A stretch of DNA of 64,000 nt from Gottschalkiaceae bacterium SANA (lineage in GTDB: Bacteria > Bacillota > Clostridia > Tissierellales > GPF-1). Of this stretch, positions 1 through 64,000 are shown one piece after another. The stretch's first letter is position 1. Every line of letters starts with the position of its first letter. The notes below the pieces were generated by a model that had not been told where the DNA came from, made no database searches, and worked only from the letters and a program-made list of their open reading frames with translations. Where the stretch lies: contig AP028876.1 of the NCBI GenBank assembly GCA_036323355.1, forward strand, positions 2,232,001-2,296,000, read 5' to 3'. The translations under genes and the position numbers were made by a program.

Positions 1-210
1 AAAGTCTAAATCTTCAAGATCTTCTTTTTCAATTTTTTCGGAGAAGTAGAGCTCCGTTCGTCCCATAAAATTTCTATATAAGGCTGCTATTTTTTGCCCA
101 GCCAATTGGCGTGATGTAATCTTTGTTACTTCCACTTTTGGGTGATCCAATAAGATTCTCAATAATTCTTGCCCAACATAACCCGAAGCACCAACTATTC
201 CTACTTTCAT
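1..210 (-). CDS. argC: N-acetyl-gamma-glutamyl-phosphate reductase (5' part only)
   Basis: This is the first 70 codons of ArgC, which reduces N-acetylglutamyl phosphate to the semialdehyde in arginine synthesis. The gene runs off the left edge. The visible N-terminus starts MKVGIVGASGYVGQELL, a Rossmann NAD(P)-binding turn (GASGYVG, residues 7-13) typical of ArgC. The start ATG is at 210, with AGGAGG a few bases upstream. It is divergent from argG-argH, and the two transcription units share a 235-bp intergenic region with mirror-image promoters. ASD (aspartate semialdehyde dehydrogenase) has a similar N-terminus, but the arginine context favours ArgC. Confidence 0.88.
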   Translation of the reverse strand, partial: MKVGIVGASGYVGQELLRILLDHPKVEVTKITSRQLAGQKIAALYRNFMGRTELYFSEKIEKEDLEDLDF

Positions 211-252
211 TTCTTCCTCCTCGATTCATTCTTCTTATGATTATTTTTTATA

Positions 253-281
253 ATTATACATTTTATCGTATTGTTATGCAA
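253..281 (-). promoter_or_regulatory. sigma-A promoter of argC with overlapping ARG-box-like palindrome
   Basis: On the minus strand TTGCAT (276-281), a 17-nt spacer and TATAAT (253-258) form a good promoter; the leader before argC is about 36 nt. The -10 lies in the palindrome TATAATTATA. The 14-mer TGTATAATTATAAA matches 11 of 14 positions of the arginine operator core TGAATAATTATTCA. ArgR control is inferred from this match and from the genes. Confidence 0.7.
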
Positions 282-382
282 GTGCTATTTTATATTTATT
301 CGCTATCCTTATTATATACACCCGTCTTTATCAGGATTCTCTTGCAATAAATTCCAACATAAAAAATATTTATACATTTAGC

Positions 383-411
383 TTGCATTATTATAAGCGT
401 TTATGTATAAT
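383..411 (+). promoter_or_regulatory. sigma-A promoter of argG-argH with overlapping ARG-box-like palindrome
   Basis: TTGCAT (383-388), a 17-nt spacer and TATAAT (406-411) form a promoter about 35 nt upstream of the argG ATG. Positions 403-421 are an exact inverted copy of 243-261, which holds the argC -10, so both promoters carry the same ARG-box-like element at the same place. ArgR binding is inferred. Confidence 0.7.
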
Positions 412-445
412 TATAAAAAATCAAATGAATTTAAGGAGACTCAAT

Positions 446-1666
446 ATGAAGAAAAAAGTCGTACTTGCCTATTCAGGCGGATTGGACACAACAGCTATCA
501 TCGCATGGTTAAAAGAAACCTATGATTATGAAATTATTGCTGCCTGCATTAATGTAGGACAAGGGAAAGAACTCGTTGGCATGGAAGAAAAAGCACTCGC
601 CTCAGGGGCCAGTAAGATCTATATCGAAGATCAAACTCAACAATTCCTTGAGGAATGCGCTTGGCCAACCTTAAAAGCCGGTGCCATTTACGAAAGTAAA
701 TATATGCTGGGCACATCCATAGCACGACCGGTTATTTCTAAGCGATTGGTTGAAATCGCACAAATGGAAGGCGCAGAAGCGATTTGTCACGGCTGCACCG
801 GAAAAGGCAACGATCAGGTACGTTTCGAACTGACTATCAAGGCCCTTGCACCAGATATGAAAATTATTGCGCCTTGGAGAATTTGGGATATGCAATCCCG
901 TGAAGATGTAATCGAATATTGCGAGAAGAAGGGCCTAACCCTTCCTTGGAAGAAAGAAGAGAGCTACAGTCGAGACCGAAATATTTGGCACCTAAGCCAC
1001 GAAGGCCTTGAACTTGAGGATCCCTCTTTGGAACCTGACTACAAAAAATTGTTGAAGATGACAACTAGCCTTGAAGAAGCGCCAAACACCCCAGAGTATG
1101 TTACCATCGGCTACAAAAAAGGGATCCCCGTTTCCATCAATGGCGAGATCTTGTCTACCGTTGCTTTAATGGAAAAAGCCAATGAAATCGCAGGCAAACA
1201 CGGCGTCGGACTTGCCGATATCGTAGAAAGCCGAATCGTTGGCATGAAGTCTAGGGGCGTGTATGAAACACCAGGCGGAACTTTGCTTTATACCGGCCAC
1301 CAAGAGTTGGAGCATCTTTGCCTGGACAAACAGACCTATTCTTACAAACAAGTTCTCGGCATCAAGTTCGCAGAACTGGTTTACAGTGGCGAATGGTATA
1401 CCCCACTTCGTCAAGCCTTAAGCGCTTTCGTTGACTCCACTCAAGAAATGGTGACTGGAACCGTTACACTGAAGCTGTACAAGGGAAATGTTATTCCTGC
1501 TGGGGCAGAGTCCATTTACTCGCTTTACAACGAAGATATCGCAAGCTTTGCTACTGGCGACTTATACGATCATAAAGACGCAGCTGGCTTTATCAACCTA
1601 TTTGGCTTGCCAATGAAGGTACGAGCTATGATGTTGGATCAAGTCAACAAAGGAAAGGATGAATAG
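446..1666 (+). CDS. argG: argininosuccinate synthase
   Basis: ArgG condenses citrulline and aspartate with ATP to give argininosuccinate. The N-type ATP pyrophosphatase loop SGGLDT is at residues 10-15. [15 protein letters not shown] and [13 protein letters not shown] further in are characteristic of the family. The length of 406 aa is normal. The ATG at 446 was chosen because AAGGAGA lies 6-7 nt upstream; the frame is open further upstream, but that part has no ribosome site and overlaps the promoter. It is followed by argH with almost no gap, so the two form an operon. Confidence 0.97.
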
Positions 1667-1667
1667 A

Positions 1668-3038
1668 ATGAAATTATGGGGCGGAAGATTTTCACAGGCA
1701 ACACATAAAGAAGTAGATGCTTTTAACGCTTCCATCCCCTTTGACTACCGAATGTACGCGGAAGATATCGAGGGGAGCATGGCGCATAGCAAGATGCTGC
1801 ACAAACAGGGCTTTTTCTCCGACGAAGAACTAAAAGCAGTTGAAACAGAGCTCACTTCCCTGAAGAGTGAGATCGAAGCTGGAAAAATCGATTGGAATAT
1901 CGAATACGAAGACATTCATATGCATATTGAAGCCTTGTTGACCGAAAAATTGGGTGCAACAGCAAAAAAAATCCATACGGCGAGAAGTCGAAACGATCAA
2001 GTCGCACTGGATTTTAAGTTATATGCCAAAAAACAGGCAATCGCAGCAAAAGAACAGCTGACAAGACTTGTACATGTATTGACAGATATTGCTGCTCAGC
2101 ATACGGAAACCATCCTGCCGGGCTTCACCCATTTGCAGCATGCCCAGCCCATCACCCTAGCTCACCATCTAATGGCCTATGTTGAGATGTTCTTACGAGA
2201 TATCGATCGAATGGATTCGACGCTTCAGCGCATGAATCTGTCCCCTTTAGGAGCAGGCGCCCTGGCGACAACAACCTTGAATATTGATCCACTTTTTACC
2301 GCCAAGGAATTGGGTTTCACTGGTGTGATGCGAAACAGTCTAGATGCCGTATCGGATCGCGACTATTTATTGGAATTAATGAACCACAACGCCTTGATTA
2401 TGATGCACTTAAGTCGATTTAGCGAAGAGCTGATCATTTGGAATTCAACCGAATTTAGCTATATTCGATTCCAAGACGCCTTTGCCACTGGCAGCAGTAT
2501 GATGCCGCAAAAGAAAAACCCCGATCTGCCGGAATTAATTCGCGGCAAAACAGGGCGTGTCTATGGAAGCTTGGTCTCACTTTTGACCACCATGAAAGCC
2601 TTGCCTCTGGCCTATAACAAAGATATGCAGGAAGACAAGGAAGCCTTTTTTAATTCCAGCGATACCGTTTCTCAGTGCTTGTCGATCTTTACCTTCCTCT
2701 TTGACGAAGGCATCCTCTTCAATAAAGAGAACATGCTCGCTTCAGCAAAAAAAGGCTACCTCAATGCCACAGACTTGGCAGATTATCTGGTGGAGCGCAA
2801 AATTCCATTCCGAGACGCTCATCATATCGTCGGCGAATTGGTCGCTCTAGCAATCGCAAAAGGACTTCCTTTAGAAGAACTTTCTCTGGAAGACTTTCAA
2901 TCGATTCATCCTCAGATCGAATCGGGTGTATATGCCTTTCTTGAATTGGATGCTTGTATCAATCGAAGAAATCAACCTGGAGGACCAGCGCCAAACCGTG
3001 TCCTCGATCATATTCATTTTGTTAAATCGAATTATTAA
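1668..3038 (+). CDS. argH: argininosuccinate lyase
   Basis: ArgH splits argininosuccinate into arginine and fumarate. The protein begins MKLWGGRF, the typical ArgH start, and carries the fumarase-superfamily signature GSSMMPQKKNPD near residue 280. At 456 aa it is of normal length. An alternative ATG at 1659 overlaps the argG stop, but 1668 gives better spacing to AAAGGA and the family-typical N-terminus. It is the last gene of the argGH operon and is followed by a hairpin terminator. Confidence 0.97.
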   Translation: MKLWGGRFSQATHKEVDAFNASIPFDYRMYAEDIEGSMAHSKMLHKQGFFSDEELKAVETELTSLKSEIEAGKIDWNIEYEDIHMHIEALLTEKLGATAKKIHTARSRNDQVALDFKLYAKKQAIAAKEQLTRLVHVLTDIAAQHTETILPGFTHLQHAQPITLAHHLMAYVEMFLRDIDRMDSTLQRMNLSPLGAGALATTTLNIDPLFTAKELGFTGVMRNSLDAVSDRDYLLELMNHNALIMMHLSRFSEELIIWNSTEFSYIRFQDAFATGSSMMPQKKNPDLPELIRGKTGRVYGSLVSLLTTMKALPLAYNKDMQEDKEAFFNSSDTVSQCLSIFTFLFDEGILFNKENMLASAKKGYLNATDLADYLVERKIPFRDAHHIVGELVALAIAKGLPLEELSLEDFQSIHPQIESGVYAFLELDACINRRNQPGGPAPNRVLDHIHFVKSNY

Positions 3039-3040
3039 AA

Positions 3041-3097
3041 AAAGCCCATGGATTAAGCGACCCTCCTTATTGAGAGCCGCCAGTCCATGGGCCTTTT
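3041..3097 (+). terminator. terminator after argH
   Basis: GCCCATGGA (3044-3052) pairs with TCCATGGGC (3084-3092) across a 31-nt loop and is followed by a T-rich run. A-rich sequence on the other side means it may also serve the converging binding-protein gene that ends at 3120. Confidence 0.65.
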
Positions 3098-3119
3098 TCC
3101 TTTTATTTATTCTTTTACT

Positions 3120-4805
3120 CTACTTTTCAATTGATGTCCATTTGAATTCATTGTCAACTCCAACTGGGAATCGAACCAATCCTTTTACATATTCACGTTC
3201 TACCATGTTCCGTGCTCGATAGTAGACTGGTGCAACTGGCATTTCTGCGTCCAGAATTTGTGCAGCTTCGATCATCGCATCCATTCTATCATTCCCAGCT
3301 GTTACCGTCGCTTTTTCAATCAAGGCATCATACTCAGAATTTGACCAGAAAGCATTGTTATTTCCACTTCCTGTAATCATTGTATCCAAGAATGTCATTG
3401 GGTCATTGTAGTCAGCACCCCATCCTGCTAAAGAAATGGTATACTCTTTTGTATTATATTTGTCCAAACGGATTGCAAAAGATACCGCCTCAACAGGAAC
3501 TGAAATTTCAAGAGTTTCTTTCCACATTTGTTGGAAAGCCTGGCCAAATTTCTTAGCTACGTCAGACTCGCCAGTCAAGTAAGTCACATGGGCAGCCAAT
3601 TGCTCACGAGTTTTGCCAATCTCAGCCAATCCCTCGTCCAACAAATCATTTGCCTCAGTAATTCCAGCTTCTCCCATGGTTCCAACATCCTTCAAGGTGA
3701 TTCCCGTTTGTCCCGTGAAGTCTCCACCGTCTTTTCCAGGAATTCCTGTCGGTACAAAGGCACCGGCTACCACAGATCCATTTGCCAACACATTATCAAC
3801 AAAAGCGGATCGGTTCAAAGCCATGGAGAAAGCTTTACGAATCTTCACATTGGAGAAGAATTCATCTTCACAGTTATATTGCATGTACCAAGTCGTTGCC
3901 ACTGGCATAGAAATGAACTCTTCTGAATCACGGTATTTGTCCAAGTATTCGCTTGGCACAGCGATCGTATCCAATTCACCCGTTTCATACAGGTTGATTG
4001 GTGTATTCAAATCCACTAGCATATCGCCTTCAATGCGCTCTAATTTTACAGCTTCCGCATCCCAATATTGATCATTTTTCACCATATCTAGTCTTTGCTC
4101 TTGCATCCAAGTTTCCACTTTAAATGGACCTGATGAAACCATGAATTCAGGCGCTGTTGCGAATTTTTCACCAAATTCAACTACACTGGCTTCTTGTACT
4201 GGATAGTAAGTGATGAATCCCAACAAAGACAAGAAATATGGGGTCGGTCGCTCAAGAGTGACCTCCAAGGTTTTTTCATCAATCACTTTCACCCCAAGCT
4301 CATCAAGTGCAAGTTCACCCTTGCTGATTGCCTGTGCATTCTTGATTGGATACAGTTGATATGCATACTGGGCTGCTGTTGCCGGATCGACAACACGGCG
4401 CCATGAAAACAGTACATCATTTGCTGTAATAACCGATCCATCATCCCAGTTTGCGTCACGTAAAACAAAGGTATAAATGGTTCCATCTTCAGAAACAGTC
4501 ATTGATTCTGCAAGACCCGTTCCAATTAAAGCTTCTCCCTTGGGATTCAATCGAACCAAGCCTTCCAAAGTATCATTCAAAATCATAATTGATACTTGGT
4601 CTGTCGTTGTGGCTGGATCCATATCCGGTGGATTTGCTCCCCAATTTACGCGCAGGGTTTGCTCCGACGTTGTTTCTGTCTGCTCTGCTGTTGCTTCTGT
4701 TTGTTCTGTTGTTGTTGCAACAGTCGGCTCGCTGTTGCCACAACCGGCTAATCCTACAGATAAAATCATTAGAACCGCCAATAGTAGTGTCATCTTTCTT
4801 TTCAT
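3120..4805 (-). CDS. oligopeptide ABC transporter binding lipoprotein (OppA family, copy 1)
   Basis: This is a family-5 extracellular solute-binding protein of 561 aa, an OppA-type peptide receptor tethered to the membrane. The signal peptide ends in the lipobox LAGC with Cys22 as the lipidation site, followed by a Thr/Glu-rich linker (residues about 27-48). The mature part has the family pattern RVNWGANPPDMDPA and DMLVDLNTPINLYETGELD. It is clearly a paralogue of the next gene at 5019-6743, with the same spacing of conserved blocks through to the C-terminus (RFPVGVDNE.KWT). It lies downstream of the opp permease/ATPase genes and probably supplies the same importer with a different peptide preference. 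Confidence 0.9.
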   Translation of the reverse strand: MKRKMTLLLAVLMILSVGLAGCGNSEPTVATTTEQTEATAEQTETTSEQTLRVNWGANPPDMDPATTTDQVSIMILNDTLEGLVRLNPKGEALIGTGLAESMTVSEDGTIYTFVLRDANWDDGSVITANDVLFSWRRVVDPATAAQYAYQLYPIKNAQAISKGELALDELGVKVIDEKTLEVTLERPTPYFLSLLGFITYYPVQEASVVEFGEKFATAPEFMVSSGPFKVETWMQEQRLDMVKNDQYWDAEAVKLERIEGDMLVDLNTPINLYETGELDTIAVPSEYLDKYRDSEEFISMPVATTWYMQYNCEDEFFSNVKIRKAFSMALNRSAFVDNVLANGSVVAGAFVPTGIPGKDGGDFTGQTGITLKDVGTMGEAGITEANDLLDEGLAEIGKTREQLAAHVTYLTGESDVAKKFGQAFQQMWKETLEISVPVEAVSFAIRLDKYNTKEYTISLAGWGADYNDPMTFLDTMITGSGNNNAFWSNSEYDALIEKATVTAGNDRMDAMIEAAQILDAEMPVAPVYYRARNMVEREYVKGLVRFPVGVDNEFKWTSIEK

Positions 4806-4841
4806 TATATGTCCCCCTTATGATGGTAATGCTTAGGTTAA

Positions 4842-4870
4842 ATTTTACGTCTCGTAACCATCTTTCGCAA
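4842..4870 (-). promoter_or_regulatory. possible promoter of OppA copy 1
   Basis: TTGCGA (4865-4870), a 17-nt spacer and TAAAAT (4842-4847) read on the minus strand. The segment ACGTAAAA...CCTAAGNATTA here is also found in the leader of OppA copy 2, so the 5' region was duplicated with the gene. In copy 2 that segment is transcribed leader, which makes this promoter call uncertain. Confidence 0.4.
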
Positions 4871-4945
4871 GAGAAATTCATAAGATTGAAGCTTTCTTAA
4901 TCCTCATTACAATCCATTCATATTCTCTCGTTCGTTCTTGTCACA

Positions 4946-4960
4946 TGCAAAACGTTTCCA
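4946..4960 (-). promoter_or_regulatory. degenerate cre-like (CcpA) site
   Basis: TGGAAACGTTTTGCA on the minus strand resembles the catabolite response element but has one extra base between the half sites. It lies upstream of OppA copy 1, much as the perfect cre-like site at 6931-6944 lies upstream of copy 2. Confidence 0.3.
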
Positions 4961-4975
4961 TGAATTTTTTGCAAC

Positions 4976-5001
4976 AAAAAAGACCCTCTAAAAGAGGGTC
5001 T
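4976..5001 (-). terminator. terminator after OppA copy 2
   Basis: AGACCCTCT and AGAGGGTCT form a 9-bp stem with a 3-nt loop. On the minus strand it is followed by a U run. It lies 17 nt after the stop codon of the gene at 5019-6743. Confidence 0.85.
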
Positions 5002-5018
5002 TTCTATCTTTTCAATTC

Positions 5019-6743
5019 TTACATGTTCGCTTTCGCGTACTCTTCAGAATCGATATAGGTCCATTTATACTCATTATCTACACCAACTGGGAATCGAACG
5101 ATTCCTTTCACGTATGGTTTTTCAACAAAGTTACGTGCTCGGAAGTAGATAGGAGAAATTGGCCATTCATCCCACAATACTTGTTGTGCATTGATCATGT
5201 TTTGGATGCGATCATTTCCAGTTCCGTTGATCGCTGCTTCGATATTCATGTCATACTCTGGAGATCCCCAGAATGTGTCATTGTTACCGCCGCCAGTTAC
5301 GAACATATCCATAAATGTCATTGCATCAGCGTAGTCAGCGCCCCAACCTGCTAATGAGATTGTGAATTCGCCAGAGTTGTATTTGTCAAGACGGATTGCA
5401 AATGAAACGGCTTCGATTGGTACATCAATACCAAACGCGTCTTTCCACATTTGTTGCAATGCTTGACCCAACTTTTTCGCTACGTCAGACTCACCAGTCA
5501 AGTAAGAAATATGAGCGCCCAACTCTTCACGAGTTTTGCCAACTTCTGCAAGACCTTCGTCTAACAATTTGTTTGCTTCGTCAATCGCTTCTTGTCCTTT
5601 TGAACCAGCATCATAAACTTCGCCAGCACATTGCTCGTTGAAGTCGCCGCCATCGATTCCAGGGAATCCTGGAGGAGTCAATGCCCATGCAACTTGAGAG
5701 CCGTTAGCTAATACGTTGTCTACGAACGCTTGGCGGTTAATCGCGATCGAGAATGCTTTACGAATTTTCAAGTTAGAGAAGAATTCGTCAGTACAGTTAA
5801 ATTGAAGGTACCAAGCTACAGCTTCTGCCATATTTGTGAACTCAGCAGAATCGCGATACTTGTCAAGGTATTCAGTTGGAACACCGATTGTATCCAATCC
5901 GCCAGTTTCATACAAGTTAATTGGAGTATTCAAGTCGACAATCATATCGCCCTGGATTTCTTCCAACATTACAGAATCTTTGTCCCAGTAGTTTTCATTC
6001 TTCGCAAGATTCAATTTTTGCTCTGGAATCCACTCAGATACTACATAAGGTCCTGAATAAACCATTGTCTCTGGGCTTGATGCATACGTATCACCCATTT
6101 GCTCAACTGCTGCTTTTTGAGCCGGTAGATACGTGATGAAAGAAGTCAAAGATAAGAAGAATGGAGTAACTCGCTCAAGCTGAACTTCTAAAGTCATGTC
6201 GTCAAGCGCTTTAATTCCTACTTCTTCTAGGCCGATTTCGCCATTGTTTGCTGCTTGTGCGTTTTTGATATGGTACAACTGGTATGAATATTGAGACGCA
6301 GTTGCAGGATCAATCGCGCGCAACCATGCATATTCGAAATCATATGCTGTGATTGGAGATCCGTCAGACCACTTTGCATCACGAAGTGTAAACGTGTAAA
6401 GTGTTCCATCTTCAGAGATTTGAACATCTGCAGCCAAACCGCTTCCAACTACTGCTTCGCCTTGTGCGTTCAAGCGAACCATTCCTTCAAGAGTTGCATT
6501 CAACACTTGGAAAGATACGGTATCAGTTGTTGTTTGCGGATCCAAATCTGGTGGGTTAGAACCCCAGTTTAGTCGCAAAATTTGTTCTGCCTCAGGTGCT
6601 GGTTCTACTGCTGGTTCTTCCGTTGCCGCAGGTTCCTCTGTTGCTGCAGGCGTTTCAGTCGCCGCAGGTTCAGTTTGCGTACATCCAGCAAAGAATGTTA
6701 CTGTCATTAGAACAACTAATAACAATGCTAGCAATCGCTTCAT
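5019..6743 (-). CDS. oligopeptide ABC transporter binding lipoprotein (OppA family, copy 2)
   Basis: This 574-aa family-5 solute-binding lipoprotein is a paralogue of the gene at 3120-4805. The signal peptide ends in the lipobox FAGC with Cys21. A low-complexity Ala/Thr/Glu/Pro linker (residues about 23-52) leads to the mature domain beginning LRLNWGSNPPDLDPQ. The protein ends SEEYAKANM, slightly beyond its paralogue. It has its own near-perfect promoter and a cre-like site, and a terminator follows, so it can be made far in excess of the permease, as is usual for binding proteins. The ligand is probably peptides; this is inferred from family and context. Confidence 0.9.
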   Translation of the reverse strand: MKRLLALLLVVLMTVTFFAGCTQTEPAATETPAATEEPAATEEPAVEPAPEAEQILRLNWGSNPPDLDPQTTTDTVSFQVLNATLEGMVRLNAQGEAVVGSGLAADVQISEDGTLYTFTLRDAKWSDGSPITAYDFEYAWLRAIDPATASQYSYQLYHIKNAQAANNGEIGLEEVGIKALDDMTLEVQLERVTPFFLSLTSFITYLPAQKAAVEQMGDTYASSPETMVYSGPYVVSEWIPEQKLNLAKNENYWDKDSVMLEEIQGDMIVDLNTPINLYETGGLDTIGVPTEYLDKYRDSAEFTNMAEAVAWYLQFNCTDEFFSNLKIRKAFSIAINRQAFVDNVLANGSQVAWALTPPGFPGIDGGDFNEQCAGEVYDAGSKGQEAIDEANKLLDEGLAEVGKTREELGAHISYLTGESDVAKKLGQALQQMWKDAFGIDVPIEAVSFAIRLDKYNSGEFTISLAGWGADYADAMTFMDMFVTGGGNNDTFWGSPEYDMNIEAAINGTGNDRIQNMINAQQVLWDEWPISPIYFRARNFVEKPYVKGIVRFPVGVDNEYKWTYIDSEEYAKANM

Positions 6744-6883
6744 TCATTCGTCCTCCTTATTTTTTGATGATCGTCGAGGCGCAATCGAAACCTACTCCCT
6801 TATAAAGCCAAACCGCCATTTTCAGCTTCATAAAAAAGACATAATCCTTAGGCTTCTTTTACGTTTCCTTAACAACTAATTCC

Positions 6884-6912
6884 ATTATAAATACTTTGCA
6901 TGTAACTGTCAA
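6884..6912 (-). promoter_or_regulatory. consensus sigma-A promoter of OppA copy 2
   Basis: TTGACA (6907-6912), exactly 17 nt, and TATAAT (6884-6889) on the minus strand match the consensus at all 12 positions. The predicted leader is about 134 nt. Confidence 0.9.
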
Positions 6913-6930
6913 TAAGTTCTTGCGAGCTCA

Positions 6931-6944
6931 TGAAAACGTTACCA
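6931..6944 (-). promoter_or_regulatory. cre-like (CcpA) site upstream of the OppA copy 2 promoter
   Basis: TGAAAACGTTACCA fits the pattern TGWAANCGNTWNCW at every position. It lies 18 bp upstream of the -35 box, a place where CcpA usually activates rather than represses. CcpA binding is inferred. Confidence 0.5.
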
Positions 6945-7078
6945 ATCTTATAACCATGCGATTTTCAAAGCAATTCCTTGGGTTTTCCCATGCAATTATT
7001 TACCAAATTGACATCAGATTTTAGATAAAATTCATAGTTTTATGACAGATTAGCAATAGTCAATTCATAATTTCAACC

Positions 7079-8794
7079 CTACTTCAAGGATAGATTTTGA
7101 CTTGCAGGCTTCCTTAAAATCAGTTGTTTTGCCTGATCCGCCCATCCGCTGAATGCCGATGGTTGAAAATTTTCCACCCGGTCGTTTACGCCCATCATTT
7201 CCACATTATACGAAAGAAAAAGGTAGGGAAGATCAGCATTTGCAATGCGAATCCACTCTTCAACCAACTCTTCTCGCTCTTCCTCACGAACCGTGCCAAG
7301 TACCTCTAAAAAGATCTCTTCTGCCTTTTCATTGCCATAACCAACGCTATTGTAGCCCCCAACTCGATCAGATTGCTGATCAAAAGTGCCTTGCATTTGC
7401 TGCTCTGAACCAATCACCCAATGCAAGGTATAGGCATCAAAATCCCGTTGGAAAAAAACACGATTCAATAATTCGTTAAAGGATAAAAATTCGACATCCA
7501 TATCGATGCCTAAATCCCTCAAATTCGAACGCAAAAGTGCAGCAACATTATAGGAATAATTAGACTCTGTATAAGTCGACAAGGTAAATTGAAACTCTTT
7601 GCCGTCCTTTTCGAGAATCCCGTTTCCATCTAAATCCTGCCACCCCGCCTCTTTCAAAAGTGCCTTGGCCTCTTTGGGATCATATGCGTACTCGTCTAAC
7701 CCATCGATGGGTAACGCCGTCTGATAAGACGCCGGGGCATTGCATACCTCTCCATAACCCTTATAAAAGGTCTCAACAAAGAAAGCGCGATTGATACCGT
7801 GCATAAAGGCCTGTCGCACTTTCACATCCTGAAACATAGGATCTCGCAAATTCAATCCAATATAACCATAAGAATTGGAATCGTGAGAAATTAGATTCAC
7901 TAGCGAACTTGAATTCAGGCGCTGTACATTCTGCGGATTGGGATTAATTGAAGCAATATCCAACTTACCGGCAGCTAAATAATAAATACTATTCGCATCA
8001 TAATTTTCCAGTTTAACCAGTTCAATTCCATCTATATTGGCCGACTGTTGATAATACTCCTCATTGGCTTCGAATTGGAGGCTTTGGTCTGTATGGTCAA
8101 TCAATCGAAAAGCGCCACTGCCAATGGGTTTGCCATTCAAGGCCTGAAAATCCCCCCAGGAATCCACCTGATAAATATGCTTGGGCAAAATTCCAAATTG
8201 AAAGTCATAAAGCTTCAAGACATTGGGTTCGGTCAATACAAATTGAATGGTTCGCTCGTCCAAGACCCGGATACCTGAAATTCCATCAATTTCACTCTTA
8301 CGCTGATTGAAGGCGCGCGCACCTTCTAGATCCATGACCTTGTCTGAAAAGGGTCCCTGATAATAAGGACTCGCCAAAAAAGTATAGGTAAAGGCAACAT
8401 CTTCCGTAGTCAATGGCATGCCATCATGGAAGGTGATCCCTTCCTTTAAATGAAAGGTATATATTGTTGCATCATCGGAAACCTCCCAAAAGGCGGCCAG
8501 CTCCGGTATCAAATCACCTTGCACATTGAGATCGACTAAACTGTCAAACACCAACTCGCAAACCTGCTCTTCTCCGCTGGTGGTTGCCAGTAGTGGATTG
8601 TACCGATCACCGATATTCTTCTCCGCAACAACCAAACGGTTTTCATTTTTTTCTACTGCAGCTGGCAGATAATCCGCATTCTTTTGATTTTCTGATCCCC
8701 CAAGTCCAACAGGAATCATATTGTAGGTATAATAAATCAAAGCACCAAAAAGGATGATCAAGGCAATTAAATATTTTTGTATGGATCTCAGCAT
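7079..8794 (-). CDS. peptide ABC transporter binding protein with N-terminal membrane anchor (family 5)
   Basis: This is a third family-5 solute-binding protein, 571 aa, directly downstream of oppF. Instead of a lipobox it has a single hydrophobic helix (about residues 9-26) with no nearby Cys, so it is probably anchored by an uncleaved signal. The binding domain starts near RLVVAEKNIGDRYNPLLA and carries the typical block YTFHLKEGITFHDGMPLT. It is distant from the two lipoprotein paralogues. AGGAGG precedes the ATG. It lies 53 nt after the oppF stop, with a hairpin between them, so it is probably expressed by partial readthrough of the opp operon. Confidence 0.85.
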   Translation of the reverse strand: MLRSIQKYLIALIILFGALIYYTYNMIPVGLGGSENQKNADYLPAAVEKNENRLVVAEKNIGDRYNPLLATTSGEEQVCELVFDSLVDLNVQGDLIPELAAFWEVSDDATIYTFHLKEGITFHDGMPLTTEDVAFTYTFLASPYYQGPFSDKVMDLEGARAFNQRKSEIDGISGIRVLDERTIQFVLTEPNVLKLYDFQFGILPKHIYQVDSWGDFQALNGKPIGSGAFRLIDHTDQSLQFEANEEYYQQSANIDGIELVKLENYDANSIYYLAAGKLDIASINPNPQNVQRLNSSSLVNLISHDSNSYGYIGLNLRDPMFQDVKVRQAFMHGINRAFFVETFYKGYGEVCNAPASYQTALPIDGLDEYAYDPKEAKALLKEAGWQDLDGNGILEKDGKEFQFTLSTYTESNYSYNVAALLRSNLRDLGIDMDVEFLSFNELLNRVFFQRDFDAYTLHWVIGSEQQMQGTFDQQSDRVGGYNSVGYGNEKAEEIFLEVLGTVREEEREELVEEWIRIANADLPYLFLSYNVEMMGVNDRVENFQPSAFSGWADQAKQLILRKPASQNLSLK

Positions 8795-8816
8795 TTCATC
8801 CTCCTTTTTCTTTATG

Positions 8817-8843
8817 CGAAAAGAGTCCTCCTACGAGGACTCT
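8817..8843 (-). terminator. hairpin between oppF and the anchored binding protein
   Basis: AGAGTCCTC (8822-8830) pairs with GAGGACTCT (8835-8843). On the minus strand it is followed by TTTTCG, a short U run. It starts 3 nt after the oppF stop and probably acts as a partial terminator. Confidence 0.65.
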
Positions 8844-8846
8844 CAC

Positions 8847-9818
8847 TTATTTTACCATATGACAAGCAACAAAATGGTTGGGCCGTTTCTCCACAAGTTC
8901 TGGTCGCTCTTGACGACAGATATCTTGACACAATTCACAACGCCCTTGGAATTTGCATCCTCCCGGCGGATTGATTGGAGACGGCACATCGCCCTCTAAA
9001 ATAATCCGTTGACGTTTCTTCTCAATGGCTGGATCTGGAATCGGAACCGCTGAAAGCAGTGCCTTTGTATATGGGTGCAAGGGCTCTTCATAAAGATCCT
9101 CACTACTTGCCAATTCTACAATCGCACCTAAATACATAACAGCAATTCGATCAGAAATATGCTTGACCATAGAAAGGTCATGAGCAATAAACAGATAGGT
9201 CAAGCCAAGCTTTTGTTGCAGTTCAATCAAAAGATTGACCACCTGTGCTTGGATCGATACATCTAATGCTGAAATCGGCTCATCGCAAACAATAAACTTC
9301 GGTTCAATTGCCAATGATCTTGCAATTCCAATCCGCTGACGCTGACCGCCTGAAAACTCATGGGGATAACGACTCGCATGTTCCTTGTTCAAACCAACCA
9401 ATTCCAAAAGCTCATAAATACGCTCTTGGCGTTTGGTGTTCTTGTAAAGACCATGAATATCGATACCTTCACCAACAATATCACCAACTGTCATACGAGG
9501 ATTCAAAGAAGCATAAGGATCTTGAAAAATCATTTGCGCATGGCGCGTAAAATCCTTCAACTCCGTTCGATTCAAGGTATGGACATCCATTCCATCATAA
9601 ATGACTTCACCATCTGTCGCATCATACAATCGAATGATTGTACGGCCCGTTGTTGATTTTCCACAACCAGACTCGCCAACAAGACCTAGGGTTTCCCCTT
9701 CATGAATCTTGAAAGAAACACCGTCAACTGCTTTTAAGATGGCGTTATGACCAACCTTGAAGTATTTTTTCATATCTTTTACTTCAAGTAAGACTTTGCG
9801 ATCTTCTAAATTACTCAT
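8847..9818 (-). CDS. oppF: oligopeptide ABC transporter ATP-binding protein OppF
   Basis: OppF is one of the two ATPases of the peptide importer. Walker A GESGCGKS is at residues 48-55, the signature SGGQRQR and Walker B IVCDEP follow, and the C-terminal oligopeptide domain carries the usual cysteine cluster ([14 protein letters not shown]) near residues 280-300. The length, 323 aa, is normal. Its start overlaps the oppD stop by a few bases, so the two are translationally coupled. OppF-type ATPases end like this one, with a Cys cluster and a short tail; which paralogue is called F or D rests on gene order. Confidence 0.93.
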
Positions 9819-10839
9819 TCTCTACGCCACCCCTTCCTGTAATTGGATTTTTCACTTTCGGCGCCATTTCATGGTTTAACCAACAATACACATAATGCGA
9901 TTCTGTCACATTCGTTCGCGGAGGAAATGCTTCCTGGCAAATTTCCATGGCATGCTCGCAACGTGCTGCAAATGGGCAACCCATTGGTGGCTTTAATAAA
10001 TCTGGCGGCTGTCCGTCAATTGGATTTAGTTCTTCTTTATTTTTAGCGTCAAGACGCGGAACTGACTGCATCAATCCCCACGTATACGGATGGCTTCCTT
10101 GATGGAAAATATCGTCTGCTGTACCCGATTCAATAATCACACCAGAATACATAACCGCAATACGGTCTGCCATGTTCGCTACGACACCCAAGTCATGGGT
10201 AATAAAAATAATCCCAGTTTCAAAATCTTTCTGTAAAGACTGCATCAATTCCAGAATTTGCGCTTGAATCGTTACGTCCAATGCAGTTGTGGGCTCATCC
10301 GCAATTAACAATTTTGGATTACAAGCCAATGCAATGGCAATCATGGCACGCTGTCTCATCCCACCTGAATACTCATGGGGATATTGAGTGATTCGCTTTT
10401 CTGGAGTTGGCATGCCAACGACACGAAGCATTTCAATCGCACGAGCACGTGCATCTTCTTTAGACATACCTTGATGTTTAATCAAGCCTTCCATAATCTG
10501 CTTGCCAACCTTCATAGTCGGGTTTAAGGAAGTCATCGGATCCTGGAAAATCATTGAGATTTCACTACCTCGAATGGTTTCCATTTGTTTTTCTGTCATT
10601 TTAAGAACATCTTCACCCTCAAACAACACTTGGCCAGCTTTAAATCGTCCCGGCGGAGTTGGGATCAAACGCATAATTGATTTTGCGGTTACGGATTTCC
10701 CGCAGCCAGACTCTCCTACGATCGCGAGGGTTTCTCCCTTATCTACATGAAAGGTAACGCCACGGACTGCTTGCACTTCTCCGGCATACGTATCAAATGA
10801 TACCCGAAGTTCTTTTACGTCTACTAATTTTTCAGCCAC
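9811..10839 (-). CDS. oppD: oligopeptide ABC transporter ATP-binding protein OppD
   Basis: This is the second ATPase of the importer, 342 aa. Walker A GESGCGKS lies near residue 39, the signature YSGGMRQR and Walker B LLIADEPT follow, and the C-terminal oligopeptide/dipeptide domain has the [14 protein letters not shown] cysteine pattern. Translation starts at GTG (10839) with GGAGGG upstream. It sits between oppC and oppF in the operon oppB-C-D-F. Confidence 0.93.
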
Positions 10840-10851
10840 AATCTTCCCTCC

Positions 10852-11781
10852 CTATTGTCGAAGTCTTGGATCAAGCGCATCGCGTAATCCGTCACCCAAA
10901 AGGTTGAATCCCAACATCAATACAACGATTACGATGGATGGGTACATCAACTGATATGGATGAATCAATAATAGATTCGCACCATCATTGGCCAAAGAAC
11001 CCAATGATGCTTGCGGTACCGGAAGACCCAAACCGATATAGCTCAGGAATGCCTCGGTAAAAATTGCACCGGGTATCGCGAATGTGAGGTTAATGATGAT
11101 TGGACCCAAAGAATTGGGGATCAAATGACGAAGAATGATTCTTCGGCCACTTGCGCCCAACGTTTTAGCCGCTAGTACAAATTCCATTTCTCGCAATTGA
11201 AGAACTTGTCCACGAACCAAGCGAGCCATGCCGCCCCACCCTGTTAAGGCAAGAGCAATGACAATGGTGTCAAATCCGGGTCCGATTACAACGATCAACA
11301 TAATGACCCACAACATCTGTGGAATCGAGAACAAAACATCGACGGTACGCATCATCACATTGTCTACGGTGCCGCCAACGTATCCCGAAACGCCCCCATA
11401 GATAATGCCGATGCCAACGTTGATCAAAACAGCAATCAACGCAATGGCCATAGATACTTGCGTACCTGTCCAAACGCGAACAAAAATATCACGACCCAAG
11501 GCATCCGTTCCAAACCAATGACCTGGCGCTTCTGCTGCGGTCTTATTGATAACCATAAAATCTTGATGATCAAATTCATATGGTAAAATATGTGGTCCTG
11601 CAAATGACATCACCAAAATAAAAATCAAAAGAATCAAGGATGCAATTGCCACTTTATTCTTCTTTAATCGTCGCCAAGCATCTTGCCAATACGTCATACT
11701 CGGACGGATAACTTCTTGCGATTTTGCAAGGTCTTTGCCGACATGACGAAACTTTTCGGCTGTTAGATTTACATCTGACAT
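10852..11781 (-). CDS. oppC: oligopeptide ABC transporter permease OppC
   Basis: OppC is an inner-membrane permease of 309 aa with a cytoplasmic N-terminal stretch of about 45 residues before the first helix, the OppC N-domain arrangement. The transmembrane domain has the EAA-type loop around EFVLAAKTLGASGRRIILRH that docks the ATPases. It starts 23 nt after oppB. Confidence 0.94.
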   Translation of the reverse strand: MSDVNLTAEKFRHVGKDLAKSQEVIRPSMTYWQDAWRRLKKNKVAIASLILLIFILVMSFAGPHILPYEFDHQDFMVINKTAAEAPGHWFGTDALGRDIFVRVWTGTQVSMAIALIAVLINVGIGIIYGGVSGYVGGTVDNVMMRTVDVLFSIPQMLWVIMLIVVIGPGFDTIVIALALTGWGGMARLVRGQVLQLREMEFVLAAKTLGASGRRIILRHLIPNSLGPIIINLTFAIPGAIFTEAFLSYIGLGLPVPQASLGSLANDGANLLLIHPYQLMYPSIVIVVLMLGFNLLGDGLRDALDPRLRQ

Positions 11782-11804
11782 AGGTTCTCTCCTTTCCGAA
11801 CTGA

Positions 11805-12731
11805 CTATTTATCCAATCGAATACGCGGATCGATAAATCCATACAAAATATCAACCAAGAAGATCATAAAGATCAACACAGCTGCGTAAAAGATCGTCGT
11901 CCCCATAATCAATGGATAATCCCGTTGTTGAATCGACTGAATGAAGAACTTCCCTAATCCGGGCACCCCAAAGATTTTTTCAATAACAAAGGTACCGGTC
12001 AACAGGGTTGCAATCAAAGGACCCAAAACTGTAATGTTCGGAAGGATCGCATTTCGAACGCCATGTCCCCAAATAACTTTTGCTCTCGGCAAGCCTTTTG
12101 CTTTTGCCGTTAAAATATAATCTTGATTCAAAACATCCAGCAAACTTGTTCTCATCAGACGGGCTTGGAATGCAATTACGCGGAAACCCAAAGCCAATGC
12201 CGGCAATACAATATATTCTGGTCCATCCCAACGTGCTACTGGGAACCAACCCAAATGTACGGCAAATACGTACTGGAATAGGGACGCGAACACAAAGTTC
12301 GGCACCGATACGCCCAAGATTGCAATGAAAATAACAAAATAGTCAAAGAATTTTGCATGGTTTAAAGCTGCGACAATACCGAGTGTTAAACCAGTGAGAA
12401 CACCAAACAATGCTGACCAAATCCCCAAAGTAAAGGATGCGGGCCATGCCTGCTCAATCATATCATTCACCGATCGATTTTTATACTTCATCGAATCGCC
12501 GAAATCTTGATGAACCACTACATTCGTTAAGTAAATTAAGTATTGCTGTGGTAATGGTTTGTCCAACCCGTATTTCGCTTCAAGGTTGGCCATGATCTCT
12601 GGTTGGATCTCCCTATTCTCATTCGTGAATGGATCGCCAGGAATGGAATGCATAAGGAAGAACGTAATCGTGATGACTACCCATAGCGTAATCGCCATAG
12701 ATATCAGTCGCTTGCCAATATACCTTAACAA
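11805..12731 (-). CDS. oppB: oligopeptide ABC transporter permease OppB
   Basis: OppB is the first gene of the importer operon, 308 aa, with the typical start MLRYIGKRLISM and the family loop DYILTAKAKGLPRAKVIWGH. Translation starts at TTG (12731), with GGAGGTG 7 nt upstream; no in-frame ATG has a comparable site. It forms the channel with OppC. Confidence 0.94.
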   Translation of the reverse strand: MLRYIGKRLISMAITLWVVITITFFLMHSIPGDPFTNENREIQPEIMANLEAKYGLDKPLPQQYLIYLTNVVVHQDFGDSMKYKNRSVNDMIEQAWPASFTLGIWSALFGVLTGLTLGIVAALNHAKFFDYFVIFIAILGVSVPNFVFASLFQYVFAVHLGWFPVARWDGPEYIVLPALALGFRVIAFQARLMRTSLLDVLNQDYILTAKAKGLPRAKVIWGHGVRNAILPNITVLGPLIATLLTGTFVIEKIFGVPGLGKFFIQSIQQRDYPLIMGTTIFYAAVLIFMIFLVDILYGFIDPRIRLDK

Positions 12732-12925
12732 TGAACTACACCTCCGTTTAAATTATTAAGTCGTTACCGATCACCTTCTTAACCTGTCGCCTCTTCTACA
12801 CCTACAATCATATGTCGGCCAAATCACATGAATATAGTAAATAAGAAGAGCAAAAAGATAAGACGATCATCGAGAAGAAAAAAGAAATGCCTTGTTCCTA
12901 AAAATAGTTGCACTGCATTTACTCT

Positions 12926-12954
12926 ATCTTACTGAATCCCTCAAGCTAATGCAA
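12926..12954 (-). promoter_or_regulatory. promoter of the oppBCDF operon
   Basis: TTGCAT (12949-12954), a 17-nt spacer and TAAGAT (12926-12931) on the minus strand. The predicted leader is about 188 nt. The gene-free stretch 12732-13292 holds this promoter, an imperfect cre-like sequence (TGAAAACGTTGTAC, 12992-13005) and the ligA terminator; no convincing small gene was seen. Confidence 0.6.
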
Positions 12955-13172
12955 TTACAGCAGTTTTAAATAATATTAAGTAACTGTAACTTGAAAACGT
13001 TGTACCTTTACGGAAACTTTATATTTGTATTTTGTTTTTGACAAGACCAAGCGCACACGCCTAATCCTGCTAAACCAATTTGATTTTTTCTTCAGCTTTC
13101 AATGATTACCGAAACAATCTTATTACAAGTTGGTAACATTTATCGTTTTTCTTGCTTCTGATACAAAATAAA

Positions 13173-13199
13173 GCAAACGGAAGGAACCCTTCCGTTTGC
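13173..13199 (-). terminator. terminator after ligA
   Basis: A 12-bp perfect stem (GCAAACGGAAGG with its complement) and a 3-nt loop, followed on the minus strand by a T-rich run (TTTATTTTG). It lies about 95 nt after the ligA stop. Confidence 0.8.
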
Positions 13200-13292
13200 C
13201 ATCTTTGACAAGATTTTCATAGCATGTCTTTGCCACGCCAACATTTGTTTTCTTAGTTATTATACCTCTTTTCCTCGATCGTGTAAATCTGA

Positions 13293-17515
<4,223 letters not shown>

Positions 17516-17533
17516 ATCTGCTCCTTTCGACCA

Positions 17534-17567
17534 CAAAAAAAGAGGGAATCCCCACTAGGGTTCCTCT
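17534..17567 (-). terminator. terminator after the prsW-like gene
   Basis: AGAGGAACCC and GGGATTCCCTCT form a stem with small bulges followed by seven T on the minus strand. It separates prsW from pcrA. Confidence 0.7.
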
Positions 17568-17578
17568 CATTTAGTATA

Positions 17579-18316
17579 TCATATTTCCTCTTCATCAGAG
17601 CCATTTTCTTGCTCAAGGTGAATTCGTTTTGCATCCTTATAAAAGCGTTTTAATTTTTTCACATTGGATATCCATAAATATAAGAGGAAAGGAAAAAAGA
17701 AAATCATCAATCCCCATCGCTCAGCCATTAAAATAAAATCAAATAGTCCGTGTAATAAAACCGGCACCCATAAAGACTTTCTCAAATGACGCTTTTGATC
17801 GGAAGAGGTCGGTGAAAACTTTGCTAGGCTCACTTCGTAGCCCATGGCAATAGCAAAGAGCATATGCGCCGGTACGGATAAAACACCCCGATAGACGGCA
17901 ACCAAAGGTTCCTGGGCATATTGAAAGAATACATATGAAATATTTTCGACCGTTGCAAAACCCAAAGCAATCAAAACAGAAAACACAATTCCATCCAAGC
18001 GTTGATCAAAGACCTTCGCCTTCCATAGCCCGCGTAGTAAAAATCGACGCTTCATCCACTCTTCTGTAAATCCAGCGACTACAAAGGCGATATAGGCAAC
18101 CTCTAGGGCGGATCCCCGAAAAGGATTGATCAGCGAAAGTATCGTTTCTAATCCCAATACAGGCAAGACTGAAAAAGCCCCCCAGAAAAAGAATTGAAAC
18201 ATAAATCTGGCGGGTTCCCGATCATAACGGTCCAAATAAACCATAATCACAATAAGAATCACTGCAGGTAATACGGCCATAAACATCAAACGTAGGGGTT
18301 CAAAGATGGGTCCCAT
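17579..18316 (-). CDS. PrsW family intramembrane metalloprotease
   Basis: This is a multi-pass membrane protein of 245 aa with about seven hydrophobic helices. It carries the PrsW/CAAX-like motifs: EEWMKRR after the third helix (metal-binding Glu pair), a His in PAHMLFAIAMGYE, and LHGLFDF near the C-terminus. PrsW in Bacillus cleaves an anti-sigma factor in the membrane; the target here is unknown and no sigma/anti-sigma pair is next to it. AGGAGG precedes ATG 18316. Confidence 0.85.
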   Translation of the reverse strand: MGPIFEPLRLMFMAVLPAVILIVIMVYLDRYDREPARFMFQFFFWGAFSVLPVLGLETILSLINPFRGSALEVAYIAFVVAGFTEEWMKRRFLLRGLWKAKVFDQRLDGIVFSVLIALGFATVENISYVFFQYAQEPLVAVYRGVLSVPAHMLFAIAMGYEVSLAKFSPTSSDQKRHLRKSLWVPVLLHGLFDFILMAERWGLMIFFFPFLLYLWISNVKKLKRFYKDAKRIHLEQENGSDEEEI

Positions 18317-18367
18317 GGCATCCTCCTATCTATATGATAACCATTTTTTACCTTGCCTTGCGATAAA

Positions 18368-18396
18368 TTGTCATATCAGTCAAAAAAAGATATACT
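18368..18396 (+). promoter_or_regulatory. sigma-A promoter of the M29 aminopeptidase gene
   Basis: TTGTCA (18368-18373), 17 nt and TATACT (18391-18396), about 27 nt upstream of the start codon. Confidence 0.8.
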
Positions 18397-18422
18397 AAAA
18401 TAAATAAAAAGGGGGTAATACC

Positions 18423-19526
18423 ATGATTAAAAGCTATTTAGAAAAGATGGCACATACTATGATTCACTATTCCATGAAATTGGAAAAAGGCGAATGGTTC
18501 CTTATTCGCTGCCACCCGAGTGCAAAAGCCTTGGCCAAAGAGGTATACAAAGAGGCGCTTGCCGTTGGTGCTCATCCTCAGGTTTGGTTCGAAGATCAAG
18601 AATTCGATGAATTGTTCTATAAAAATGCCAGCGACGAACAATTAGCCTATATCGATCCGATTTCAAAGCTACGGGTAGAAAAATTAGATGCTATGCTGTA
18701 TATTCAGGGGTCAGAAAACACAAAATCCCTTGCCAATGTTCCATCTGAAAAAATGGTTAAATCAATTCAGGCAAAAAAAGAATTAAGTGATCTCTATTTT
18801 GAACGGGCGGACAATGGTTCTCTAAAATGGTGCATCTGCCAATTCCCGACAAATTCAGCAGCACAAGATGCAGAAATGAGCAAAGATGAGTACGAAGACT
18901 TCGTATTTGGCGCTTGTTTATTAAAGGAAGAGGATCCAATCCAGGCCTGGAAAGACCTGCACGATCACCAAGAAACAATCATTGCTTATCTAGCTGATAA
19001 AAAAGAATTGAGATTCAAATCGACTGATACAGATCTAACCCTATTGGTGGAAGGAAGAAAATGGATTAACTCTGATGGACGCAATAACTTCCCTAGCGGC
19101 GAGGTGTTCACATCTCCTATTGAGAATAGTGCCAATGGCGTGATCCGATTTAGCTTCCCAGGTGTTTTTATGGACAAACCAATTGAAGACATCACACTAA
19201 CCTTCGAAAACGGAAAGGTCGTTGATGCAAAGGCAAAGACCGGCAACGAATTGCTGCAAGAGGTATTAAATACCGATGAAGGTGCACGATTCTTGGGCGA
19301 ATGTGCCATTGGAACCAATTATGGCATCCAAAATTTCACCAAAAATATTCTATTCGATGAAAAACTGGGCGGCACCATTCACCTAGCTGTCGGACGTGGA
19401 TTCGGCGAAGCGGGCGGCACCAATGTTTCATCCATCCATTGGGATTTGATTTGCGATATGAAAACAGGCGGGGAAATCTACGCCGATGGCGACCTCTTCT
19501 ACAAGGACGGAAAATTTATTAAGTGA
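18423..19526 (+). CDS. M29 family aminopeptidase (AmpS/PepS-like)
   Basis: This 367-aa cytoplasmic metalloaminopeptidase belongs to the thermophilic aminopeptidase family M29. The metal-binding region is recognisable in FPSGEVFTSPIENSANG (Glu ligands), GECAIGTNYGI and HLAVGRGFGEAGGTN with HWDLI close to the C-terminus. It releases N-terminal residues from peptides and fits with the peptide importer nearby. GGGGG lies 7 nt before ATG 18423. It is a single-gene unit with its own promoter and terminator. Confidence 0.9.
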   Translation: MIKSYLEKMAHTMIHYSMKLEKGEWFLIRCHPSAKALAKEVYKEALAVGAHPQVWFEDQEFDELFYKNASDEQLAYIDPISKLRVEKLDAMLYIQGSENTKSLANVPSEKMVKSIQAKKELSDLYFERADNGSLKWCICQFPTNSAAQDAEMSKDEYEDFVFGACLLKEEDPIQAWKDLHDHQETIIAYLADKKELRFKSTDTDLTLLVEGRKWINSDGRNNFPSGEVFTSPIENSANGVIRFSFPGVFMDKPIEDITLTFENGKVVDAKAKTGNELLQEVLNTDEGARFLGECAIGTNYGIQNFTKNILFDEKLGGTIHLAVGRGFGEAGGTNVSSIHWDLICDMKTGGEIYADGDLFYKDGKFIK

Positions 19527-19532
19527 TTGCAA

Positions 19533-19562
19533 AACCCCTGAGAATCAATCTTCTCAGGGGTT
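19533..19562. terminator. bidirectional terminator between the aminopeptidase gene and mtnA
   Basis: AACCCCTGAGAA and TTCTCAGGGGTT form a 12-bp perfect stem with a 6-nt loop between two converging genes. T runs follow on both sides in modest form. Confidence 0.85.
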
Positions 19563-19566
19563 CCTT

Positions 19567-20601
19567 TTATCCCTCTAAAGCCGGGATTGATTTCGAATAT
19601 GGAGGGCGTGCAAGACCCTTTTCTGTAATGATTCCCGATATGTATGAATTCGGTGTCACATCAAAGGCCGGATTCTCAATTTTCACACCATCTGGTGCAA
19701 TCTGAATTCCACGAATATGGGTAACCTCCCGCGGATTCCGCTGCTCAATGGGAATCTCCTCACCAGACTCCATTCGAAAATCAATGGTCGATGTCGGCGC
19801 AGCTACGTAAAAGGGAATTCCATTTTCCTTGGCAAGCACCGCAACTCCATAGGTCCCAATTTTATTAGCGACATCACCATTGTTAGCAATGCGATCGGCT
19901 CCCACAACAACGGCTTGAATACGACCAATTTTCATAAAATGACCTGCCATATTGTCGGTAATCAAGGTAACTGGTATCCCATCTGCATGTAATTCATAGG
20001 CCGTTAATCTTGCTCCCTGGAGATAAGGTCTGGTTTCATCCGCAAAGACCTCAATGGTGGAATCCTTTTCGAAAGCTGCTCGAATCACCCCAAGGGCTGT
20101 TCCATAATCCCCCGTCGCCAATGCACCAGCATTGCAATGGGTTAAGATCGTTGCCCCCTTTGGAATCAATTCGGCCCCAAAGCGTCCCATGGTTTTACAC
20201 ATTTTAATATCTTCTTCATGGATCTCAATTGCTTCCTTCTCAAATCGCTGAATCATCTCTGCCGTGGACAGATCTTTGCATTTGGCCATCAGCGCTTCCA
20301 TCCGATCCAAGGCCCAAAACAGATTAACGGCAGTTGGTCTCGTTTTTGACAGGCGCTTGATTCCAATCCGGATCGCTTGATCAAATTCTTTTCGATTGGA
20401 ACATGCAGCATTCTCATAGGCGCATAAAACAAGGCCATAAGCGGCGGTAATTCCAATCGCCGGCGCACCCCGAACAATCATATCTTCAATACCAATCGCT
20501 GTTTCCTCAACGGTTTTACAGATCATCTCTTCATATTCTGTCGGTAGTTTGGTTTGATCCACCAAACGCAACTCTTGATTTTCCCAAAAAATTGGTCTCA
20601 T
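19567..20601 (-). CDS. mtnA: S-methyl-5-thioribose-1-phosphate isomerase
   Basis: MtnA converts 5-methylthioribose-1-phosphate to the ribulose form in methionine salvage. The family blocks MIVRGAPAIGITAAYG, THCNAGALATGDYGTALG (catalytic Cys region) and VVGADRIANNGDVANKIGTY (catalytic Asp) are all present. The length, 344 aa, is normal. ATG 20601 has AGGAGG 5 nt upstream; a GTG at 20604 is too close to it. It lies 9 nt after mtnP and forms an operon with it. Confidence 0.96.
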   Translation of the reverse strand: MRPIFWENQELRLVDQTKLPTEYEEMICKTVEETAIGIEDMIVRGAPAIGITAAYGLVLCAYENAACSNRKEFDQAIRIGIKRLSKTRPTAVNLFWALDRMEALMAKCKDLSTAEMIQRFEKEAIEIHEEDIKMCKTMGRFGAELIPKGATILTHCNAGALATGDYGTALGVIRAAFEKDSTIEVFADETRPYLQGARLTAYELHADGIPVTLITDNMAGHFMKIGRIQAVVVGADRIANNGDVANKIGTYGVAVLAKENGIPFYVAAPTSTIDFRMESGEEIPIEQRNPREVTHIRGIQIAPDGVKIENPAFDVTPNSYISGIITEKGLARPPYSKSIPALEG

Positions 20602-20610
20602 CACAGCCTC

Positions 20611-21360
20611 CTATAGTCGTTCGATCATACGTATAACCACATGTTTCACTTTTTCAACATTATCGGCAAAAACCTTCATCACAGCATCTGCCGTCACCGG
20701 AATAATGGATGGATCATCTTCAAGACCTGCATCATAATCCGTAATCATAGAAATATTGGCATAGGCAATGCCCAACTCCAAGGCCAAATAGCATTCTGGG
20801 TACTGGGTCATATTGATGACTTCCCATCCCATTTGACTAAACCATTGGCTTTCTGCGCGGGTAGAAAACCGAGGCCCATTGATGACAACAACCGTTCCTT
20901 TTTTATGGACTGGATATCCCAGCTCCTGACAGGTGTCAATAGCAAGTTTTCGAAGAAACAAATCATAGGGATCCGCTGCGGATAAATGCTCAACCTTCAA
21001 ATCATCAAAATAAGTTTCTTGGCGACCCTTTGTTCGATCCACAAACTGATCACAAACAACAAACTCTCCCGGTTTTACATCCACTTGCAGACTTCCGCAG
21101 GCGTTAACTGCAATAATCTGCTTGACGCCCAATTGCTTCATCGCATAAATATTTGCGCGATATGGCACACGGTGCGGTGAAAATTGATGATCACGACCAT
21201 GTCTCGGCAAAAAAGCAACTCGCTTTCCAGCTACTTGGCCAACAAAAATCGCATCGCTAGGATCTCCGTAGGGTGTCTTGATTCGGACCTCTTCCGCATT
21301 CTCGAATAGTGAATAAAATCCTGAACCGCCAATAATTCCAATTTCAACATTTTGATTCAT
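20611..21360 (-). CDS. mtnP: S-methyl-5'-thioadenosine phosphorylase
   Basis: MTA phosphorylase splits methylthioadenosine, a by-product of polyamine and autoinducer synthesis, into adenine and methylthioribose-1-phosphate, the substrate of the next gene product MtnA. The start IGIIGGSGFYS, the phosphate-binding block PRHGRDHQFSPHRVPYRAN and the active-site INMTQYPECYLALELGI are typical of the family. 249 aa. The downstream salvage steps after MtnA are not in the window. Purine nucleoside phosphorylase is the near alternative; the pairing with mtnA favours MTAP. Confidence 0.93.
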   Translation of the reverse strand: MNQNVEIGIIGGSGFYSLFENAEEVRIKTPYGDPSDAIFVGQVAGKRVAFLPRHGRDHQFSPHRVPYRANIYAMKQLGVKQIIAVNACGSLQVDVKPGEFVVCDQFVDRTKGRQETYFDDLKVEHLSAADPYDLFLRKLAIDTCQELGYPVHKKGTVVVINGPRFSTRAESQWFSQMGWEVINMTQYPECYLALELGIAYANISMITDYDAGLEDDPSIIPVTADAVMKVFADNVEKVKHVVIRMIERL

Positions 21361-21410
21361 CGCTCATATCCCCTTCATTGTAAGATTCTGTCTCATTCCA
21401 TTTTATCAAA

Positions 21411-21444
21411 TCAAAAAAAAAAGAACAGGTATAATCCTGTTCTT
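21411..21444 (-). terminator. terminator after the coiled-coil protein gene
   Basis: AAGAACAGG and CCTGTTCTT form a 9-bp stem with a 6-nt loop, followed by ten T on the minus strand. It closes the glutaredoxin/coiled-coil operon. Confidence 0.9.
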
Positions 21445-21445
21445 C

Positions 21446-23092
21446 TTAGCCAATTTGATGCCCTTGCTTCTCTTCCTTGGTTGCCACACGAATAAATCCC
21501 GTAATGCCCCAACGAATAAATTGGTTGATATAATATTGATTGCATTTGGAGCAATGCAGCAATCGAACCTTTTGATAAACACCATTCTGGTTGAGATCCC
21601 GTTCTGATTTACTAGGGAAAGTTTTTAAAGATACTTCTTGATATGTCAATGCCGTTTCATCCAGCGGACAAATTCGTCCTTCTCCGCCAACCAAATATAC
21701 CGTTTCTACCTTCTGCAATTTTTCTTCATCGGTTGACTCAGTTCCTGCCAAAACGACTTCCGGTCTCGTCGCTAGTTCAATTTTTGATTCCTTATTTTCT
21801 GATTCAATCGAAATGGATCCCAGTCTCACCTGCTCGGCCTTTGCTTGTAAGCGTTCTTTCATCATTGGAAAGACTCGCTCGCGGATTTGGTCATCCACAT
21901 ACCGCATAAAGGTTGATCGATCATCAAATTGATCCAATGCAGATCCAACATTTCTTCCGTCATGAACGGCATCCGCATATTCTCGATACAATTTGGCCTC
22001 TGGTATAGGCAGCAAAATTTTCGCCTTCATTCCCTGCAAATTTTCTTTTATAACTTGGTCCTGATCAAAGAAAAGAGCCATATACAACAAAGCCCATGAT
22101 TGATCATCTCGCAAGGTCATACTTTGAAGAGTTCCACGATCCCGATTGATCCGCATCCAATGTTTGAATTCATACTTCATCGACATTTGGAAGTAAAGCA
22201 CACTTAAATCCATCAAGATTTCCGGGCTAGCCTCTCTCGAAAGAAGAACAGTTTCTAAGCTTCCATGATTCAACTTTATAAAGGTACGAATTGGATCAAA
22301 TAACTGCCTAGCTACTGCAAAGCGAATCATTTGTACAAATCCATCCCAAACAAGAGCTTCCTGCCCGCTCGCACTTACAATTAACTGATCCATAAAATCA
22401 AAATAAGAACGTATCGTTTCTGGATCATCAATTTGCCATTCCGCCTCACGCAGAAGTAAGAAGTCAACAGCAGTCTTTCGATCACCCTGTTTTAATGCCC
22501 TTATGGCTGGTGCAAAGAAATTAGAATCCGCTTGTTCCACCAAACTCGGTTCTTTCGTTTCCTCTCGCAAATCCATTGCAAATGTTGACTTGCCATGAGA
22601 AATATGCTCTGACGGTCTAGTTGAAGCATGAATTGCCGACGGATTTTCGAGCCCTGATCCCGATTGTTCAAGATCAATTCTAAAACTTGCTTTATGAGAT
22701 CTTGTCGCCTCAGAACTTGCATTCTGTTCAACCAATGACTCTGAACTACCCATTTGTTTCTGAATAAAGCTGGCTCGCTTCAACAACTCGTCATAGGTTT
22801 CTTCCGCTTGCGGCGTAGATGGTACAATCTCTTTCGTCGGCATTGCAATTACTTGACCCGATTCGGCTAATCGCTCATTCAAGTCTTCAATCTCACGCTT
22901 TGCATCCGCCAATTCCCCAACCAATGAATCAATTTGTTTTTTCGCCATTTTAAGGTGAATTTGGGTTTCTTTCAACTCGCGGTCACGAGATTTTAACTCT
23001 TCCAAAGCCCATTGGGTAAATTCATTCAATTGTTGAGCCAATTGTTGAAAGTTCTCTTGCGCGCGTTGAAAATTTCTTTCATTAAAACCCAT
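21446..23092 (-). CDS. uncharacterised coiled-coil protein with C-terminal cysteine pairs
   Basis: Not recognised as a known family. The 548-aa protein has no signal peptide. Residues about 10-85 form a charged coiled coil, residues about 85-185 are polar and low in complexity, and the rest looks helical and repeat-like. The C-terminus has CPLDE followed about 45 residues later by HCSKCNQYYIN, which could be a split zinc site. It starts 15 nt after the stop of the selenocysteine glutaredoxin gene, with its own AGGAGG, so the two are cotranscribed. A role in redox or metal handling is a guess from this context only. Confidence 0.75.
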   Translation of the reverse strand: MGFNERNFQRAQENFQQLAQQLNEFTQWALEELKSRDRELKETQIHLKMAKKQIDSLVGELADAKREIEDLNERLAESGQVIAMPTKEIVPSTPQAEETYDELLKRASFIQKQMGSSESLVEQNASSEATRSHKASFRIDLEQSGSGLENPSAIHASTRPSEHISHGKSTFAMDLREETKEPSLVEQADSNFFAPAIRALKQGDRKTAVDFLLLREAEWQIDDPETIRSYFDFMDQLIVSASGQEALVWDGFVQMIRFAVARQLFDPIRTFIKLNHGSLETVLLSREASPEILMDLSVLYFQMSMKYEFKHWMRINRDRGTLQSMTLRDDQSWALLYMALFFDQDQVIKENLQGMKAKILLPIPEAKLYREYADAVHDGRNVGSALDQFDDRSTFMRYVDDQIRERVFPMMKERLQAKAEQVRLGSISIESENKESKIELATRPEVVLAGTESTDEEKLQKVETVYLVGGEGRICPLDETALTYQEVSLKTFPSKSERDLNQNGVYQKVRLLHCSKCNQYYINQFIRWGITGFIRVATKEEKQGHQIG

Positions 23093-23107
23093 ACTCTCAC
23101 CTCCTAC

Positions 23108-23446
23108 TTAGGTTTTGATAACAAATTGATTTTGGCAAGCCGAGCATCGAACACGAATCTTCCCTTTTCCTTTGGGAATTCTGATCTTTTGTCCGCAATG
23201 CGGACATGCCTCAATTTTAATTTTCACATGGGCTTTGATCCACTCTGGAGAAAATCCCACTTGCTGCTCGTTTCCAATTACAAAAGACGGTACGCCCGTC
23301 ATTTGCCGCTGCATCATTTCCTGACGCGCAGCAGGATCTCGACTAATATCCCGTTCGATAAATCGATATCCTTCCTTCCGCAAAAAATCCTTTGCGGTTC
23401 CACAATGCGGTCATGTGGGTGATGTATACATAATAAGATCTTCCAT
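23108..23446 (-). CDS. selenocysteine-containing glutaredoxin fused to a zinc ribbon
   Basis: The reading frame from ATG 23446 to 23108 is interrupted only by a TGA at 23411-23413 (codon 12). Around it the protein reads YTSPT-U-PHCGTAKDFL, so TGA stands exactly where glutaredoxins have the first active-site Cys of C-P-x-C. The rest has the glutaredoxin TGVPSFVIG cis-Pro motif and ends in a zinc ribbon of the MJ0042 kind (CPHCGQKIRIP...VRCSACQNQFVI). A SECIS-like hairpin lies just after the UGA. Ribosome site AAGGAAGG is 9 nt upstream. The product has 112 residues including Sec. A gene finder that takes TGA as stop would call only the last 91 codons from an artificial TTG at 23383. Sec glutaredoxins are known in a few clostridia. 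Confidence 0.88.
23378..23413 (-). promoter_or_regulatory. Sec UGA codon and bacterial SECIS-like hairpin
   Basis: After UGA (23411-23413) there are 13 nt, then CCGCAAA (23391-23397), a 6-nt loop GGAUUU (23385-23390) and UUUGCGG (23378-23384). The 7-bp stem, the loop starting with G, and a loop that begins 20 nt after the UGA fit the usual bacterial SECIS geometry. Confidence 0.8.
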
Positions 23447-23478
23447 GCTAATTTTCCTTCCTTAACCTTCTTTCCTAT

Positions 23479-23507
23479 ATTTTACTTTGGATCACAAGAA
23501 ATAGCAA
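23479..23507 (-). promoter_or_regulatory. possible promoter of the glutaredoxin operon
   Basis: TTGCTA (23502-23507), 17 nt and TAAAAT (23479-23484) on the minus strand, about 33 nt before the start codon. The -35 abuts the terminator stem of the upstream gene. Confidence 0.5.
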
Positions 23508-23531
23508 ACCCCCTTCAAAAGGGGGTTTGCT
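23503..23531 (-). terminator. terminator after the secreted metallopeptidase gene
   Basis: AGCAAACCCCCTT pairs with AAGGGGGTTTGCT over 13 bp with a 3-nt loop. It lies 5 nt after the stop codon. The U tail is short, but the stem is strong. Confidence 0.8.
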
Positions 23532-23536
23532 AAAGC

Positions 23537-25795
23537 TTATTTTATCGGTTTTCCTGGATGAACCGGATGGTCTGGTTTTCCTGGCTTATTTGGTTTTTCA
23601 GGATAAATCGGATCGTCAGGTCCAATTGGCTCTCCTGGATCTTCTGGTCCGACAGGATCTTCAGGTCCAAATGGCTCTTCAGGTCCATATGGAAGCGCCG
23701 GAATTTTTTTCATATCTTGCGGAGTCAAGAGTTCATAGGTGAAATCGACATACCCTTTTGTCCCCACCGGTGCCGGATACCAAACGATCATATATGTCTC
23801 ACCTGCCGATAACAATTGCTTCAGTTTGATGGCGTCCATCTCCGATATATTCATCGGATTTAAGCTAACCACATGGCTGACACGATTGCCTGTTTTACTA
23901 ATAAAGACAACTTGATAATCCACATAGGTTTCTGTAATCTCCTGCAAGGAAAAGAAACCGTCCAAGGAACCATTTTCGATTCCCAAATCAACGCCCTGCA
24001 CTTCAATATCTTTCACAAACCAACCCATTTCTGTGGTTCCCCAGTCCGTCATATAGCGGAAAGAAATCAGAATCTCTTGGCCTGCATAAACATCCAAATC
24101 GAAGTCCATTGGCATCCATGTCGCCCCTTCTGTTGCGGTTCCTGACCAAGCCGTCAAACCCGGCAGGTTATCTTTAATTGCCGGATACCCATCCGGATCG
24201 ACATCATAAGTTGTATATGCATTTTCAAGACTTGCCCAGGTATAACCACCATCTGTTGAAACCTGAACCATGGCATAGTCCCAGAGTTCTTCAATTTCAT
24301 ACCAGGTATTGAAAAATAGATTGGCTTCGGTTAAACCGGTTAAATCCACGGGAAGGATCATTACATTGTCCTTCTCATCTCCCGTATTTCCATAAAGAGC
24401 AGGTCCACCGTCATCCGGCGCCTCATCCACTTCAATCCAAGGCGTTGGCATAAAATCAATGCCATCGAATTTCACGCCTTTGATATTTTTCATCTTCTCA
24501 AGATGCTTATAATCTCCACCCCAAGCAGGAACTCCGTCCTTGTCATAGAACTCCGCCTTTTCAAAGTCCAATCCGCCCTCGTACTCGGCCAATTCGATAC
24601 TGGTAAATTCATAAATCCCTTTTTCTGGCATCGGCGCATCCAACACAACCGCCACACAGAATCGACGGAATGCTTCTTCAAAGTCAATGCCAGCTCCAAA
24701 ATCATCCAAAACCTGGTCAATGCTGGCAAAGCCGGCTATTGGATTGGTCGCTAATGCACGGGTAAATTCCTTGCCGAATTGGTCATGGAGATACAATTGA
24801 AGCAAGTATGCCTGTCCATAGTCCGCCAAGACTTCTGGACCCGTATCCGCATTATAATGCTCGTCCCAATCAACCAAAGAGTTTTCTGGATGATCTAAGA
24901 AAAATTGAACGTGCACGTCGGGATGACCGTAGCCGCAGAGATACTCGGCAAAGTCTGACATGCCTTCATTCAACCATGTCGTCTCATGGGGATCATTATC
25001 ATCATGAATCAAATGCTGATACTCATGAGCGGTTGTCCCAAAGAATGTGCTTTCTAATCGAGTTTCCCATGAGTTGGTATCCAAGCTAATAATATTCCGA
25101 TCAAAATACGCCTCAAAGGTTGGTGAATAGAATCCGGCAATAAAGAACGGATAGGTATCATCATAAAAACTCTCATCACGTACATTATCAACCAAGATAA
25201 TATTTCGTTCAATTCCATCATCAGGCTCATAATAACCGGGATCGAAGAGTTCCCAGACGCTCAATAACGCATCCGTACCATAATGAGAATCCGGCATACC
25301 AAAAAACTCTGTATCTGTCGGATAGATATTGTTGTCGAATTCGTCCCGCAAACGGTCCACTTGTTCCTGCGTAATGATAGGATCGTCTCGGGGGTCTCCC
25401 TCGAGATAAGCGATATCATCTGCAACCCAGACTTCGACATCCGTTCCTAAACTTCTTAATGTAAATGTCTTAAACGTATATGAGCCCGTGGTTGAATCCA
25501 AACCCAAGAAGAACTTGTTTCCCCCATCATACGTAAAGGACGACTCCGTTGATTCTCCTTCATCAACTAACTCTTCATCAAAATTCACTTTTGATGCCGC
25601 TTCGCGAATCTGGGCATCTAGATTTGCCCGCAGTTCTTCATCGCTAGCTTGGAATCGAAGCCAAGGACCAATATCTGCAACATCACCGTAGCGACTCTCT
25701 AGCGGCTCTTGCACCCTTGCCCCGGCAAATCCACTGGGGATCAACGCTGTTAAAACAAGAACCAAAACCAGTAAAACAGAAATTCTTTTTTTCAT
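23537..25795 (-). CDS. secreted zinc metallopeptidase (M30/immune-inhibitor-like)
   Basis: This is a 752-aa exported protein with a signal peptide (residues 1-26, ending FAGA). The metal site is TAHEYQHLIH (HExxH), and the downstream WLNEGMSDFAEYL supplies the third ligand Glu; this spacing is that of the M30-like and immune inhibitor A-type gluzincins. After the catalytic part (to about residue 400) comes a beta-sandwich region with WYEIEELWDYAMVQVSTDGG, as in immune inhibitor A accessory domains. The last 50 residues are a Pro/Gly/Asp/Glu repeat (GPEDP, GPEEP, GKPxxP), probably a wall-spanning tail. It may degrade extracellular proteins and feed the peptide importer; this is inference. Confidence 0.85.
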   Translation of the reverse strand: MKKRISVLLVLVLVLTALIPSGFAGARVQEPLESRYGDVADIGPWLRFQASDEELRANLDAQIREAASKVNFDEELVDEGESTESSFTYDGGNKFFLGLDSTTGSYTFKTFTLRSLGTDVEVWVADDIAYLEGDPRDDPIITQEQVDRLRDEFDNNIYPTDTEFFGMPDSHYGTDALLSVWELFDPGYYEPDDGIERNIILVDNVRDESFYDDTYPFFIAGFYSPTFEAYFDRNIISLDTNSWETRLESTFFGTTAHEYQHLIHDDNDPHETTWLNEGMSDFAEYLCGYGHPDVHVQFFLDHPENSLVDWDEHYNADTGPEVLADYGQAYLLQLYLHDQFGKEFTRALATNPIAGFASIDQVLDDFGAGIDFEEAFRRFCVAVVLDAPMPEKGIYEFTSIELAEYEGGLDFEKAEFYDKDGVPAWGGDYKHLEKMKNIKGVKFDGIDFMPTPWIEVDEAPDDGGPALYGNTGDEKDNVMILPVDLTGLTEANLFFNTWYEIEELWDYAMVQVSTDGGYTWASLENAYTTYDVDPDGYPAIKDNLPGLTAWSGTATEGATWMPMDFDLDVYAGQEILISFRYMTDWGTTEMGWFVKDIEVQGVDLGIENGSLDGFFSLQEITETYVDYQVVFISKTGNRVSHVVSLNPMNISEMDAIKLKQLLSAGETYMIVWYPAPVGTKGYVDFTYELLTPQDMKKIPALPYGPEEPFGPEDPVGPEDPGEPIGPDDPIYPEKPNKPGKPDHPVHPGKPIK

Positions 25796-25833
25796 ATAAT
25801 CCTCCTTTTTTTATAATTTTTGGCAATCAAAAA

Positions 25834-25855
25834 GACTACCGCGAGAACGGTAGCC
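25834..25855 (-). terminator. hairpin in the gap upstream of the metallopeptidase gene
   Basis: GGCTACCG and CGGTAGTC form an 8-bp stem (one G-U) with TTTTT after it on the minus strand, 40 nt before the metallopeptidase ATG. It may end transcripts from 26153 or act as a leader attenuator. The rest of the gap 25796-26152 is AT-rich and shows no gene. Confidence 0.55.
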
Positions 25856-26152
25856 GATCGATCCTAGTATAAAACCGTAGATTCAGGCTTTGCGTCATAG
25901 TCTTTCAACTAGTTTGCCTTTTCAATGGTTTTCATACCCATATTTGGTGGAACTATCAATTGTTTATCATTTCCTAATATGGATTAACAATCCTTATTTA
26001 ATAGTTATTTCATCATTTGTAAAAATAACACGCTTATATCTTTTCATTCGCAAACAATCGTTTAGCATTTTTCCTCTTCTTCGAATCTGCTCTCTTAACG
26101 ATGCAAAAGCCTGTTTTTCCAGAGAATAAAATCAAACAATCCGCTCAGCCTT

Positions 26153-27433
26153 TTATTCAATCATAATTAAATATAAACGTTCCTCTAGTGCTTTCAATTC
26201 CACTTTCAAGTCTTCTCGCGTATAACGATCCTCGTCATAAATGAGTTCTTCGAGGCGTTCATAGAGACCCCGCATCATCAACCAGTATTCAAAGGATTGA
26301 TAACTGGGAGAGGCATACTGCCCATCCTCCATATTTTGCGTGATTTCAACCTGTAGTTTTTGCAATTTCTCATTGCGTAAAACAAATGCTTCTAGTTCAC
26401 AAATCTGCTCTTTAACGCCTTGATTGGTAGGATAAAAGGAATATTGGTCCTCGTAAATTGAAATTTGATTCTCATTTCCCATATATTTTCTTAAGAACCG
26501 AATAGCAATCTCTTTATTTTTCCCAAATCGATTGACGACATACCCATCCGTCAGCAAGGCTTGATCTGCTTCAAAAACAGGCGGAAAAAAAACCACGTCA
26601 GCAATATCTTGAGTGCTGGTCCATCCAAGTTGTCGCGAATTCAATCCATTAATTTGTTCCGCCACAGCCACAACAAAATCATCTTGATCCTCTTCTAGAA
26701 TCCCCAAATACTGATCGGAATGAATTTCGTCACGCAAATCCTCTACATAGGAAACCACGTCTGCTTTTGCTAATGAAACTTGTCGGTTTTCCAAATCAAA
26801 CACAGAAAACCGTGTATGAAAATCAGCAATTTCCTCTTGATATCTTCGTTTGGTATAATAGCGCGGCGTGCTATCCAGCCAGGCCTCACGAATCGCCATA
26901 TATCCATCCCGATCCAAAGAATCGATCTCTTGCATACCCAAACGCTCCAACTCAATCCGATTCAGCGCGGTTGGGTGAATATAAATGGTTGCTGGAATAT
27001 AATAGGGATTCTGCATATTGGGATAGAGATTTGCAATTTCAGGAATCGATTCCGTCAGATTCATAGCGATTCCATTGTCTACATAGGCCTGATAGGGACT
27101 GCCGAAAGGAAGATGGATCAAGTCCACCGATTCATTTTGATAAAGGAGATCATTCACGAGCTCATAATACGCTTGTGGGTCTTCCGCCTTCACCTGCAGA
27201 TACCGAATCGACACACCTTCATTATTCATCAAATCATAGGCCGCGCCCGTCTCTACACTAGCAACATACTGCTGATACGCCTGCTCCCATACAACGATAA
27301 CCATTTCATCATCTCTTAAACTCTCAATAAAATTTTGCCGTTCTTTATCTCCTGTGTCTTCCTCACAACCCATCAACCCGAGGATAGCAATCAAAAGAAT
27401 AATGATTGGTAGAATTCGTTCTATTTTTTTCAT
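26153..27433 (-). CDS. extracellular solute-binding lipoprotein (sugar-ABC type)
   Basis: This 426-aa lipoprotein has a signal peptide ending in LMGC (Cys23). The mature part has the general layout of family-1 (MalE-like) binding proteins: an early segment MVIVVWEQAYQQYVAS, a block DVVFFPPVFEADQALLTDGYVV and RKYMGNENQ near the C-terminus. It is divergent, so the ligand cannot be named. It is the last gene of a six-gene operon that starts with two sugar-type permeases at 32662 and includes two membrane-fusion-type proteins. Confidence 0.7.
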   Translation of the reverse strand: MKKIERILPIIILLIAILGLMGCEEDTGDKERQNFIESLRDDEMVIVVWEQAYQQYVASVETGAAYDLMNNEGVSIRYLQVKAEDPQAYYELVNDLLYQNESVDLIHLPFGSPYQAYVDNGIAMNLTESIPEIANLYPNMQNPYYIPATIYIHPTALNRIELERLGMQEIDSLDRDGYMAIREAWLDSTPRYYTKRRYQEEIADFHTRFSVFDLENRQVSLAKADVVSYVEDLRDEIHSDQYLGILEEDQDDFVVAVAEQINGLNSRQLGWTSTQDIADVVFFPPVFEADQALLTDGYVVNRFGKNKEIAIRFLRKYMGNENQISIYEDQYSFYPTNQGVKEQICELEAFVLRNEKLQKLQVEITQNMEDGQYASPSYQSFEYWLMMRGLYERLEELIYDEDRYTREDLKVELKALEERLYLIMIE

Positions 27434-27443
27434 TCAAGTCCTC

Positions 27444-28706
27444 CTATTGATTGATGTAGACCTTGGTTCCCGACTCTAAATTATCTGCATTCAAGACAAC
27501 AAAACCCTGCAAAGGTAAGGTAATTACTCGTTCATCGCCGACCAAAACCATGCGAATCCCTACCTCTTGAATAAAAAATTCATCCCCTAGAATCCCATGT
27601 TCCTGTCTAATAATCTTCACTGTTCCTGTTCCACGATCCGTAAATCCACTAGGGGCAGATATCAATGATTTTGGAATGGTTACCGTACCTAGATATCGCT
27701 GTTGGCGCTCAATGATTGTGTCATAACTTTGACCCAATCGAATATCATCGGCAAAGGCTTTGTTAAAGATTGATTCGAAAACGACCGTCCCGTGATCCGT
27801 CTGGTAAATATTATCCGTATAGGTCTTTAAAAGGCCATAGGGCGTACGTATATGCACAAGAAGGGAATCTCCCACCCATTGATAATCCGTCAAACTAATT
27901 TCAGTTACCAATTTCACAGATTGATAATCCCTTACATCCGCGATTTTCATAATCGGATCCATTGCCTGCACCTGAGAATTGATTTCGGCTGCTTCCATTA
28001 CGATTCCTGTCACCGCTGAATGAATCCAACCATCTTCATCAATCTCTATGGCACATCGTTCTTCCATCTCCATCAGTTTTTCCGTCAGATCCTGAATGGT
28101 CTCTTGAATCATCAATGATTCTTCCTGATTCCATTCCTGTCGATTTTTCTGAGTCAAAAGTGCTTGCGCCCAAAGACTTTTCAGTTCATCATCTTGGATC
28201 TTCCAGTCGTACCATTCTTGTTTCCCAATCATGCCCAGCTCATAAAGGCCCTGAATCACACCAGATTTCTCATCTTCCGCCAACCAATCACGCCAAGCTT
28301 GATCCACCAGATGATCCCCTTGGGAAACTTGGAGATTCAGTTCTCTCAGTTGATTTTTTAAACTCTCTATTTGAGCCAAAATCAGTTCGTTGGAGCCTTG
28401 ATCTTCAGAATTGGCTCGTTGACGTACACGAACTAGCGGATCTCCAATCTCTACTCTTGTCCCTTTCTTTGCTGCCACCTCAATCACCTCAAGCGTTTTC
28501 AAGCACGTAAGAGACTCCATAGCCAAGGGTTCAATTCTTCCCTTTTGTTTGGTCATTCGTTTGATTCCCATATTTCCGATTGCCGCGACATTCACATTGG
28601 GCAAAAGAAACGGTTTTACGCTCTCGGAAAAGAAACCCATCCCAAAAATGACGATAAAAAATGCAACCATGAATCGAAAGAGAAGGCGCATTATTTTTTT
28701 ATCCAT
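27444..28706 (-). CDS. membrane-fusion/periplasmic-adaptor-like protein (HlyD type), copy 2
   Basis: A 420-aa protein with one N-terminal membrane helix (about residues 9-27). After it comes a lipoyl/biotin-like half domain (LEVIEVAAKKGTRVEIGDPLVRV), a helical hairpin rich in Gln/Leu (residues about 95-205), the second half (IHSAVTGIVMEAAEINSQVQAMDPIMKI) and a beta-rich C-terminus. This is the domain order of HlyD/AcrA-type adaptors. Its start overlaps the end of the gene at 28699-29739. In a Gram-positive cell such proteins usually serve MacB-type exporters or bacteriocin export. Confidence 0.75.
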   Translation of the reverse strand: MDKKIMRLLFRFMVAFFIVIFGMGFFSESVKPFLLPNVNVAAIGNMGIKRMTKQKGRIEPLAMESLTCLKTLEVIEVAAKKGTRVEIGDPLVRVRQRANSEDQGSNELILAQIESLKNQLRELNLQVSQGDHLVDQAWRDWLAEDEKSGVIQGLYELGMIGKQEWYDWKIQDDELKSLWAQALLTQKNRQEWNQEESLMIQETIQDLTEKLMEMEERCAIEIDEDGWIHSAVTGIVMEAAEINSQVQAMDPIMKIADVRDYQSVKLVTEISLTDYQWVGDSLLVHIRTPYGLLKTYTDNIYQTDHGTVVFESIFNKAFADDIRLGQSYDTIIERQQRYLGTVTIPKSLISAPSGFTDRGTGTVKIIRQEHGILGDEFFIQEVGIRMVLVGDERVITLPLQGFVVLNADNLESGTKVYINQ

Positions 28707-29739
28707 GACGTCTCTCCCTTCTGATCAAGATGATCTGCGTAAAAAAGAATACAAGAATCCCAATACACCACATGCCCATGACGTCAATTTGAAAGTCACT
28801 GAATCCATGGCGAAAATTCAAAGAAACTTGTTTCACTCCTTCAGTCAAACGTTCGCGATAAGCAAGTAAAGAAAAGAAATTTGAAGGTCTCAATGACATG
28901 GGAATCGCTATCAATGAAACCATGAAATAGACAAAGCCACCGTAAATGAAAACAAGCCCCAGCTTGCGTATAATTTGATAAAAGGGTCTACGATTTTCTT
29001 TGATGTATTGTAGCAAGGTTTTCAATCGATGGGTTTGCCGATAATTGCGAATAAAGTTACGCGATTCTGTCCCCATGGCTTTCGCCACTTTGTATAAGCT
29101 ATGACCCACAAAGACTGCCGCGATCAAGAAGACAAGATTCATGAAGGACCATCTCCAATGGCGATGATTCACCACATAAAGAACACTCATATCAAATCGA
29201 CGAAATTCTTGCCTCAATCGAGAAATAAAGGCCTCTTCAAAGGACTCGTTCGGGATTCGATACAACAAGGTTTTCCGATCCCAATCAATTTCTTTTTCTC
29301 TCTCTTCATCAAATGGAATCATAATGGTTTGACTGTTCGATTCGATGCCGACAACTTCATAGCTATCCCCTCGAAAATTCATTTCTTCTCCAATAATATC
29401 GTGATGATGGAAGTATTGATCAACCAACTCTTCTCCCAATACAATTGCATTTTGATCGGATTCCATGAGCCATCGTCCTCGGCCAGGTCCATCTTTATTG
29501 AAAAAGCGATCATTCCCAGACGACATCACCAATCGATAAGCAGATGTTTCCTTCTCAAGGTGAACACTTGGCAAAATCCCTGTGTACTCCGATTGAATCC
29601 ATGCTAAGGTTTCTTGCCCCACAAAACCATACAGTTCCATTTCTACCATCTCTATAGGTGCTTGAGCCGGAATGATCCATGCAAAAAAACAGAGCAAGAT
29701 ACAAAAAATGACTACGCTTACTTTCCATGGTTTGATCAT
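28699..29739 (-). CDS. MacB/FtsX-like membrane protein with extracellular domain
   Basis: A 346-aa protein with one N-terminal helix, a large outside domain (about residues 30-195) and three more helices. The outside domain contains AIVLGEELVDQYFHHHDIIGEEMNFRGDSYEVVGI (read as its key residues: V-L-G-E-E-L, the D-x-I-G-E turn and Y-x-V-V-G-I), as in MacB-type periplasmic core domains. The transmembrane part has only three helices after that domain, as in MacB, but is not clearly homologous. It overlaps both neighbours by a few bases. Confidence 0.6.
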   Translation of the reverse strand: MIKPWKVSVVIFCILLCFFAWIIPAQAPIEMVEMELYGFVGQETLAWIQSEYTGILPSVHLEKETSAYRLVMSSGNDRFFNKDGPGRGRWLMESDQNAIVLGEELVDQYFHHHDIIGEEMNFRGDSYEVVGIESNSQTIMIPFDEEREKEIDWDRKTLLYRIPNESFEEAFISRLRQEFRRFDMSVLYVVNHRHWRWSFMNLVFLIAAVFVGHSLYKVAKAMGTESRNFIRNYRQTHRLKTLLQYIKENRRPFYQIIRKLGLVFIYGGFVYFMVSLIAIPMSLRPSNFFSLLAYRERLTEGVKQVSLNFRHGFSDFQIDVMGMWCIGILVFFFTQIILIRRERRHG

Positions 29740-31016
29740 GGCAGTACCCTCGCACCCTGATAGATCTTATAACCGGGATTTGTAATAATTACGACAGTAT
29801 CCAAATCAACCAGATCGCTTTCAATTTGCACCAATACTTCCCGATCCCCAATTGCTTTTGTTTTGACGCGCAGCTGTCGCACAAAATATTGATTATAAAA
29901 CGTTCCCTCCACTTTTTCCAAATAATAAATACTCACCATTTCACCTTCATGAAAGTCTTCCTCAACAATGGCTGAAAATGGAATCGCATAGGTGTCTTCC
30001 TCTGTTAAAACGGTCTCTATTCTTCCCGTATAGGTCGTGCCAATCGCAAATTTCCCCTCGGGCTCTTCCACCAATTCCATTGTGACCTCGACCAAGCCTT
30101 CTTCAACCAGCTGACTGATCTCCGTGATTTCTAAATGGAAGGGACGATTTTCCGTGTCGGTATCAATTTGAAGTTGCATGCCAATATCCATATACTCCAG
30201 GTCTTCTACTGCAACCAAACCAATCATTTCGAGGCGTCGAAAATCATCGATCATGGCTAGTTCCAAGACCGATTGCTTTGAAGGGATCCGTTCATTTTCT
30301 GCATTCTTATTCAATATAAATCCAGATTGCTGTGAATATGCGTTGCCCTCTTCATCTAAATAAAATCCAGCAACCAGTGTATCCACAATCTCCAGTTCAT
30401 TGCGGATCTGATCCAGCTCACTTCGCAGAACTTCCATTCTTGTGGTTCGATTTTCTTCGTTTAGCTCTTGTTCTTCTTCTGCAAGCTTTATCCTTTGCCA
30501 TTGAGCTTCTCTCTCACTTCTTGCTGCAATTAACTCCTGCTCTGATACCAGCCCCAGAGCAAATAACTCTTCTTTTTCCTTAAGCTGACTCGTCTTCTTC
30601 TCGAGTGCTTGAGCAAGCTGATTCAACTCAATTCTCAATGCTCCTTCAGCTGCAATCAACCGATCCATTTCCAATATAATTTCTCTTTCTCGCAGTTTCC
30701 AAGAGGAAGCTTGTTCATTCACATTCTTTGGAATCCCCATCTCTTTTGACAATTGAAACAAGGGAATGTTTCTACCCACACTGCGTCCTTTCTTCACAAA
30801 GTACTCCGACACCACAACCGGTTGATCAAAGGAAAATCGAAGAATATCCAAGGGCTGCAGATAGGCATCGATCATAATTGTTCGTACAATTTTTCTTGTC
30901 TTTAATTCCTGTGTTTCTGCATGAGGCAATTGATAATTCAATACGCTAGGCACAAAAAATACGCCCACCACGCCTAAAATAACGAGTATAGGTAGTGCTT
31001 TCCGCCATCGCTTCAT
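29736..31016 (-). CDS. membrane-fusion/periplasmic-adaptor-like protein (HlyD type), copy 1
   Basis: A 426-aa protein with an N-terminal membrane helix (residues about 7-25) and a long central coiled coil (residues about 110-200) rich in Glu, Leu and Arg. Flanking beta segments (FDQPVVVSEYFVKKGRSVGRNIPLFQL; GRIETVLTEEDTYAIPFSAIVEE) match the lipoyl and beta-barrel parts of adaptor proteins. It differs in sequence from the adaptor at 27444, so the locus holds two unlike adaptors. Confidence 0.75.
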   Translation of the reverse strand: MKRWRKALPILVILGVVGVFFVPSVLNYQLPHAETQELKTRKIVRTIMIDAYLQPLDILRFSFDQPVVVSEYFVKKGRSVGRNIPLFQLSKEMGIPKNVNEQASSWKLREREIILEMDRLIAAEGALRIELNQLAQALEKKTSQLKEKEELFALGLVSEQELIAARSEREAQWQRIKLAEEEQELNEENRTTRMEVLRSELDQIRNELEIVDTLVAGFYLDEEGNAYSQQSGFILNKNAENERIPSKQSVLELAMIDDFRRLEMIGLVAVEDLEYMDIGMQLQIDTDTENRPFHLEITEISQLVEEGLVEVTMELVEEPEGKFAIGTTYTGRIETVLTEEDTYAIPFSAIVEEDFHEGEMVSIYYLEKVEGTFYNQYFVRQLRVKTKAIGDREVLVQIESDLVDLDTVVIITNPGYKIYQGARVLP

Positions 31017-31832
31017 CTATTTGCTCCCCCCAATTACCAGTCCTTCTGACAGGTATTTTTCGCCCTTGATAAAAATAATGACCGCCGGAATAATAAACAA
31101 GGTTGCAGCCGCATAAAAAACGTCAAAATCCCCCTCGTAAATCATCCGCAGAAATACAGACAAAGGCTGATTTTCTGGTGTGTCAATAAAAACAAGAGCT
31201 TGATCAACAATATTCCAATTATCGATAAAGGTCAAAATCACCAAGGCAAAAATTGCTGGTTTTAATAATGGCAAAACAACTTTCGTCAAAATTCTCAGAT
31301 GTCCAGCTCCATCTATTTTCGCAGCTTCAATGATTTCCTTGGGTAGGTCCCGCATAAATTGCCTTAGCAAAAAGATGCCAAAGGTAGAGAATACACCGGG
31401 TAGAATGAGTGCCAGATGCGTGTCCAAAATGGTCAGATTCAATGTTCGTTCAAAGGCTTCAAAAACCAAATAATTGGGAACCAAGGTAACCTGATAAGGC
31501 AAGAGAATGATTAAAATGTAAAGAATCAAAACAAAATCACTGCCTGGAAAACGAAGTTTTGCCAATGCATAGGCAGCGCAAATTCCCAAAACAATCTGTC
31601 CGACCAAGATCGTAGCTGTAATTTTGACGGAACTTAAAAAATATCGAAAATATGCTGCTTTATCTGTTATCAACGTATAATATTGCTGCAGATTAAATTC
31701 CTGTGGAATCCAATGCAAGCCATCTGCCGCCAATTCAGCCGGCGTCATAAAACTATTCAATATGGTATAGAAAATCGGTAGGGCGTAGACCACAGAAAGC
31801 AGCACAACACCAATCCATAACACTTTTTTCAT
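31017..31832 (-). CDS. carbohydrate-type ABC transporter permease (MalG/LacG family)
   Basis: A 271-aa membrane protein with six helices and the ATPase-docking EAA loop (EIIEAAKIDGAGHLRILTKVVLP), typical of CUT1 sugar importer subunits. The start overlaps the partner permease stop by 4 nt. No ATPase gene is present in this locus; CUT1 systems in Firmicutes often share one MsmX-type ATPase encoded elsewhere. Confidence 0.88.
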   Translation of the reverse strand: MKKVLWIGVVLLSVVYALPIFYTILNSFMTPAELAADGLHWIPQEFNLQQYYTLITDKAAYFRYFLSSVKITATILVGQIVLGICAAYALAKLRFPGSDFVLILYILIILLPYQVTLVPNYLVFEAFERTLNLTILDTHLALILPGVFSTFGIFLLRQFMRDLPKEIIEAAKIDGAGHLRILTKVVLPLLKPAIFALVILTFIDNWNIVDQALVFIDTPENQPLSVFLRMIYEGDFDVFYAAATLFIIPAVIIFIKGEKYLSEGLVIGGSK

Positions 31833-32662
31833 TGTCTTTCCCCCACTTTCTTGGCGTAGTTACGATCAACCAAAAACAACAAGTACACAACCACCAACAC
31901 CCCGATCGTAAATACATAAGCCGCAGAAGTCAATTCTGCATACTGCAAGGACTGGAATTTATTTGTCATGAAATGTTGAAGCAAATAGACACGCGGGTTT
32001 GGATAAGGTCCCTGCAAAATGTATATGTCCTTAAACACCTTAAATGAATTAATAATTGACAAAACCGTAACAAAAACGGTTGTAGGTGTGCAGAGTGGCA
32101 TATAAATATGTTGCACTTTTTCCCAATAATTCACACCATCAATTTCAGAGCTTTCAATTATGCTTTTATCGATCCTAAGTAATCCTGCAAGATAAAGAAT
32201 TAAATTATAACCCGTATTCCTCCAAATAAAGAGAACAATCAAGACCCACATGGCCTTATCTGAATTCAATAAATTGTCTACACCATTGCCAAAGAGGTCA
32301 TTGAAGAATCCCGCTACCGTACCCGAAGGAATAAACATGGGTAAAATAATAAATAGTTTCACAAAACCTGGCGTCGGTATCTCATATAAAATCAATGCCA
32401 AAAGAAATGAAATCACCAAGATAAGAGGAATGGCGATCCCCATAAAGAATAGGGTATTCTTTACAGCCAATCGAAATGCCTCATTTTGAAAAAGAAGAAT
32501 ATAATTGCTAAATCCGACAAAAGTTGAATCAAGACTGCTGTTTTGAAAAGATAGCTTGATACCGATCAGATAGGGAATTAAAAATAAAACCAAAAAGCCC
32601 AAAAAACTAGGAAGAATAAACCAAATCCCAATCAATCCTACCTTTTCTTTTGTTTTTTTCAT
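31829..32662 (-). CDS. carbohydrate-type ABC transporter permease (MalF/UgpA family)
   Basis: The first gene of the operon, 277 aa, six helices, with EAA-type loop SSEIDGVNYWEKVQHIYMP near residue 180. The ATG at 32662 has GGAGG 7 nt upstream. It pairs with the MalG-type permease. A weak extended -10 (TGCTATGAT) lies about 50 nt upstream of the start; no clear -35 is seen. Confidence 0.87.
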   Translation of the reverse strand: MKKTKEKVGLIGIWFILPSFLGFLVLFLIPYLIGIKLSFQNSSLDSTFVGFSNYILLFQNEAFRLAVKNTLFFMGIAIPLILVISFLLALILYEIPTPGFVKLFIILPMFIPSGTVAGFFNDLFGNGVDNLLNSDKAMWVLIVLFIWRNTGYNLILYLAGLLRIDKSIIESSEIDGVNYWEKVQHIYMPLCTPTTVFVTVLSIINSFKVFKDIYILQGPYPNPRVYLLQHFMTNKFQSLQYAELTSAAYVFTIGVLVVVYLLFLVDRNYAKKVGERQ

Positions 32663-32762
32663 ATAGTTTCCTCCAATAAACAAAATAGTGATTTTATCTA
32701 TGTCATTCCCATCATAGCAAATAATTACAATTTCCGAAAGCCTATCCTTTTTTCCTACAAAA

Positions 32763-32818
32763 AAGCTCCCTTCGCAGAAGACAGTTCACTGTTTCACTGT
32801 CTTCTGCGAAGGGAGCTT
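32763..32818. terminator. very long bidirectional terminator hairpin
   Basis: Arms 32763-32785 and 32796-32818 are perfectly complementary over 23 bp with a 10-nt loop. It follows the alpha/beta hydrolase gene and lies upstream of the hybrid ABC locus. The perfect 23-bp stem is longer than usual for an intrinsic terminator. Confidence 0.8.
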
Positions 32819-32839
32819 ATCTTTTAATGGAAGTTCTCT

Positions 32840-33652
32840 CTACGCTTGGCGAATAAATTCCGCAACTACTTGATTGAATTTTTCTGCTTCTTCCCAGAAG
32901 AGCATATGACCCGAGTTTTCGAAGAACTCAACTCTTCCATTCTGAACATTTTCAGCGACATAGGCACTGCCTTCCCAATCGAAAATGTTGCTATTCTTGG
33001 CTACCAAGGCTAGCGTTGGAATTTCAATTTGAGGCAGGTAATCACGCCAATCCAGATTGGTATGATCTCTCATAATCTCAATTTTTACTTTTGCTGGACA
33101 CTTCATAATTTCATCTGCCAAGAATTTTACATCTGCATCAGACGGCGTATTGAAATGGCAGGCATGAATCGTTCCTTCTGCATTGGCTCGCTCAGCGTAG
33201 GTCAAGTCTGCACACAATCTCACAAAGGCTTCCACGTCATAACATCCATTTTGTCCCCATTGCCAGTCGGGGCCAATGTATTGTGCCGGAGATTGATCAA
33301 CAGAGATCAATTTTTTTACACGTTCCGTACCAAATAGTTCAAGATACGACCATAAAACCGATGCCCCCATAGACCAACCCAATGCCGTTACATTTTGCAA
33401 ATTTAAGTGCTCCAATAACTCATCAATGTCTTTAGCATATCTTGCAATGCGATATCCATGGCTGGGTTTTTCAGATTCCCCATGTCCCCGTAAATCCATC
33501 CGAATCACTTGAAACTCTTGAGCCAACACGTTTGCATTCTTATCAAAAAAACGTGTTGAACATGACCATCCCGGAATCATCAATAAAGGTTTCCCCTCAC
33601 CTTGTACATCATAGTAAATTGCCACCTTGTCCTTGGTTTGAAATGTACTCAT
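32840..33652 (-). CDS. alpha/beta hydrolase
   Basis: A 270-aa cytoplasmic protein of the alpha/beta hydrolase fold. It has the oxyanion block MIPGWSCSTRFF, the nucleophile elbow GWSMGAS (Ser), an acid Asp/Asn region and a His in SGHMLFWEE near the C-terminus. It is close to haloperoxidase/esterase-type hydrolases; the substrate is unknown. ATG 33652 has AGGAGG; a longer frame would read through that ribosome site. It is the last gene of the cdaR-glycerate kinase-permease unit, so it may hydrolyse an ester or lactone of the imported compound (inference). Confidence 0.8.
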   Translation of the reverse strand: MSTFQTKDKVAIYYDVQGEGKPLLMIPGWSCSTRFFDKNANVLAQEFQVIRMDLRGHGESEKPSHGYRIARYAKDIDELLEHLNLQNVTALGWSMGASVLWSYLELFGTERVKKLISVDQSPAQYIGPDWQWGQNGCYDVEAFVRLCADLTYAERANAEGTIHACHFNTPSDADVKFLADEIMKCPAKVKIEIMRDHTNLDWRDYLPQIEIPTLALVAKNSNIFDWEGSAYVAENVQNGRVEFFENSGHMLFWEEAEKFNQVVAEFIRQA

Positions 33653-33662
33653 TTTCTCCTCC

Positions 33663-34685
33663 TTAATCCACTTGACTAATTTTTCTGACACTTTTTTCAT
33701 GCGTTTCTTGTTTCAAAATAACAACTAAACACCCAACCAATACGACACCGATCACAGCGACTGAATTGGTTAAATTCATTGCTGGAAAAACAGTTAATAA
33801 CAACAGCGAGGTTACCGCGATCCCCATAGATGGTGGATCGACATGAACATCCGAGCCATATAGCAAAAATGCTTGTGCCAAAAAATCAGCAGCGAAAGCA
33901 GCAATAATCGCTCCGGTTATTCCCCAAACAATACTGCCACCACTTGCAACAACAGCATAGGATGCGCACAAAGTCATATGGTGTGTAACAGGAATTGCAA
34001 AGCCGTTGATCAACCACAACAAAGATGCCGCTGACATGAAGAAGCCTACAAATGCTGCAACACCAGCAGTCTCAGGATTTTGCAGCATGATATATGTAAT
34101 ATAGGCGGATGCCCCACCAAGGGAACATGCTACCAGTAATTTCTCCACACCCGTACTCAAGTAGGGAAGCCACTGAATGGGTGACCTTGAAGAAAATCGT
34201 CCACCAGCTTCTTTAATCTCTTTCGGTGTAGATCCATAGATGCCACTGAGACCTAATTCTCCAAACAAAATTTTCGCAACAATCGCAGTGATCACAATTG
34301 TAAATGCAAGCGAGTCAAACTTCCCTGGAAACAGGGTTGCAAGTAGGTCATTTAATAAATAACCCGCACTCCCAAATATGCCACCAACCAAAATAACCGA
34401 TGGTTTCTTGATACTTAGCAAAGGTGTTACAATATCTTTCCCTGACTCAAGACCACCAATTTTTTTTGCGTAGGCCGCTGCTGCTACTCCCCCTACAAAA
34501 GCAACATGTGGACCAAAGATGGGTCCGAGTGCTACAATGCCGATCCAATCAAATGTAGATCCACTAATCGTTGCAATCACCCCTGCCAATCCAACAAAAC
34601 CAACAACAATGAATGTTGTGATAGGCCCAAATATCGCCCCGATCATACCCCCAAAAACTGAAAATAATAAGTTCATACTATTCAT
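33663..34685 (-). CDS. uncharacterised multi-pass membrane protein, putative sugar-acid transporter (paralogue A)
   Basis: A 340-aa protein with about nine hydrophobic segments. It is a paralogue of the protein at 59679-60713: both share GPHVAF.G..AA..YA.K.G..ESG.DI, a central basic loop (GGRFSSRSP / GGRYSIFAK), PVTHH, YAV.ASGG...WG..GAIIAAFA and DPPS.G.AVTSLL. I cannot place it in a named transporter family. Both copies sit next to a sugar or sugar-acid kinase, which suggests uptake of the kinase substrate. ATG 34685 has GAGGAGGA upstream; the frame is open further up without a site. Confidence 0.7.
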   Translation of the reverse strand: MNSMNLLFSVFGGMIGAIFGPITTFIVVGFVGLAGVIATISGSTFDWIGIVALGPIFGPHVAFVGGVAAAAYAKKIGGLESGKDIVTPLLSIKKPSVILVGGIFGSAGYLLNDLLATLFPGKFDSLAFTIVITAIVAKILFGELGLSGIYGSTPKEIKEAGGRFSSRSPIQWLPYLSTGVEKLLVACSLGGASAYITYIMLQNPETAGVAAFVGFFMSAASLLWLINGFAIPVTHHMTLCASYAVVASGGSIVWGITGAIIAAFAADFLAQAFLLYGSDVHVDPPSMGIAVTSLLLLTVFPAMNLTNSVAVIGVVLVGCLVVILKQETHEKSVRKISQVD

Positions 34686-34793
34686 TACATCCTCCTCTTC
34701 TTCCCACAAGAATTGTTGTCGGCCAAACAGTCCAACCCTTGATTTTTCATAGAAGCCTATGTCGACATATGTTAACGTGATCACAATTCTAAC

Positions 34794-35933
34794 TTAATTC
34801 GAGAATGCTTGTAGCATTCGAATCACCCTTTCAACGGTATCTGCCAGCAATGCTTGAGAATTTTCCATCGCTTCCTCAAGATCCATGGGTCCATTCACGA
34901 TACTAAAGACACTGCTTAGTCCTTCCTCGTATAAATGCTCAATCCCTGTTCCAATCGCTCCAACAATCGCGATTACTGGTATTTCTTTTTCCTTGCAAAG
35001 TTTGGCAATCCCCATTGGTAATTTCCCACGCAAGGTTTGCGCATTCATCTGCCCCTCACCTGTAATGACCAAATCAAATCCTTGGTCAATTCGCTTGTCC
35101 AATTCGATGGTATCTCGAATAATTTCAAATCCCATTTTGAGTTCCGCTTGTAAGAACGCTGATAAACCTGCTCCCAAACCACCTGCTGCTCCCGCACCCT
35201 TCAAGTCAGACACTTCAAGTTTTAAATCTCTTTGGATGCATGCCGCGAAATTTTCAAGTGCTTGATCCATGAGTTTCACCATAGTTGGATCTGCCCCTTT
35301 TTGGGGACCATATACCGCTGCTGCGCCATTCAATCCAGTCAAAGGATTGTCCACATCACAAGCGACTTCAACAAGTAACTTTTCCAAACGTGGGTCTGCC
35401 TGATTCGTTTTGATCAAATGAAGAGACAACAGCCCCTTGGCACCCCAAGCAATTTGATTTCCATCCTGGTCTAACAACTCAAATCCCAAGGCTTGCATCA
35501 AGCCAGCACCGCCATCATTGGTGGCGCTACCGCCGATTCCCATAATCAAACGGCTACACCCTTCATCCAAGACCTTAAGAATCAGCTCTCCCGTTCCATA
35601 GGTCGTTGCTTTCATCGGATTGCGTTGATCGAGTGGTACTAGCGGCAGTCCTGATGCACTGGCCATTTCAATCACTGCCGTTACACCATCGCCCAACACG
35701 CCGTAAAACGCTTCAACTGGCTCTCCAAGGGGGCCAGTTACCCACATTTTTTTCATCGTCCCTCCGGTATTGAGAACCAGAGATTCCACAGTTCCTTCAC
35801 CACCGTCCGCCATGGGAAGCGCAACCACTTCTGCTTCTGGCTCCAATCCTCGAATCGCTAATTCTGCTATTCTGCAAAACTCAACTGCCGTAAGGCTCCC
35901 TTTAAAGGAGTCTGGCGCAAGTAAAATTTTCAT
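34794..35933 (-). CDS. glycerate 2-kinase (GarK/GlxK family)
   Basis: This 379-aa kinase phosphorylates D-glycerate to 2-phosphoglycerate, the end of glucarate/galactarate or glyoxylate routes. It shows the family start MKILLAPDSFKGSLTA, PMADGGEGTV, the GIGGSATNDGGAG loop (residues about 128-140) and the C-terminal DLVITGEGQMNAQTLRGK. ATG 35933 has GAGGTG upstream. The CdaR-type regulator gene lies directly upstream, as in E. coli, where CdaR controls sugar-diacid and glycerate use. Confidence 0.93.
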   Translation of the reverse strand: MKILLAPDSFKGSLTAVEFCRIAELAIRGLEPEAEVVALPMADGGEGTVESLVLNTGGTMKKMWVTGPLGEPVEAFYGVLGDGVTAVIEMASASGLPLVPLDQRNPMKATTYGTGELILKVLDEGCSRLIMGIGGSATNDGGAGLMQALGFELLDQDGNQIAWGAKGLLSLHLIKTNQADPRLEKLLVEVACDVDNPLTGLNGAAAVYGPQKGADPTMVKLMDQALENFAACIQRDLKLEVSDLKGAGAAGGLGAGLSAFLQAELKMGFEIIRDTIELDKRIDQGFDLVITGEGQMNAQTLRGKLPMGIAKLCKEKEIPVIAIVGAIGTGIEHLYEEGLSSVFSIVNGPMDLEEAMENSQALLADTVERVIRMLQAFSN

Positions 35934-35963
35934 AGTATTCACCTCATTTATAATTGTATAACA

Positions 35964-35993
35964 AAAATCAGCCCAATTCTTTAGGCTGATTTT
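35964..35993 (-). terminator. hairpin between cdaR and the glycerate kinase gene
   Basis: AAAATCAGCC and GGCTGATTTT form a 10-bp stem with a 10-nt loop, followed by TTGTTA on the minus strand. It probably ends most cdaR transcripts, so that the kinase unit depends on its own regulated start or on readthrough. Confidence 0.6.
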
Positions 35994-36010
35994 CAAAAAA
36001 ACGCTCTCTT

Positions 36011-36029
36011 ATTGTGCTAATAGCACAAT
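36011..36029. promoter_or_regulatory. perfect 19-bp palindrome, candidate operator of the glycerate kinase unit
   Basis: ATTGTGCTAATAGCACAAT is a perfect palindrome around a single central base. It lies at the end of cdaR, about 80 bp upstream of the kinase start. It is a natural candidate for the CdaR-type regulator; this is inferred from position only. Confidence 0.55.
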
Positions 36030-37201
36030 TATCGACTTGAGTACCAAACTATCAACTGCAACAACATCCGTCCTCTTTCATCATGCAAGGGATCCCATGG
36101 AAGAGCGTGTCGAATTTTATTGACACGAAACTGAATGGTGTTTCGATGAAGGTACATGGCCTTGGCCGTCTCCGTTAAATTCATATTATGTTGAATCAAT
36201 ACTCTGGCCGTTTCCATTAATTCTGGAGATTCTTGCAAGGTATCAACCTGTTCGCCTAAAAAATGAACAATCCTTTTTTCTGGAATCTCTTCAAATAATA
36301 GCTCCAGAAAAAAATCTTCTGCCAACCAGATCCCCTCAAGACTTTGCTTCTTCTGCCTAACCAGACGCATCATTTGCTTGGCCTCACGATAACTTTCCTT
36401 TAATTCCAGTGGCTGATTGTGATATGAGCCAACTCCGATAAAAAGTCGCAAACCAAATTTTTGATTTAATTTCCGGCAAAAATGTTGAGCATAGCTTTGA
36501 AACCATTCTAGGGTATCCTTGCGATCACCTGGAACAAAAGATTTTAAAACAATAAATTGATCCAGTTCCGCATGCCCGATGATGTCTTGAGAAGCGCTGT
36601 AATGAGAATTCATAATTTCTTCTAACATGGTGTCTTTAATACGATCCATGGTATATAGAGGATTGCGATTAAGAACTTCCCGCGAATTCAGTATACGAAA
36701 TAAGACGGCACGCCGCGGCATATTCAAATCAAAGCCCAATTGTTCGCCCCAGACTTCCACTTCCCGCCAACCCAATTCTCCTTCAAATTCCAATACCTGA
36801 TTAACAAACAAAGTATGTTGATGATGTTTTGCATAAAGTCGTTCTTTAAAAAATTCTTGCTCCAACATCAACTCCATAACCATTTTCACAATTCGCGCAG
36901 GCTTTTCAATTTCATCAGGTTTGCCAGTGATTCCAATTACACCGCCAACTTTCCCATCGTAATAAAAGGGCATATTAATCCCCGCCTTAACCCCTTCAAC
37001 CTGTCGAGCCTCCTCCTCTGTGATCACGATGCGGCTTTCCTTCCGAATCACATCGGCTGCAATCGAATGAAAGGTGCCCAATCGTTTCTTTGATCCGCTT
37101 GCAATAATCTCACCAGATTCATTCATCACATTAATATTATGTCCCAAGTTTTTCATGATTTGATCCGCTATTTTTTGAGCAAGTTCCTGACTTAGTAGCA
37201 T
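36029..37201 (-). CDS. cdaR: sugar diacid/glycerate regulator, CdaR family
   Basis: A 390-aa transcription factor. Residues 1-135 match the sugar-diacid recognition domain (LLSQELAQKIADQIM; INVMNESGEIIASG), a GGDEF-like middle follows, and the C-terminus is the PucR/CdaR-type helix-turn-helix (NLTETAKAMYLHRNTIQFRV). CdaR senses glycerate, glucarate or galactarate and activates their genes. ATG 37201 has AAGGAGGTG upstream; an ORF extending to 37336 includes a terminator and is not used. Confidence 0.9.
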   Translation of the reverse strand: MLLSQELAQKIADQIMKNLGHNINVMNESGEIIASGSKKRLGTFHSIAADVIRKESRIVITEEEARQVEGVKAGINMPFYYDGKVGGVIGITGKPDEIEKPARIVKMVMELMLEQEFFKERLYAKHHQHTLFVNQVLEFEGELGWREVEVWGEQLGFDLNMPRRAVLFRILNSREVLNRNPLYTMDRIKDTMLEEIMNSHYSASQDIIGHAELDQFIVLKSFVPGDRKDTLEWFQSYAQHFCRKLNQKFGLRLFIGVGSYHNQPLELKESYREAKQMMRLVRQKKQSLEGIWLAEDFFLELLFEEIPEKRIVHFLGEQVDTLQESPELMETARVLIQHNMNLTETAKAMYLHRNTIQFRVNKIRHALPWDPLHDERGRMLLQLIVWYSSR

Positions 37202-37242
37202 GCCGCACCTCCTTTCTTCCCATCCTACCATTCTTGACGGCG

Positions 37243-37270
37243 AAAAAAAAGAACTCATCATTTTGAGTCC
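37243..37270 (-). terminator. terminator overlapping the end of the epimerase gene
   Basis: GGACTC and GAGTTC pair (one G-U) and are followed by eight T on the minus strand. The stem overlaps the epimerase stop codon region. Confidence 0.6.
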
Positions 37271-38289
37271 TTTTTTGCCACCGATTTGAAAAATCGTTTT
37301 GCTACGGATGAAGCCATTTCTTTTCTTGCCTTCCATGGTGCTGAACGTTTCACTAGTTCTGATACGATAATTCGCTGAAATATACGGGAGAAAAAGCGTT
37401 GTGGAGGCGGCACTTTCTCCTCCATTCTTGCATATAAGTCACGAATACAGTCTCGTTGAAAGTGAAGTATTGATTCCAACTCGTTTGAATCCGCATAATA
37501 TCCACAATGAAAATTCCGCTCTGCAAAGGCTTTTTCTGGGACCAAAGAAAAATCGATCCCCATCCTTTCAAAATTTTCACGCAAAAACTCACGATAGGTC
37601 GCTCGACAGCATGGCCCTCCCCCAAGATTAAAGATGCCTTGTGCCAATTCCTCTTGGTGATCCAAGGCTTGTACCATGGCATAAGCCGTATCCCGAGTAG
37701 ATGTCACCTCAATTTCTGTATCCAATGGCATATGAAAAAACAAAGGATCCAATTTTCGATTTTCACTCATAATCGCTGATAGGCGGAATATTGTCCAATT
37801 TAGTCGGCTCTTCTGAATCAAATTTTCCGCATCAATTTTAGTTTGTGCGTAAATATCTAATTCGCTGGGAAGTAATGGATCGTTCACTCGAATCCAATGA
37901 TTATCCAAACGATCTCCATAAATTGCAACCGATGATGCAAACAAAAAGAATCCCTTATGATTTTCTTTCACGAGAACATCCACCAAATTCTTTGTCCCTT
38001 CAACATTTACCCGATGCGCCAGTTCTGGCTCCTCATCTGATAGTGGAGGAAGAATTGCCGCTAAATGAATCACCGCCTGACAATCCTTTACCGCTTTTTG
38101 AATTTGATCTTTTTTTGTGATATCCCCCCAAGCAAATTCAATTTGCTTGGAATATCGCTTTAGCCTGCGCTTTGAAAACCGATCGGGCAAACTAAAGACC
38201 CGAACCAGATAATTGGTTTTATTCAAGAGCATTTCGATTACTTTCAATCCAATTTCACCACTAGCCCCTGTCACCAATACACGTTTCAT
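37258..38289 (-). CDS. NAD-dependent epimerase/dehydratase family protein (extended SDR)
   Basis: A 343-aa extended short-chain dehydrogenase. The NAD loop GASGEIG is at residues 8-14, AAILPP and SSVAIYG follow, and YAQTK supplies the Tyr/Lys pair. The C-terminus is very basic (VKRSAPWKARKEM...KRFFKSVAKKDSK). The substrate cannot be told from the sequence. A 30-bp imperfect palindrome typical of TetR-type operators lies 22 bp upstream. Confidence 0.8.
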   Translation of the reverse strand: MKRVLVTGASGEIGLKVIEMLLNKTNYLVRVFSLPDRFSKRRLKRYSKQIEFAWGDITKKDQIQKAVKDCQAVIHLAAILPPLSDEEPELAHRVNVEGTKNLVDVLVKENHKGFFLFASSVAIYGDRLDNHWIRVNDPLLPSELDIYAQTKIDAENLIQKSRLNWTIFRLSAIMSENRKLDPLFFHMPLDTEIEVTSTRDTAYAMVQALDHQEELAQGIFNLGGGPCCRATYREFLRENFERMGIDFSLVPEKAFAERNFHCGYYADSNELESILHFQRDCIRDLYARMEEKVPPPQRFFSRIFQRIIVSELVKRSAPWKARKEMASSVAKRFFKSVAKKDSK

Positions 38290-38310
38290 TTTCTCACCTC
38301 CACTTTAGAA

Positions 38311-38340
38311 ATCAATAATAAACGAGTGTTCATTATTGAT
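38311..38340. promoter_or_regulatory. 30-bp imperfect palindrome, TetR-like operator
   Basis: The arms start ATCAATAAT and end ATTATTGAT and are complementary at 12 of 15 positions, with the core AAACGAGTGTTC. Size and AT-rich arms around AAC..GTT resemble TetR/AcrR operators. No TetR gene is in the window. Confidence 0.45.
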
Positions 38341-38371
38341 TTACCCTTATTCCTTCCGATTTAAACGAAAA

Positions 38372-38393
38372 CAGGCCCTCAAAGGAGAACCTG
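38372..38393 (-). terminator. terminator after the DHFR/RibD-like gene
   Basis: CAGGTTCTC and GAGGGCCTG form a 9-bp stem (two G-U) with a 4-nt loop, then TTTT on the minus strand. Confidence 0.65.
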
Positions 38394-38414
38394 CTAGACC
38401 TATTCAACCACCAC

Positions 38415-38945
38415 TTACCGATCAAAAATATATCTAAGTTGCACAATCCCATGGGGATAAACCACCGTTCCTTTCAATTTCCACAAGCTCTCGGAAATCC
38501 CAGGTATAAAGAGGGGAATGCCATTTCCAAGAACAATTGGCAGTATGGTAATCAGCAATTCATCTACAGCGTCTGCAACTAAAAAACCCGCAATAATCGT
38601 AGCGCCACCCATCAGCCATAGGTTCTCGTTTTCCCTTTGCCTCAACGATTCAACAAAGTCAGCAATGGAAACCTTCATATATTCCACATTGCCATGGGAT
38701 TCTTCATTTTCATGAGAGAAAACATAGCAAGGCCGATTCCCGAAAGGATAAGCTTGTCCTTTTAGAAATTGCTCATAAGTACTGTTGCCAACTACAATTC
38801 CGTCTATCGTTGATAAAAATTCATAGTATCCATAATCTTCTTGTTCGCCAATGGCTGGCAACCAATCCACATTTCCATCTTCTCGCGCAATGTATCCATC
38901 TAAACTCATAGCGATATAACAAGTGACTTTCCCTCGTTCTTTCAT
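38415..38945 (-). CDS. dihydrofolate reductase-like protein (RibD C-terminal family)
   Basis: A 176-aa protein of the RibD_C/DHFR-like family, with the start CYIAMSLDGYIAREDGNVDWL, GIVVGNSTYEQFL, and LWLMGGATIIAGFL for NADPH binding, then ELLITILPIVLGNGIPLF. Stand-alone members (YyaP/YwjB type) are common in Firmicutes; their reactions are mostly unknown. AAAGGAG precedes ATG 38945. Confidence 0.85.
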   Translation of the reverse strand: MKERGKVTCYIAMSLDGYIAREDGNVDWLPAIGEQEDYGYYEFLSTIDGIVVGNSTYEQFLKGQAYPFGNRPCYVFSHENEESHGNVEYMKVSIADFVESLRQRENENLWLMGGATIIAGFLVADAVDELLITILPIVLGNGIPLFIPGISESLWKLKGTVVYPHGIVQLRYIFDR

Positions 38946-38990
38946 ATGGAAGCTCCTTTCAATTCGGTTTACTTCCTATATACCCGAAAG

Positions 38991-39656
38991 CTAGCCTTTA
39001 TACGGCTGCACCCAGAGATCACGCACTCCGTTCTTTCTGGCAATCTGTTTCGAGCGATGGTTCAGATAGAAGGCAAGAGGACGATACAAGAGCCGAGGGA
39101 TCTGTACCCTCATTTCTGAATAAATTTCATCACGAAACTCCTCGTTATTGAGAAGATCTTCCATCATCATCGAAAAAGCGTGGGTAATCGCTACTCCTCT
39201 TTTCCCTAACTCTTCCATGGGAATTCCGTCAAGAATAGCACCCCCTCCGTAGCCAATTCCGCCAGCCCATTCCCGTTTCATTTTTTTTGCAAATATTTCG
39301 CATGCACCCAAAATCGGGTCTAATAATCGCTCATCAGGAAACCCACACTGGGCTACAGCAAAAAACTTGGCCCCAGCTTTCACATGGATATCCTGCTTGA
39401 TGCATTCCTCCATAAACCACAGGACTGGATAGGGCAAATAATCGACATACAAGGGGGTTACCAATCCCAAGTAATCTACGTCTTCCATCTTCTTCACCAC
39501 TTCCGCAAGTTTTTGCGGAGAATTGAAAAAATCAAATATATGGTTAATCTCAACCTCTATACCACGGTTTATGGCTTGTTTTTCGATGGCTTGGGCAAAC
39601 CGATACGATGTCTTCTCACGCCTTGGGCTTCCATTCAACAAAAGCATTTTTTTCAC
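38991..39656 (-). CDS. flavodoxin-fold NAD(P)H oxidoreductase
   Basis: A 221-aa protein with the FMN-binding start LLNGSPRREKTSYRFA and the flavodoxin pattern DVDYLGLVTPLYVDYLPYPV. It starts at GTG 39656, overlapping the stop of the preceding flavin reductase gene by 4 nt (GTGA), so the pair is translationally coupled. The C-terminal half (helical, ending LWVQPYKG) is less typical. The electron acceptor is unknown. Confidence 0.75.
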   Translation of the reverse strand: MKKMLLLNGSPRREKTSYRFAQAIEKQAINRGIEVEINHIFDFFNSPQKLAEVVKKMEDVDYLGLVTPLYVDYLPYPVLWFMEECIKQDIHVKAGAKFFAVAQCGFPDERLLDPILGACEIFAKKMKREWAGGIGYGGGAILDGIPMEELGKRGVAITHAFSMMMEDLLNNEEFRDEIYSEMRVQIPRLLYRPLAFYLNHRSKQIARKNGVRDLWVQPYKG

Positions 39657-40207
39657 GCCGTTACCTCCTCAATCATTTCCTGAATTAAGGTCTGAATGGT
39701 ATGTATCTCAAGCTTTGGACAAAACACATGATGTGAAAAAGCTGGACACATCATGTTTAATGCATTGCGTTCCACCAGCAACTCAAAATTGACGGCCTCT
39801 TCGCCATCACATTGCCTATAGGTTCCAAGTCCCATTAATCGCTTATTTCCATATCTGGTAGGATGCAAGAGATGGTCACCTCTCACTTGATAAAGGGGCA
39901 AGCACATGGTCATCAATCGATCTACCGCTTTTTTCAAGGCAGCACTATATCCGCCAAATTGAATGGGGGTAAAAAAGATCATCACATCACAATTGGCCAA
40001 GGAAGGTAAAATCTGCTCCATCTCATCCTTTAAAACACAAGTTCCCGGGGTTTTTGTTCCGCAGGATCCACAAGACCGACAGGGCATAATCTCCATGTCC
40101 GACAAGAAAAATGACTCAACCTCCCAGTTTTGCGCTTCCAACTCTTTTAGAAGAATTTCTCCCAGCTGAATTTTCACTGAATGTCCATCAAGAATCACTG
40201 CTCGCAC
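39653..40207 (-). CDS. NADPH-dependent FMN reductase-like protein with Cys-rich loop
   Basis: A 184-aa flavodoxin-fold reductase starting at GTG 40207 (AGGAGG 9 nt upstream). It has the iron-sulfur-flavoprotein-like cysteine pattern PCRSCGSCGTKTPGTC (residues 42-57) and CDVMIFFTPIQFGGYSAALK. The Cys spacing suggests a disulfide or a metal centre. It is first in a two-gene unit and divergent from the small gene at 40346, across a Fur-like box. Confidence 0.75.
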   Translation of the reverse strand: MRAVILDGHSVKIQLGEILLKELEAQNWEVESFFLSDMEIMPCRSCGSCGTKTPGTCVLKDEMEQILPSLANCDVMIFFTPIQFGGYSAALKKAVDRLMTMCLPLYQVRGDHLLHPTRYGNKRLMGLGTYRQCDGEEAVNFELLVERNALNMMCPAFSHHVFCPKLEIHTIQTLIQEMIEEVTA

Positions 40208-40305
40208 CTCTTCGCTCCTCCTTCTTTTTATTCCAATTTTGCCTCTACTTTTATTCTATCGGATTAAGAGGAAAATGGAAGTGTTTTTCTGTGTCTGGGT
40301 ATCTA

Positions 40306-40324
40306 TATATTGATAATCATTCTT
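40306..40324. promoter_or_regulatory. Fur-box-like sequence
   Basis: This 19-mer with the core TGATAATCATT matches 15 of 19 positions of the Fur box GATAATGATAATCATTATC. It lies between the flavin reductase pair and the small gene at 40346. Iron control is inferred. Confidence 0.45.
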
Positions 40325-40345
40325 TTGTTTAGAAAGGAGAGCGAC

Positions 40346-40531
40346 ATGACACGCTATCGTGTCCACAAAGTCAACTTGAAAAAGAAAATTGAGCCGGATG
40401 AATTAGAAAGCTATTTAAATGGATTAGAAGGAAAGATCATTTCCATCGTTCCAAATATCACCCCACGCATGCACCCCATGGGTGCCACCGCTCGATATGA
40501 CTATCTCTTAATTGTTGTTGAGCTGACATAA
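40346..40531 (+). CDS. small uncharacterised protein
   Basis: A 61-aa protein beginning MTRYRVHKVNLKKKIEPDELE, no signal or membrane helix, not recognised. Its ATG at 40346 has AAAGGAG 7 nt upstream, and a strong hairpin terminator follows at once, so it is a genuine small gene. A Fur-like sequence lies 22 bp upstream. Confidence 0.75.
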   Translation: MTRYRVHKVNLKKKIEPDELESYLNGLEGKIISIVPNITPRMHPMGATARYDYLLIVVELT

Positions 40532-40535
40532 AAAA

Positions 40536-40579
40536 AACCCCTTGCAAGACAATGCCTTCATTGTCCCTTGCAAGGGGTT
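40536..40579. terminator. long bidirectional terminator
   Basis: AACCCCTTGCAAG pairs with CTTGCAAGGGGTT, continued by ACAATG/CATTGT with one bulge and a 4-nt loop. It serves the small gene on the plus strand and the trpXYZ-type operon on the minus strand. Confidence 0.85.
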
Positions 40580-40592
40580 CTATCATTCCTAG

Positions 40593-41351
40593 TTATAGAA
40601 CCGGAAGATAGAATTTCGCCAACAAGTCTTCCATCGTGAATTGAGCTCTTGCTTTTTCTTTCAGATCTTCAATAATTTGTCCTTCTCGCATCATAATCAA
40701 TCGATTGCCATAGGTGAGGGCATCCTTCAAATTATGGGTCACCATGATGGTCATAATGCCCTTCTCAGCGACCAGGGCTTGGGTCTTGTCCAAAATGAGA
40801 TTCGCTGTCTTGGGATCCAAGGCTGCTGTATGTTCATCCAGCAAAAGCAATTGAGGTGTTTTCATGGTAGCCATTACCAAGGCAACGGTTTGACGCTGAC
40901 CGCCTGACAGTTCCTCCATGGGCGTATCTAATTTGTTTTCCAATCCCAAACCCAAATCTTTTAATAGCTCACCATACCGCTCTCTTGCCGATTTCTCGAT
41001 GGCGAATCGAAGGCTAACACGCTCGCCCTTGCGATCTGCCAAGGCCATATTCTCCAAAAGCGTCATGCTACCGACAGTGCCTGCGGCAGGATCCTGATAG
41101 ACCTTGCCAATTCTTGCTTTTTTCAAGTGGGACGCCATTGATAAGATAGATTGATTCTCCAGTAAAACATCCCCGTCATCCGGCATCATATCTCCGACTA
41201 TCATTTTAAATAAAGATGACTTACCCGCTCCATTATTCCCTACCATGGTCACAAATTCGTTTTTTTGAATGGATAAATCCAATCCAGAAAAAAGAACTTG
41301 TGGACCTTGTGCCGTTTGAAAGGTTTTATGAATTTCTCTAAACTCGAGCAT
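40593..41351 (-). CDS. TrpXYZ-type ABC transporter ATP-binding protein
   Basis: A 252-aa ATPase with Walker A GNNGAGKSS (near residue 38), signature LSGGQRQT and Walker B LLLLDEHTA. This subgroup (COG1101-like) goes with the permease and binding protein that follow here in the order binding protein, permease, ATPase. In Firmicutes and streptococci this set is the predicted tryptophan transporter TrpXYZ, although other members transport different compounds. ATG 41351 is used; it overlaps the permease gene by 14 nt. Confidence 0.85.
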   Translation of the reverse strand: MLEFREIHKTFQTAQGPQVLFSGLDLSIQKNEFVTMVGNNGAGKSSLFKMIVGDMMPDDGDVLLENQSILSMASHLKKARIGKVYQDPAAGTVGSMTLLENMALADRKGERVSLRFAIEKSARERYGELLKDLGLGLENKLDTPMEELSGGQRQTVALVMATMKTPQLLLLDEHTAALDPKTANLILDKTQALVAEKGIMTIMVTHNLKDALTYGNRLIMMREGQIIEDLKEKARAQFTMEDLLAKFYLPVL

Positions 41352-42180
41352 ATTTACCACCCACTTTCTTTTCCAAAATCAAAATAAACAAGAGGATAAA
41401 AGCCGTTACCAATTTCAAATCGCTCGGCTCCAATCCATAATGAAGGGCCGTCGCTAAAATCACCCGATAAACAAAGCTTCCCACAAGGGCAATTGTTGTG
41501 ATGGCAACAAAGCCAAATCGCTTAAACAGACTCTCGCCAAGAATAATTGAAGCCAATCCCGTTACCAATGTACCGATGCCCATGCTGATATCTGCAAAGC
41601 CTTGATACTGAGACATCATCGCACCAGACATGGCAACAAGGCTATTTGCCAGTCCCAATCCGACAATTTTATAATTGCCTGGATCGATGCCAAGACCTTC
41701 CACAACCCGCGAATTATCCCCAAGGGCTCGAAGCACAAAACCCGCATGGGTTTTAAGAAATAAGTCCACCATCAGTTTTACCAGCAAAGTAATTACAATA
41801 ATCTTTACCAGGCTACCCTCTTTGGATGCAAATAAGTGATTGACCGAAAACAAGGGTATATTGGGTTTCCCCATAATGCGAAGATTAATGCTATATAAGC
41901 CAATCATCACAAGAATCCCCGCTAATATGCCGTCGACTTTCCCCTTTGCATGAATCAGCCCTGTCACTGATCCTGCTACAAAGCCCGCTGCCAATGCGGC
42001 CAAGATCGCCGTAATCGCCGAACCACCGTTCACCAATACGCTTGCCGAGACTGCCGCCCCTGTAGCAAAGCTACCATCTACCGTAAGATCCGGAAAGTTC
42101 AAGATCCGAAAGCTGATTAAAATTCCGATTGCCATAATGCCAAATATCAAACCCTGTTCCAATAATGATAGAAAATCCAT
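41338..42180 (-). CDS. TrpXYZ-type ABC transporter permease
   Basis: A 280-aa permease with about eight helices, of the branched-chain-amino-acid-like fold. It shows the COG4120 pattern DLTVDGSFATGAAVSA, GLIHAKGKVDGILAGI and ALGDNSRVVEGLGIDP. It has GGGGTG before ATG 42180 and lies 24 nt after the binding protein gene. Confidence 0.87.
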   Translation of the reverse strand: MDFLSLLEQGLIFGIMAIGILISFRILNFPDLTVDGSFATGAAVSASVLVNGGSAITAILAALAAGFVAGSVTGLIHAKGKVDGILAGILVMIGLYSINLRIMGKPNIPLFSVNHLFASKEGSLVKIIVITLLVKLMVDLFLKTHAGFVLRALGDNSRVVEGLGIDPGNYKIVGLGLANSLVAMSGAMMSQYQGFADISMGIGTLVTGLASIILGESLFKRFGFVAITTIALVGSFVYRVILATALHYGLEPSDLKLVTAFILLFILILEKKVGGKYARV

Positions 42181-42204
42181 ACCTGCACCCCGCTTCGCTG
42201 TCCC

Positions 42205-43179
42205 TTATTCTTCGAGTCGTCCCTCTAGCTCCTCAGGCAATGTGATACCAAAGAATGCCAAGGCTTCTTTATTTACCGTAAATGCCGTATTCTGAGTCGT
42301 TTCAAATGGGATTTCATCTACATTTGCACCCGCTAATATTCGCGCTAGCATTTTACCAGTTTGAAGGCCGACTTCATAATCACTGGCATTGTCCATGGCA
42401 ACCGCCCCTTGATCGACAAAGGCTTGAACCGTTCCAATAATCGGCACACCCGCTTCATTTGCCTTTTGAACAACAACAGGGAAAGCTGAAGCGACCATAT
42501 TATCCTGTACGGAATATAACATATCCACCTTTGGCAACAATTGATCCAATGCAAGACCAACCTCATTGGTTGAAGTGATCACGGCTACTTCCATCTTATA
42601 TCCCAATTCCTCAGCCTTTTTCTTCGCCCTTTCCATCAAGAACACCGAATTTGCTTCCGCCGTATTGTAGATCATGCCTATGGTTTTCACTTCCGGCAGC
42701 AGGGTTTTGAATAGATCAAATTGCGACTCAATCGGGGTCAAATTGCTAACCCCCGTCATCCCTGGTCCAATCAGCCCTGCGCCTTCAGGATCCGTTACTG
42801 CAGAAAAGACAACTGGAATTCCTTCTATCACGTTTTTCATGGCTTGTGCACTTGGTGTTGTTATTGCAACTATGACATCTTTTTTCTGTGACTGGAATTC
42901 CTGTGCAATCATTTGTGTGTTTTCAATGGCACCCTGGGCATTTTGAAAATCAATATGTATTTCCTGTCCGTCACGATACCCTTCCACTTCCAACTGATCA
43001 ATAATTCCTTGTCGAATTTCATCAAGTGATGGGTGTTCAACGATCTGCGTGATCCCAATTTCAATCGGCTTTACAGCTTCATCCCCGGTCGCTTCAGCCT
43101 TTACACATCCTGCAAGAAGCCCAACCACAATCAACAAACTCATCCCTACTCCAATTCGTTTCACCATTTGCTTTTTCAT
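42205..43179 (-). CDS. TrpX-type ABC transporter binding lipoprotein
   Basis: A 324-aa lipoprotein (signal peptide, lipobox LAGC) of the ABC_sub_bind family (PF04392-like): IGITQIVEHPSLDEIRQG at the start of the mature part, TPSAQAMKN, IPVVFSAVTDPEGAGL. Family members with this gene order are the proposed tryptophan-binding proteins. ATG 43179 (GGAGG 9-10 nt upstream) is preferred over 43188, which touches that site. It lies behind an attenuator with a Trp-containing leader peptide, which supports tryptophan as ligand. Confidence 0.88.
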   Translation of the reverse strand: MKKQMVKRIGVGMSLLIVVGLLAGCVKAEATGDEAVKPIEIGITQIVEHPSLDEIRQGIIDQLEVEGYRDGQEIHIDFQNAQGAIENTQMIAQEFQSQKKDVIVAITTPSAQAMKNVIEGIPVVFSAVTDPEGAGLIGPGMTGVSNLTPIESQFDLFKTLLPEVKTIGMIYNTAEANSVFLMERAKKKAEELGYKMEVAVITSTNEVGLALDQLLPKVDMLYSVQDNMVASAFPVVVQKANEAGVPIIGTVQAFVDQGAVAMDNASDYEVGLQTGKMLARILAGANVDEIPFETTQNTAFTVNKEALAFFGITLPEELEGRLEE

Positions 43180-43311
43180 CCTCTTCATCCTCCCATAAGT
43201 AAATGCATTCAGTCTCTACTCTTGCTCGAGCCTGACCATCTTCGTTTTAGTGACATATTAGCTGATTGGTTCATTTTGCTACATGTTGAACGTCGATTAT
43301 TCATCAGTAAT

Positions 43312-43342
43312 AAAAAAAGAGCCTACCCCTACGGATAGACTC
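43312..43342 (-). terminator. second terminator-like hairpin in the trpX leader
   Basis: GAGTCTATCC pairs with GGGTAGGCTC (two G-U) around GTAG, followed by seven T on the minus strand. It lies about 60 nt downstream of the first attenuator hairpin and 135 nt before trpX. Either it is a second control point or it is a back-up terminator. Confidence 0.7.
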
Positions 43343-43372
43343 ATGATCTACAGCTACACTTATTTCAAGCAT

Positions 43373-43401
43373 AAAAAAACCCGTACGCGAGGTACAGGTT
43401 C
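43373..43401 (-). terminator. attenuator terminator of the trpXYZ-type operon
   Basis: On the minus strand AACCTGTAC (43392-43400) pairs with GTACGGGTT (43378-43386) with one U-G, loop CTCGC, then a run of T. It begins about 25 nt after the leader-peptide stop. Its 5' arm can pair instead with 43443-43452 inside the leader ORF (GGTCAGGTTC with GAACCTG-T-ACC, one bulge), which would prevent the terminator. Confidence 0.75.
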
Positions 43402-43425
43402 AAATTGACATTATCTAAAAATCGA

Positions 43426-43518
43426 TTAAACGGCAAACAAACGAACCTGACCCATGTTATCAGCTTTTTTTGTGAGTTCATTCATTTGCCAACGCCAATT
43501 CATCATAGTCATTTTCAT
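43426..43518 (-). CDS. 30-aa leader peptide with two Trp codons (attenuator)
   Basis: A small ORF of 30 codons with a strong ribosome site (AAAGGAGGCGG, 5-6 nt before ATG 43518). Residues 7-11 read NWRWQ: two Trp codons (43495-43497 and 43489-43491) separated by one Arg codon. It starts about 25 nt from a predicted transcription start and stops 25 nt before a terminator. A segment near its end can pair with the terminator's 5' arm. This is the layout of a ribosome-mediated trp attenuator: stalling at the Trp codons would free the antiterminator, while full translation would cover it. The protein itself probably has no other role. Confidence 0.78.
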   Translation of the reverse strand: MKMTMMNWRWQMNELTKKADNMGQVRLFAV

Positions 43519-43548
43519 TGTTCCGCCTCCTTTAAATTTATTATCGCT

Positions 43549-43577
43549 AGTATATCGATATTTCCAGATTTCGTCAA
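43549..43577 (-). promoter_or_regulatory. sigma-A promoter of the attenuator/trpXYZ-type operon
   Basis: TTGACG (43572-43577), 17 nt and TATACT (43549-43554) on the minus strand, directly after the end of the AraC-type regulator gene. Confidence 0.82.
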
Positions 43578-43585
43578 GAGATATT

Positions 43586-44443
43586 TTACATTTTCTTAAT
43601 AGGTATCCAAATTTCACAAGCATATTCTTCTGCAGACGTATCGCCCAATGGGTAAATTTCAAGCTCTGGCGCATTTGCATGTTCGTATCCTGTTGATGGA
43701 AACCATTCAGAAAAAATTCGATCCCAAACACCTTGAATGGACTTTGGCAAGGGACCCCTTGCTTCAAAAACAGCCCAGGTTTGTGCTGGAATTTCCCGAA
43801 TTTTCAATCCTGCATCGCTTGTTTCATTTCTCTCAACAGCGATCATATACGTGAATGCCGATTGTTCTTCATCTAAATCAGCACAAATTCCAAGAAAACC
43901 CATCTTACCCGCCCCTTTAGTCATCTCTTTACCTTGAGGGTTATCCCAGATTTCATTCCAAAATTTCGGAATTTCGACATAGTTTTTCCCGTCCACCGTT
44001 GATATTCGACGCTCGACCCCCATCACAGTGAATGCTCCCTTTTCTTCAATTCGATACTTCATAATCGATTCTCCTTTAATCTGAATTTGAAAGGACATAC
44101 GTGGTATTGCTTTTAATTGCACGCCCGACTTTTTCGCTTCGGATGGGGTAATGCCATGAAATTTGATAAATGCTTTTGAAAAAGATTCCGGTGTCTGATA
44201 TCCATAACGAAATGCAACGTCAATCACCTTCTTCTTTCCCTGTTGCAGTTCTTGCGCCGCTAAAGTCAGTCTCCTCTTCCTCACATATTCCGCGACCGTT
44301 ACACCCGTTACCATATGAAATAATCGTTGGTAATGAAACTTGGATGTCAAGGTTTGTCTTGCAGCTTCTTCAATGTCTATTTCACCATCCATATTCGCTT
44401 CTAAGTATGCAATGCTATCATTTAACTGCTGTAAAAAATTCAT
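43586..44443 (-). CDS. AraC-family regulator with GyrI-like effector domain
   Basis: A 285-aa transcription factor. Residues 1-105 hold two helix-turn-helix motifs of the AraC type (EIDIEEAARQTLTSKFHYQR; VIDVAFRYGYQTPESFSKAF). Residues about 125-285 are a GyrI/SOUL-like ligand domain (AFTVMGVERRIST; LPKSIQGVWDRIFSEWFPSTGY; CEIWIPI). This architecture is that of Rob/YdeE-type multidrug sensors. Its target is not evident; the genes on either side differ in type. Confidence 0.88.
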   Translation of the reverse strand: MNFLQQLNDSIAYLEANMDGEIDIEEAARQTLTSKFHYQRLFHMVTGVTVAEYVRKRRLTLAAQELQQGKKKVIDVAFRYGYQTPESFSKAFIKFHGITPSEAKKSGVQLKAIPRMSFQIQIKGESIMKYRIEEKGAFTVMGVERRISTVDGKNYVEIPKFWNEIWDNPQGKEMTKGAGKMGFLGICADLDEEQSAFTYMIAVERNETSDAGLKIREIPAQTWAVFEARGPLPKSIQGVWDRIFSEWFPSTGYEHANAPELEIYPLGDTSAEEYACEIWIPIKKM

Positions 44444-44518
44444 ACCATGCCCCTTTCATCCTTATTATAGTTTCTGAGTATAAAATTTTCCGGTCATTAT
44501 TTGCTTTCATCAAACTGA

Positions 44519-45298
44519 TTAAAAACGAATTTTCACCATGCGATGCGTTGCCATCATCCCCGCCTTTTCTAAGGTCTTCCTCGATCCGATATTTGAAAAT
44601 TCACAGGCTGCATTCGCTTGCAGTCCCCGTTCTTTCGCTTTGACAAGTAAATTGGTAACCACATAAGTCGCAATCCCCCTCTTTCGAAAGTTAGGATGGG
44701 TCACCATACCCAGATCCGCAAATCCCGGAATCTTTTCATCCACTCTCAATTCGCCGGTTCCAATAATTTTCCCCTTCGTTTTCACAACAAATAATCCTCT
44801 ATTTTCCCGTAAACTCGCATAGTAACCAACAAAAGGCTCCCTAGAAATTGTTTGGCATATCTCCATTTCTTCTTCCGTAGCCTCTTCAAATACACACCCT
44901 TGCAGAGGTGGATCTACTTTTACGCTTTTCTCCCGACTTTCAAACAGGTATGATTCAATCGCAATCGACTCTTGAAATTCCAAACACAATGACAAAAACA
45001 ATGGCTGGCGCGTAGAAACTAAGGCTGATTTCACAGTTTCTTCAAACAGCATTTGCCACATCCATGCTTGCGCCATGGGCATGAATTCCTCATCCATCCA
45101 CCATTGAACCAATTCGCCATCATCCGTAATAAAGCAAGATCCCAAGCTTTGAGCACCTAGTTTAATTTCATAGCCCTTCGCTTTCCCCAGAATCACATTT
45201 CGAAAGAAATCATCAATGGTATGTCCAATTCTCGTGTAATACGCGAGTTTCACCTTCTCTGATTGTTCTACATCCAATGCAAGCAATCGAAACTTCAT
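44519..45298 (-). CDS. GNAT family N-acetyltransferase
   Basis: A 259-aa protein with a C-terminal GNAT domain: FVVKTKGKIIGTGELRVD, GMVTHPNFRKRGIATYVVTNLL (acetyl-CoA loop RKRGIA) and SNIGSRKTLEKAGM. The N-terminal 130 residues resemble a degenerate GNAT half. The acceptor is unknown. ATG 45298 is preceded by GAGAGGGG; the longer frame into 45433 belongs to the remains of the pcm gene. Confidence 0.8.
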   Translation of the reverse strand: MKFRLLALDVEQSEKVKLAYYTRIGHTIDDFFRNVILGKAKGYEIKLGAQSLGSCFITDDGELVQWWMDEEFMPMAQAWMWQMLFEETVKSALVSTRQPLFLSLCLEFQESIAIESYLFESREKSVKVDPPLQGCVFEEATEEEMEICQTISREPFVGYYASLRENRGLFVVKTKGKIIGTGELRVDEKIPGFADLGMVTHPNFRKRGIATYVVTNLLVKAKERGLQANAACEFSNIGSRKTLEKAGMMATHRMVKIRF

Positions 45299-45356
45299 CC
45301 TTTCATCCCCTCTCTCATGTCTTCCATTATAACCCAAAAGCCGCAGTTCTGTGGCT

Positions 45357-45746
45357 TCAGTCTTCCCACCCATATGCGCCGGCAAACTCCACAAATTGCA
45401 CCGATAAGAGTTCACTTTCCGAAAATGTGTCATCCCCCAATCGAGTAATCAACATCAGTTTTTGTATAACCCTCGTGCCGATTGGCAGGAGAAGTTTCCG
45501 CCCCGCTCAATTGCTCCATCAAGGCATAAGGCTTGCTAGCTCTAACACCTTATGGTCCTTGTGCAGATCTAGTTGGATCGTCATCTGAAGCACCAAGCTT
45601 GGCTGTGAAATGGTTTGTCCAAATCCAATGGGCAAGGGCACATCCTATTCTGCACGGTCATGCAGGGCTTTTGGAAGAAATATACGGCGATCCAAAGCCA
45701 TAAAAAAATCTACCATCTTCGTTTCTTCGTCTAAAAGCGTACCCAT
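45357..45746 (-). pseudogene. pcm: decayed protein-L-isoaspartate O-methyltransferase gene
   Basis: The minus strand from ATG 45746 reads DRRIFLPKALHDRAE-stop-DVPLPIGFGQTISQPS, the Pcm N-terminal pattern with a TAG where Tyr is usual. It continues to HKVLELAS, then jumps to PYALMEQL in another frame and to LLLPIGTRVIQKLML in a third, ending FVEFAGAYGWED. The SAM-binding middle (about 75-80 residues) is missing. With a nonsense codon, an internal deletion and two frame changes this is a pseudogene. It lies upstream of the GNAT gene. Remaining sequence between 45299 and 45862 shows nothing else. Confidence 0.8.
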
Positions 45747-45800
45747 AAAATCAACCGCTCTCTATGATTTTCATACCCATTCACTCACTTACCTTCAAAC

Positions 45801-45827
45801 AAAAAAGAGGAACCAAATCGGTCCCTC
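45801..45827 (-). terminator. terminator after brnQ
   Basis: GAGGGACC and GGTTCCTC pair (one G-U) and six T follow on the minus strand, about 35 nt after the brnQ stop. Confidence 0.75.
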
Positions 45828-45862
45828 AAACTCATTACTATTCATAGAAATGCATGCTTGCA

Positions 45863-47191
45863 TCATTTTTTTTGCATTGCCTTGACCACTAAGCCAATAG
45901 CCATCCCAAAGAAAGCAGGAAAAACCCACCCCAAGCCTTTTTCGTAAAGCGGAAGTTTGGCCATCATTTGAGAGAATTTCCCAAGCTCAATTCCACTCTG
46001 CCCCAAGGCATCAGTGAAGCTGACAATACCTGTGAGAAGTACCGTGAAGCGATAGGTAAATGTATGGCCTTGAATCACTCGATCCGCTAATCCCAAAAGA
46101 ATCAAGATGATTGCAATCGGATACATGGCCAGCAAAACAGGAATGGAAACCACTAAAATTTTGGTTAAGCCCATATTAGCCAAAAGCATGCTGATCAAGG
46201 TGATCACACCGACCCACACTCCATAGGACAGTGGTGTGTGCTCAGAGAAATATTGGCTGCAAGCAGCTGTTAGCCCGACACTTGTCGAGATACATGCCAA
46301 GGTAAAAATAACAGCCAGAAGGATAGCGCCTGGAAATCCATACATCGCTGTCACCACATAGGTAAGGGTTTGAGCACCATTCTCCGCAAATCCAAATTCA
46401 GATCCGCCCATGGCTCCCAAATGAGCCAACATGGCGTATATTATAAATAGAAATCCACCCGCAATGACTCCCGCTTGAATGGTTCCCGACACAATTGCCT
46501 TTTCATCTTTAATGCCCTTAGCACGAATTGAAACGGCAATAATGACACCAAAAACCAATGCCGCCAAAGTATCCAGTGTTAAATATCCATCCAGAAAACC
46601 CTGCACAAAAGGTGCTTCTTTATAAGCGCCAATCGCTGTACCATAGCTGCCAATCGGATTGAAAAAAGCACCGCCAAACATAATGAAAATCAAGATCAAA
46701 AGAATCGGCGTCAAAACTTTGCCCATCCGATCAACAAGATCTCCCGGTGAAAGCGAGAGCCAGAAATTAAGAGCAAAAAATACTATTGTATAAATCCCCA
46801 TGGCAAATGTAAGCGAAATTCCTTCTGCTAAATAGGGAGCAACCGCCATCTCAAATGGCAAGCTTCCCGCACGAGGTATAGCCAAAAATGGGCCAATCGC
46901 TAAATAGATGCTCACAATAAAAATTCCTGCAAACCAGGGATGTACTCGGCTGGCCAATTGTGACAATCCCCCGGACTTGGCTACCGCAACTACCCCAAGA
47001 ATTGGAAATCCAACTGCGGTAATTGCAAAAGCACCCATGGCAATCCAGGTTTGTTCCCCGGCCAACTGCCCTAAAAATGGCGGAAAAATTAAATTCCCTG
47101 CTCCAAAAAACATCGAAAATAACATAAGTCCTACTAAAAACACATCTTTCTTTGTCAATCTATCCAATGGTGTCCCCCTAATAAAGTTCAT
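45863..47191 (-). CDS. brnQ: branched-chain amino acid transport system carrier BrnQ
   Basis: A 442-aa cation-coupled transporter of leucine, isoleucine and valine with twelve helices. The family start LMLFSMFFGAGNLIFPPFLGQ and PRAGSLPFEMAV, FAENGAQTLTYVV are characteristic. ATG 47191 has GGGCGG 7 nt upstream; a TTG at 47206 lies within that site. The ribosome site is in the 3' arm of a stable hairpin at the very start of the transcript. Confidence 0.93.
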   Translation of the reverse strand: MNFIRGTPLDRLTKKDVFLVGLMLFSMFFGAGNLIFPPFLGQLAGEQTWIAMGAFAITAVGFPILGVVAVAKSGGLSQLASRVHPWFAGIFIVSIYLAIGPFLAIPRAGSLPFEMAVAPYLAEGISLTFAMGIYTIVFFALNFWLSLSPGDLVDRMGKVLTPILLILIFIMFGGAFFNPIGSYGTAIGAYKEAPFVQGFLDGYLTLDTLAALVFGVIIAVSIRAKGIKDEKAIVSGTIQAGVIAGGFLFIIYAMLAHLGAMGGSEFGFAENGAQTLTYVVTAMYGFPGAILLAVIFTLACISTSVGLTAACSQYFSEHTPLSYGVWVGVITLISMLLANMGLTKILVVSIPVLLAMYPIAIILILLGLADRVIQGHTFTYRFTVLLTGIVSFTDALGQSGIELGKFSQMMAKLPLYEKGLGWVFPAFFGMAIGLVVKAMQKK

Positions 47192-47197
47192 TAAAAT

Positions 47198-47220
47198 GCC
47201 GCCCAATTCTAAAGGACGGC
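47198..47220 (-). promoter_or_regulatory. ribosome-site-sequestering hairpin of brnQ
   Basis: GCCGTCC (47214-47220) pairs with GGGCGGC (47198-47204) over 7 bp (one U-G) with a 9-nt loop on the minus-strand transcript. The 3' arm is the only Shine-Dalgarno candidate for brnQ. Confidence 0.5.
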
Positions 47221-47230
47221 ACCAAGATTC

Positions 47231-47259
47231 ACTATATAAGCTTGTGCTCTTTCTGTCAA
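47231..47259 (-). promoter_or_regulatory. sigma-A promoter of brnQ
   Basis: TTGACA (47254-47259), 17 nt and TATAGT (47231-47236). The predicted start lies just upstream of the hairpin at 47198-47220. Confidence 0.88.
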
Positions 47260-47321
47260 TTCCTATTTAAGGGTCCCACGGCAAAATTTCATCATATCAG
47301 ACTATTCACTTTTTCATAAAC

Positions 47322-47342
47322 AAAAAGACTGCTCAAGCAGTC
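47322..47342 (-). terminator. terminator after the phosphoribosyltransferase gene
   Basis: GACTGC and GCAGTC with a 4-nt loop, then TTTTTG on the minus strand, 17 nt after the stop codon. Confidence 0.8.
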
Positions 47343-47358
47343 CTTTTCATCCATTCAT

Positions 47359-47904
47359 TTATTTGATTGGAAAGAGCGGCAATTTCTCAAGAAATAAAAT
47401 ATCTTTTCGCTCTGCCGCATCACCTTCAGCTAAAATTGCCGCCTTGACAACAATTTGGCCGCCTGCTTTTTTCACCAACTCTTCTACTGCACGAAGGGAT
47501 TCACCCGTGCTGATCACATCATCAATAATCGCTACACGCTTTCCCTGAACCAATGCAACATCATTGCCATCCAAGCATAGCATTTGCTTTTCATTGGTTG
47601 TAATGGATTCTACTTCATTAACCAATGGCTTATCCATGTAGGCTTTGATGCTCTTGCGCGCTACAATATAGTTCTTCATGCCCAAGATTTTTGATACCTC
47701 AAACACCAAAGGAATTCCTTTTGCTTCCGCAGTAACAAGCACATCAACCTCTGGCAACCGCTCCGCCAATACTTTCGCGGATGCGCATACCAATTCTGTA
47801 TCTCCCAAAATCACAAAACTTGCAATTGCTAAAGAATCGCTAATTTGAATAATCGGCAACTTTCTCGATAGTCCTGCGACTTGAAGTTCGTAAGTTTTCT
47901 TCAT
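47359..47904 (-). CDS. purine phosphoribosyltransferase (adenine/xanthine PRTase type)
   Basis: A 181-aa type I phosphoribosyltransferase with the PRPP loop VAIIDDVISTGES (residues about 120-132). It has the adenine/xanthine PRTase fold, with VTAEAKGIPLVFEVSKILG before it. It salvages a purine base to the nucleotide. The purine riboswitch and purine-type permease upstream suggest xanthine or guanine as substrate; the sequence alone does not tell xpt from apt-like members. It lies 12 nt after the permease gene. Confidence 0.82.
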   Translation of the reverse strand: MKKTYELQVAGLSRKLPIIQISDSLAIASFVILGDTELVCASAKVLAERLPEVDVLVTAEAKGIPLVFEVSKILGMKNYIVARKSIKAYMDKPLVNEVESITTNEKQMLCLDGNDVALVQGKRVAIIDDVISTGESLRAVEELVKKAGGQIVVKAAILAEGDAAERKDILFLEKLPLFPIK

Positions 47905-47916
47905 TTCTCGTCCTCT

Positions 47917-48972
47917 CTATGCCCCAATAAATAATTTCATAAGCAAGCCAGCCAGCATACCTAAAAATGGATCCGTCACCGCTGTAACCGCCATGGTCAC
48001 GCCCCCAATCAAAGATCCATCACCCGATAAAGCCATTGCTGCATTGATCGGAACCGTTACAATCGCCCCCAATACAAACAAGAATCCCGCTATCGATTCA
48101 CTCGGGATATACTTGCCCAGTTTTGGCAACAACCCACTTACTAAAATTGCAGCCATCACAAACATCATGGCAACTCCCGCCCATACCGGATGCGGTGCGC
48201 TTCCCGTTGCTGAGATAATTGATTCTACCGGACCACCGCCAAATAAGGAGGAAGCCATATCTGCAAAGCTACTAATTACCGCCAAATGATCGATATTTAC
48301 ATCGGTATTAGCAATGGCACCTGTGATATTTCCAAAAGCAATGTTTGCCCCAATATTCAAACATACCATAGCCATTGCACCCCGTAGAATATCAGGAGTC
48401 ACTTGTATTTTTTGCAAGACAAACTTTTCTCTCTCCACTTTTAATTCAGTTTTATCTTTGTTCAAAACAACATAAACGATACTGGATGCTATGACAGAAA
48501 CCGAAATCGTATAAACCAAATCTTTTGTCATCATATAGACAATAAATGCTGAACCCATGGAAGTAATCCCTACCAAATGACTCTTTCTAGTCATCTCGAC
48601 AGATACTTTCACCAGCATAATTCCAACACCCGCCATCATCCCGCTCGTAATTACTGGACCAATAAAATCAACAATATCTTCCAAAAACCCAAAAATCCCA
48701 ATAAGCGCCATAATCGCAGCCCCAATAAAGATCATCGATAAGCGCTCTCTCATATTCTTGCCCATGGTACCCGCTAAAGTAATTGTTTCTGCTTGAAATG
48801 AAATTGGAGCAACTGAACCCACAATCGCATTACCAACACCCCCAACTACAAAGGCTAAAGCCGTAGGCACCGTTGCAAAACCAAATGACAGTGCCAATAA
48901 TCCCTGCGGCAATCCATTTAAAATCACACTAAAGATCGCCAATACATCTTTCCATAAATCCATTCTGTCCAT
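47917..48972 (-). CDS. purine permease (NCS2/xanthine-uracil-like, short form)
   Basis: A 351-aa membrane protein with about ten to eleven hydrophobic segments (GLLALSFGFATVPTALAFVVGG; VAPISFQAETITLAGTMGKN; PVITSGMMAGVGIMLVKVS; FGGGPVESIISATGSAPHPVW). The block after transmembrane segment 8 with GG.P resembles the NCS2 substrate region, but the protein is shorter than typical NCS2 members (about 430 aa). Purine transport is supported by the riboswitch in front. An in-frame ATG at 48963 is an equally good start. Confidence 0.75.
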   Translation of the reverse strand: MDRMDLWKDVLAIFSVILNGLPQGLLALSFGFATVPTALAFVVGGVGNAIVGSVAPISFQAETITLAGTMGKNMRERLSMIFIGAAIMALIGIFGFLEDIVDFIGPVITSGMMAGVGIMLVKVSVEMTRKSHLVGITSMGSAFIVYMMTKDLVYTISVSVIASSIVYVVLNKDKTELKVEREKFVLQKIQVTPDILRGAMAMVCLNIGANIAFGNITGAIANTDVNIDHLAVISSFADMASSLFGGGPVESIISATGSAPHPVWAGVAMMFVMAAILVSGLLPKLGKYIPSESIAGFLFVLGAIVTVPINAAMALSGDGSLIGGVTMAVTAVTDPFLGMLAGLLMKLFIGA

Positions 48973-49003
48973 CCTCTCTTGTCCTTAGTTTGCCCTTGAA
49001 AAT

Positions 49004-49034
49004 AAAAAAGCTGATAACCGGAGAGATTATCAGC
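49004..49034 (-). terminator. riboswitch expression-platform terminator
   Basis: GCTGATAA pairs with TTATCAGC over 8 bp with a 9-nt loop, followed by six T on the minus strand. It lies between the purine aptamer and the permease gene, so it is the expected off-switch. A further hairpin (49067-49090) lies between aptamer and terminator. Confidence 0.85.
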
Positions 49035-49107
49035 TTAATAAAAAGCAAATACACAAAACAAGCCTATAGCAACAGAACTTCTGTCCGCTACAAGAAAGGA
49101 TGTTTTC

Positions 49108-49178
49108 TCACCATAGTAGGATCATTTTAGGTGATCCTGTAGAAACTCCCTGACCATATTACAAGGATTATACAGCTC
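49108..49178 (-). ncRNA. purine riboswitch aptamer (guanine/xanthine class)
   Basis: On the minus strand the conserved purine-aptamer elements occur in order: TATAAT (J1/2), P2 CCTTG/CAGGG around TAATATGG (L2), GTTTCTAC (J2/3), P3 AGGATCA/TGATCCT around CCTAAAA (L3) and TACTATGG (J3/1). The ligand-pairing base in J3/1 is C, as in guanine-class aptamers. P1 is short and rich in G-U pairs. It lies upstream of the permease and phosphoribosyltransferase genes. Confidence 0.92.
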
Positions 49179-49202
49179 TATAAATTTTCTGGAACAAGTT
49201 GT

Positions 49203-49231
49203 ATGCTACCATAGATCCGAGCATTTAACAA
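49203..49231 (-). promoter_or_regulatory. possible promoter of the riboswitch operon
   Basis: TTGTTA (49226-49231), 17 nt and TAGCAT (49203-49208) on the minus strand, about 25 nt upstream of the aptamer. Confidence 0.45.
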
Positions 49232-49292
49232 CCAATAATTTACAAAGAATCTTCCTCCCTTTCGATGTCCCCTCTACAAATGGACTGAAATC

Positions 49293-49322
49293 AAAAAAAG
49301 ATGCGAGTTTAAAACTCGCATC
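49293..49322 (-). terminator. terminator after the 102-aa protein gene
   Basis: GATGCGAG and CTCGCATC form an 8-bp stem extended by A-T pairs, followed by seven T on the minus strand, directly after the stop codon. Confidence 0.85.
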
Positions 49323-49324
49323 CA

Positions 49325-49633
49325 TTACTCTTCTTCATTCTCCCATAAGCGTTTCAACTTCACATAGTTTTCCTCAAAAGCAAGGGTAAAAGTTTTCTTA
49401 TCCTTGGTCTTTCTATTAAAAAACTCGAGAATATACCTGTGATGTTCTCGCTTTACCTCACCGAACTCATACCGATCATTCATTGCCTTTAAGATCCCTA
49501 GTTCAGTCGATTCATATTCATGTTCCATTTCTCTTCGTTCTTCCGTGTAATGCTTCTTAGCCTTTTCCCTTAAAGTATTCTTTGTTTTTAGATGAAAACT
49601 TGAGCTGTTCGCATTACCTGATTGTGGGGTCAT
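49325..49633 (-). CDS. small charged protein of unknown function
   Basis: A 102-aa soluble protein, very rich in Lys, Arg and Glu, with a predicted helical middle (TLREKAKKHYTEERREMEHEY) and a C-terminal beta part (HHRYILEFFNRKTKDKKTFTLAF). Not recognised. ATG 49633 has AAAAGGAG 7 nt upstream. It is a single gene with its own terminator. Confidence 0.65.
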   Translation of the reverse strand: MTPQSGNANSSSFHLKTKNTLREKAKKHYTEERREMEHEYESTELGILKAMNDRYEFGEVKREHHRYILEFFNRKTKDKKTFTLAFEENYVKLKRLWENEEE

Positions 49634-49709
49634 TCGATCACTCCTTTTCATTCATGTACACTGATTCTATACCCGCAAAAATTTCTCTAACACGAATTAT
49701 ACCCAGAAT

Positions 49710-50693
49710 TTACAGCCAAGCCGTGATTATCAAATAACTTCCAAGGGAAAGGATACCAAATATTACAATTCCTGCAATTCCAGCATGTGCACCTCTTTTT
49801 ACAAGGCTTTTACCGTCAACCATAAGCCCCATAGCCGTCATCGCCATTAAGATCAGCCAATTGCTCATTTGCCCGAAAAAGCCAACCATTGACCCAGGCA
49901 AAACACCCATCGTATTGATGATCCCCGCCAAAATAAAATAGAGCACATAAAAAGGAAATCCTGCTCTCTTTGATTTTCCATCCTCTTTTCTATAGAGAAA
50001 ACTTAAACCAAGTGATACCGGCACTAACATCAGGACCCGCGCCATCTTAACAAGTGTTCCAATCTCACCGGCTTGGTCGCCCATGGCAAATGCAGCGGCT
50101 ATGGCATGGGCGACCCCATGCAAGGATAGTCCCGACCAAACACCATACTGCACCGGTGTAATCGAATCATTAGCAACTGCAATTGCAGAATAGATCAAGA
50201 CGCCAATAGCCCCTAGAAAACTCACAACGGAAACCGCCAGCACTGAATCCTCTTCCTCGGCATCAATACAGGGTGCCATGGCAACCACTGCTGACGCGCC
50301 ACAAATACAAGACCCGACACCAAGTAAAGTTGCCAAACGAGGCGGCAGTTTCAACATCTTCCCCACAAGCCATGACAGCATCAGTGCAGTCGCAACATAA
50401 GTAACCACAAGAATGATAATCTTGGGTCCCAATGCCCAAAGGACTTGCAAGTTCAACTTAAATCCAAGCAATACAATACCAATCTTCAATAATTTCTTTA
50501 AGGCGAAATTTACACCGGCTAGCAGATTCTGCTGGGTCCCGATTAGATTGTTGTACAGAATCCCGAGTATAATGGCAATTGTCAGTGCTTCCATCTGCAG
50601 AAACGGTTCCACCCATAAACTGAGCTCTTTTGCAAAAATAGAAAGCGTCAAGACGAATAAAAGTCCCACGGCTGCATGATTCCATTTCTTCAT
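49710..50693 (-). CDS. YeiH/UPF0324 family putative sulfate exporter
   Basis: A 327-aa membrane protein with about ten helices. It shows the UPF0324 pattern AIILGILYNNLIG, KIGIVLLGFKLNL, GVGSCICGASAVVAMAP and GVWSGLSLHGVAHAIAAAFA. Family members are linked to sulfonate or sulfate efflux and are often controlled by a neighbouring LysR regulator, as here. Confidence 0.88.
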   Translation of the reverse strand: MKKWNHAAVGLLFVLTLSIFAKELSLWVEPFLQMEALTIAIILGILYNNLIGTQQNLLAGVNFALKKLLKIGIVLLGFKLNLQVLWALGPKIIILVVTYVATALMLSWLVGKMLKLPPRLATLLGVGSCICGASAVVAMAPCIDAEEEDSVLAVSVVSFLGAIGVLIYSAIAVANDSITPVQYGVWSGLSLHGVAHAIAAAFAMGDQAGEIGTLVKMARVLMLVPVSLGLSFLYRKEDGKSKRAGFPFYVLYFILAGIINTMGVLPGSMVGFFGQMSNWLILMAMTAMGLMVDGKSLVKRGAHAGIAGIVIFGILSLGSYLIITAWL

Positions 50694-50723
50694 TTCGTCA
50701 CCTCATCTCCTTAAGATGAAGTC

Positions 50724-50757
50724 AGTATACCACTCGTGTCATATCATGAAAAATGAT
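50724..50757 (-). promoter_or_regulatory. promoter of the yeiH-like gene with LysR-type inverted repeat
   Basis: TTTTCA (50747-50752), 17 nt and TATACT (50724-50729) on the minus strand. The inverted repeat ATCAT-N5-ATGAT (50743-50757) overlaps the -35, as expected of a LysR activation site. Confidence 0.5.
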
Positions 50758-50771
50758 GATTTGTTATCTAT

Positions 50772-51668
50772 CTATAACGAATTCTTATACTCTTTCTTGC
50801 AGTATGCAATGAAATCCTGAATGAAGGCAATTCGATCATCCAAATAAATAAACCGATACTCTCTAAAAATCTGCATTCCAGAAAGCGAAACTTCACAGAG
50901 CGTTTCCGACTTGAGTGAGTCCGCAATAGCATCGCGTGAAATTACGGTAACACCAAGATTTGATTCCACCAAAGAAACCAAAGCATGAATATTGCCGATC
51001 TCCATATGCACATTCGCATCTTCTATTGCATAACCAGCTTCTGCTATCGCCTTCTCGAACACAAGCCGAGTACCCGAACCTTGTTCTCGCAAAATCAAGG
51101 GCTCCACCATCAGTTGTTCAAGAGAAACCTCCTCCTTCTTGCTTGCAAAGGGATGCTCGGGCGAAACGGCAACCACCAATTCATCCTTTCTATATAAGGC
51201 AGAAGTGAACCGTTCTTGAGGAAACGGACCTTCGACCATTCCAAGAATCAAATCCCCTCGAATCATCTGTTCAATCACCGTCTCTGTATTATCCACGCTT
51301 AGTTGGATATCAATTTGGGGATGCGACAGCTTATGTTTGCCCAAAATTTTCGGTAGCACATAACCACCAATAGTCATCGTCGCGCCCACCCGATAGACTC
51401 GGTTCCGCTCTTGAATCGTTTGCATTTTTACCGCTAGCGATTGCTGTAAACGATTCATCTCAGTGGCATATACCAAAAGTAGCTCCCCTTCCTCCGATAA
51501 TTTCATATTCTTGCGCCGATCGTTAAAAAGAGATACCCTATATTGGCTTTCTAAGGCCTTAATATGTTGTGAAACAGCAGGCTGAGTAATATGCAAAAGC
51601 TCTGCTGCCTTTGAAAAATTCATGGTTTGTGCAACACATAAAAATGTATGCAATTTATCATCGATCAC
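50772..51668 (-). CDS. LysR family transcriptional regulator (YeiE-like)
   Basis: A 298-aa LysR regulator. The helix-turn-helix is at residues about 15-40 (MNFSKAAELLHITQPAVSQHIKALE), and the effector domain follows from about residue 90. GTG 51668 with GAGGA 7 nt upstream gives the normal LysR length; the longer frame to 51734 has no site. It lies directly upstream of the YeiH-type exporter gene, which it probably controls. Confidence 0.88.
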   Translation of the reverse strand: MIDDKLHTFLCVAQTMNFSKAAELLHITQPAVSQHIKALESQYRVSLFNDRRKNMKLSEEGELLLVYATEMNRLQQSLAVKMQTIQERNRVYRVGATMTIGGYVLPKILGKHKLSHPQIDIQLSVDNTETVIEQMIRGDLILGMVEGPFPQERFTSALYRKDELVVAVSPEHPFASKKEEVSLEQLMVEPLILREQGSGTRLVFEKAIAEAGYAIEDANVHMEIGNIHALVSLVESNLGVTVISRDAIADSLKSETLCEVSLSGMQIFREYRFIYLDDRIAFIQDFIAYCKKEYKNSL

Positions 51669-51849
51669 TTGTTTGTCCTCATTTCTTGGTCTAAAACAGT
51701 ATTTTTTTAAGTATACCACTAGAAGACGTTTCATTCTCGTAACGGTACTTACACAATGAAAAAATAGTCAGACTTTGAAACTTTTCCTTTTTGCATCCGT
51801 CTCTACCAAGAGAACAAAACATAGACACATAAAAGGAGAAAAGAAGAAA

Positions 51850-52344
51850 ATGAAAAAAGTTTTATTATTAGTTGTAGCAGGTTTAATGATTTTTAGCTTA
51901 GCGGGATGCCAAACACAAGCAGTGGATGAAGTAACACCTCCTCTTGTAGAAGAACCAAAGATCTCCGGTACCCTCGAAGAAATTGTAGAAAACATTTATG
52001 GTGGAACAGAGCTTGAACTTCCCCAAACCATGATTACCGAATTGAATGAAGAAAATGAAGCATACTTCTTAGGCAACACAGATGTAAATTATGTAAAGGC
52101 TATCGCTTCTGAACCCATGATGTCATCGGTCGCGCATTCTCTTGTTCTTCTTCAAGTCGAAGAGGGCGCCGATATTGAAAGCTTGAAAACCACGATTAAG
52201 GAAAATGTCGATCCACGAAAATGGATTTGCGTGGGTGTAGAAGACGATGAAGTCATTGTTGATCATGTTGGCGATATTGTCGTATTGATTATGAGCCATG
52301 ATGCTGAAACACTACACGAAAGCTTTAAAGCACTAGCAGAATAA
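51850..52344 (+). CDS. lipoprotein with DUF4358-like domain
   Basis: A 164-aa lipoprotein, signal peptide MKKVLLLVVAGLMIFSLAGC with Cys20 as lipid site. The mature part has ESLKTTIKENVDPRKWICVG and VIVDHVGDIVVLIMS, which I recall from DUF4358 proteins found next to MBOAT acyltransferase genes. The role is unknown. It is probably the first gene of the acylation unit, 96 nt before the MBOAT gene with a hairpin between. Confidence 0.75.
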   Translation: MKKVLLLVVAGLMIFSLAGCQTQAVDEVTPPLVEEPKISGTLEEIVENIYGGTELELPQTMITELNEENEAYFLGNTDVNYVKAIASEPMMSSVAHSLVLLQVEEGADIESLKTTIKENVDPRKWICVGVEDDEVIVDHVGDIVVLIMSHDAETLHESFKALAE

Positions 52345-52356
52345 GGGTAATCATAC

Positions 52357-52409
52357 AAAGCGATGATTCCTCATACTGGTTTTAAGTATGAAAGGGACTT
52401 CATCGCTTT
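52357..52409 (+). terminator. compound hairpin between the lipoprotein and MBOAT genes
   Basis: AAAGCGATGA pairs with TCATCGCTTT, with a second stem TCATACT/AGTATGA inside. A short T run follows. It probably reduces readthrough to the MBOAT gene rather than stopping it fully. Confidence 0.6.
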
Positions 52410-52440
52410 TGTAGATTCGCTAAGAAAGTGAAGGACCTCT

Positions 52441-53844
52441 ATGTTATTTTCAAGCATTAGTTTTATCTATTATTTTTTGCCAATTGTATTTTCACTCTAT
52501 TTTTTGGTTCCCGCAAAATATAAGAATCTAGTTCTGCTGCTGAGCAGTCTGGCCTTCTATTTCTTTGGCGAGCCCAGATACACCATCATTTTAATTTTTT
52601 CAACCATCGTAGACTATACCCACAGCCTGATTATCGATAAAAACAGAGGAAGGCCCGCCGCAAAATTAGCATTGATTTCATCCATCATTATCAATTTATC
52701 CATTCTAGGTTTCTTTAAATACTCGGACTTTTTTATTGGAAATATCAATGCGCTTTTTTCAACAGATTTTGCCTTGTTACAATTGCCGCTTCCACTGGGC
52801 ATCAGCTTTTTTACCTTCCAAACCATGAGTTACACCATCGATGTCTATCGAAATGAAGCGGGTATTCAAAAAAATCCTCTTGGATTAGCAACCTATATTA
52901 CGCTCTTCCCGCAATTGGTCGCCGGCCCCATCGTACGATACCGCACCATCGCTGAAGAAATTAATGAAAGAACCCATTCCTTCGATCTCTTTGCTTATGG
53001 TGTCAGACGATTTGTCATTGGTTTGGCAAAGAAGGTCCTTATTGCCAATCAATTGGGCCAACTCTATCAAATCTCCGTATCCGCCCAATCATCCTCTGTC
53101 CTCTTCTATTGGATGGCTGCCATTGCCTTCTCCTTGCAAATCTATTTTGATTTTTCTGGCTACAGCGATATGGCAATTGGTTTGGGACGAATCTTTGGCT
53201 TCCATTTCCTAGAGAACTTTAATTATCCTTATATTTCAAAAAGCATTTCGGAATTCTGGCGTCGCTGGCACATCTCTTTGGGCACTTGGTTCAAAGACTA
53301 CTTGTACATCCCCTTGGGTGGCAATCGAGGTTCAAATCTCAGCTGGTTCAGAAATATTATTATTGTATGGTTTTTAACCGGTTTTTGGCATGGAGCCAAT
53401 TGGAATTTTATCATTTGGGGACTGTATTTTGGCCTCATACTCATACTTGAAAAACTCTTTCTAAATCAAGTACTGGTCAAGCTCCCTCATTGGCTTCGCC
53501 ACGTCTATGTCTGTTTGATCGTTGTGATCAGTTTTGTAATCTTCAATAACGAAGATTTGGCTGTGATCACGCTTTCGCTGAAAGGCATGTTCGGGCAACT
53601 TTCGATTCCAATTTTCAATGCTGAATCGATCTATTTTTTAAGAAGCTATGCCGTCATTCTTGGAATCTCGATCATTGGCGCGACTCCATTTGCGCGTGAT
53701 CTGATTCGTCGGGGACTTCAAAGCAAAACAAGCGAAAAAATTATCAACGGATTAGAACCCGTATTGCTCTTGTCTCTACTCTTATTGGTCACAGGGTACT
53801 TGGTGGATTCATCCTTTAATCCATTCTTGTATTTTAGGTTTTAA
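52441..53844 (+). CDS. MBOAT family O-acyltransferase (AlgI/PatA type)
   Basis: A 467-aa membrane-bound acyltransferase with about eleven helices. The conserved FWRRWHISLGTWFKDYLYIP and the catalytic His in GFWHGANWNFIIWG are both present, along with LPLGISFFTFQTMSY. It transfers an acyl group, usually acetyl, across the membrane to a surface polymer. The next gene is an AlgJ-like partner, overlapping by one base. Confidence 0.93.
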   Translation: MLFSSISFIYYFLPIVFSLYFLVPAKYKNLVLLLSSLAFYFFGEPRYTIILIFSTIVDYTHSLIIDKNRGRPAAKLALISSIIINLSILGFFKYSDFFIGNINALFSTDFALLQLPLPLGISFFTFQTMSYTIDVYRNEAGIQKNPLGLATYITLFPQLVAGPIVRYRTIAEEINERTHSFDLFAYGVRRFVIGLAKKVLIANQLGQLYQISVSAQSSSVLFYWMAAIAFSLQIYFDFSGYSDMAIGLGRIFGFHFLENFNYPYISKSISEFWRRWHISLGTWFKDYLYIPLGGNRGSNLSWFRNIIIVWFLTGFWHGANWNFIIWGLYFGLILILEKLFLNQVLVKLPHWLRHVYVCLIVVISFVIFNNEDLAVITLSLKGMFGQLSIPIFNAESIYFLRSYAVILGISIIGATPFARDLIRRGLQSKTSEKIINGLEPVLLLSLLLLVTGYLVDSSFNPFLYFRF

Positions 53845-54947
53845 TGATGAAAAATAAAATTATAGTATTCTCATTTATGATTCTTTTATTCTCCATTGCC
53901 ATACTCAACGTGCTTACCCCACCCACGATGGTTTCTTTAGCTGAACGCAGAGAACTCCATCAATTTGAAGATCTCAAAATGAAAAAACTTCTCACGGGTG
54001 ACTTTTTAGGGGACTTTGATGAAGCAGCTCTGGATCAGTTTATTTTGCGCGATCAGTTTCGAAGACTAAAAGCACGCGTTGAAAATACAATCCTTCACAA
54101 AAACGATAACAACGACATTGTGGTGCGCGGAGATGATGCCTTTAAACTCGAGTATCCCTTAAACGAGGAAAGTGTGGTCCGTTTTTCATCCTATATCAAC
54201 ACCCTCACAGACATGTATCTGGAGGACTGCCAGGTATATTTCGCCATGATCCCAGACAAGAATTACTATGTTCAATCAAGCTCCGACTTTCTCTCCATGG
54301 ATTATCAGAAATTGGAAGCGCTTCTACATGATTCCATTAAAGGCATGACCCTTATTGATCTAAAAGATGCCTTGAGCCTTACGGATTACTACCACACAGA
54401 TCCTCACTGGAAACAAGAAAACCTGGATGGAGTCTTGGAACGATTACGCCAAGAAATGGAATTGGAGACCGACTTTTCAAGTATTGCAACCACTGTCAAA
54501 CGCTTCGCGCCCTTCTATGGTGCCTATTATGGACAGTCCGCCTTGAATCTTGCACCAGACACCATTGAGTACCGTGTGACCAAGGCTAGCTTAAATGCCA
54601 TTGTAAAGAATGTTGAGTATACGGGTGACCCGGATCAAGCCCCAGGTGTCTACGACGAACAAAAACTTGGCCAATTGGATTCTTATGATGTTTTTCTCTC
54701 GGGCAGCACACCACTAGTCACCATAGAAAACCCAGATAGCAAAACGGATAAGGAATTGATCATTTTCCGAGACTCTTTCGCCAGCAGCCTTGCTCCCTTG
54801 CTAATCGAGGAGTATCAAAAAATCACGCTCATCGATTTGCGTTATGTCAGCCGCGAACTCATTGGCGACTTTGTCGACTTCGAGGGAAGCGACGTCTTTT
54901 TCCTTTACAGCACCCTTATCATCAACCATAGTGATATATTAAAATAA
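53844..54947 (+). CDS. AlgJ/DHHW-like O-acetylation protein
   Basis: A 367-aa protein with an N-terminal membrane helix (about residues 6-24) and an extracytoplasmic SGNH-like domain. The motif YYHTDPHWKQE is the DHHW/AlgJ catalytic Asp-His block, and IFRDSFASSLAPLL carries the Ser. Such proteins complete acetyl transfer to the polymer together with the MBOAT protein. ATG 53844 shares its A with the MBOAT stop; an ATG at 53847 is an alternative. Confidence 0.85.
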   Translation: MMKNKIIVFSFMILLFSIAILNVLTPPTMVSLAERRELHQFEDLKMKKLLTGDFLGDFDEAALDQFILRDQFRRLKARVENTILHKNDNNDIVVRGDDAFKLEYPLNEESVVRFSSYINTLTDMYLEDCQVYFAMIPDKNYYVQSSSDFLSMDYQKLEALLHDSIKGMTLIDLKDALSLTDYYHTDPHWKQENLDGVLERLRQEMELETDFSSIATTVKRFAPFYGAYYGQSALNLAPDTIEYRVTKASLNAIVKNVEYTGDPDQAPGVYDEQKLGQLDSYDVFLSGSTPLVTIENPDSKTDKELIIFRDSFASSLAPLLIEEYQKITLIDLRYVSRELIGDFVDFEGSDVFFLYSTLIINHSDILK

Positions 54948-55065
54948 CTCAGCAAAATAATCGTATACTTCCTTGTATGCTTTTCTTTCAAACTTTGATA
55001 AAATATAGATGTGAGTATGTTTAGACTTATGTATTCAAAGAGAAGTGGATTGCAGAGGAGCTTTT

Positions 55066-55851
55066 ATGATTGAATTTATACCCATTCAAAAAGATATTCT
55101 TGCGGCATGGGATGCAAGCATACATGATGCCTTAAGCCCATACATTAAGGAGCCCCTGGTTCAAATGAATCAGGCTGATCTCGAAACAATTCTTGAACAT
55201 GAAGAAGAACTGATCTCCATTTTCAATGAATGTACTTATGAATTATTCAGTTTGAAATGCTGTCACAGTTACATGTTTATGCTCTTTGATAAAAAACTCA
55301 ATCTAATTTCCAGCGCAAACTATACAGACGAGAAAAAAATACTGGATGACAAATCCCTGATCGTCGGTGCTTCTTTTACGGCAAGCAGTGTTGGTGTCAA
55401 TGCGGTCAACTTAGCCGCTGAAAAAGATCTTCCCGTCTATTTGGATGCCCATCAGCATTTTTGCGTCTTCTTAAGAGATTTCTATTCTAGTGCGATTCCC
55501 CTTAAAATGTCTGGTGAATCCATCGGCTTTCTTAAAATTATGACCACCGACAAAGAGTCTATTAATGAGTTGAGATTTTTATTGGATCTTCTTTCCAATG
55601 CCATGATGTACAAACTGCATTTATTCCAGTGTAGAAAACATAAAAATATGTTGAGTAAGCTTCAACTGCGCATCTTATCACTCTTGGCCAATGGGAAAAC
55701 AGAAGCGGAAATTGCTAAAGATTTGAATTATTCCATTCAGACCATCAAGTACCACAAACATGAGATCTACAGCAAGTTCAATGTGAAAAACACGCCAGAT
55801 GCGATTACAAAACTTTACAAGTACAATGACAGCAAATGCAGTTTTAAATAA
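55066..55851 (+). CDS. GAF-LuxR transcriptional regulator
   Basis: A 261-aa regulator. The N-terminal part resembles the AcoR-type GAF sensor (VGASFTASSVGVNAVNLAAEK, YLDAHQHF, SIGFLKI). The C-terminus is a LuxR-type helix-turn-helix (LSLLANGKTEAEIAKDLNYS; TIKYHKHEIYSKFNV). ATG 55066 has GAGGAG. It converges on the FGGY kinase operon and ends 52 bp from it across a shared terminator, so it is the likely regulator of that operon. Confidence 0.85.
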   Translation: MIEFIPIQKDILAAWDASIHDALSPYIKEPLVQMNQADLETILEHEEELISIFNECTYELFSLKCCHSYMFMLFDKKLNLISSANYTDEKKILDDKSLIVGASFTASSVGVNAVNLAAEKDLPVYLDAHQHFCVFLRDFYSSAIPLKMSGESIGFLKIMTTDKESINELRFLLDLLSNAMMYKLHLFQCRKHKNMLSKLQLRILSLLANGKTEAEIAKDLNYSIQTIKYHKHEIYSKFNVKNTPDAITKLYKYNDSKCSFK

Positions 55852-55860
55852 GTATAATGT

Positions 55861-55896
55861 AAAACAACCCCACGAACTAAATCGTGGGGTTGTTTT
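55861..55896. terminator. bidirectional terminator between the LuxR-type gene and the kinase operon
   Basis: AAAACAACCCCACGA pairs with TCGTGGGGTTGTTTT over 15 bp with a 6-nt loop. It ends both converging units. Confidence 0.92.
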
Positions 55897-55902
55897 CTTT
55901 GA

Positions 55903-57471
55903 CTATTTTGTATATTGATCAACAAATTGACTTCGCTTTGCATAGAAGGGATAAATTTCTTCATAAGTTTCTCTATAAATCTTATAAAGATCTTGATACT
56001 CACCAGTCGTTTTCTTATTCGGCAAGAATTCTTTGTCAATGGCAATCTTGTTTGTCGCCTCTTCATAGTTGTCCCATATACCAACACCAACACCACCAAT
56101 AATGGCTGCACCCAAAGCGGTCGATTGCTGTGGTGAAGTCAAGCGACTAAACTTCATCCCATTTACATCTGCATAGGTCTGCATCCAAAGATCATTTTGT
56201 ACGCCACCGCCAATGGCACGAATTGTATCTAAGTTATAAATACCAAAGCCCAATTCTTCATACAGATCATATAGCCAGTGCATGTTAAAGCAAACACCCT
56301 CATAGATTGCCCGGAGCATATGACCCCTTGTATGGGCAATATCCAAGCCAACAAAACTACCTCTCGCATTCATATCAAAATGAGGGGCTCCACCACCGCG
56401 AAGGTATGGATAAAACAACAAGCCGTCAGCTCCTGGCGCTACTCGCATGGTATCTTCTGTCATTTTTTTATAAACGCTGGCCTCGTATTCCGAGGAACCC
56501 TCGCTCTGATCTGCGGTGTAGAAACCATCTTTAAACCAGTCTTGAGCAATACCACCAGCTGCTGTAATCATAACCAGGTTATAACCACCCGTTGGCTGCA
56601 TGGTGTTGCAGTTCATTTTGTATCGCGGATCAAGAGATGGCTCATCAGCAAAAACGGCTGACCAGTTAGCAGAACCTATACAGGTATATCCCATACCTGG
56701 CTTGATAACACCGGCACCAATATTTGCACAAATTACATCACCAGAACCCAGTGTAACCGGCGTTCCCTCTGCAACACCATAGACTGCTGCCGCTTCTTTC
56801 GATACGGTTCCAATCACGTCGTCAGAGTTTAAAATATCAGGAATTTTGTCCATATCGACTTCCGCTGCATCAAAGATTCGCTTGGACAGTCGTTTCTCGG
56901 CACAGTTCATCATGCCGTTCATAGACATGTCACCATACTCGGTTGCCATCACCCCTGTTAATCGATGAGAAATAACCTCTTTGTATTGGAGGAACTTATA
57001 TGTATTTTCATAGATATCCGGCATATTGTCTTTGTACCACATGATTTTACAAATTGGTGCTAATTCTGGTTGCCAACCCACACCTGTAATTTTGTAATAC
57101 TCATCATTGCCGCCAAGCTTCTCCATCAGTCGTTTGGCTTGCTCGCCTTGACGCATATCGCACCAAATACCGACTTCATCCAACAACACCTTTCCGCCTT
57201 GATCAACCGGAATCATGGTCATCATTTGATTACTAAAGGAAATAACTGCAATATCCTTTGGATCAATACCACTTTTCTTAATGACTTCCTTCATGCAATG
57301 AATAACAACTTCATTTACTTCTGAAATTTTTTGACTTGACCAGTTTGGTTTTGGATAATACGTTTCATAGGTTTCACTAACAGAAGACACATTATTCAAA
57401 TTTTCATCCAACAACAAGGCCTTGTTCCCAGTGGTTCCCATATCATTGACTAATATATATCTTTTTCCCAT
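55903..57471 (-). CDS. FGGY family carbohydrate kinase (xylulokinase-like)
   Basis: A 522-aa sugar kinase. The N-terminal ATP loop is VNDMGTTGNKALLLDEN, and the second FGGY signature is near GHMLRAIYEGVCFNMHWLYD, followed by RAIGGGVQNDLWMQTYADV. It phosphorylates a pentulose, pentitol or similar sugar. The substrate cannot be fixed. It is last in the operon with a membrane transporter-like protein, two SDRs and a transglutaminase-like protein. Confidence 0.9.
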   Translation of the reverse strand: MGKRYILVNDMGTTGNKALLLDENLNNVSSVSETYETYYPKPNWSSQKISEVNEVVIHCMKEVIKKSGIDPKDIAVISFSNQMMTMIPVDQGGKVLLDEVGIWCDMRQGEQAKRLMEKLGGNDEYYKITGVGWQPELAPICKIMWYKDNMPDIYENTYKFLQYKEVISHRLTGVMATEYGDMSMNGMMNCAEKRLSKRIFDAAEVDMDKIPDILNSDDVIGTVSKEAAAVYGVAEGTPVTLGSGDVICANIGAGVIKPGMGYTCIGSANWSAVFADEPSLDPRYKMNCNTMQPTGGYNLVMITAAGGIAQDWFKDGFYTADQSEGSSEYEASVYKKMTEDTMRVAPGADGLLFYPYLRGGGAPHFDMNARGSFVGLDIAHTRGHMLRAIYEGVCFNMHWLYDLYEELGFGIYNLDTIRAIGGGVQNDLWMQTYADVNGMKFSRLTSPQQSTALGAAIIGGVGVGIWDNYEEATNKIAIDKEFLPNKKTTGEYQDLYKIYRETYEEIYPFYAKRSQFVDQYTK

Positions 57472-57510
57472 GAAGTTCTCCTTTCAAATCCTGGCTAGTT
57501 ATGGAAAAAC

Positions 57511-58149
57511 TTATTGATTGGCTCTCCATTCATCAATCCAACTCGTTAAGCTTTTCAAGAAATATTTGCGTGCGTCTTCAATACCATCCGGCATCATATT
57601 AGTGAATTCGATTTTTTTGAGATGCCCTTCATCTCCGCAATCCCAAACCTTATGGGTACCGACAAAGCACAATGGCATATCTGATTTTCCATCCCAATTT
57701 TCAACAACATGAAATCCCAAAGCCTTTAGCGGAGCATCGATCGTTACATCCAACTGCACCCATTTGTCATCAACATAAATCTTTACGTAATTGTGAAAGT
57801 CAACGATCTCATTGTTCTCAAATAGTTTCATTAAATGATCGGGAAGCTCTACAACATTGTATTCGTCATCCGGATACCAGGTTAAATCCTTCCATCTCTG
57901 CAAGCAGATCATGTCCTTAGTTGCTACACCAATTTCATTGAACAGCTCTTTGATCAAGAAATTCTTACCTGAACAAGTTCCTTTGTTAGCCTGATAAACT
58001 TTGTAGGGATCACGTGAACCAATGGACCCAAAAGGAATGTCTCTCACCTTTTCATAAAGTGCAACAATCTGCTTGTCTTTAGAAAGCGTATTGATCTTCC
58101 ATTCCTTCAAAATCTCTTTTCTCTGTTCTTTTGTTAATGTCATTGCCAT
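57511..58149 (-). CDS. transglutaminase-like fold protein in a sugar operon
   Basis: A 212-aa cytoplasmic protein with a probable Cys-His-Asp triad of the transglutaminase-like superfamily: Cys in NKGTCSGKNFLIKELFNEIG, His in VDFHNYVKIYVDDKWVQLDVT and the Asp in that same block. No signal peptide. Its place between an SDR and a sugar kinase is unusual; such folds also occur in hydrolases and amidases, and a hydrolytic step on an amide or ester of the substrate is a guess. ATG 58149 has GGAG 8 nt upstream. Confidence 0.7.
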   Translation of the reverse strand: MAMTLTKEQRKEILKEWKINTLSKDKQIVALYEKVRDIPFGSIGSRDPYKVYQANKGTCSGKNFLIKELFNEIGVATKDMICLQRWKDLTWYPDDEYNVVELPDHLMKLFENNEIVDFHNYVKIYVDDKWVQLDVTIDAPLKALGFHVVENWDGKSDMPLCFVGTHKVWDCGDEGHLKKIEFTNMMPDGIEDARKYFLKSLTSWIDEWRANQ

Positions 58150-58169
58150 TTTTCTCTCTCCTTAAACTG

Positions 58170-58862
58170 CTAATACACACGATATGTTTCTCCGCATGAG
58201 TACTCGCCAATGCCCGTTAGCCATAAGTTCATTGCCCACTCAATGTGGCCCCATTTTTCCTTATAATCTTCACCCAAAGCAATTCCATTAACAGCGTATC
58301 CTTTTGGAATAATGCTTCGTGCTATGGAAGTCATCATACCTGTAACTCCGCTTGCACAAGCAGCCTCAACAATACTTCCTTCTGCAATCAATTGCCCTTC
58401 CCCTTCTCCTTCGCCCGTATAGCCACGTGCGCTATTGAAAAAGACAATTTTCCTTTTTTTATCATCGTCAAATCGGGCTACAATCGTCTTTAGCAATAAG
58501 AAGTAGTTTAAACCCCAGTCTTGCAGAACTTCTTCCCACTTCAAACAAGACTCATCTTGGTTTTTCATCTCTTGTCGAAGTTGGTCCAAATAATAATTGC
58601 ACACGATATAGTCAATATCGCCCATTTCAGTGATGATTTGATCCACTACATTTTCCATTGATACTTGATTTCCAGAATCTATGCATTGATAGCTAGGACC
58701 AAACATTTCTTCCAAAGCCTTGCTCTTATGAGTTTCCAAATCAATGATCCCCATATGAATACCTGTTTCTGTGCAAAAATCGATGACTTTGGATCCAATA
58801 AAATCATTTCCCCCAAGCATTAGACATCGCTTGTCCTTATGATCAGAAAAATATGCGTCCAT
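58170..58862 (-). CDS. degenerate short-chain dehydrogenase-like protein
   Basis: A 230-aa protein with the SDR layout: MLGGNDFIGSKV in place of the Gly-rich loop, DIDYIVCNYYLDQL where NNAG is expected, VFFNSARGY and a segment EGSIVEAACASGVTGMMTSIAR where YxxxK should be. The catalytic Tyr/Lys pair is not visible, so it may be a non-catalytic partner or use a changed mechanism. It lies 12 nt after the canonical SDR gene. Confidence 0.7.
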   Translation of the reverse strand: MDAYFSDHKDKRCLMLGGNDFIGSKVIDFCTETGIHMGIIDLETHKSKALEEMFGPSYQCIDSGNQVSMENVVDQIITEMGDIDYIVCNYYLDQLRQEMKNQDESCLKWEEVLQDWGLNYFLLLKTIVARFDDDKKRKIVFFNSARGYTGEGEGEGQLIAEGSIVEAACASGVTGMMTSIARSIIPKGYAVNGIALGEDYKEKWGHIEWAMNLWLTGIGEYSCGETYRVY

Positions 58863-58874
58863 TCATTTCACCCC

Positions 58875-59660
58875 CTATCGTAAGTATGTAATTCCGCCAT
58901 CTGACAATAGCGAAACTCCTGTGATATCAGGATTTTCTGTCACGGCAAAATAGGCAAATAGTTTTGCAATTTCAGCAGGGTTTGTCATTCGACCCGTCAA
59001 GGATTTCGCATGCATTTTTCGAAGTCCTTCATCCACGTCGATACCCTTGCTGGCAATCACCCTTCGAATCATTGGGGTTTCTGTATGCCTTAAAGCCAAA
59101 GCAAAGGTTTTAATATGATCCGCCTTGTACTTATAAGCCAAATGCTTAGACAATCCCACAAATCCAGCCTTTCCGGCTAAATACGGTGCTGGAATTCCAG
59201 AAGAGGAAAGGGGTGCAGCGGTAAATAAAATACGTCCCCATTTTTGTTGGCGCATATGTGGCAATGATAAAAGGGTTAAATGCACAGCTGCCGACAAATC
59301 GATAGCAATCGTTAACTTGAATCCCTCAACCTCCATTTCCGGAAAACTTTGTTTACCGGCAGGACCCTTGATTGCTGCATTATTAATTAAAATGTCAACG
59401 CCGTGACCTTGCTTATGAATTTGATCCATCATATTCATAATCTCTTCTTTTTTTGACAAGTCGCATTGAACTGGTGTCGGTCGAATTCCACCAACTTCCG
59501 CATAAATCTGATCTGCAATTTCCTGGGTATTTGCAATATCACACATATACACATGTGAGCCCAGTTGTGCAAATTCCTGACAAATTTTTTGTCCAATTCC
59601 GCCACCTGCTCCAGTTACCAAAGTTACTCGATTCTGAAGAGGTCGATATTTTTTTTCCAT
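58875..59660 (-). CDS. short-chain dehydrogenase/reductase
   Basis: A 261-aa classical SDR: TGAGGGIG (residues 16-23), ILINNAAIKG, Tyr-x3-Lys as YLAGK, and DGGITYLR at the C-terminus. It probably oxidises a sugar or polyol taken up by the membrane protein encoded just upstream, before phosphorylation by the FGGY kinase (inference). Confidence 0.88.
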   Translation of the reverse strand: MEKKYRPLQNRVTLVTGAGGGIGQKICQEFAQLGSHVYMCDIANTQEIADQIYAEVGGIRPTPVQCDLSKKEEIMNMMDQIHKQGHGVDILINNAAIKGPAGKQSFPEMEVEGFKLTIAIDLSAAVHLTLLSLPHMRQQKWGRILFTAAPLSSSGIPAPYLAGKAGFVGLSKHLAYKYKADHIKTFALALRHTETPMIRRVIASKGIDVDEGLRKMHAKSLTGRMTNPAEIAKLFAYFAVTENPDITGVSLLSDGGITYLR

Positions 59661-59678
59661 CTGTTTGCTCCTTTGTTC

Positions 59679-60713
59679 TTACTTGGCGACAGCTTTTGCT
59701 TCTGCTTTTGCTTCGCTTTCCGTCGCTTTTTCCAATCGCCCCCAGCTGTATACAGAATAAATAACAGCTGCTGCAACAATCACACTCGGTGTGATCATTG
59801 GATCTACTTCATAGAAATTCAATGCCGGCAAGATCCCCAACATCAAGAGTGAGGTAACGGCTACTGAACAAGCTGGCGGATCGATATGTGTTTTCCCATA
59901 GACCAGCCAAAGTCGTGCGAAAAATTCACCCGCAAATGCACCAATAATCGCTCCGGCAAATCCCCAAAAAAGATTACCGCCACTGGCAAATACCGCATAT
60001 CCAGCACCAATAGCAATATGATGGGTTACGGGAACGGGCAGACCTACATAGAATAAAGCAAGAGGGACTGCACAGATCAAGAACATCAGCGGTGCTGCCA
60101 GACCAGCAATCGATGTAGCCAACAACATCTTGACCGTATAAGCTGATAAACCACCGATCCCAAGAGCAAGTGTTAACAACATTGGTGGTGTCGCCATATA
60201 GGGAACCCAGTTATTCTTTGCAAAAATACTATAACGGCCCCCAAGTTTTTGGTCTTCTTCGTCAACTTTTCCAAATAATCCGCTATTGTCAAATAGCAAT
60301 TTAGCAAGTACCGATGTAATCACGATAGAAGCGGCAATTGTATCAATTTTCCCAGGTAGTGCCATTCCAACCAAGGCATTCGTCACATAACCCATTGCTC
60401 CAAATAATCCACCGACAATCAAAACATCAGGCTTTTTCATATTCATCATTGGCAATGTGATATCACGACCAGATTCGATGTAACCCCGTTTCTGCGCATA
60501 GGACAAGGCTGCAACAGCACCAGCAAATGCCACATGCGGGCCAAACCAAATCCCAAAAGCAAAAGTTCCTAAGATGTCAACTTGCGCACCAGCCGCTACA
60601 GCAGCAACACCGACGATTCCAAAAATTCCACAAAATACAAAGGTCATGAGTGGTCCAATTGCTGAAGCAAAAATACCGGCAAAAAATGCAAAAATTAATG
60701 TTGTAAAATCCAT
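59679..60713 (-). CDS. uncharacterised multi-pass membrane protein, putative sugar/polyol transporter (paralogue B)
   Basis: A 344-aa protein with about nine hydrophobic segments and an Ala/Glu/Lys-rich C-terminal tail (ATESEAKAEAKAVAK). It is the paralogue of the protein at 33663-34685 (shared blocks: GPHVAFAG.VAA, ESGRDI, PVTHH, YAVFASGGNLFWG, DPP...AVTSLL). It is the first gene of the operon. The family is unknown to me; transport of the kinase/dehydrogenase substrate is inferred from two independent placements beside kinases. Confidence 0.7.
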   Translation of the reverse strand: MDFTTLIFAFFAGIFASAIGPLMTFVFCGIFGIVGVAAVAAGAQVDILGTFAFGIWFGPHVAFAGAVAALSYAQKRGYIESGRDITLPMMNMKKPDVLIVGGLFGAMGYVTNALVGMALPGKIDTIAASIVITSVLAKLLFDNSGLFGKVDEEDQKLGGRYSIFAKNNWVPYMATPPMLLTLALGIGGLSAYTVKMLLATSIAGLAAPLMFLICAVPLALFYVGLPVPVTHHIAIGAGYAVFASGGNLFWGFAGAIIGAFAGEFFARLWLVYGKTHIDPPACSVAVTSLLMLGILPALNFYEVDPMITPSVIVAAAVIYSVYSWGRLEKATESEAKAEAKAVAK

Positions 60714-60757
60714 ACTTGTCTCCTTCTCTTATTTTATTGACGTCTCCGCCTACTTTT

Positions 60758-60773
60758 ATTATAGGCATATGCC
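60758..60773 (-). promoter_or_regulatory. putative -10 and adjacent 10-bp palindrome of the sugar operon
   Basis: TATAAT (60758-60763, minus strand) is preceded directly by the palindrome GGCATATGCC (60764-60773). There is no good -35, so this start may need an activator such as the GAF-LuxR protein. Confidence 0.4.
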
Positions 60774-60878
60774 AAAAACTATGCTATAAACAAAAAAACA
60801 AAAAGAACAAACACTTGTATAATCTTTGTCCTTTTGTTTAAGTACTGATTGCCGTATTTTCAAGAGATTATGCCCACA

Positions 60879-60892
60879 AGATAACGTTTTCA
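60879..60892 (-). promoter_or_regulatory. cre-like (CcpA) site of the sugar operon
   Basis: TGAAAACGTTATCT fits TGWAANCGNTWNCW at every position. It lies about 165 bp upstream of the first gene of the FGGY kinase operon. Catabolite control is inferred. Confidence 0.5.
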
Positions 60893-60949
60893 ACGCATAT
60901 AGATCATTTACTGGATATTCTGTTTATACGAAAGTCTAAAGAATCAAAA

Positions 60950-60987
60950 AAAGAGAGTAAAACTTAAAATCTAAGTCTTACTCCCTC
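60950..60987 (-). terminator. terminator after the GH31 gene
   Basis: GGAGTAAGACTTA pairs with TAAGTTTTACTC (with G-U and a bulge) around a 5-nt loop, followed by seven T on the minus strand. Confidence 0.85.
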
Positions 60988-60995
60988 TCCAAACT

Positions 60996-63900
60996 TTATT
61001 TTGCTGTATCTTTTTCCCCAATCACAATATGCACAAGGTTATCAAATTGATCTGTGTTTGATGGCATTGGATCTCCCAATACACCCGATTGAGGCATATT
61101 CACTGCCAGCACCGTGTTTTCTTTGACAAAGACCGGAATCTGCTCCAATGGAACCTCAACATCGATCCAAGTTTCCCCTTGGAACCATCGCTCTTCAAAA
61201 AGTTCAAACCAACGCCCTTTCGGTAGGTAAACAGAACGGCTCCGTGCACCTTCCTCAACAATTGGCGCCACCAGCATGCTTCTTCCAAAAAGGTACTCAT
61301 CCCATATCTCATGGGTCTGTTTATCCCCTTGGTAATCAAGCACCAGAGGCCTCATCAAGGGTTGACCTGACTCAACTGCATACTTTGCCTCTTGTTCGAT
61401 ATATGGCAACAAACTCATGCGCAGGTTCGCGAAATAACGATATACCGAGATCGCACGCTCATCGCCAGACCGCTCTGCAATATTCCATGGTGTTCGATCT
61501 TGATTCAACTCAGCCTTACTCTCGGCATGATATTGCATAATTGGACAAAAGGCAGCCATCTGCGTGGACCGAATAAACAATTCCGCTGTCGGCACTTCTC
61601 CGCTGAATCCACCCAAATCCCATCCCCAGAAAATCACTCCAGAAAGTCCTGCAGAAAGCCCTGCCAGAAGACTCCTTCTAAAAGCGCCAAAAGTAGAACG
61701 CTCATCTCCTGCCCAATGGGCTGGGAATCGCTGAGCACCGGTGTATCCGGCACGTGAGAAGGTGATTCCTTTGTTTTGCTGGGCAAATCGATAATAAGAT
61801 TCCACATACTCATTGGGATAAGCGTTCCGCATTTGTCGTCCGGTTCGTCCGTCGGCGAATTCCAAATCATAGCCAAAAACGAACTCTCCACCGTCGGTTT
61901 TAAAACCATCAACACACAAATCATCAATCAAATACTGCCGCTGATCGAACCACCATTTGTTTGCCTTTTCATGGCTAAAGTCCATCAACAAACTATCTTT
62001 AAACCACCCTTCTGGCATCCGATACGGACTGCCATCTGGATTCTTCACCGCAAAACCTTGTTTGATAAAATAGGCTTCATCCATGATTTTTTGTCGATGT
62101 TGAAGGCTCGTAATCTGCTTGATAACCGGAATTTGCCATAAAATACATTTCAAATCATTTTCATGGAGATATTCTACCATTCCCTTTGGATCTGGCCAAC
62201 GACCCCATTCCGGAAAAGAAAAGTCATCATATTGAAGAATACCCCCCTCTGGTTTTTCTTCATAAACCGCATCGTTGAAAATGTAAAAAGTAGCTTCATC
62301 ACTCCATGCTTCAATCACCAAAACGGTAGACGGAATGCCATGTTTTTTCGTCAATTCCACCTGTTTGCGTACTTCCGCCTCACTGTCCCAATTGTTACTA
62401 GACATCCACGGTCCCAATGCCCAAGTCGGCACCATCTCGGCTGGTCCATTCATTTGATTAATTCTTCTTACTTGCTCCTGAATCGAACCCGTCACTAAAA
62501 GGCCTTCCATGACGTCTGCTTCTACACCCAAGCGCAGGGTATTCTCTGACTGACTTCCGCAATCTATCCATGAGTAATAATCAGTCTTGATCTGCATGCC
62601 GTATCCACCAGTTGTATAGAATAGCGGCATTGGAATATAGGTACGCAATCCCTGCCCCTTGTATTGGTTATAGACATACTGGTCAACAAACTCGCCACGT
62701 TGATTCAGCGCGTTATATCGCTCGCCCAAGCCATAAATCTTCTCATCCTTCAACTCAAGCGCAAGTTCCGCCCCTACCAATTGACCATCAACTAGGTGTA
62801 GGCACACTCCACCGTCTTCTGCTGACCGCATCCGCTCTTCTCCGTTTTCATAGAGAACAAAGGAAAAGGGACTCGCTGTCACTTCAAGGGTATATTTCTC
62901 GCAGATGTCTTTCCAATTTCCTGGCAAACTGTTCGTTTTACTTTTAATTATATCCGCCTTTTCAATTGACCATGCTAACCCGTCACTACTTAAATTGGCA
63001 ATAAATCGTATGCCGTCGCCTTCGTAGGCCGTATTGATGCCATCAAGAACGATGGCTTCTAGGTTTTTCAACCACCGCTTCTCCCCGATCTGAACACGGA
63101 ATACTTTTGTTTTCACTTCCGGATGCTTTTCAAATGACAAGAAATAATCACAATTCTGATCCGCCGCCTGCGGCGAAACTTCAAATTGCCAACCACCCTC
63201 TACGAGTGTTCCAGCAAGTACTTTTCCGTTCCAATTCAAAACAAGAGGGTCTAACTGATCCAAGGGAACTGCCGCCGCTTGAATAACAATTGTCTCCCCC
63301 GCCATCGGTTGAAGGGGCTTTCGCTCTTCGAAACAAGCTTCATACCGATTGCCGTTGCCGGCTGGTCGATGCAAAATAAAGCGTGTTTCCAATTGCCCCA
63401 AGGCTTCCAATTTCATCGAAAGCAAGGGATACAAGGCCTCTTCCTTTGATGAAGCAAAGAGCAAATCCCGCGCCCTTTGAAAGCTCCCCTGCTCCACATA
63501 ATACCAAGATAAGAGCAAACGCTCCTCATCGGAGACCATGTTCTCTTCTATTTTCTGAGCCAACACTTTCACCGCTGCCACCAAGACAAGATCTTCCGGT
63601 TCAAACAATCCAAAAGGGACGCATGCCAATAACGTATCGAAGCGAACTTCTTTCTTTCGGGTATCGGAAGCAAGGGTTACACCAGAGATTAAATGTTGAA
63701 AGACAAAGGCCCGCATCTCTCGAATTTTTTTTCGAATATCATCGCGTTTTAAAAACAAATTGACGTTTCGCAAGCTCCCATAAAACAAGCCAAGACTTGA
63801 GGTATGATGGCTACTGCTTTCATCGTAACAAACGGCACGAATGGGTTCCATGGCACCCATTACCAGCCGATCCACCATCTTCCCGATCTTTTCCTCTTTC

Positions 63901-64000
63901 AAGAAATTTGCATCCATGGTGCCACTTGCCAGCAAACCTGCCAAATACACGGTTAGTCCATCGTCCACTAAATCCTGATCCGATCGACTCATCCGCTTTT
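60996..64000 (-). CDS. GH31 family glycosidase with N-terminal alpha-helical domain (5' end outside the window)
   Basis: The frame stays open to the right edge, so the N-terminus is probably missing. From the in-frame ATG at 63992 the protein has 998 aa. Residues 1-190 are helical and resemble an alpha/alpha-toroid glycosidase end (TLLACVPFGLFEPEDL; LLLSWYYVEQGSF). Residues about 300-500 match the GH31 N-terminal beta domain, and the catalytic barrel follows, with the nucleophile Asp in GFKTDGGEFVFG, the acid/base in AHWAGDERSTF and FWGWDLGGFSG. GH31 enzymes cleave alpha-glucosides or alpha-xylosides. No signal peptide is seen. It is upstream of the sugar operon but ends in its own terminator. 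Confidence 0.85.
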   Translation of the reverse strand, partial: KRMSRSDQDLVDDGLTVYLAGLLASGTMDANFLKEEKIGKMVDRLVMGAMEPIRAVCYDESSSHHTSSLGLFYGSLRNVNLFLKRDDIRKKIREMRAFVFQHLISGVTLASDTRKKEVRFDTLLACVPFGLFEPEDLVLVAAVKVLAQKIEENMVSDEERLLLSWYYVEQGSFQRARDLLFASSKEEALYPLLSMKLEALGQLETRFILHRPAGNGNRYEACFEERKPLQPMAGETIVIQAAAVPLDQLDPLVLNWNGKVLAGTLVEGGWQFEVSPQAADQNCDYFLSFEKHPEVKTKVFRVQIGEKRWLKNLEAIVLDGINTAYEGDGIRFIANLSSDGLAWSIEKADIIKSKTNSLPGNWKDICEKYTLEVTASPFSFVLYENGEERMRSAEDGGVCLHLVDGQLVGAELALELKDEKIYGLGERYNALNQRGEFVDQYVYNQYKGQGLRTYIPMPLFYTTGGYGMQIKTDYYSWIDCGSQSENTLRLGVEADVMEGLLVTGSIQEQVRRINQMNGPAEMVPTWALGPWMSSNNWDSEAEVRKQVELTKKHGIPSTVLVIEAWSDEATFYIFNDAVYEEKPEGGILQYDDFSFPEWGRWPDPKGMVEYLHENDLKCILWQIPVIKQITSLQHRQKIMDEAYFIKQGFAVKNPDGSPYRMPEGWFKDSLLMDFSHEKANKWWFDQRQYLIDDLCVDGFKTDGGEFVFGYDLEFADGRTGRQMRNAYPNEYVESYYRFAQQNKGITFSRAGYTGAQRFPAHWAGDERSTFGAFRRSLLAGLSAGLSGVIFWGWDLGGFSGEVPTAELFIRSTQMAAFCPIMQYHAESKAELNQDRTPWNIAERSGDERAISVYRYFANLRMSLLPYIEQEAKYAVESGQPLMRPLVLDYQGDKQTHEIWDEYLFGRSMLVAPIVEEGARSRSVYLPKGRWFELFEERWFQGETWIDVEVPLEQIPVFVKENTVLAVNMPQSGVLGDPMPSNTDQFDNLVHIVIGEKDTAK

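Follow-up and report, generated by a model that had tools for sequence, protein, structure and literature searches.

Whether a single in-frame TGA encodes selenocysteine (Sec) in a small glutaredoxin, and what the four-cysteine tail of that protein might do, are the questions raised by a locus in the 64,000-nucleotide stretch of DNA analyzed here (the window). To address them, we examined the reading frame and its product, the same codon in relatives, the RNA downstream of it, and the Sec genes of the genome.

A TGA codon occupies the active-site position of a glutaredoxin-like frame

Translation of the minus strand of positions 23108 to 23446 with TGA read as Sec gave a product of 112 codons followed by TAA, in which the sole in-frame TGA is codon 12 (23413 to 23411) and the N terminus reads MEDLIMYTSPT-U-PHC. 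Translation of the plus strand of the same interval gave no comparable product. A preliminary description of this DNA had the coordinates right, and its placement of a single TGA where the first active-site residue belongs (T-U-P-H-C) was borne out; the strand, which it did not give, is minus. The mechanical open reading frame (ORF) called without recoding is a 91-residue frame with a TTG start (23108 to 23383), so that 21 codons and the UPHC active site of the fusion are lost, as that description had anticipated for standard gene calling. The features of the locus are as follows.

23108 to 23446, minus strand: predicted Sec glutaredoxin with a C-terminal zinc-ribbon-like domain, 112 residues plus TAA (translation with TGA as U; Sec and Cys homologues)
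23411 to 23413, minus strand: in-frame TGA, codon 12, predicted Sec in the motif T-U-P-H-C (TGA in 25 fetched genes, window gene included; Cys codon in 11)
23378 to 23397, minus strand: hairpin resembling a bacterial SECIS, with 8 pairs and a GAUU loop, 13 nt from the TGA (folding, recoding test, codon test, covariation in relatives)
23222 to 23446, minus strand: glutaredoxin domain, residues 1 to 75 (PF00462 at residues 5 to 60; PDB 7c10 over profile positions 2 to 75)
23111 to 23221, minus strand: zinc-ribbon-like tail, residues 76 to 112, with Cys 81, 84, 101, and 104 (Zn_ribbon_4 below cut-off; four Cys invariant in 25/25)
23456 to 23463, minus strand: AAGGAAGG, probable ribosome-binding site, 9 nt upstream of the start codon, ATG at 23446 (sequence reading)
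23502 to 23532, minus strand: hairpin resembling a terminator, in the gap between the Sec glutaredoxin gene and the InhA-like gene upstream of it (folding)
21446 to 23092, minus strand: downstream gene, 548 residues, 15 nt after the stop of the Sec glutaredoxin gene

A frame that stays open across a TGA would also be expected if this codon were generally reassigned in the genome, for example to Trp or Cys, and the open frame is all that speaks for this reading. TGA terminates 7 of the 47 window frames of at least 200 residues, which argues against general reassignment. Moreover, homologues without the TGA carry Cys, none of them Trp, and the genome has a full Sec system (see below). We therefore give general reassignment virtually no credence.

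The predicted protein joins a glutaredoxin domain to a four-cysteine tail

The Pfam glutaredoxin profile PF00462 runs across the TGA, covering residues 5 to 60 with a score of 56.4 bits (gathering cut-off, 22.9), in agreement with the earlier claim that the parts on either side of the TGA belong to one glutaredoxin. The glutaredoxin fold is marked by a C/U-x-x-C site and a Val-Pro (cis-proline) motif. In an alignment of 25 family members (22 Sec and 3 Cys forms), all of which matched PF00462 at E ≤ 0.001, the columns for both marks are invariant, namely, position 12 (U or C), Cys15, and Val52-Pro53. A structure predicted with AlphaFold2 from a two-row alignment had a pLDDT of 56.9, too low for the model to be informative.

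The tail had been called an MJ0042-like zinc ribbon in the preliminary description, an assignment that held in kind but overstated the strength of the profile match. Zn_ribbon_4 (PF13717) matched residues 80 to 108 of the window protein (E = 1.1e-5) with 25.6 bits, below its cut-off of 30.3, and 17 of the 25 members matched it at E ≤ 0.001. The MJ0042 profile TIGR02098 was matched by 3 of the 25 and was absent from the matches of the window protein listed at E ≤ 0.001. Cys 81, 84, 101, and 104, which form two CxxC pairs, are invariant in all 25 members. Judged by two lines of evidence, profile likeness and cysteine conservation, the tail most likely binds zinc and would be a putative module for docking to, or recognizing, a partner.

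The same cysteines could instead make up a second redox center in a genuine selenoprotein, with the two CxxC pairs exchanging electrons with the Sec site. Their invariance is compatible with this role, as is a weak similarity to a family of small dual-CXXC (seleno)proteins (NF041197; 19.8 bits versus a cut-off of 40). However, zinc ribbons are the tail's best profile matches, and the tail cysteines are retained with either U or C at the active site, a comparison made partly by eye. We consider a second redox center unlikely, if still a serious contender, and prefer the zinc-binding tail. The window protein had no NCBIfam match above that profile's cut-off, and ten other members likewise had none above cut-off among the NCBIfam matches listed at E ≤ 1e-10; among the Pfam and NCBIfam matches listed, none spanned both halves of the protein.

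At this site, relatives carry either TGA or a codon for Cys

Full-length copies of the fusion numbered 37, 26 with TGA and 11 with Cys. The order (249 genomes) contributed 14 copies in 13 genomes (11 with TGA, 3 without), a phylum draw (398 genomes) 12 more, all with TGA, and a class draw (391 genomes) 10 more (3 with TGA, 7 without); one named Cys copy is that of Acetoanaerobium noterae (Bacillota; NZ_CP154629.1, 422743 to 423078). These searches overlap in part. Copies in the order and phylum searches were counted as full length at E ≤ 1e-20 with a match over at least 108 model positions, and the class search used E ≤ 1e-37, so weaker fusions were missed there. With the window's genome counted each time, the fusion occurred in 13 of 398 phylum genomes, 11 of 391 class genomes, and 13 of 249 order genomes. 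It adds one more architecture to the catalogue of bacterial selenoproteins, thinly but broadly spread. One genome (G134) holds both forms, Cys and TGA, on contigs C5 and C151. The A. noterae record is a 2.6-Mb sequence labelled plasmid pTPELB2, with four annotated features, and is more likely a chromosome.

We read 36 of the copies at the DNA level. All had either TGA (25, the window's included) or a Cys codon (11) at the site, and no other residue was found; the preliminary description had named a stop or unrelated sequence in close homologues as evidence that would count against Sec. One TGA copy (G134:C151) was counted from a table and not fetched and is therefore among the 26 TGA copies but not among the 25 Sec rows. 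These data bear directly on the possibility that the TGA is a true stop, or results from a sequencing error or a pseudogene, and that only a shorter protein is made from the downstream TTG. The 91-residue mechanical ORF needed for this does exist, but its product would lack the active site, the residues preceding the site align across members, and TGA recurs at this codon in genomes of 15 family codes. We find it very improbable that only the short protein is made, and we take the full 112-codon frame as the gene.

The family profile matched in 221 of the 249 order genomes; most of the matches listed end near residue 76 and are short glutaredoxins without the tail. TGA was present in 9 of the 51 short glutaredoxin rows examined (L048, L093, L095, L101, L103, L104, L105, L107, and L108), at the same site as in the fusion. 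In a tree of 76 glutaredoxin domains, 3 architecture changes and 2 Sec/Cys changes were needed among the fused proteins; because this tree is built on few columns, it does not settle whether the fusion had a single origin. Two short Sec glutaredoxins, L093 and L095, group with the fused ones there. The full-length tree of 36 rows needed 5 Sec/Cys changes, of which only 1 was forced by starred branches. No phage match to the family was found at E ≤ 1e-8, and in 7 viral-contig loci the match was limited to the glutaredoxin part (at most residues 4 to 71).

A hairpin follows the TGA and stands out where the codon is TGA

Rfam includes models of the bacterial SECIS. A scan of Rfam gave one match, which was below threshold and was not a SECIS. 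Folding predicted that positions 23397 to 23390 pair with 23385 to 23378 in 8 pairs (7 plus one G-U) with a GAUU loop, at −9.6 kcal/mol and 13 nt from the TGA; the preliminary description had noted a 7-bp hairpin with a G-first loop at a suitable distance, and this structure matches it with one G-U pair more. The part of PMC1088965 available to us describes the bacterial SECIS as a hairpin just 3′ of the UGA whose small apical loop contains a G, and the window gene has such a hairpin in that place. Of 200 dinucleotide shuffles, 3 folded as well as the native sequence over a 27-nt stretch and 10 did so over a 52-nt stretch (z = −1.84).

To compare Sec and Cys forms, we recoded the stretch 13 to 39 nt after the site synonymously 2000 times with local codon usage. 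In a first run, 16 of 22 Sec rows and 0 of 3 Cys rows had z below −1.5; 6 of the 22 Sec rows (L056, L057, L059, L063, L090, and L092) folded no better than their recodings. In an enlarged run, the corresponding figures were 20 of 25 and 0 of 11, 17 Sec rows and no Cys row reached p < 0.05, and 5 Sec rows had a weak hairpin. The mean z was −2.61 for Sec rows versus +0.31 for Cys rows (Mann-Whitney p = 3e-6), p-values here being rough because the rows are phylogenetically related. Six of the 11 Cys rows had no structure (0.0 kcal/mol), and one (L141) formed a 6-pair hairpin of −4.4 kcal/mol that was unexceptional against its recodings (p = 0.44). The 26 Sec and 11 Cys copies amount to a natural experiment in which the hairpin is prominent in the Sec forms but unremarkable in the Cys forms.

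The stem register varies between lineages, and covariation was therefore counted on two groups. Rows were assigned to these groups by predicted register, which favors the structure, and 17 of the 22 Sec rows known at that point were included; L025, L058, L027, L063, and L092 have the stem in another register and were excluded, and L057 and L059, identical over the hairpin, were entered as one. In one register (10 sequences), both sides of the stem had changed in 6 cells, a number reached by 1 of 500 shuffles; in the other (6 sequences), this was so in 5 cells, reached by 0 of 500. In neither register did any of 500 shuffles reach the covariation score. For changed pairs and for pair types, the counts did not clearly exceed those of shuffles, being reached by 244, 226, 77, and 81 of 500. 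When three congeneric species were compared, synonymous changes had occurred in 0 of the 7 degenerate codons of the hairpin versus 45 of 72 codons elsewhere (Fisher p = 0.0019); the same test on species pairs taken singly was not significant (p = 0.09 twice). Together with the conservation of TGA or Cys at the site, the absence of synonymous change in these codons makes a chance hairpin unlikely.

The genome encodes a complete Sec machinery

We searched the genome that contains the window, a single contig of 3.49 Mb, for SelA, SelB, SelD, and tRNA-Sec. The corresponding genes are clustered at 1375534 to 1382169 on the same contig, with scores of 390 bits for SelD (cut-off, 125), 479 for SelA, 334 for SelB (cut-off, 242), and 75 for tRNA-Sec (cut-off, 47), the last with the anticodon UCA according to ARAGORN. 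The selA, selB, selC, and selD genes, which the preliminary description had proposed to look for and whose absence it held to be fatal to its reading, are thus all present in one cluster. The remaining SelB, SelD, and tRNA-Sec matches in the genome were below their cut-offs. Two further matches to the SelA profile (49 and 48 bits) were above the Pfam cut-off of 22.8 with about half of the profile covered, and we take them to be probably other PLP enzymes. As controls, 14 named genomes gave an above-cut-off tRNA-Sec in 5, and SelA, SelB, and SelD in 2 each. With the frame, the site, and the hairpin, these genes make it almost certain, as judged from sequence, that the locus is a real selenoprotein gene. 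The selD gene itself (G000:C1:1375534-1376457, L021) contains an in-frame TGA, which makes the selenophosphate synthetase of this genome probably a selenoprotein too.

SelA was present in all 26 Sec-form genomes versus 4 of 9 Cys-only genomes (Fisher p = 3.9e-4; p = 1.5e-3 without one 71%-complete genome). Because 16 of 20 order genomes lacking the fusion had it as well, SelA by itself is a poor predictor. The selA gene is missing from 5 of the 9 Cys-only genomes, and the family could serve to test in what order the steps of the Sec/Cys exchange took place.

Relation to known Sec glutaredoxins and proposed mechanism

Kim et al. reportedly described, in 2011, a selenocysteine glutaredoxin, Grx1, of Clostridium (Alkaliphilus) oremlandii, presumably the protein in PDB entries 7c10, 7c12, and 7c13. 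Among PDB chains, 7c10, named glutaredoxin, matched the family profile best (E = 4.9e-29); its 84-residue chain aligned to profile positions 2 to 75 only and has no tail. In the available portion of PMC4479559, mutants of C. oremlandii Grx1 are named U13C, which places Sec at the first active-site position, as in the window protein. Sec glutaredoxins as such are established: Table 1 of PMC13188914 places one with UxxC under "experimentally verified," PMC9312934 lists one, and PMC1794560 has two in a single Alkaliphilus, as far as the accessible parts of these sources go. The zinc-ribbon fusion, a combination of which the preliminary description knew no account, had no description that we found in the titles and abstract openings of the open-licence literature. 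The fusion is a new architecture within an already known selenoprotein class.

Other glutaredoxin-like families resemble the protein less closely. The YruB-family model TIGR02196 gave the top NCBIfam score for the domain and matched 25 of 25 members at E ≤ 0.001, but it is a 74-position model without the tail, the window protein scored 64.7 bits against a cut-off of 88.55, and none of the 11 members with scores seen reached that cut-off. Uxx-star (NF041212) and the HUGP/GUXX-star fusion (NF045501) also comprise glutaredoxin-like (seleno)proteins, in the latter case as a fusion; the window protein, however, scored 47.8 bits versus 66 for the former and 33.5 versus 325 for the latter, whose glutaredoxin part is at the C-terminal end of the model. 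The accessible part of PMC13188914 gives UxxT and GxGU as the motifs of UXX-star families 1 and 2, in contrast to UPHC here.

The explanation that we hold with high confidence, taken as a whole, is that UGA-12 is read as Sec through SelB, tRNA-Sec, and the hairpin and that the product is an oxidoreductase of the glutaredoxin fold with a tail that most likely binds zinc and would serve in docking. The frame, the U/C conservation, the hairpin and its evolution, and the Sec genes are observations, and the redox chemistry draws on knowledge of the family. The ribosome, directed by SelB, tRNA-Sec, and the downstream hairpin, would decode codon 12 as Sec; the selenolate would attack a disulfide or sulfenic acid of the target, and Cys15 would resolve the mixed selenenylsulfide, making the product probably a thiol-disulfide reductase. 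The tail may bind zinc and dock to or recognize the partner. It is also conceivable, though we would not expect it, that Sec site and zinc ribbon cooperate in a two-domain family, with the glutaredoxin half reversibly oxidizing, reducing, or de-metallating a zinc-ribbon client, either its own tail or a partner bound by it. The protein would then be specialized for zinc-cysteine sites, as their redox switch or repair enzyme, rather than a general disulfide reductase.

Candidate clients, donors, and neighboring genes

According to the available part of PMC4479559, Grx is the reductant of C. oremlandii MsrA, which is a Sec protein. The window genome has one MsrA match, in contrast, with a Cys site and no TGA, so a Sec-Sec partnership with MsrA is unsupported there.

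We laid out the surroundings of 33 loci with mechanical ORFs and scanned selected neighbors. Immediate neighbors were shared only within a genus, and assigning a function from them was rejected. In the window's genus, an InhA-like gene lies upstream and the 548-residue gene, mtnP, and mtnA lie downstream; a GGDEF protein is upstream in genus g39, and a TetR-type regulator is upstream in genus g406. One protein cluster recurred in 7 loci, at varying positions several kilobases away. Neighbors at other loci included QRPTase, FMN reductase, a prismane-family protein, nitroreductase, and pyruvate-formate-lyase-like and CoA-disulfide-reductase-like proteins, among more. The presence of mtnA downstream in both the window and Acetoanaerobium was treated as coincidence, the intervening genes being different. 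At one locus (L149:5353-7065), a CoA-disulfide-reductase-like flavoprotein, below NCBIfam cut-offs, is encoded about 22 nt after a Cys-form fusion gene and is a possible electron donor. The 548-residue gene of the window, which is possibly cotranscribed with the Sec glutaredoxin gene, had no Pfam match at E ≤ 0.001; its product has a CxxC near the C terminus, and the gene adjoins the selenoprotein gene in three congeneric genomes.
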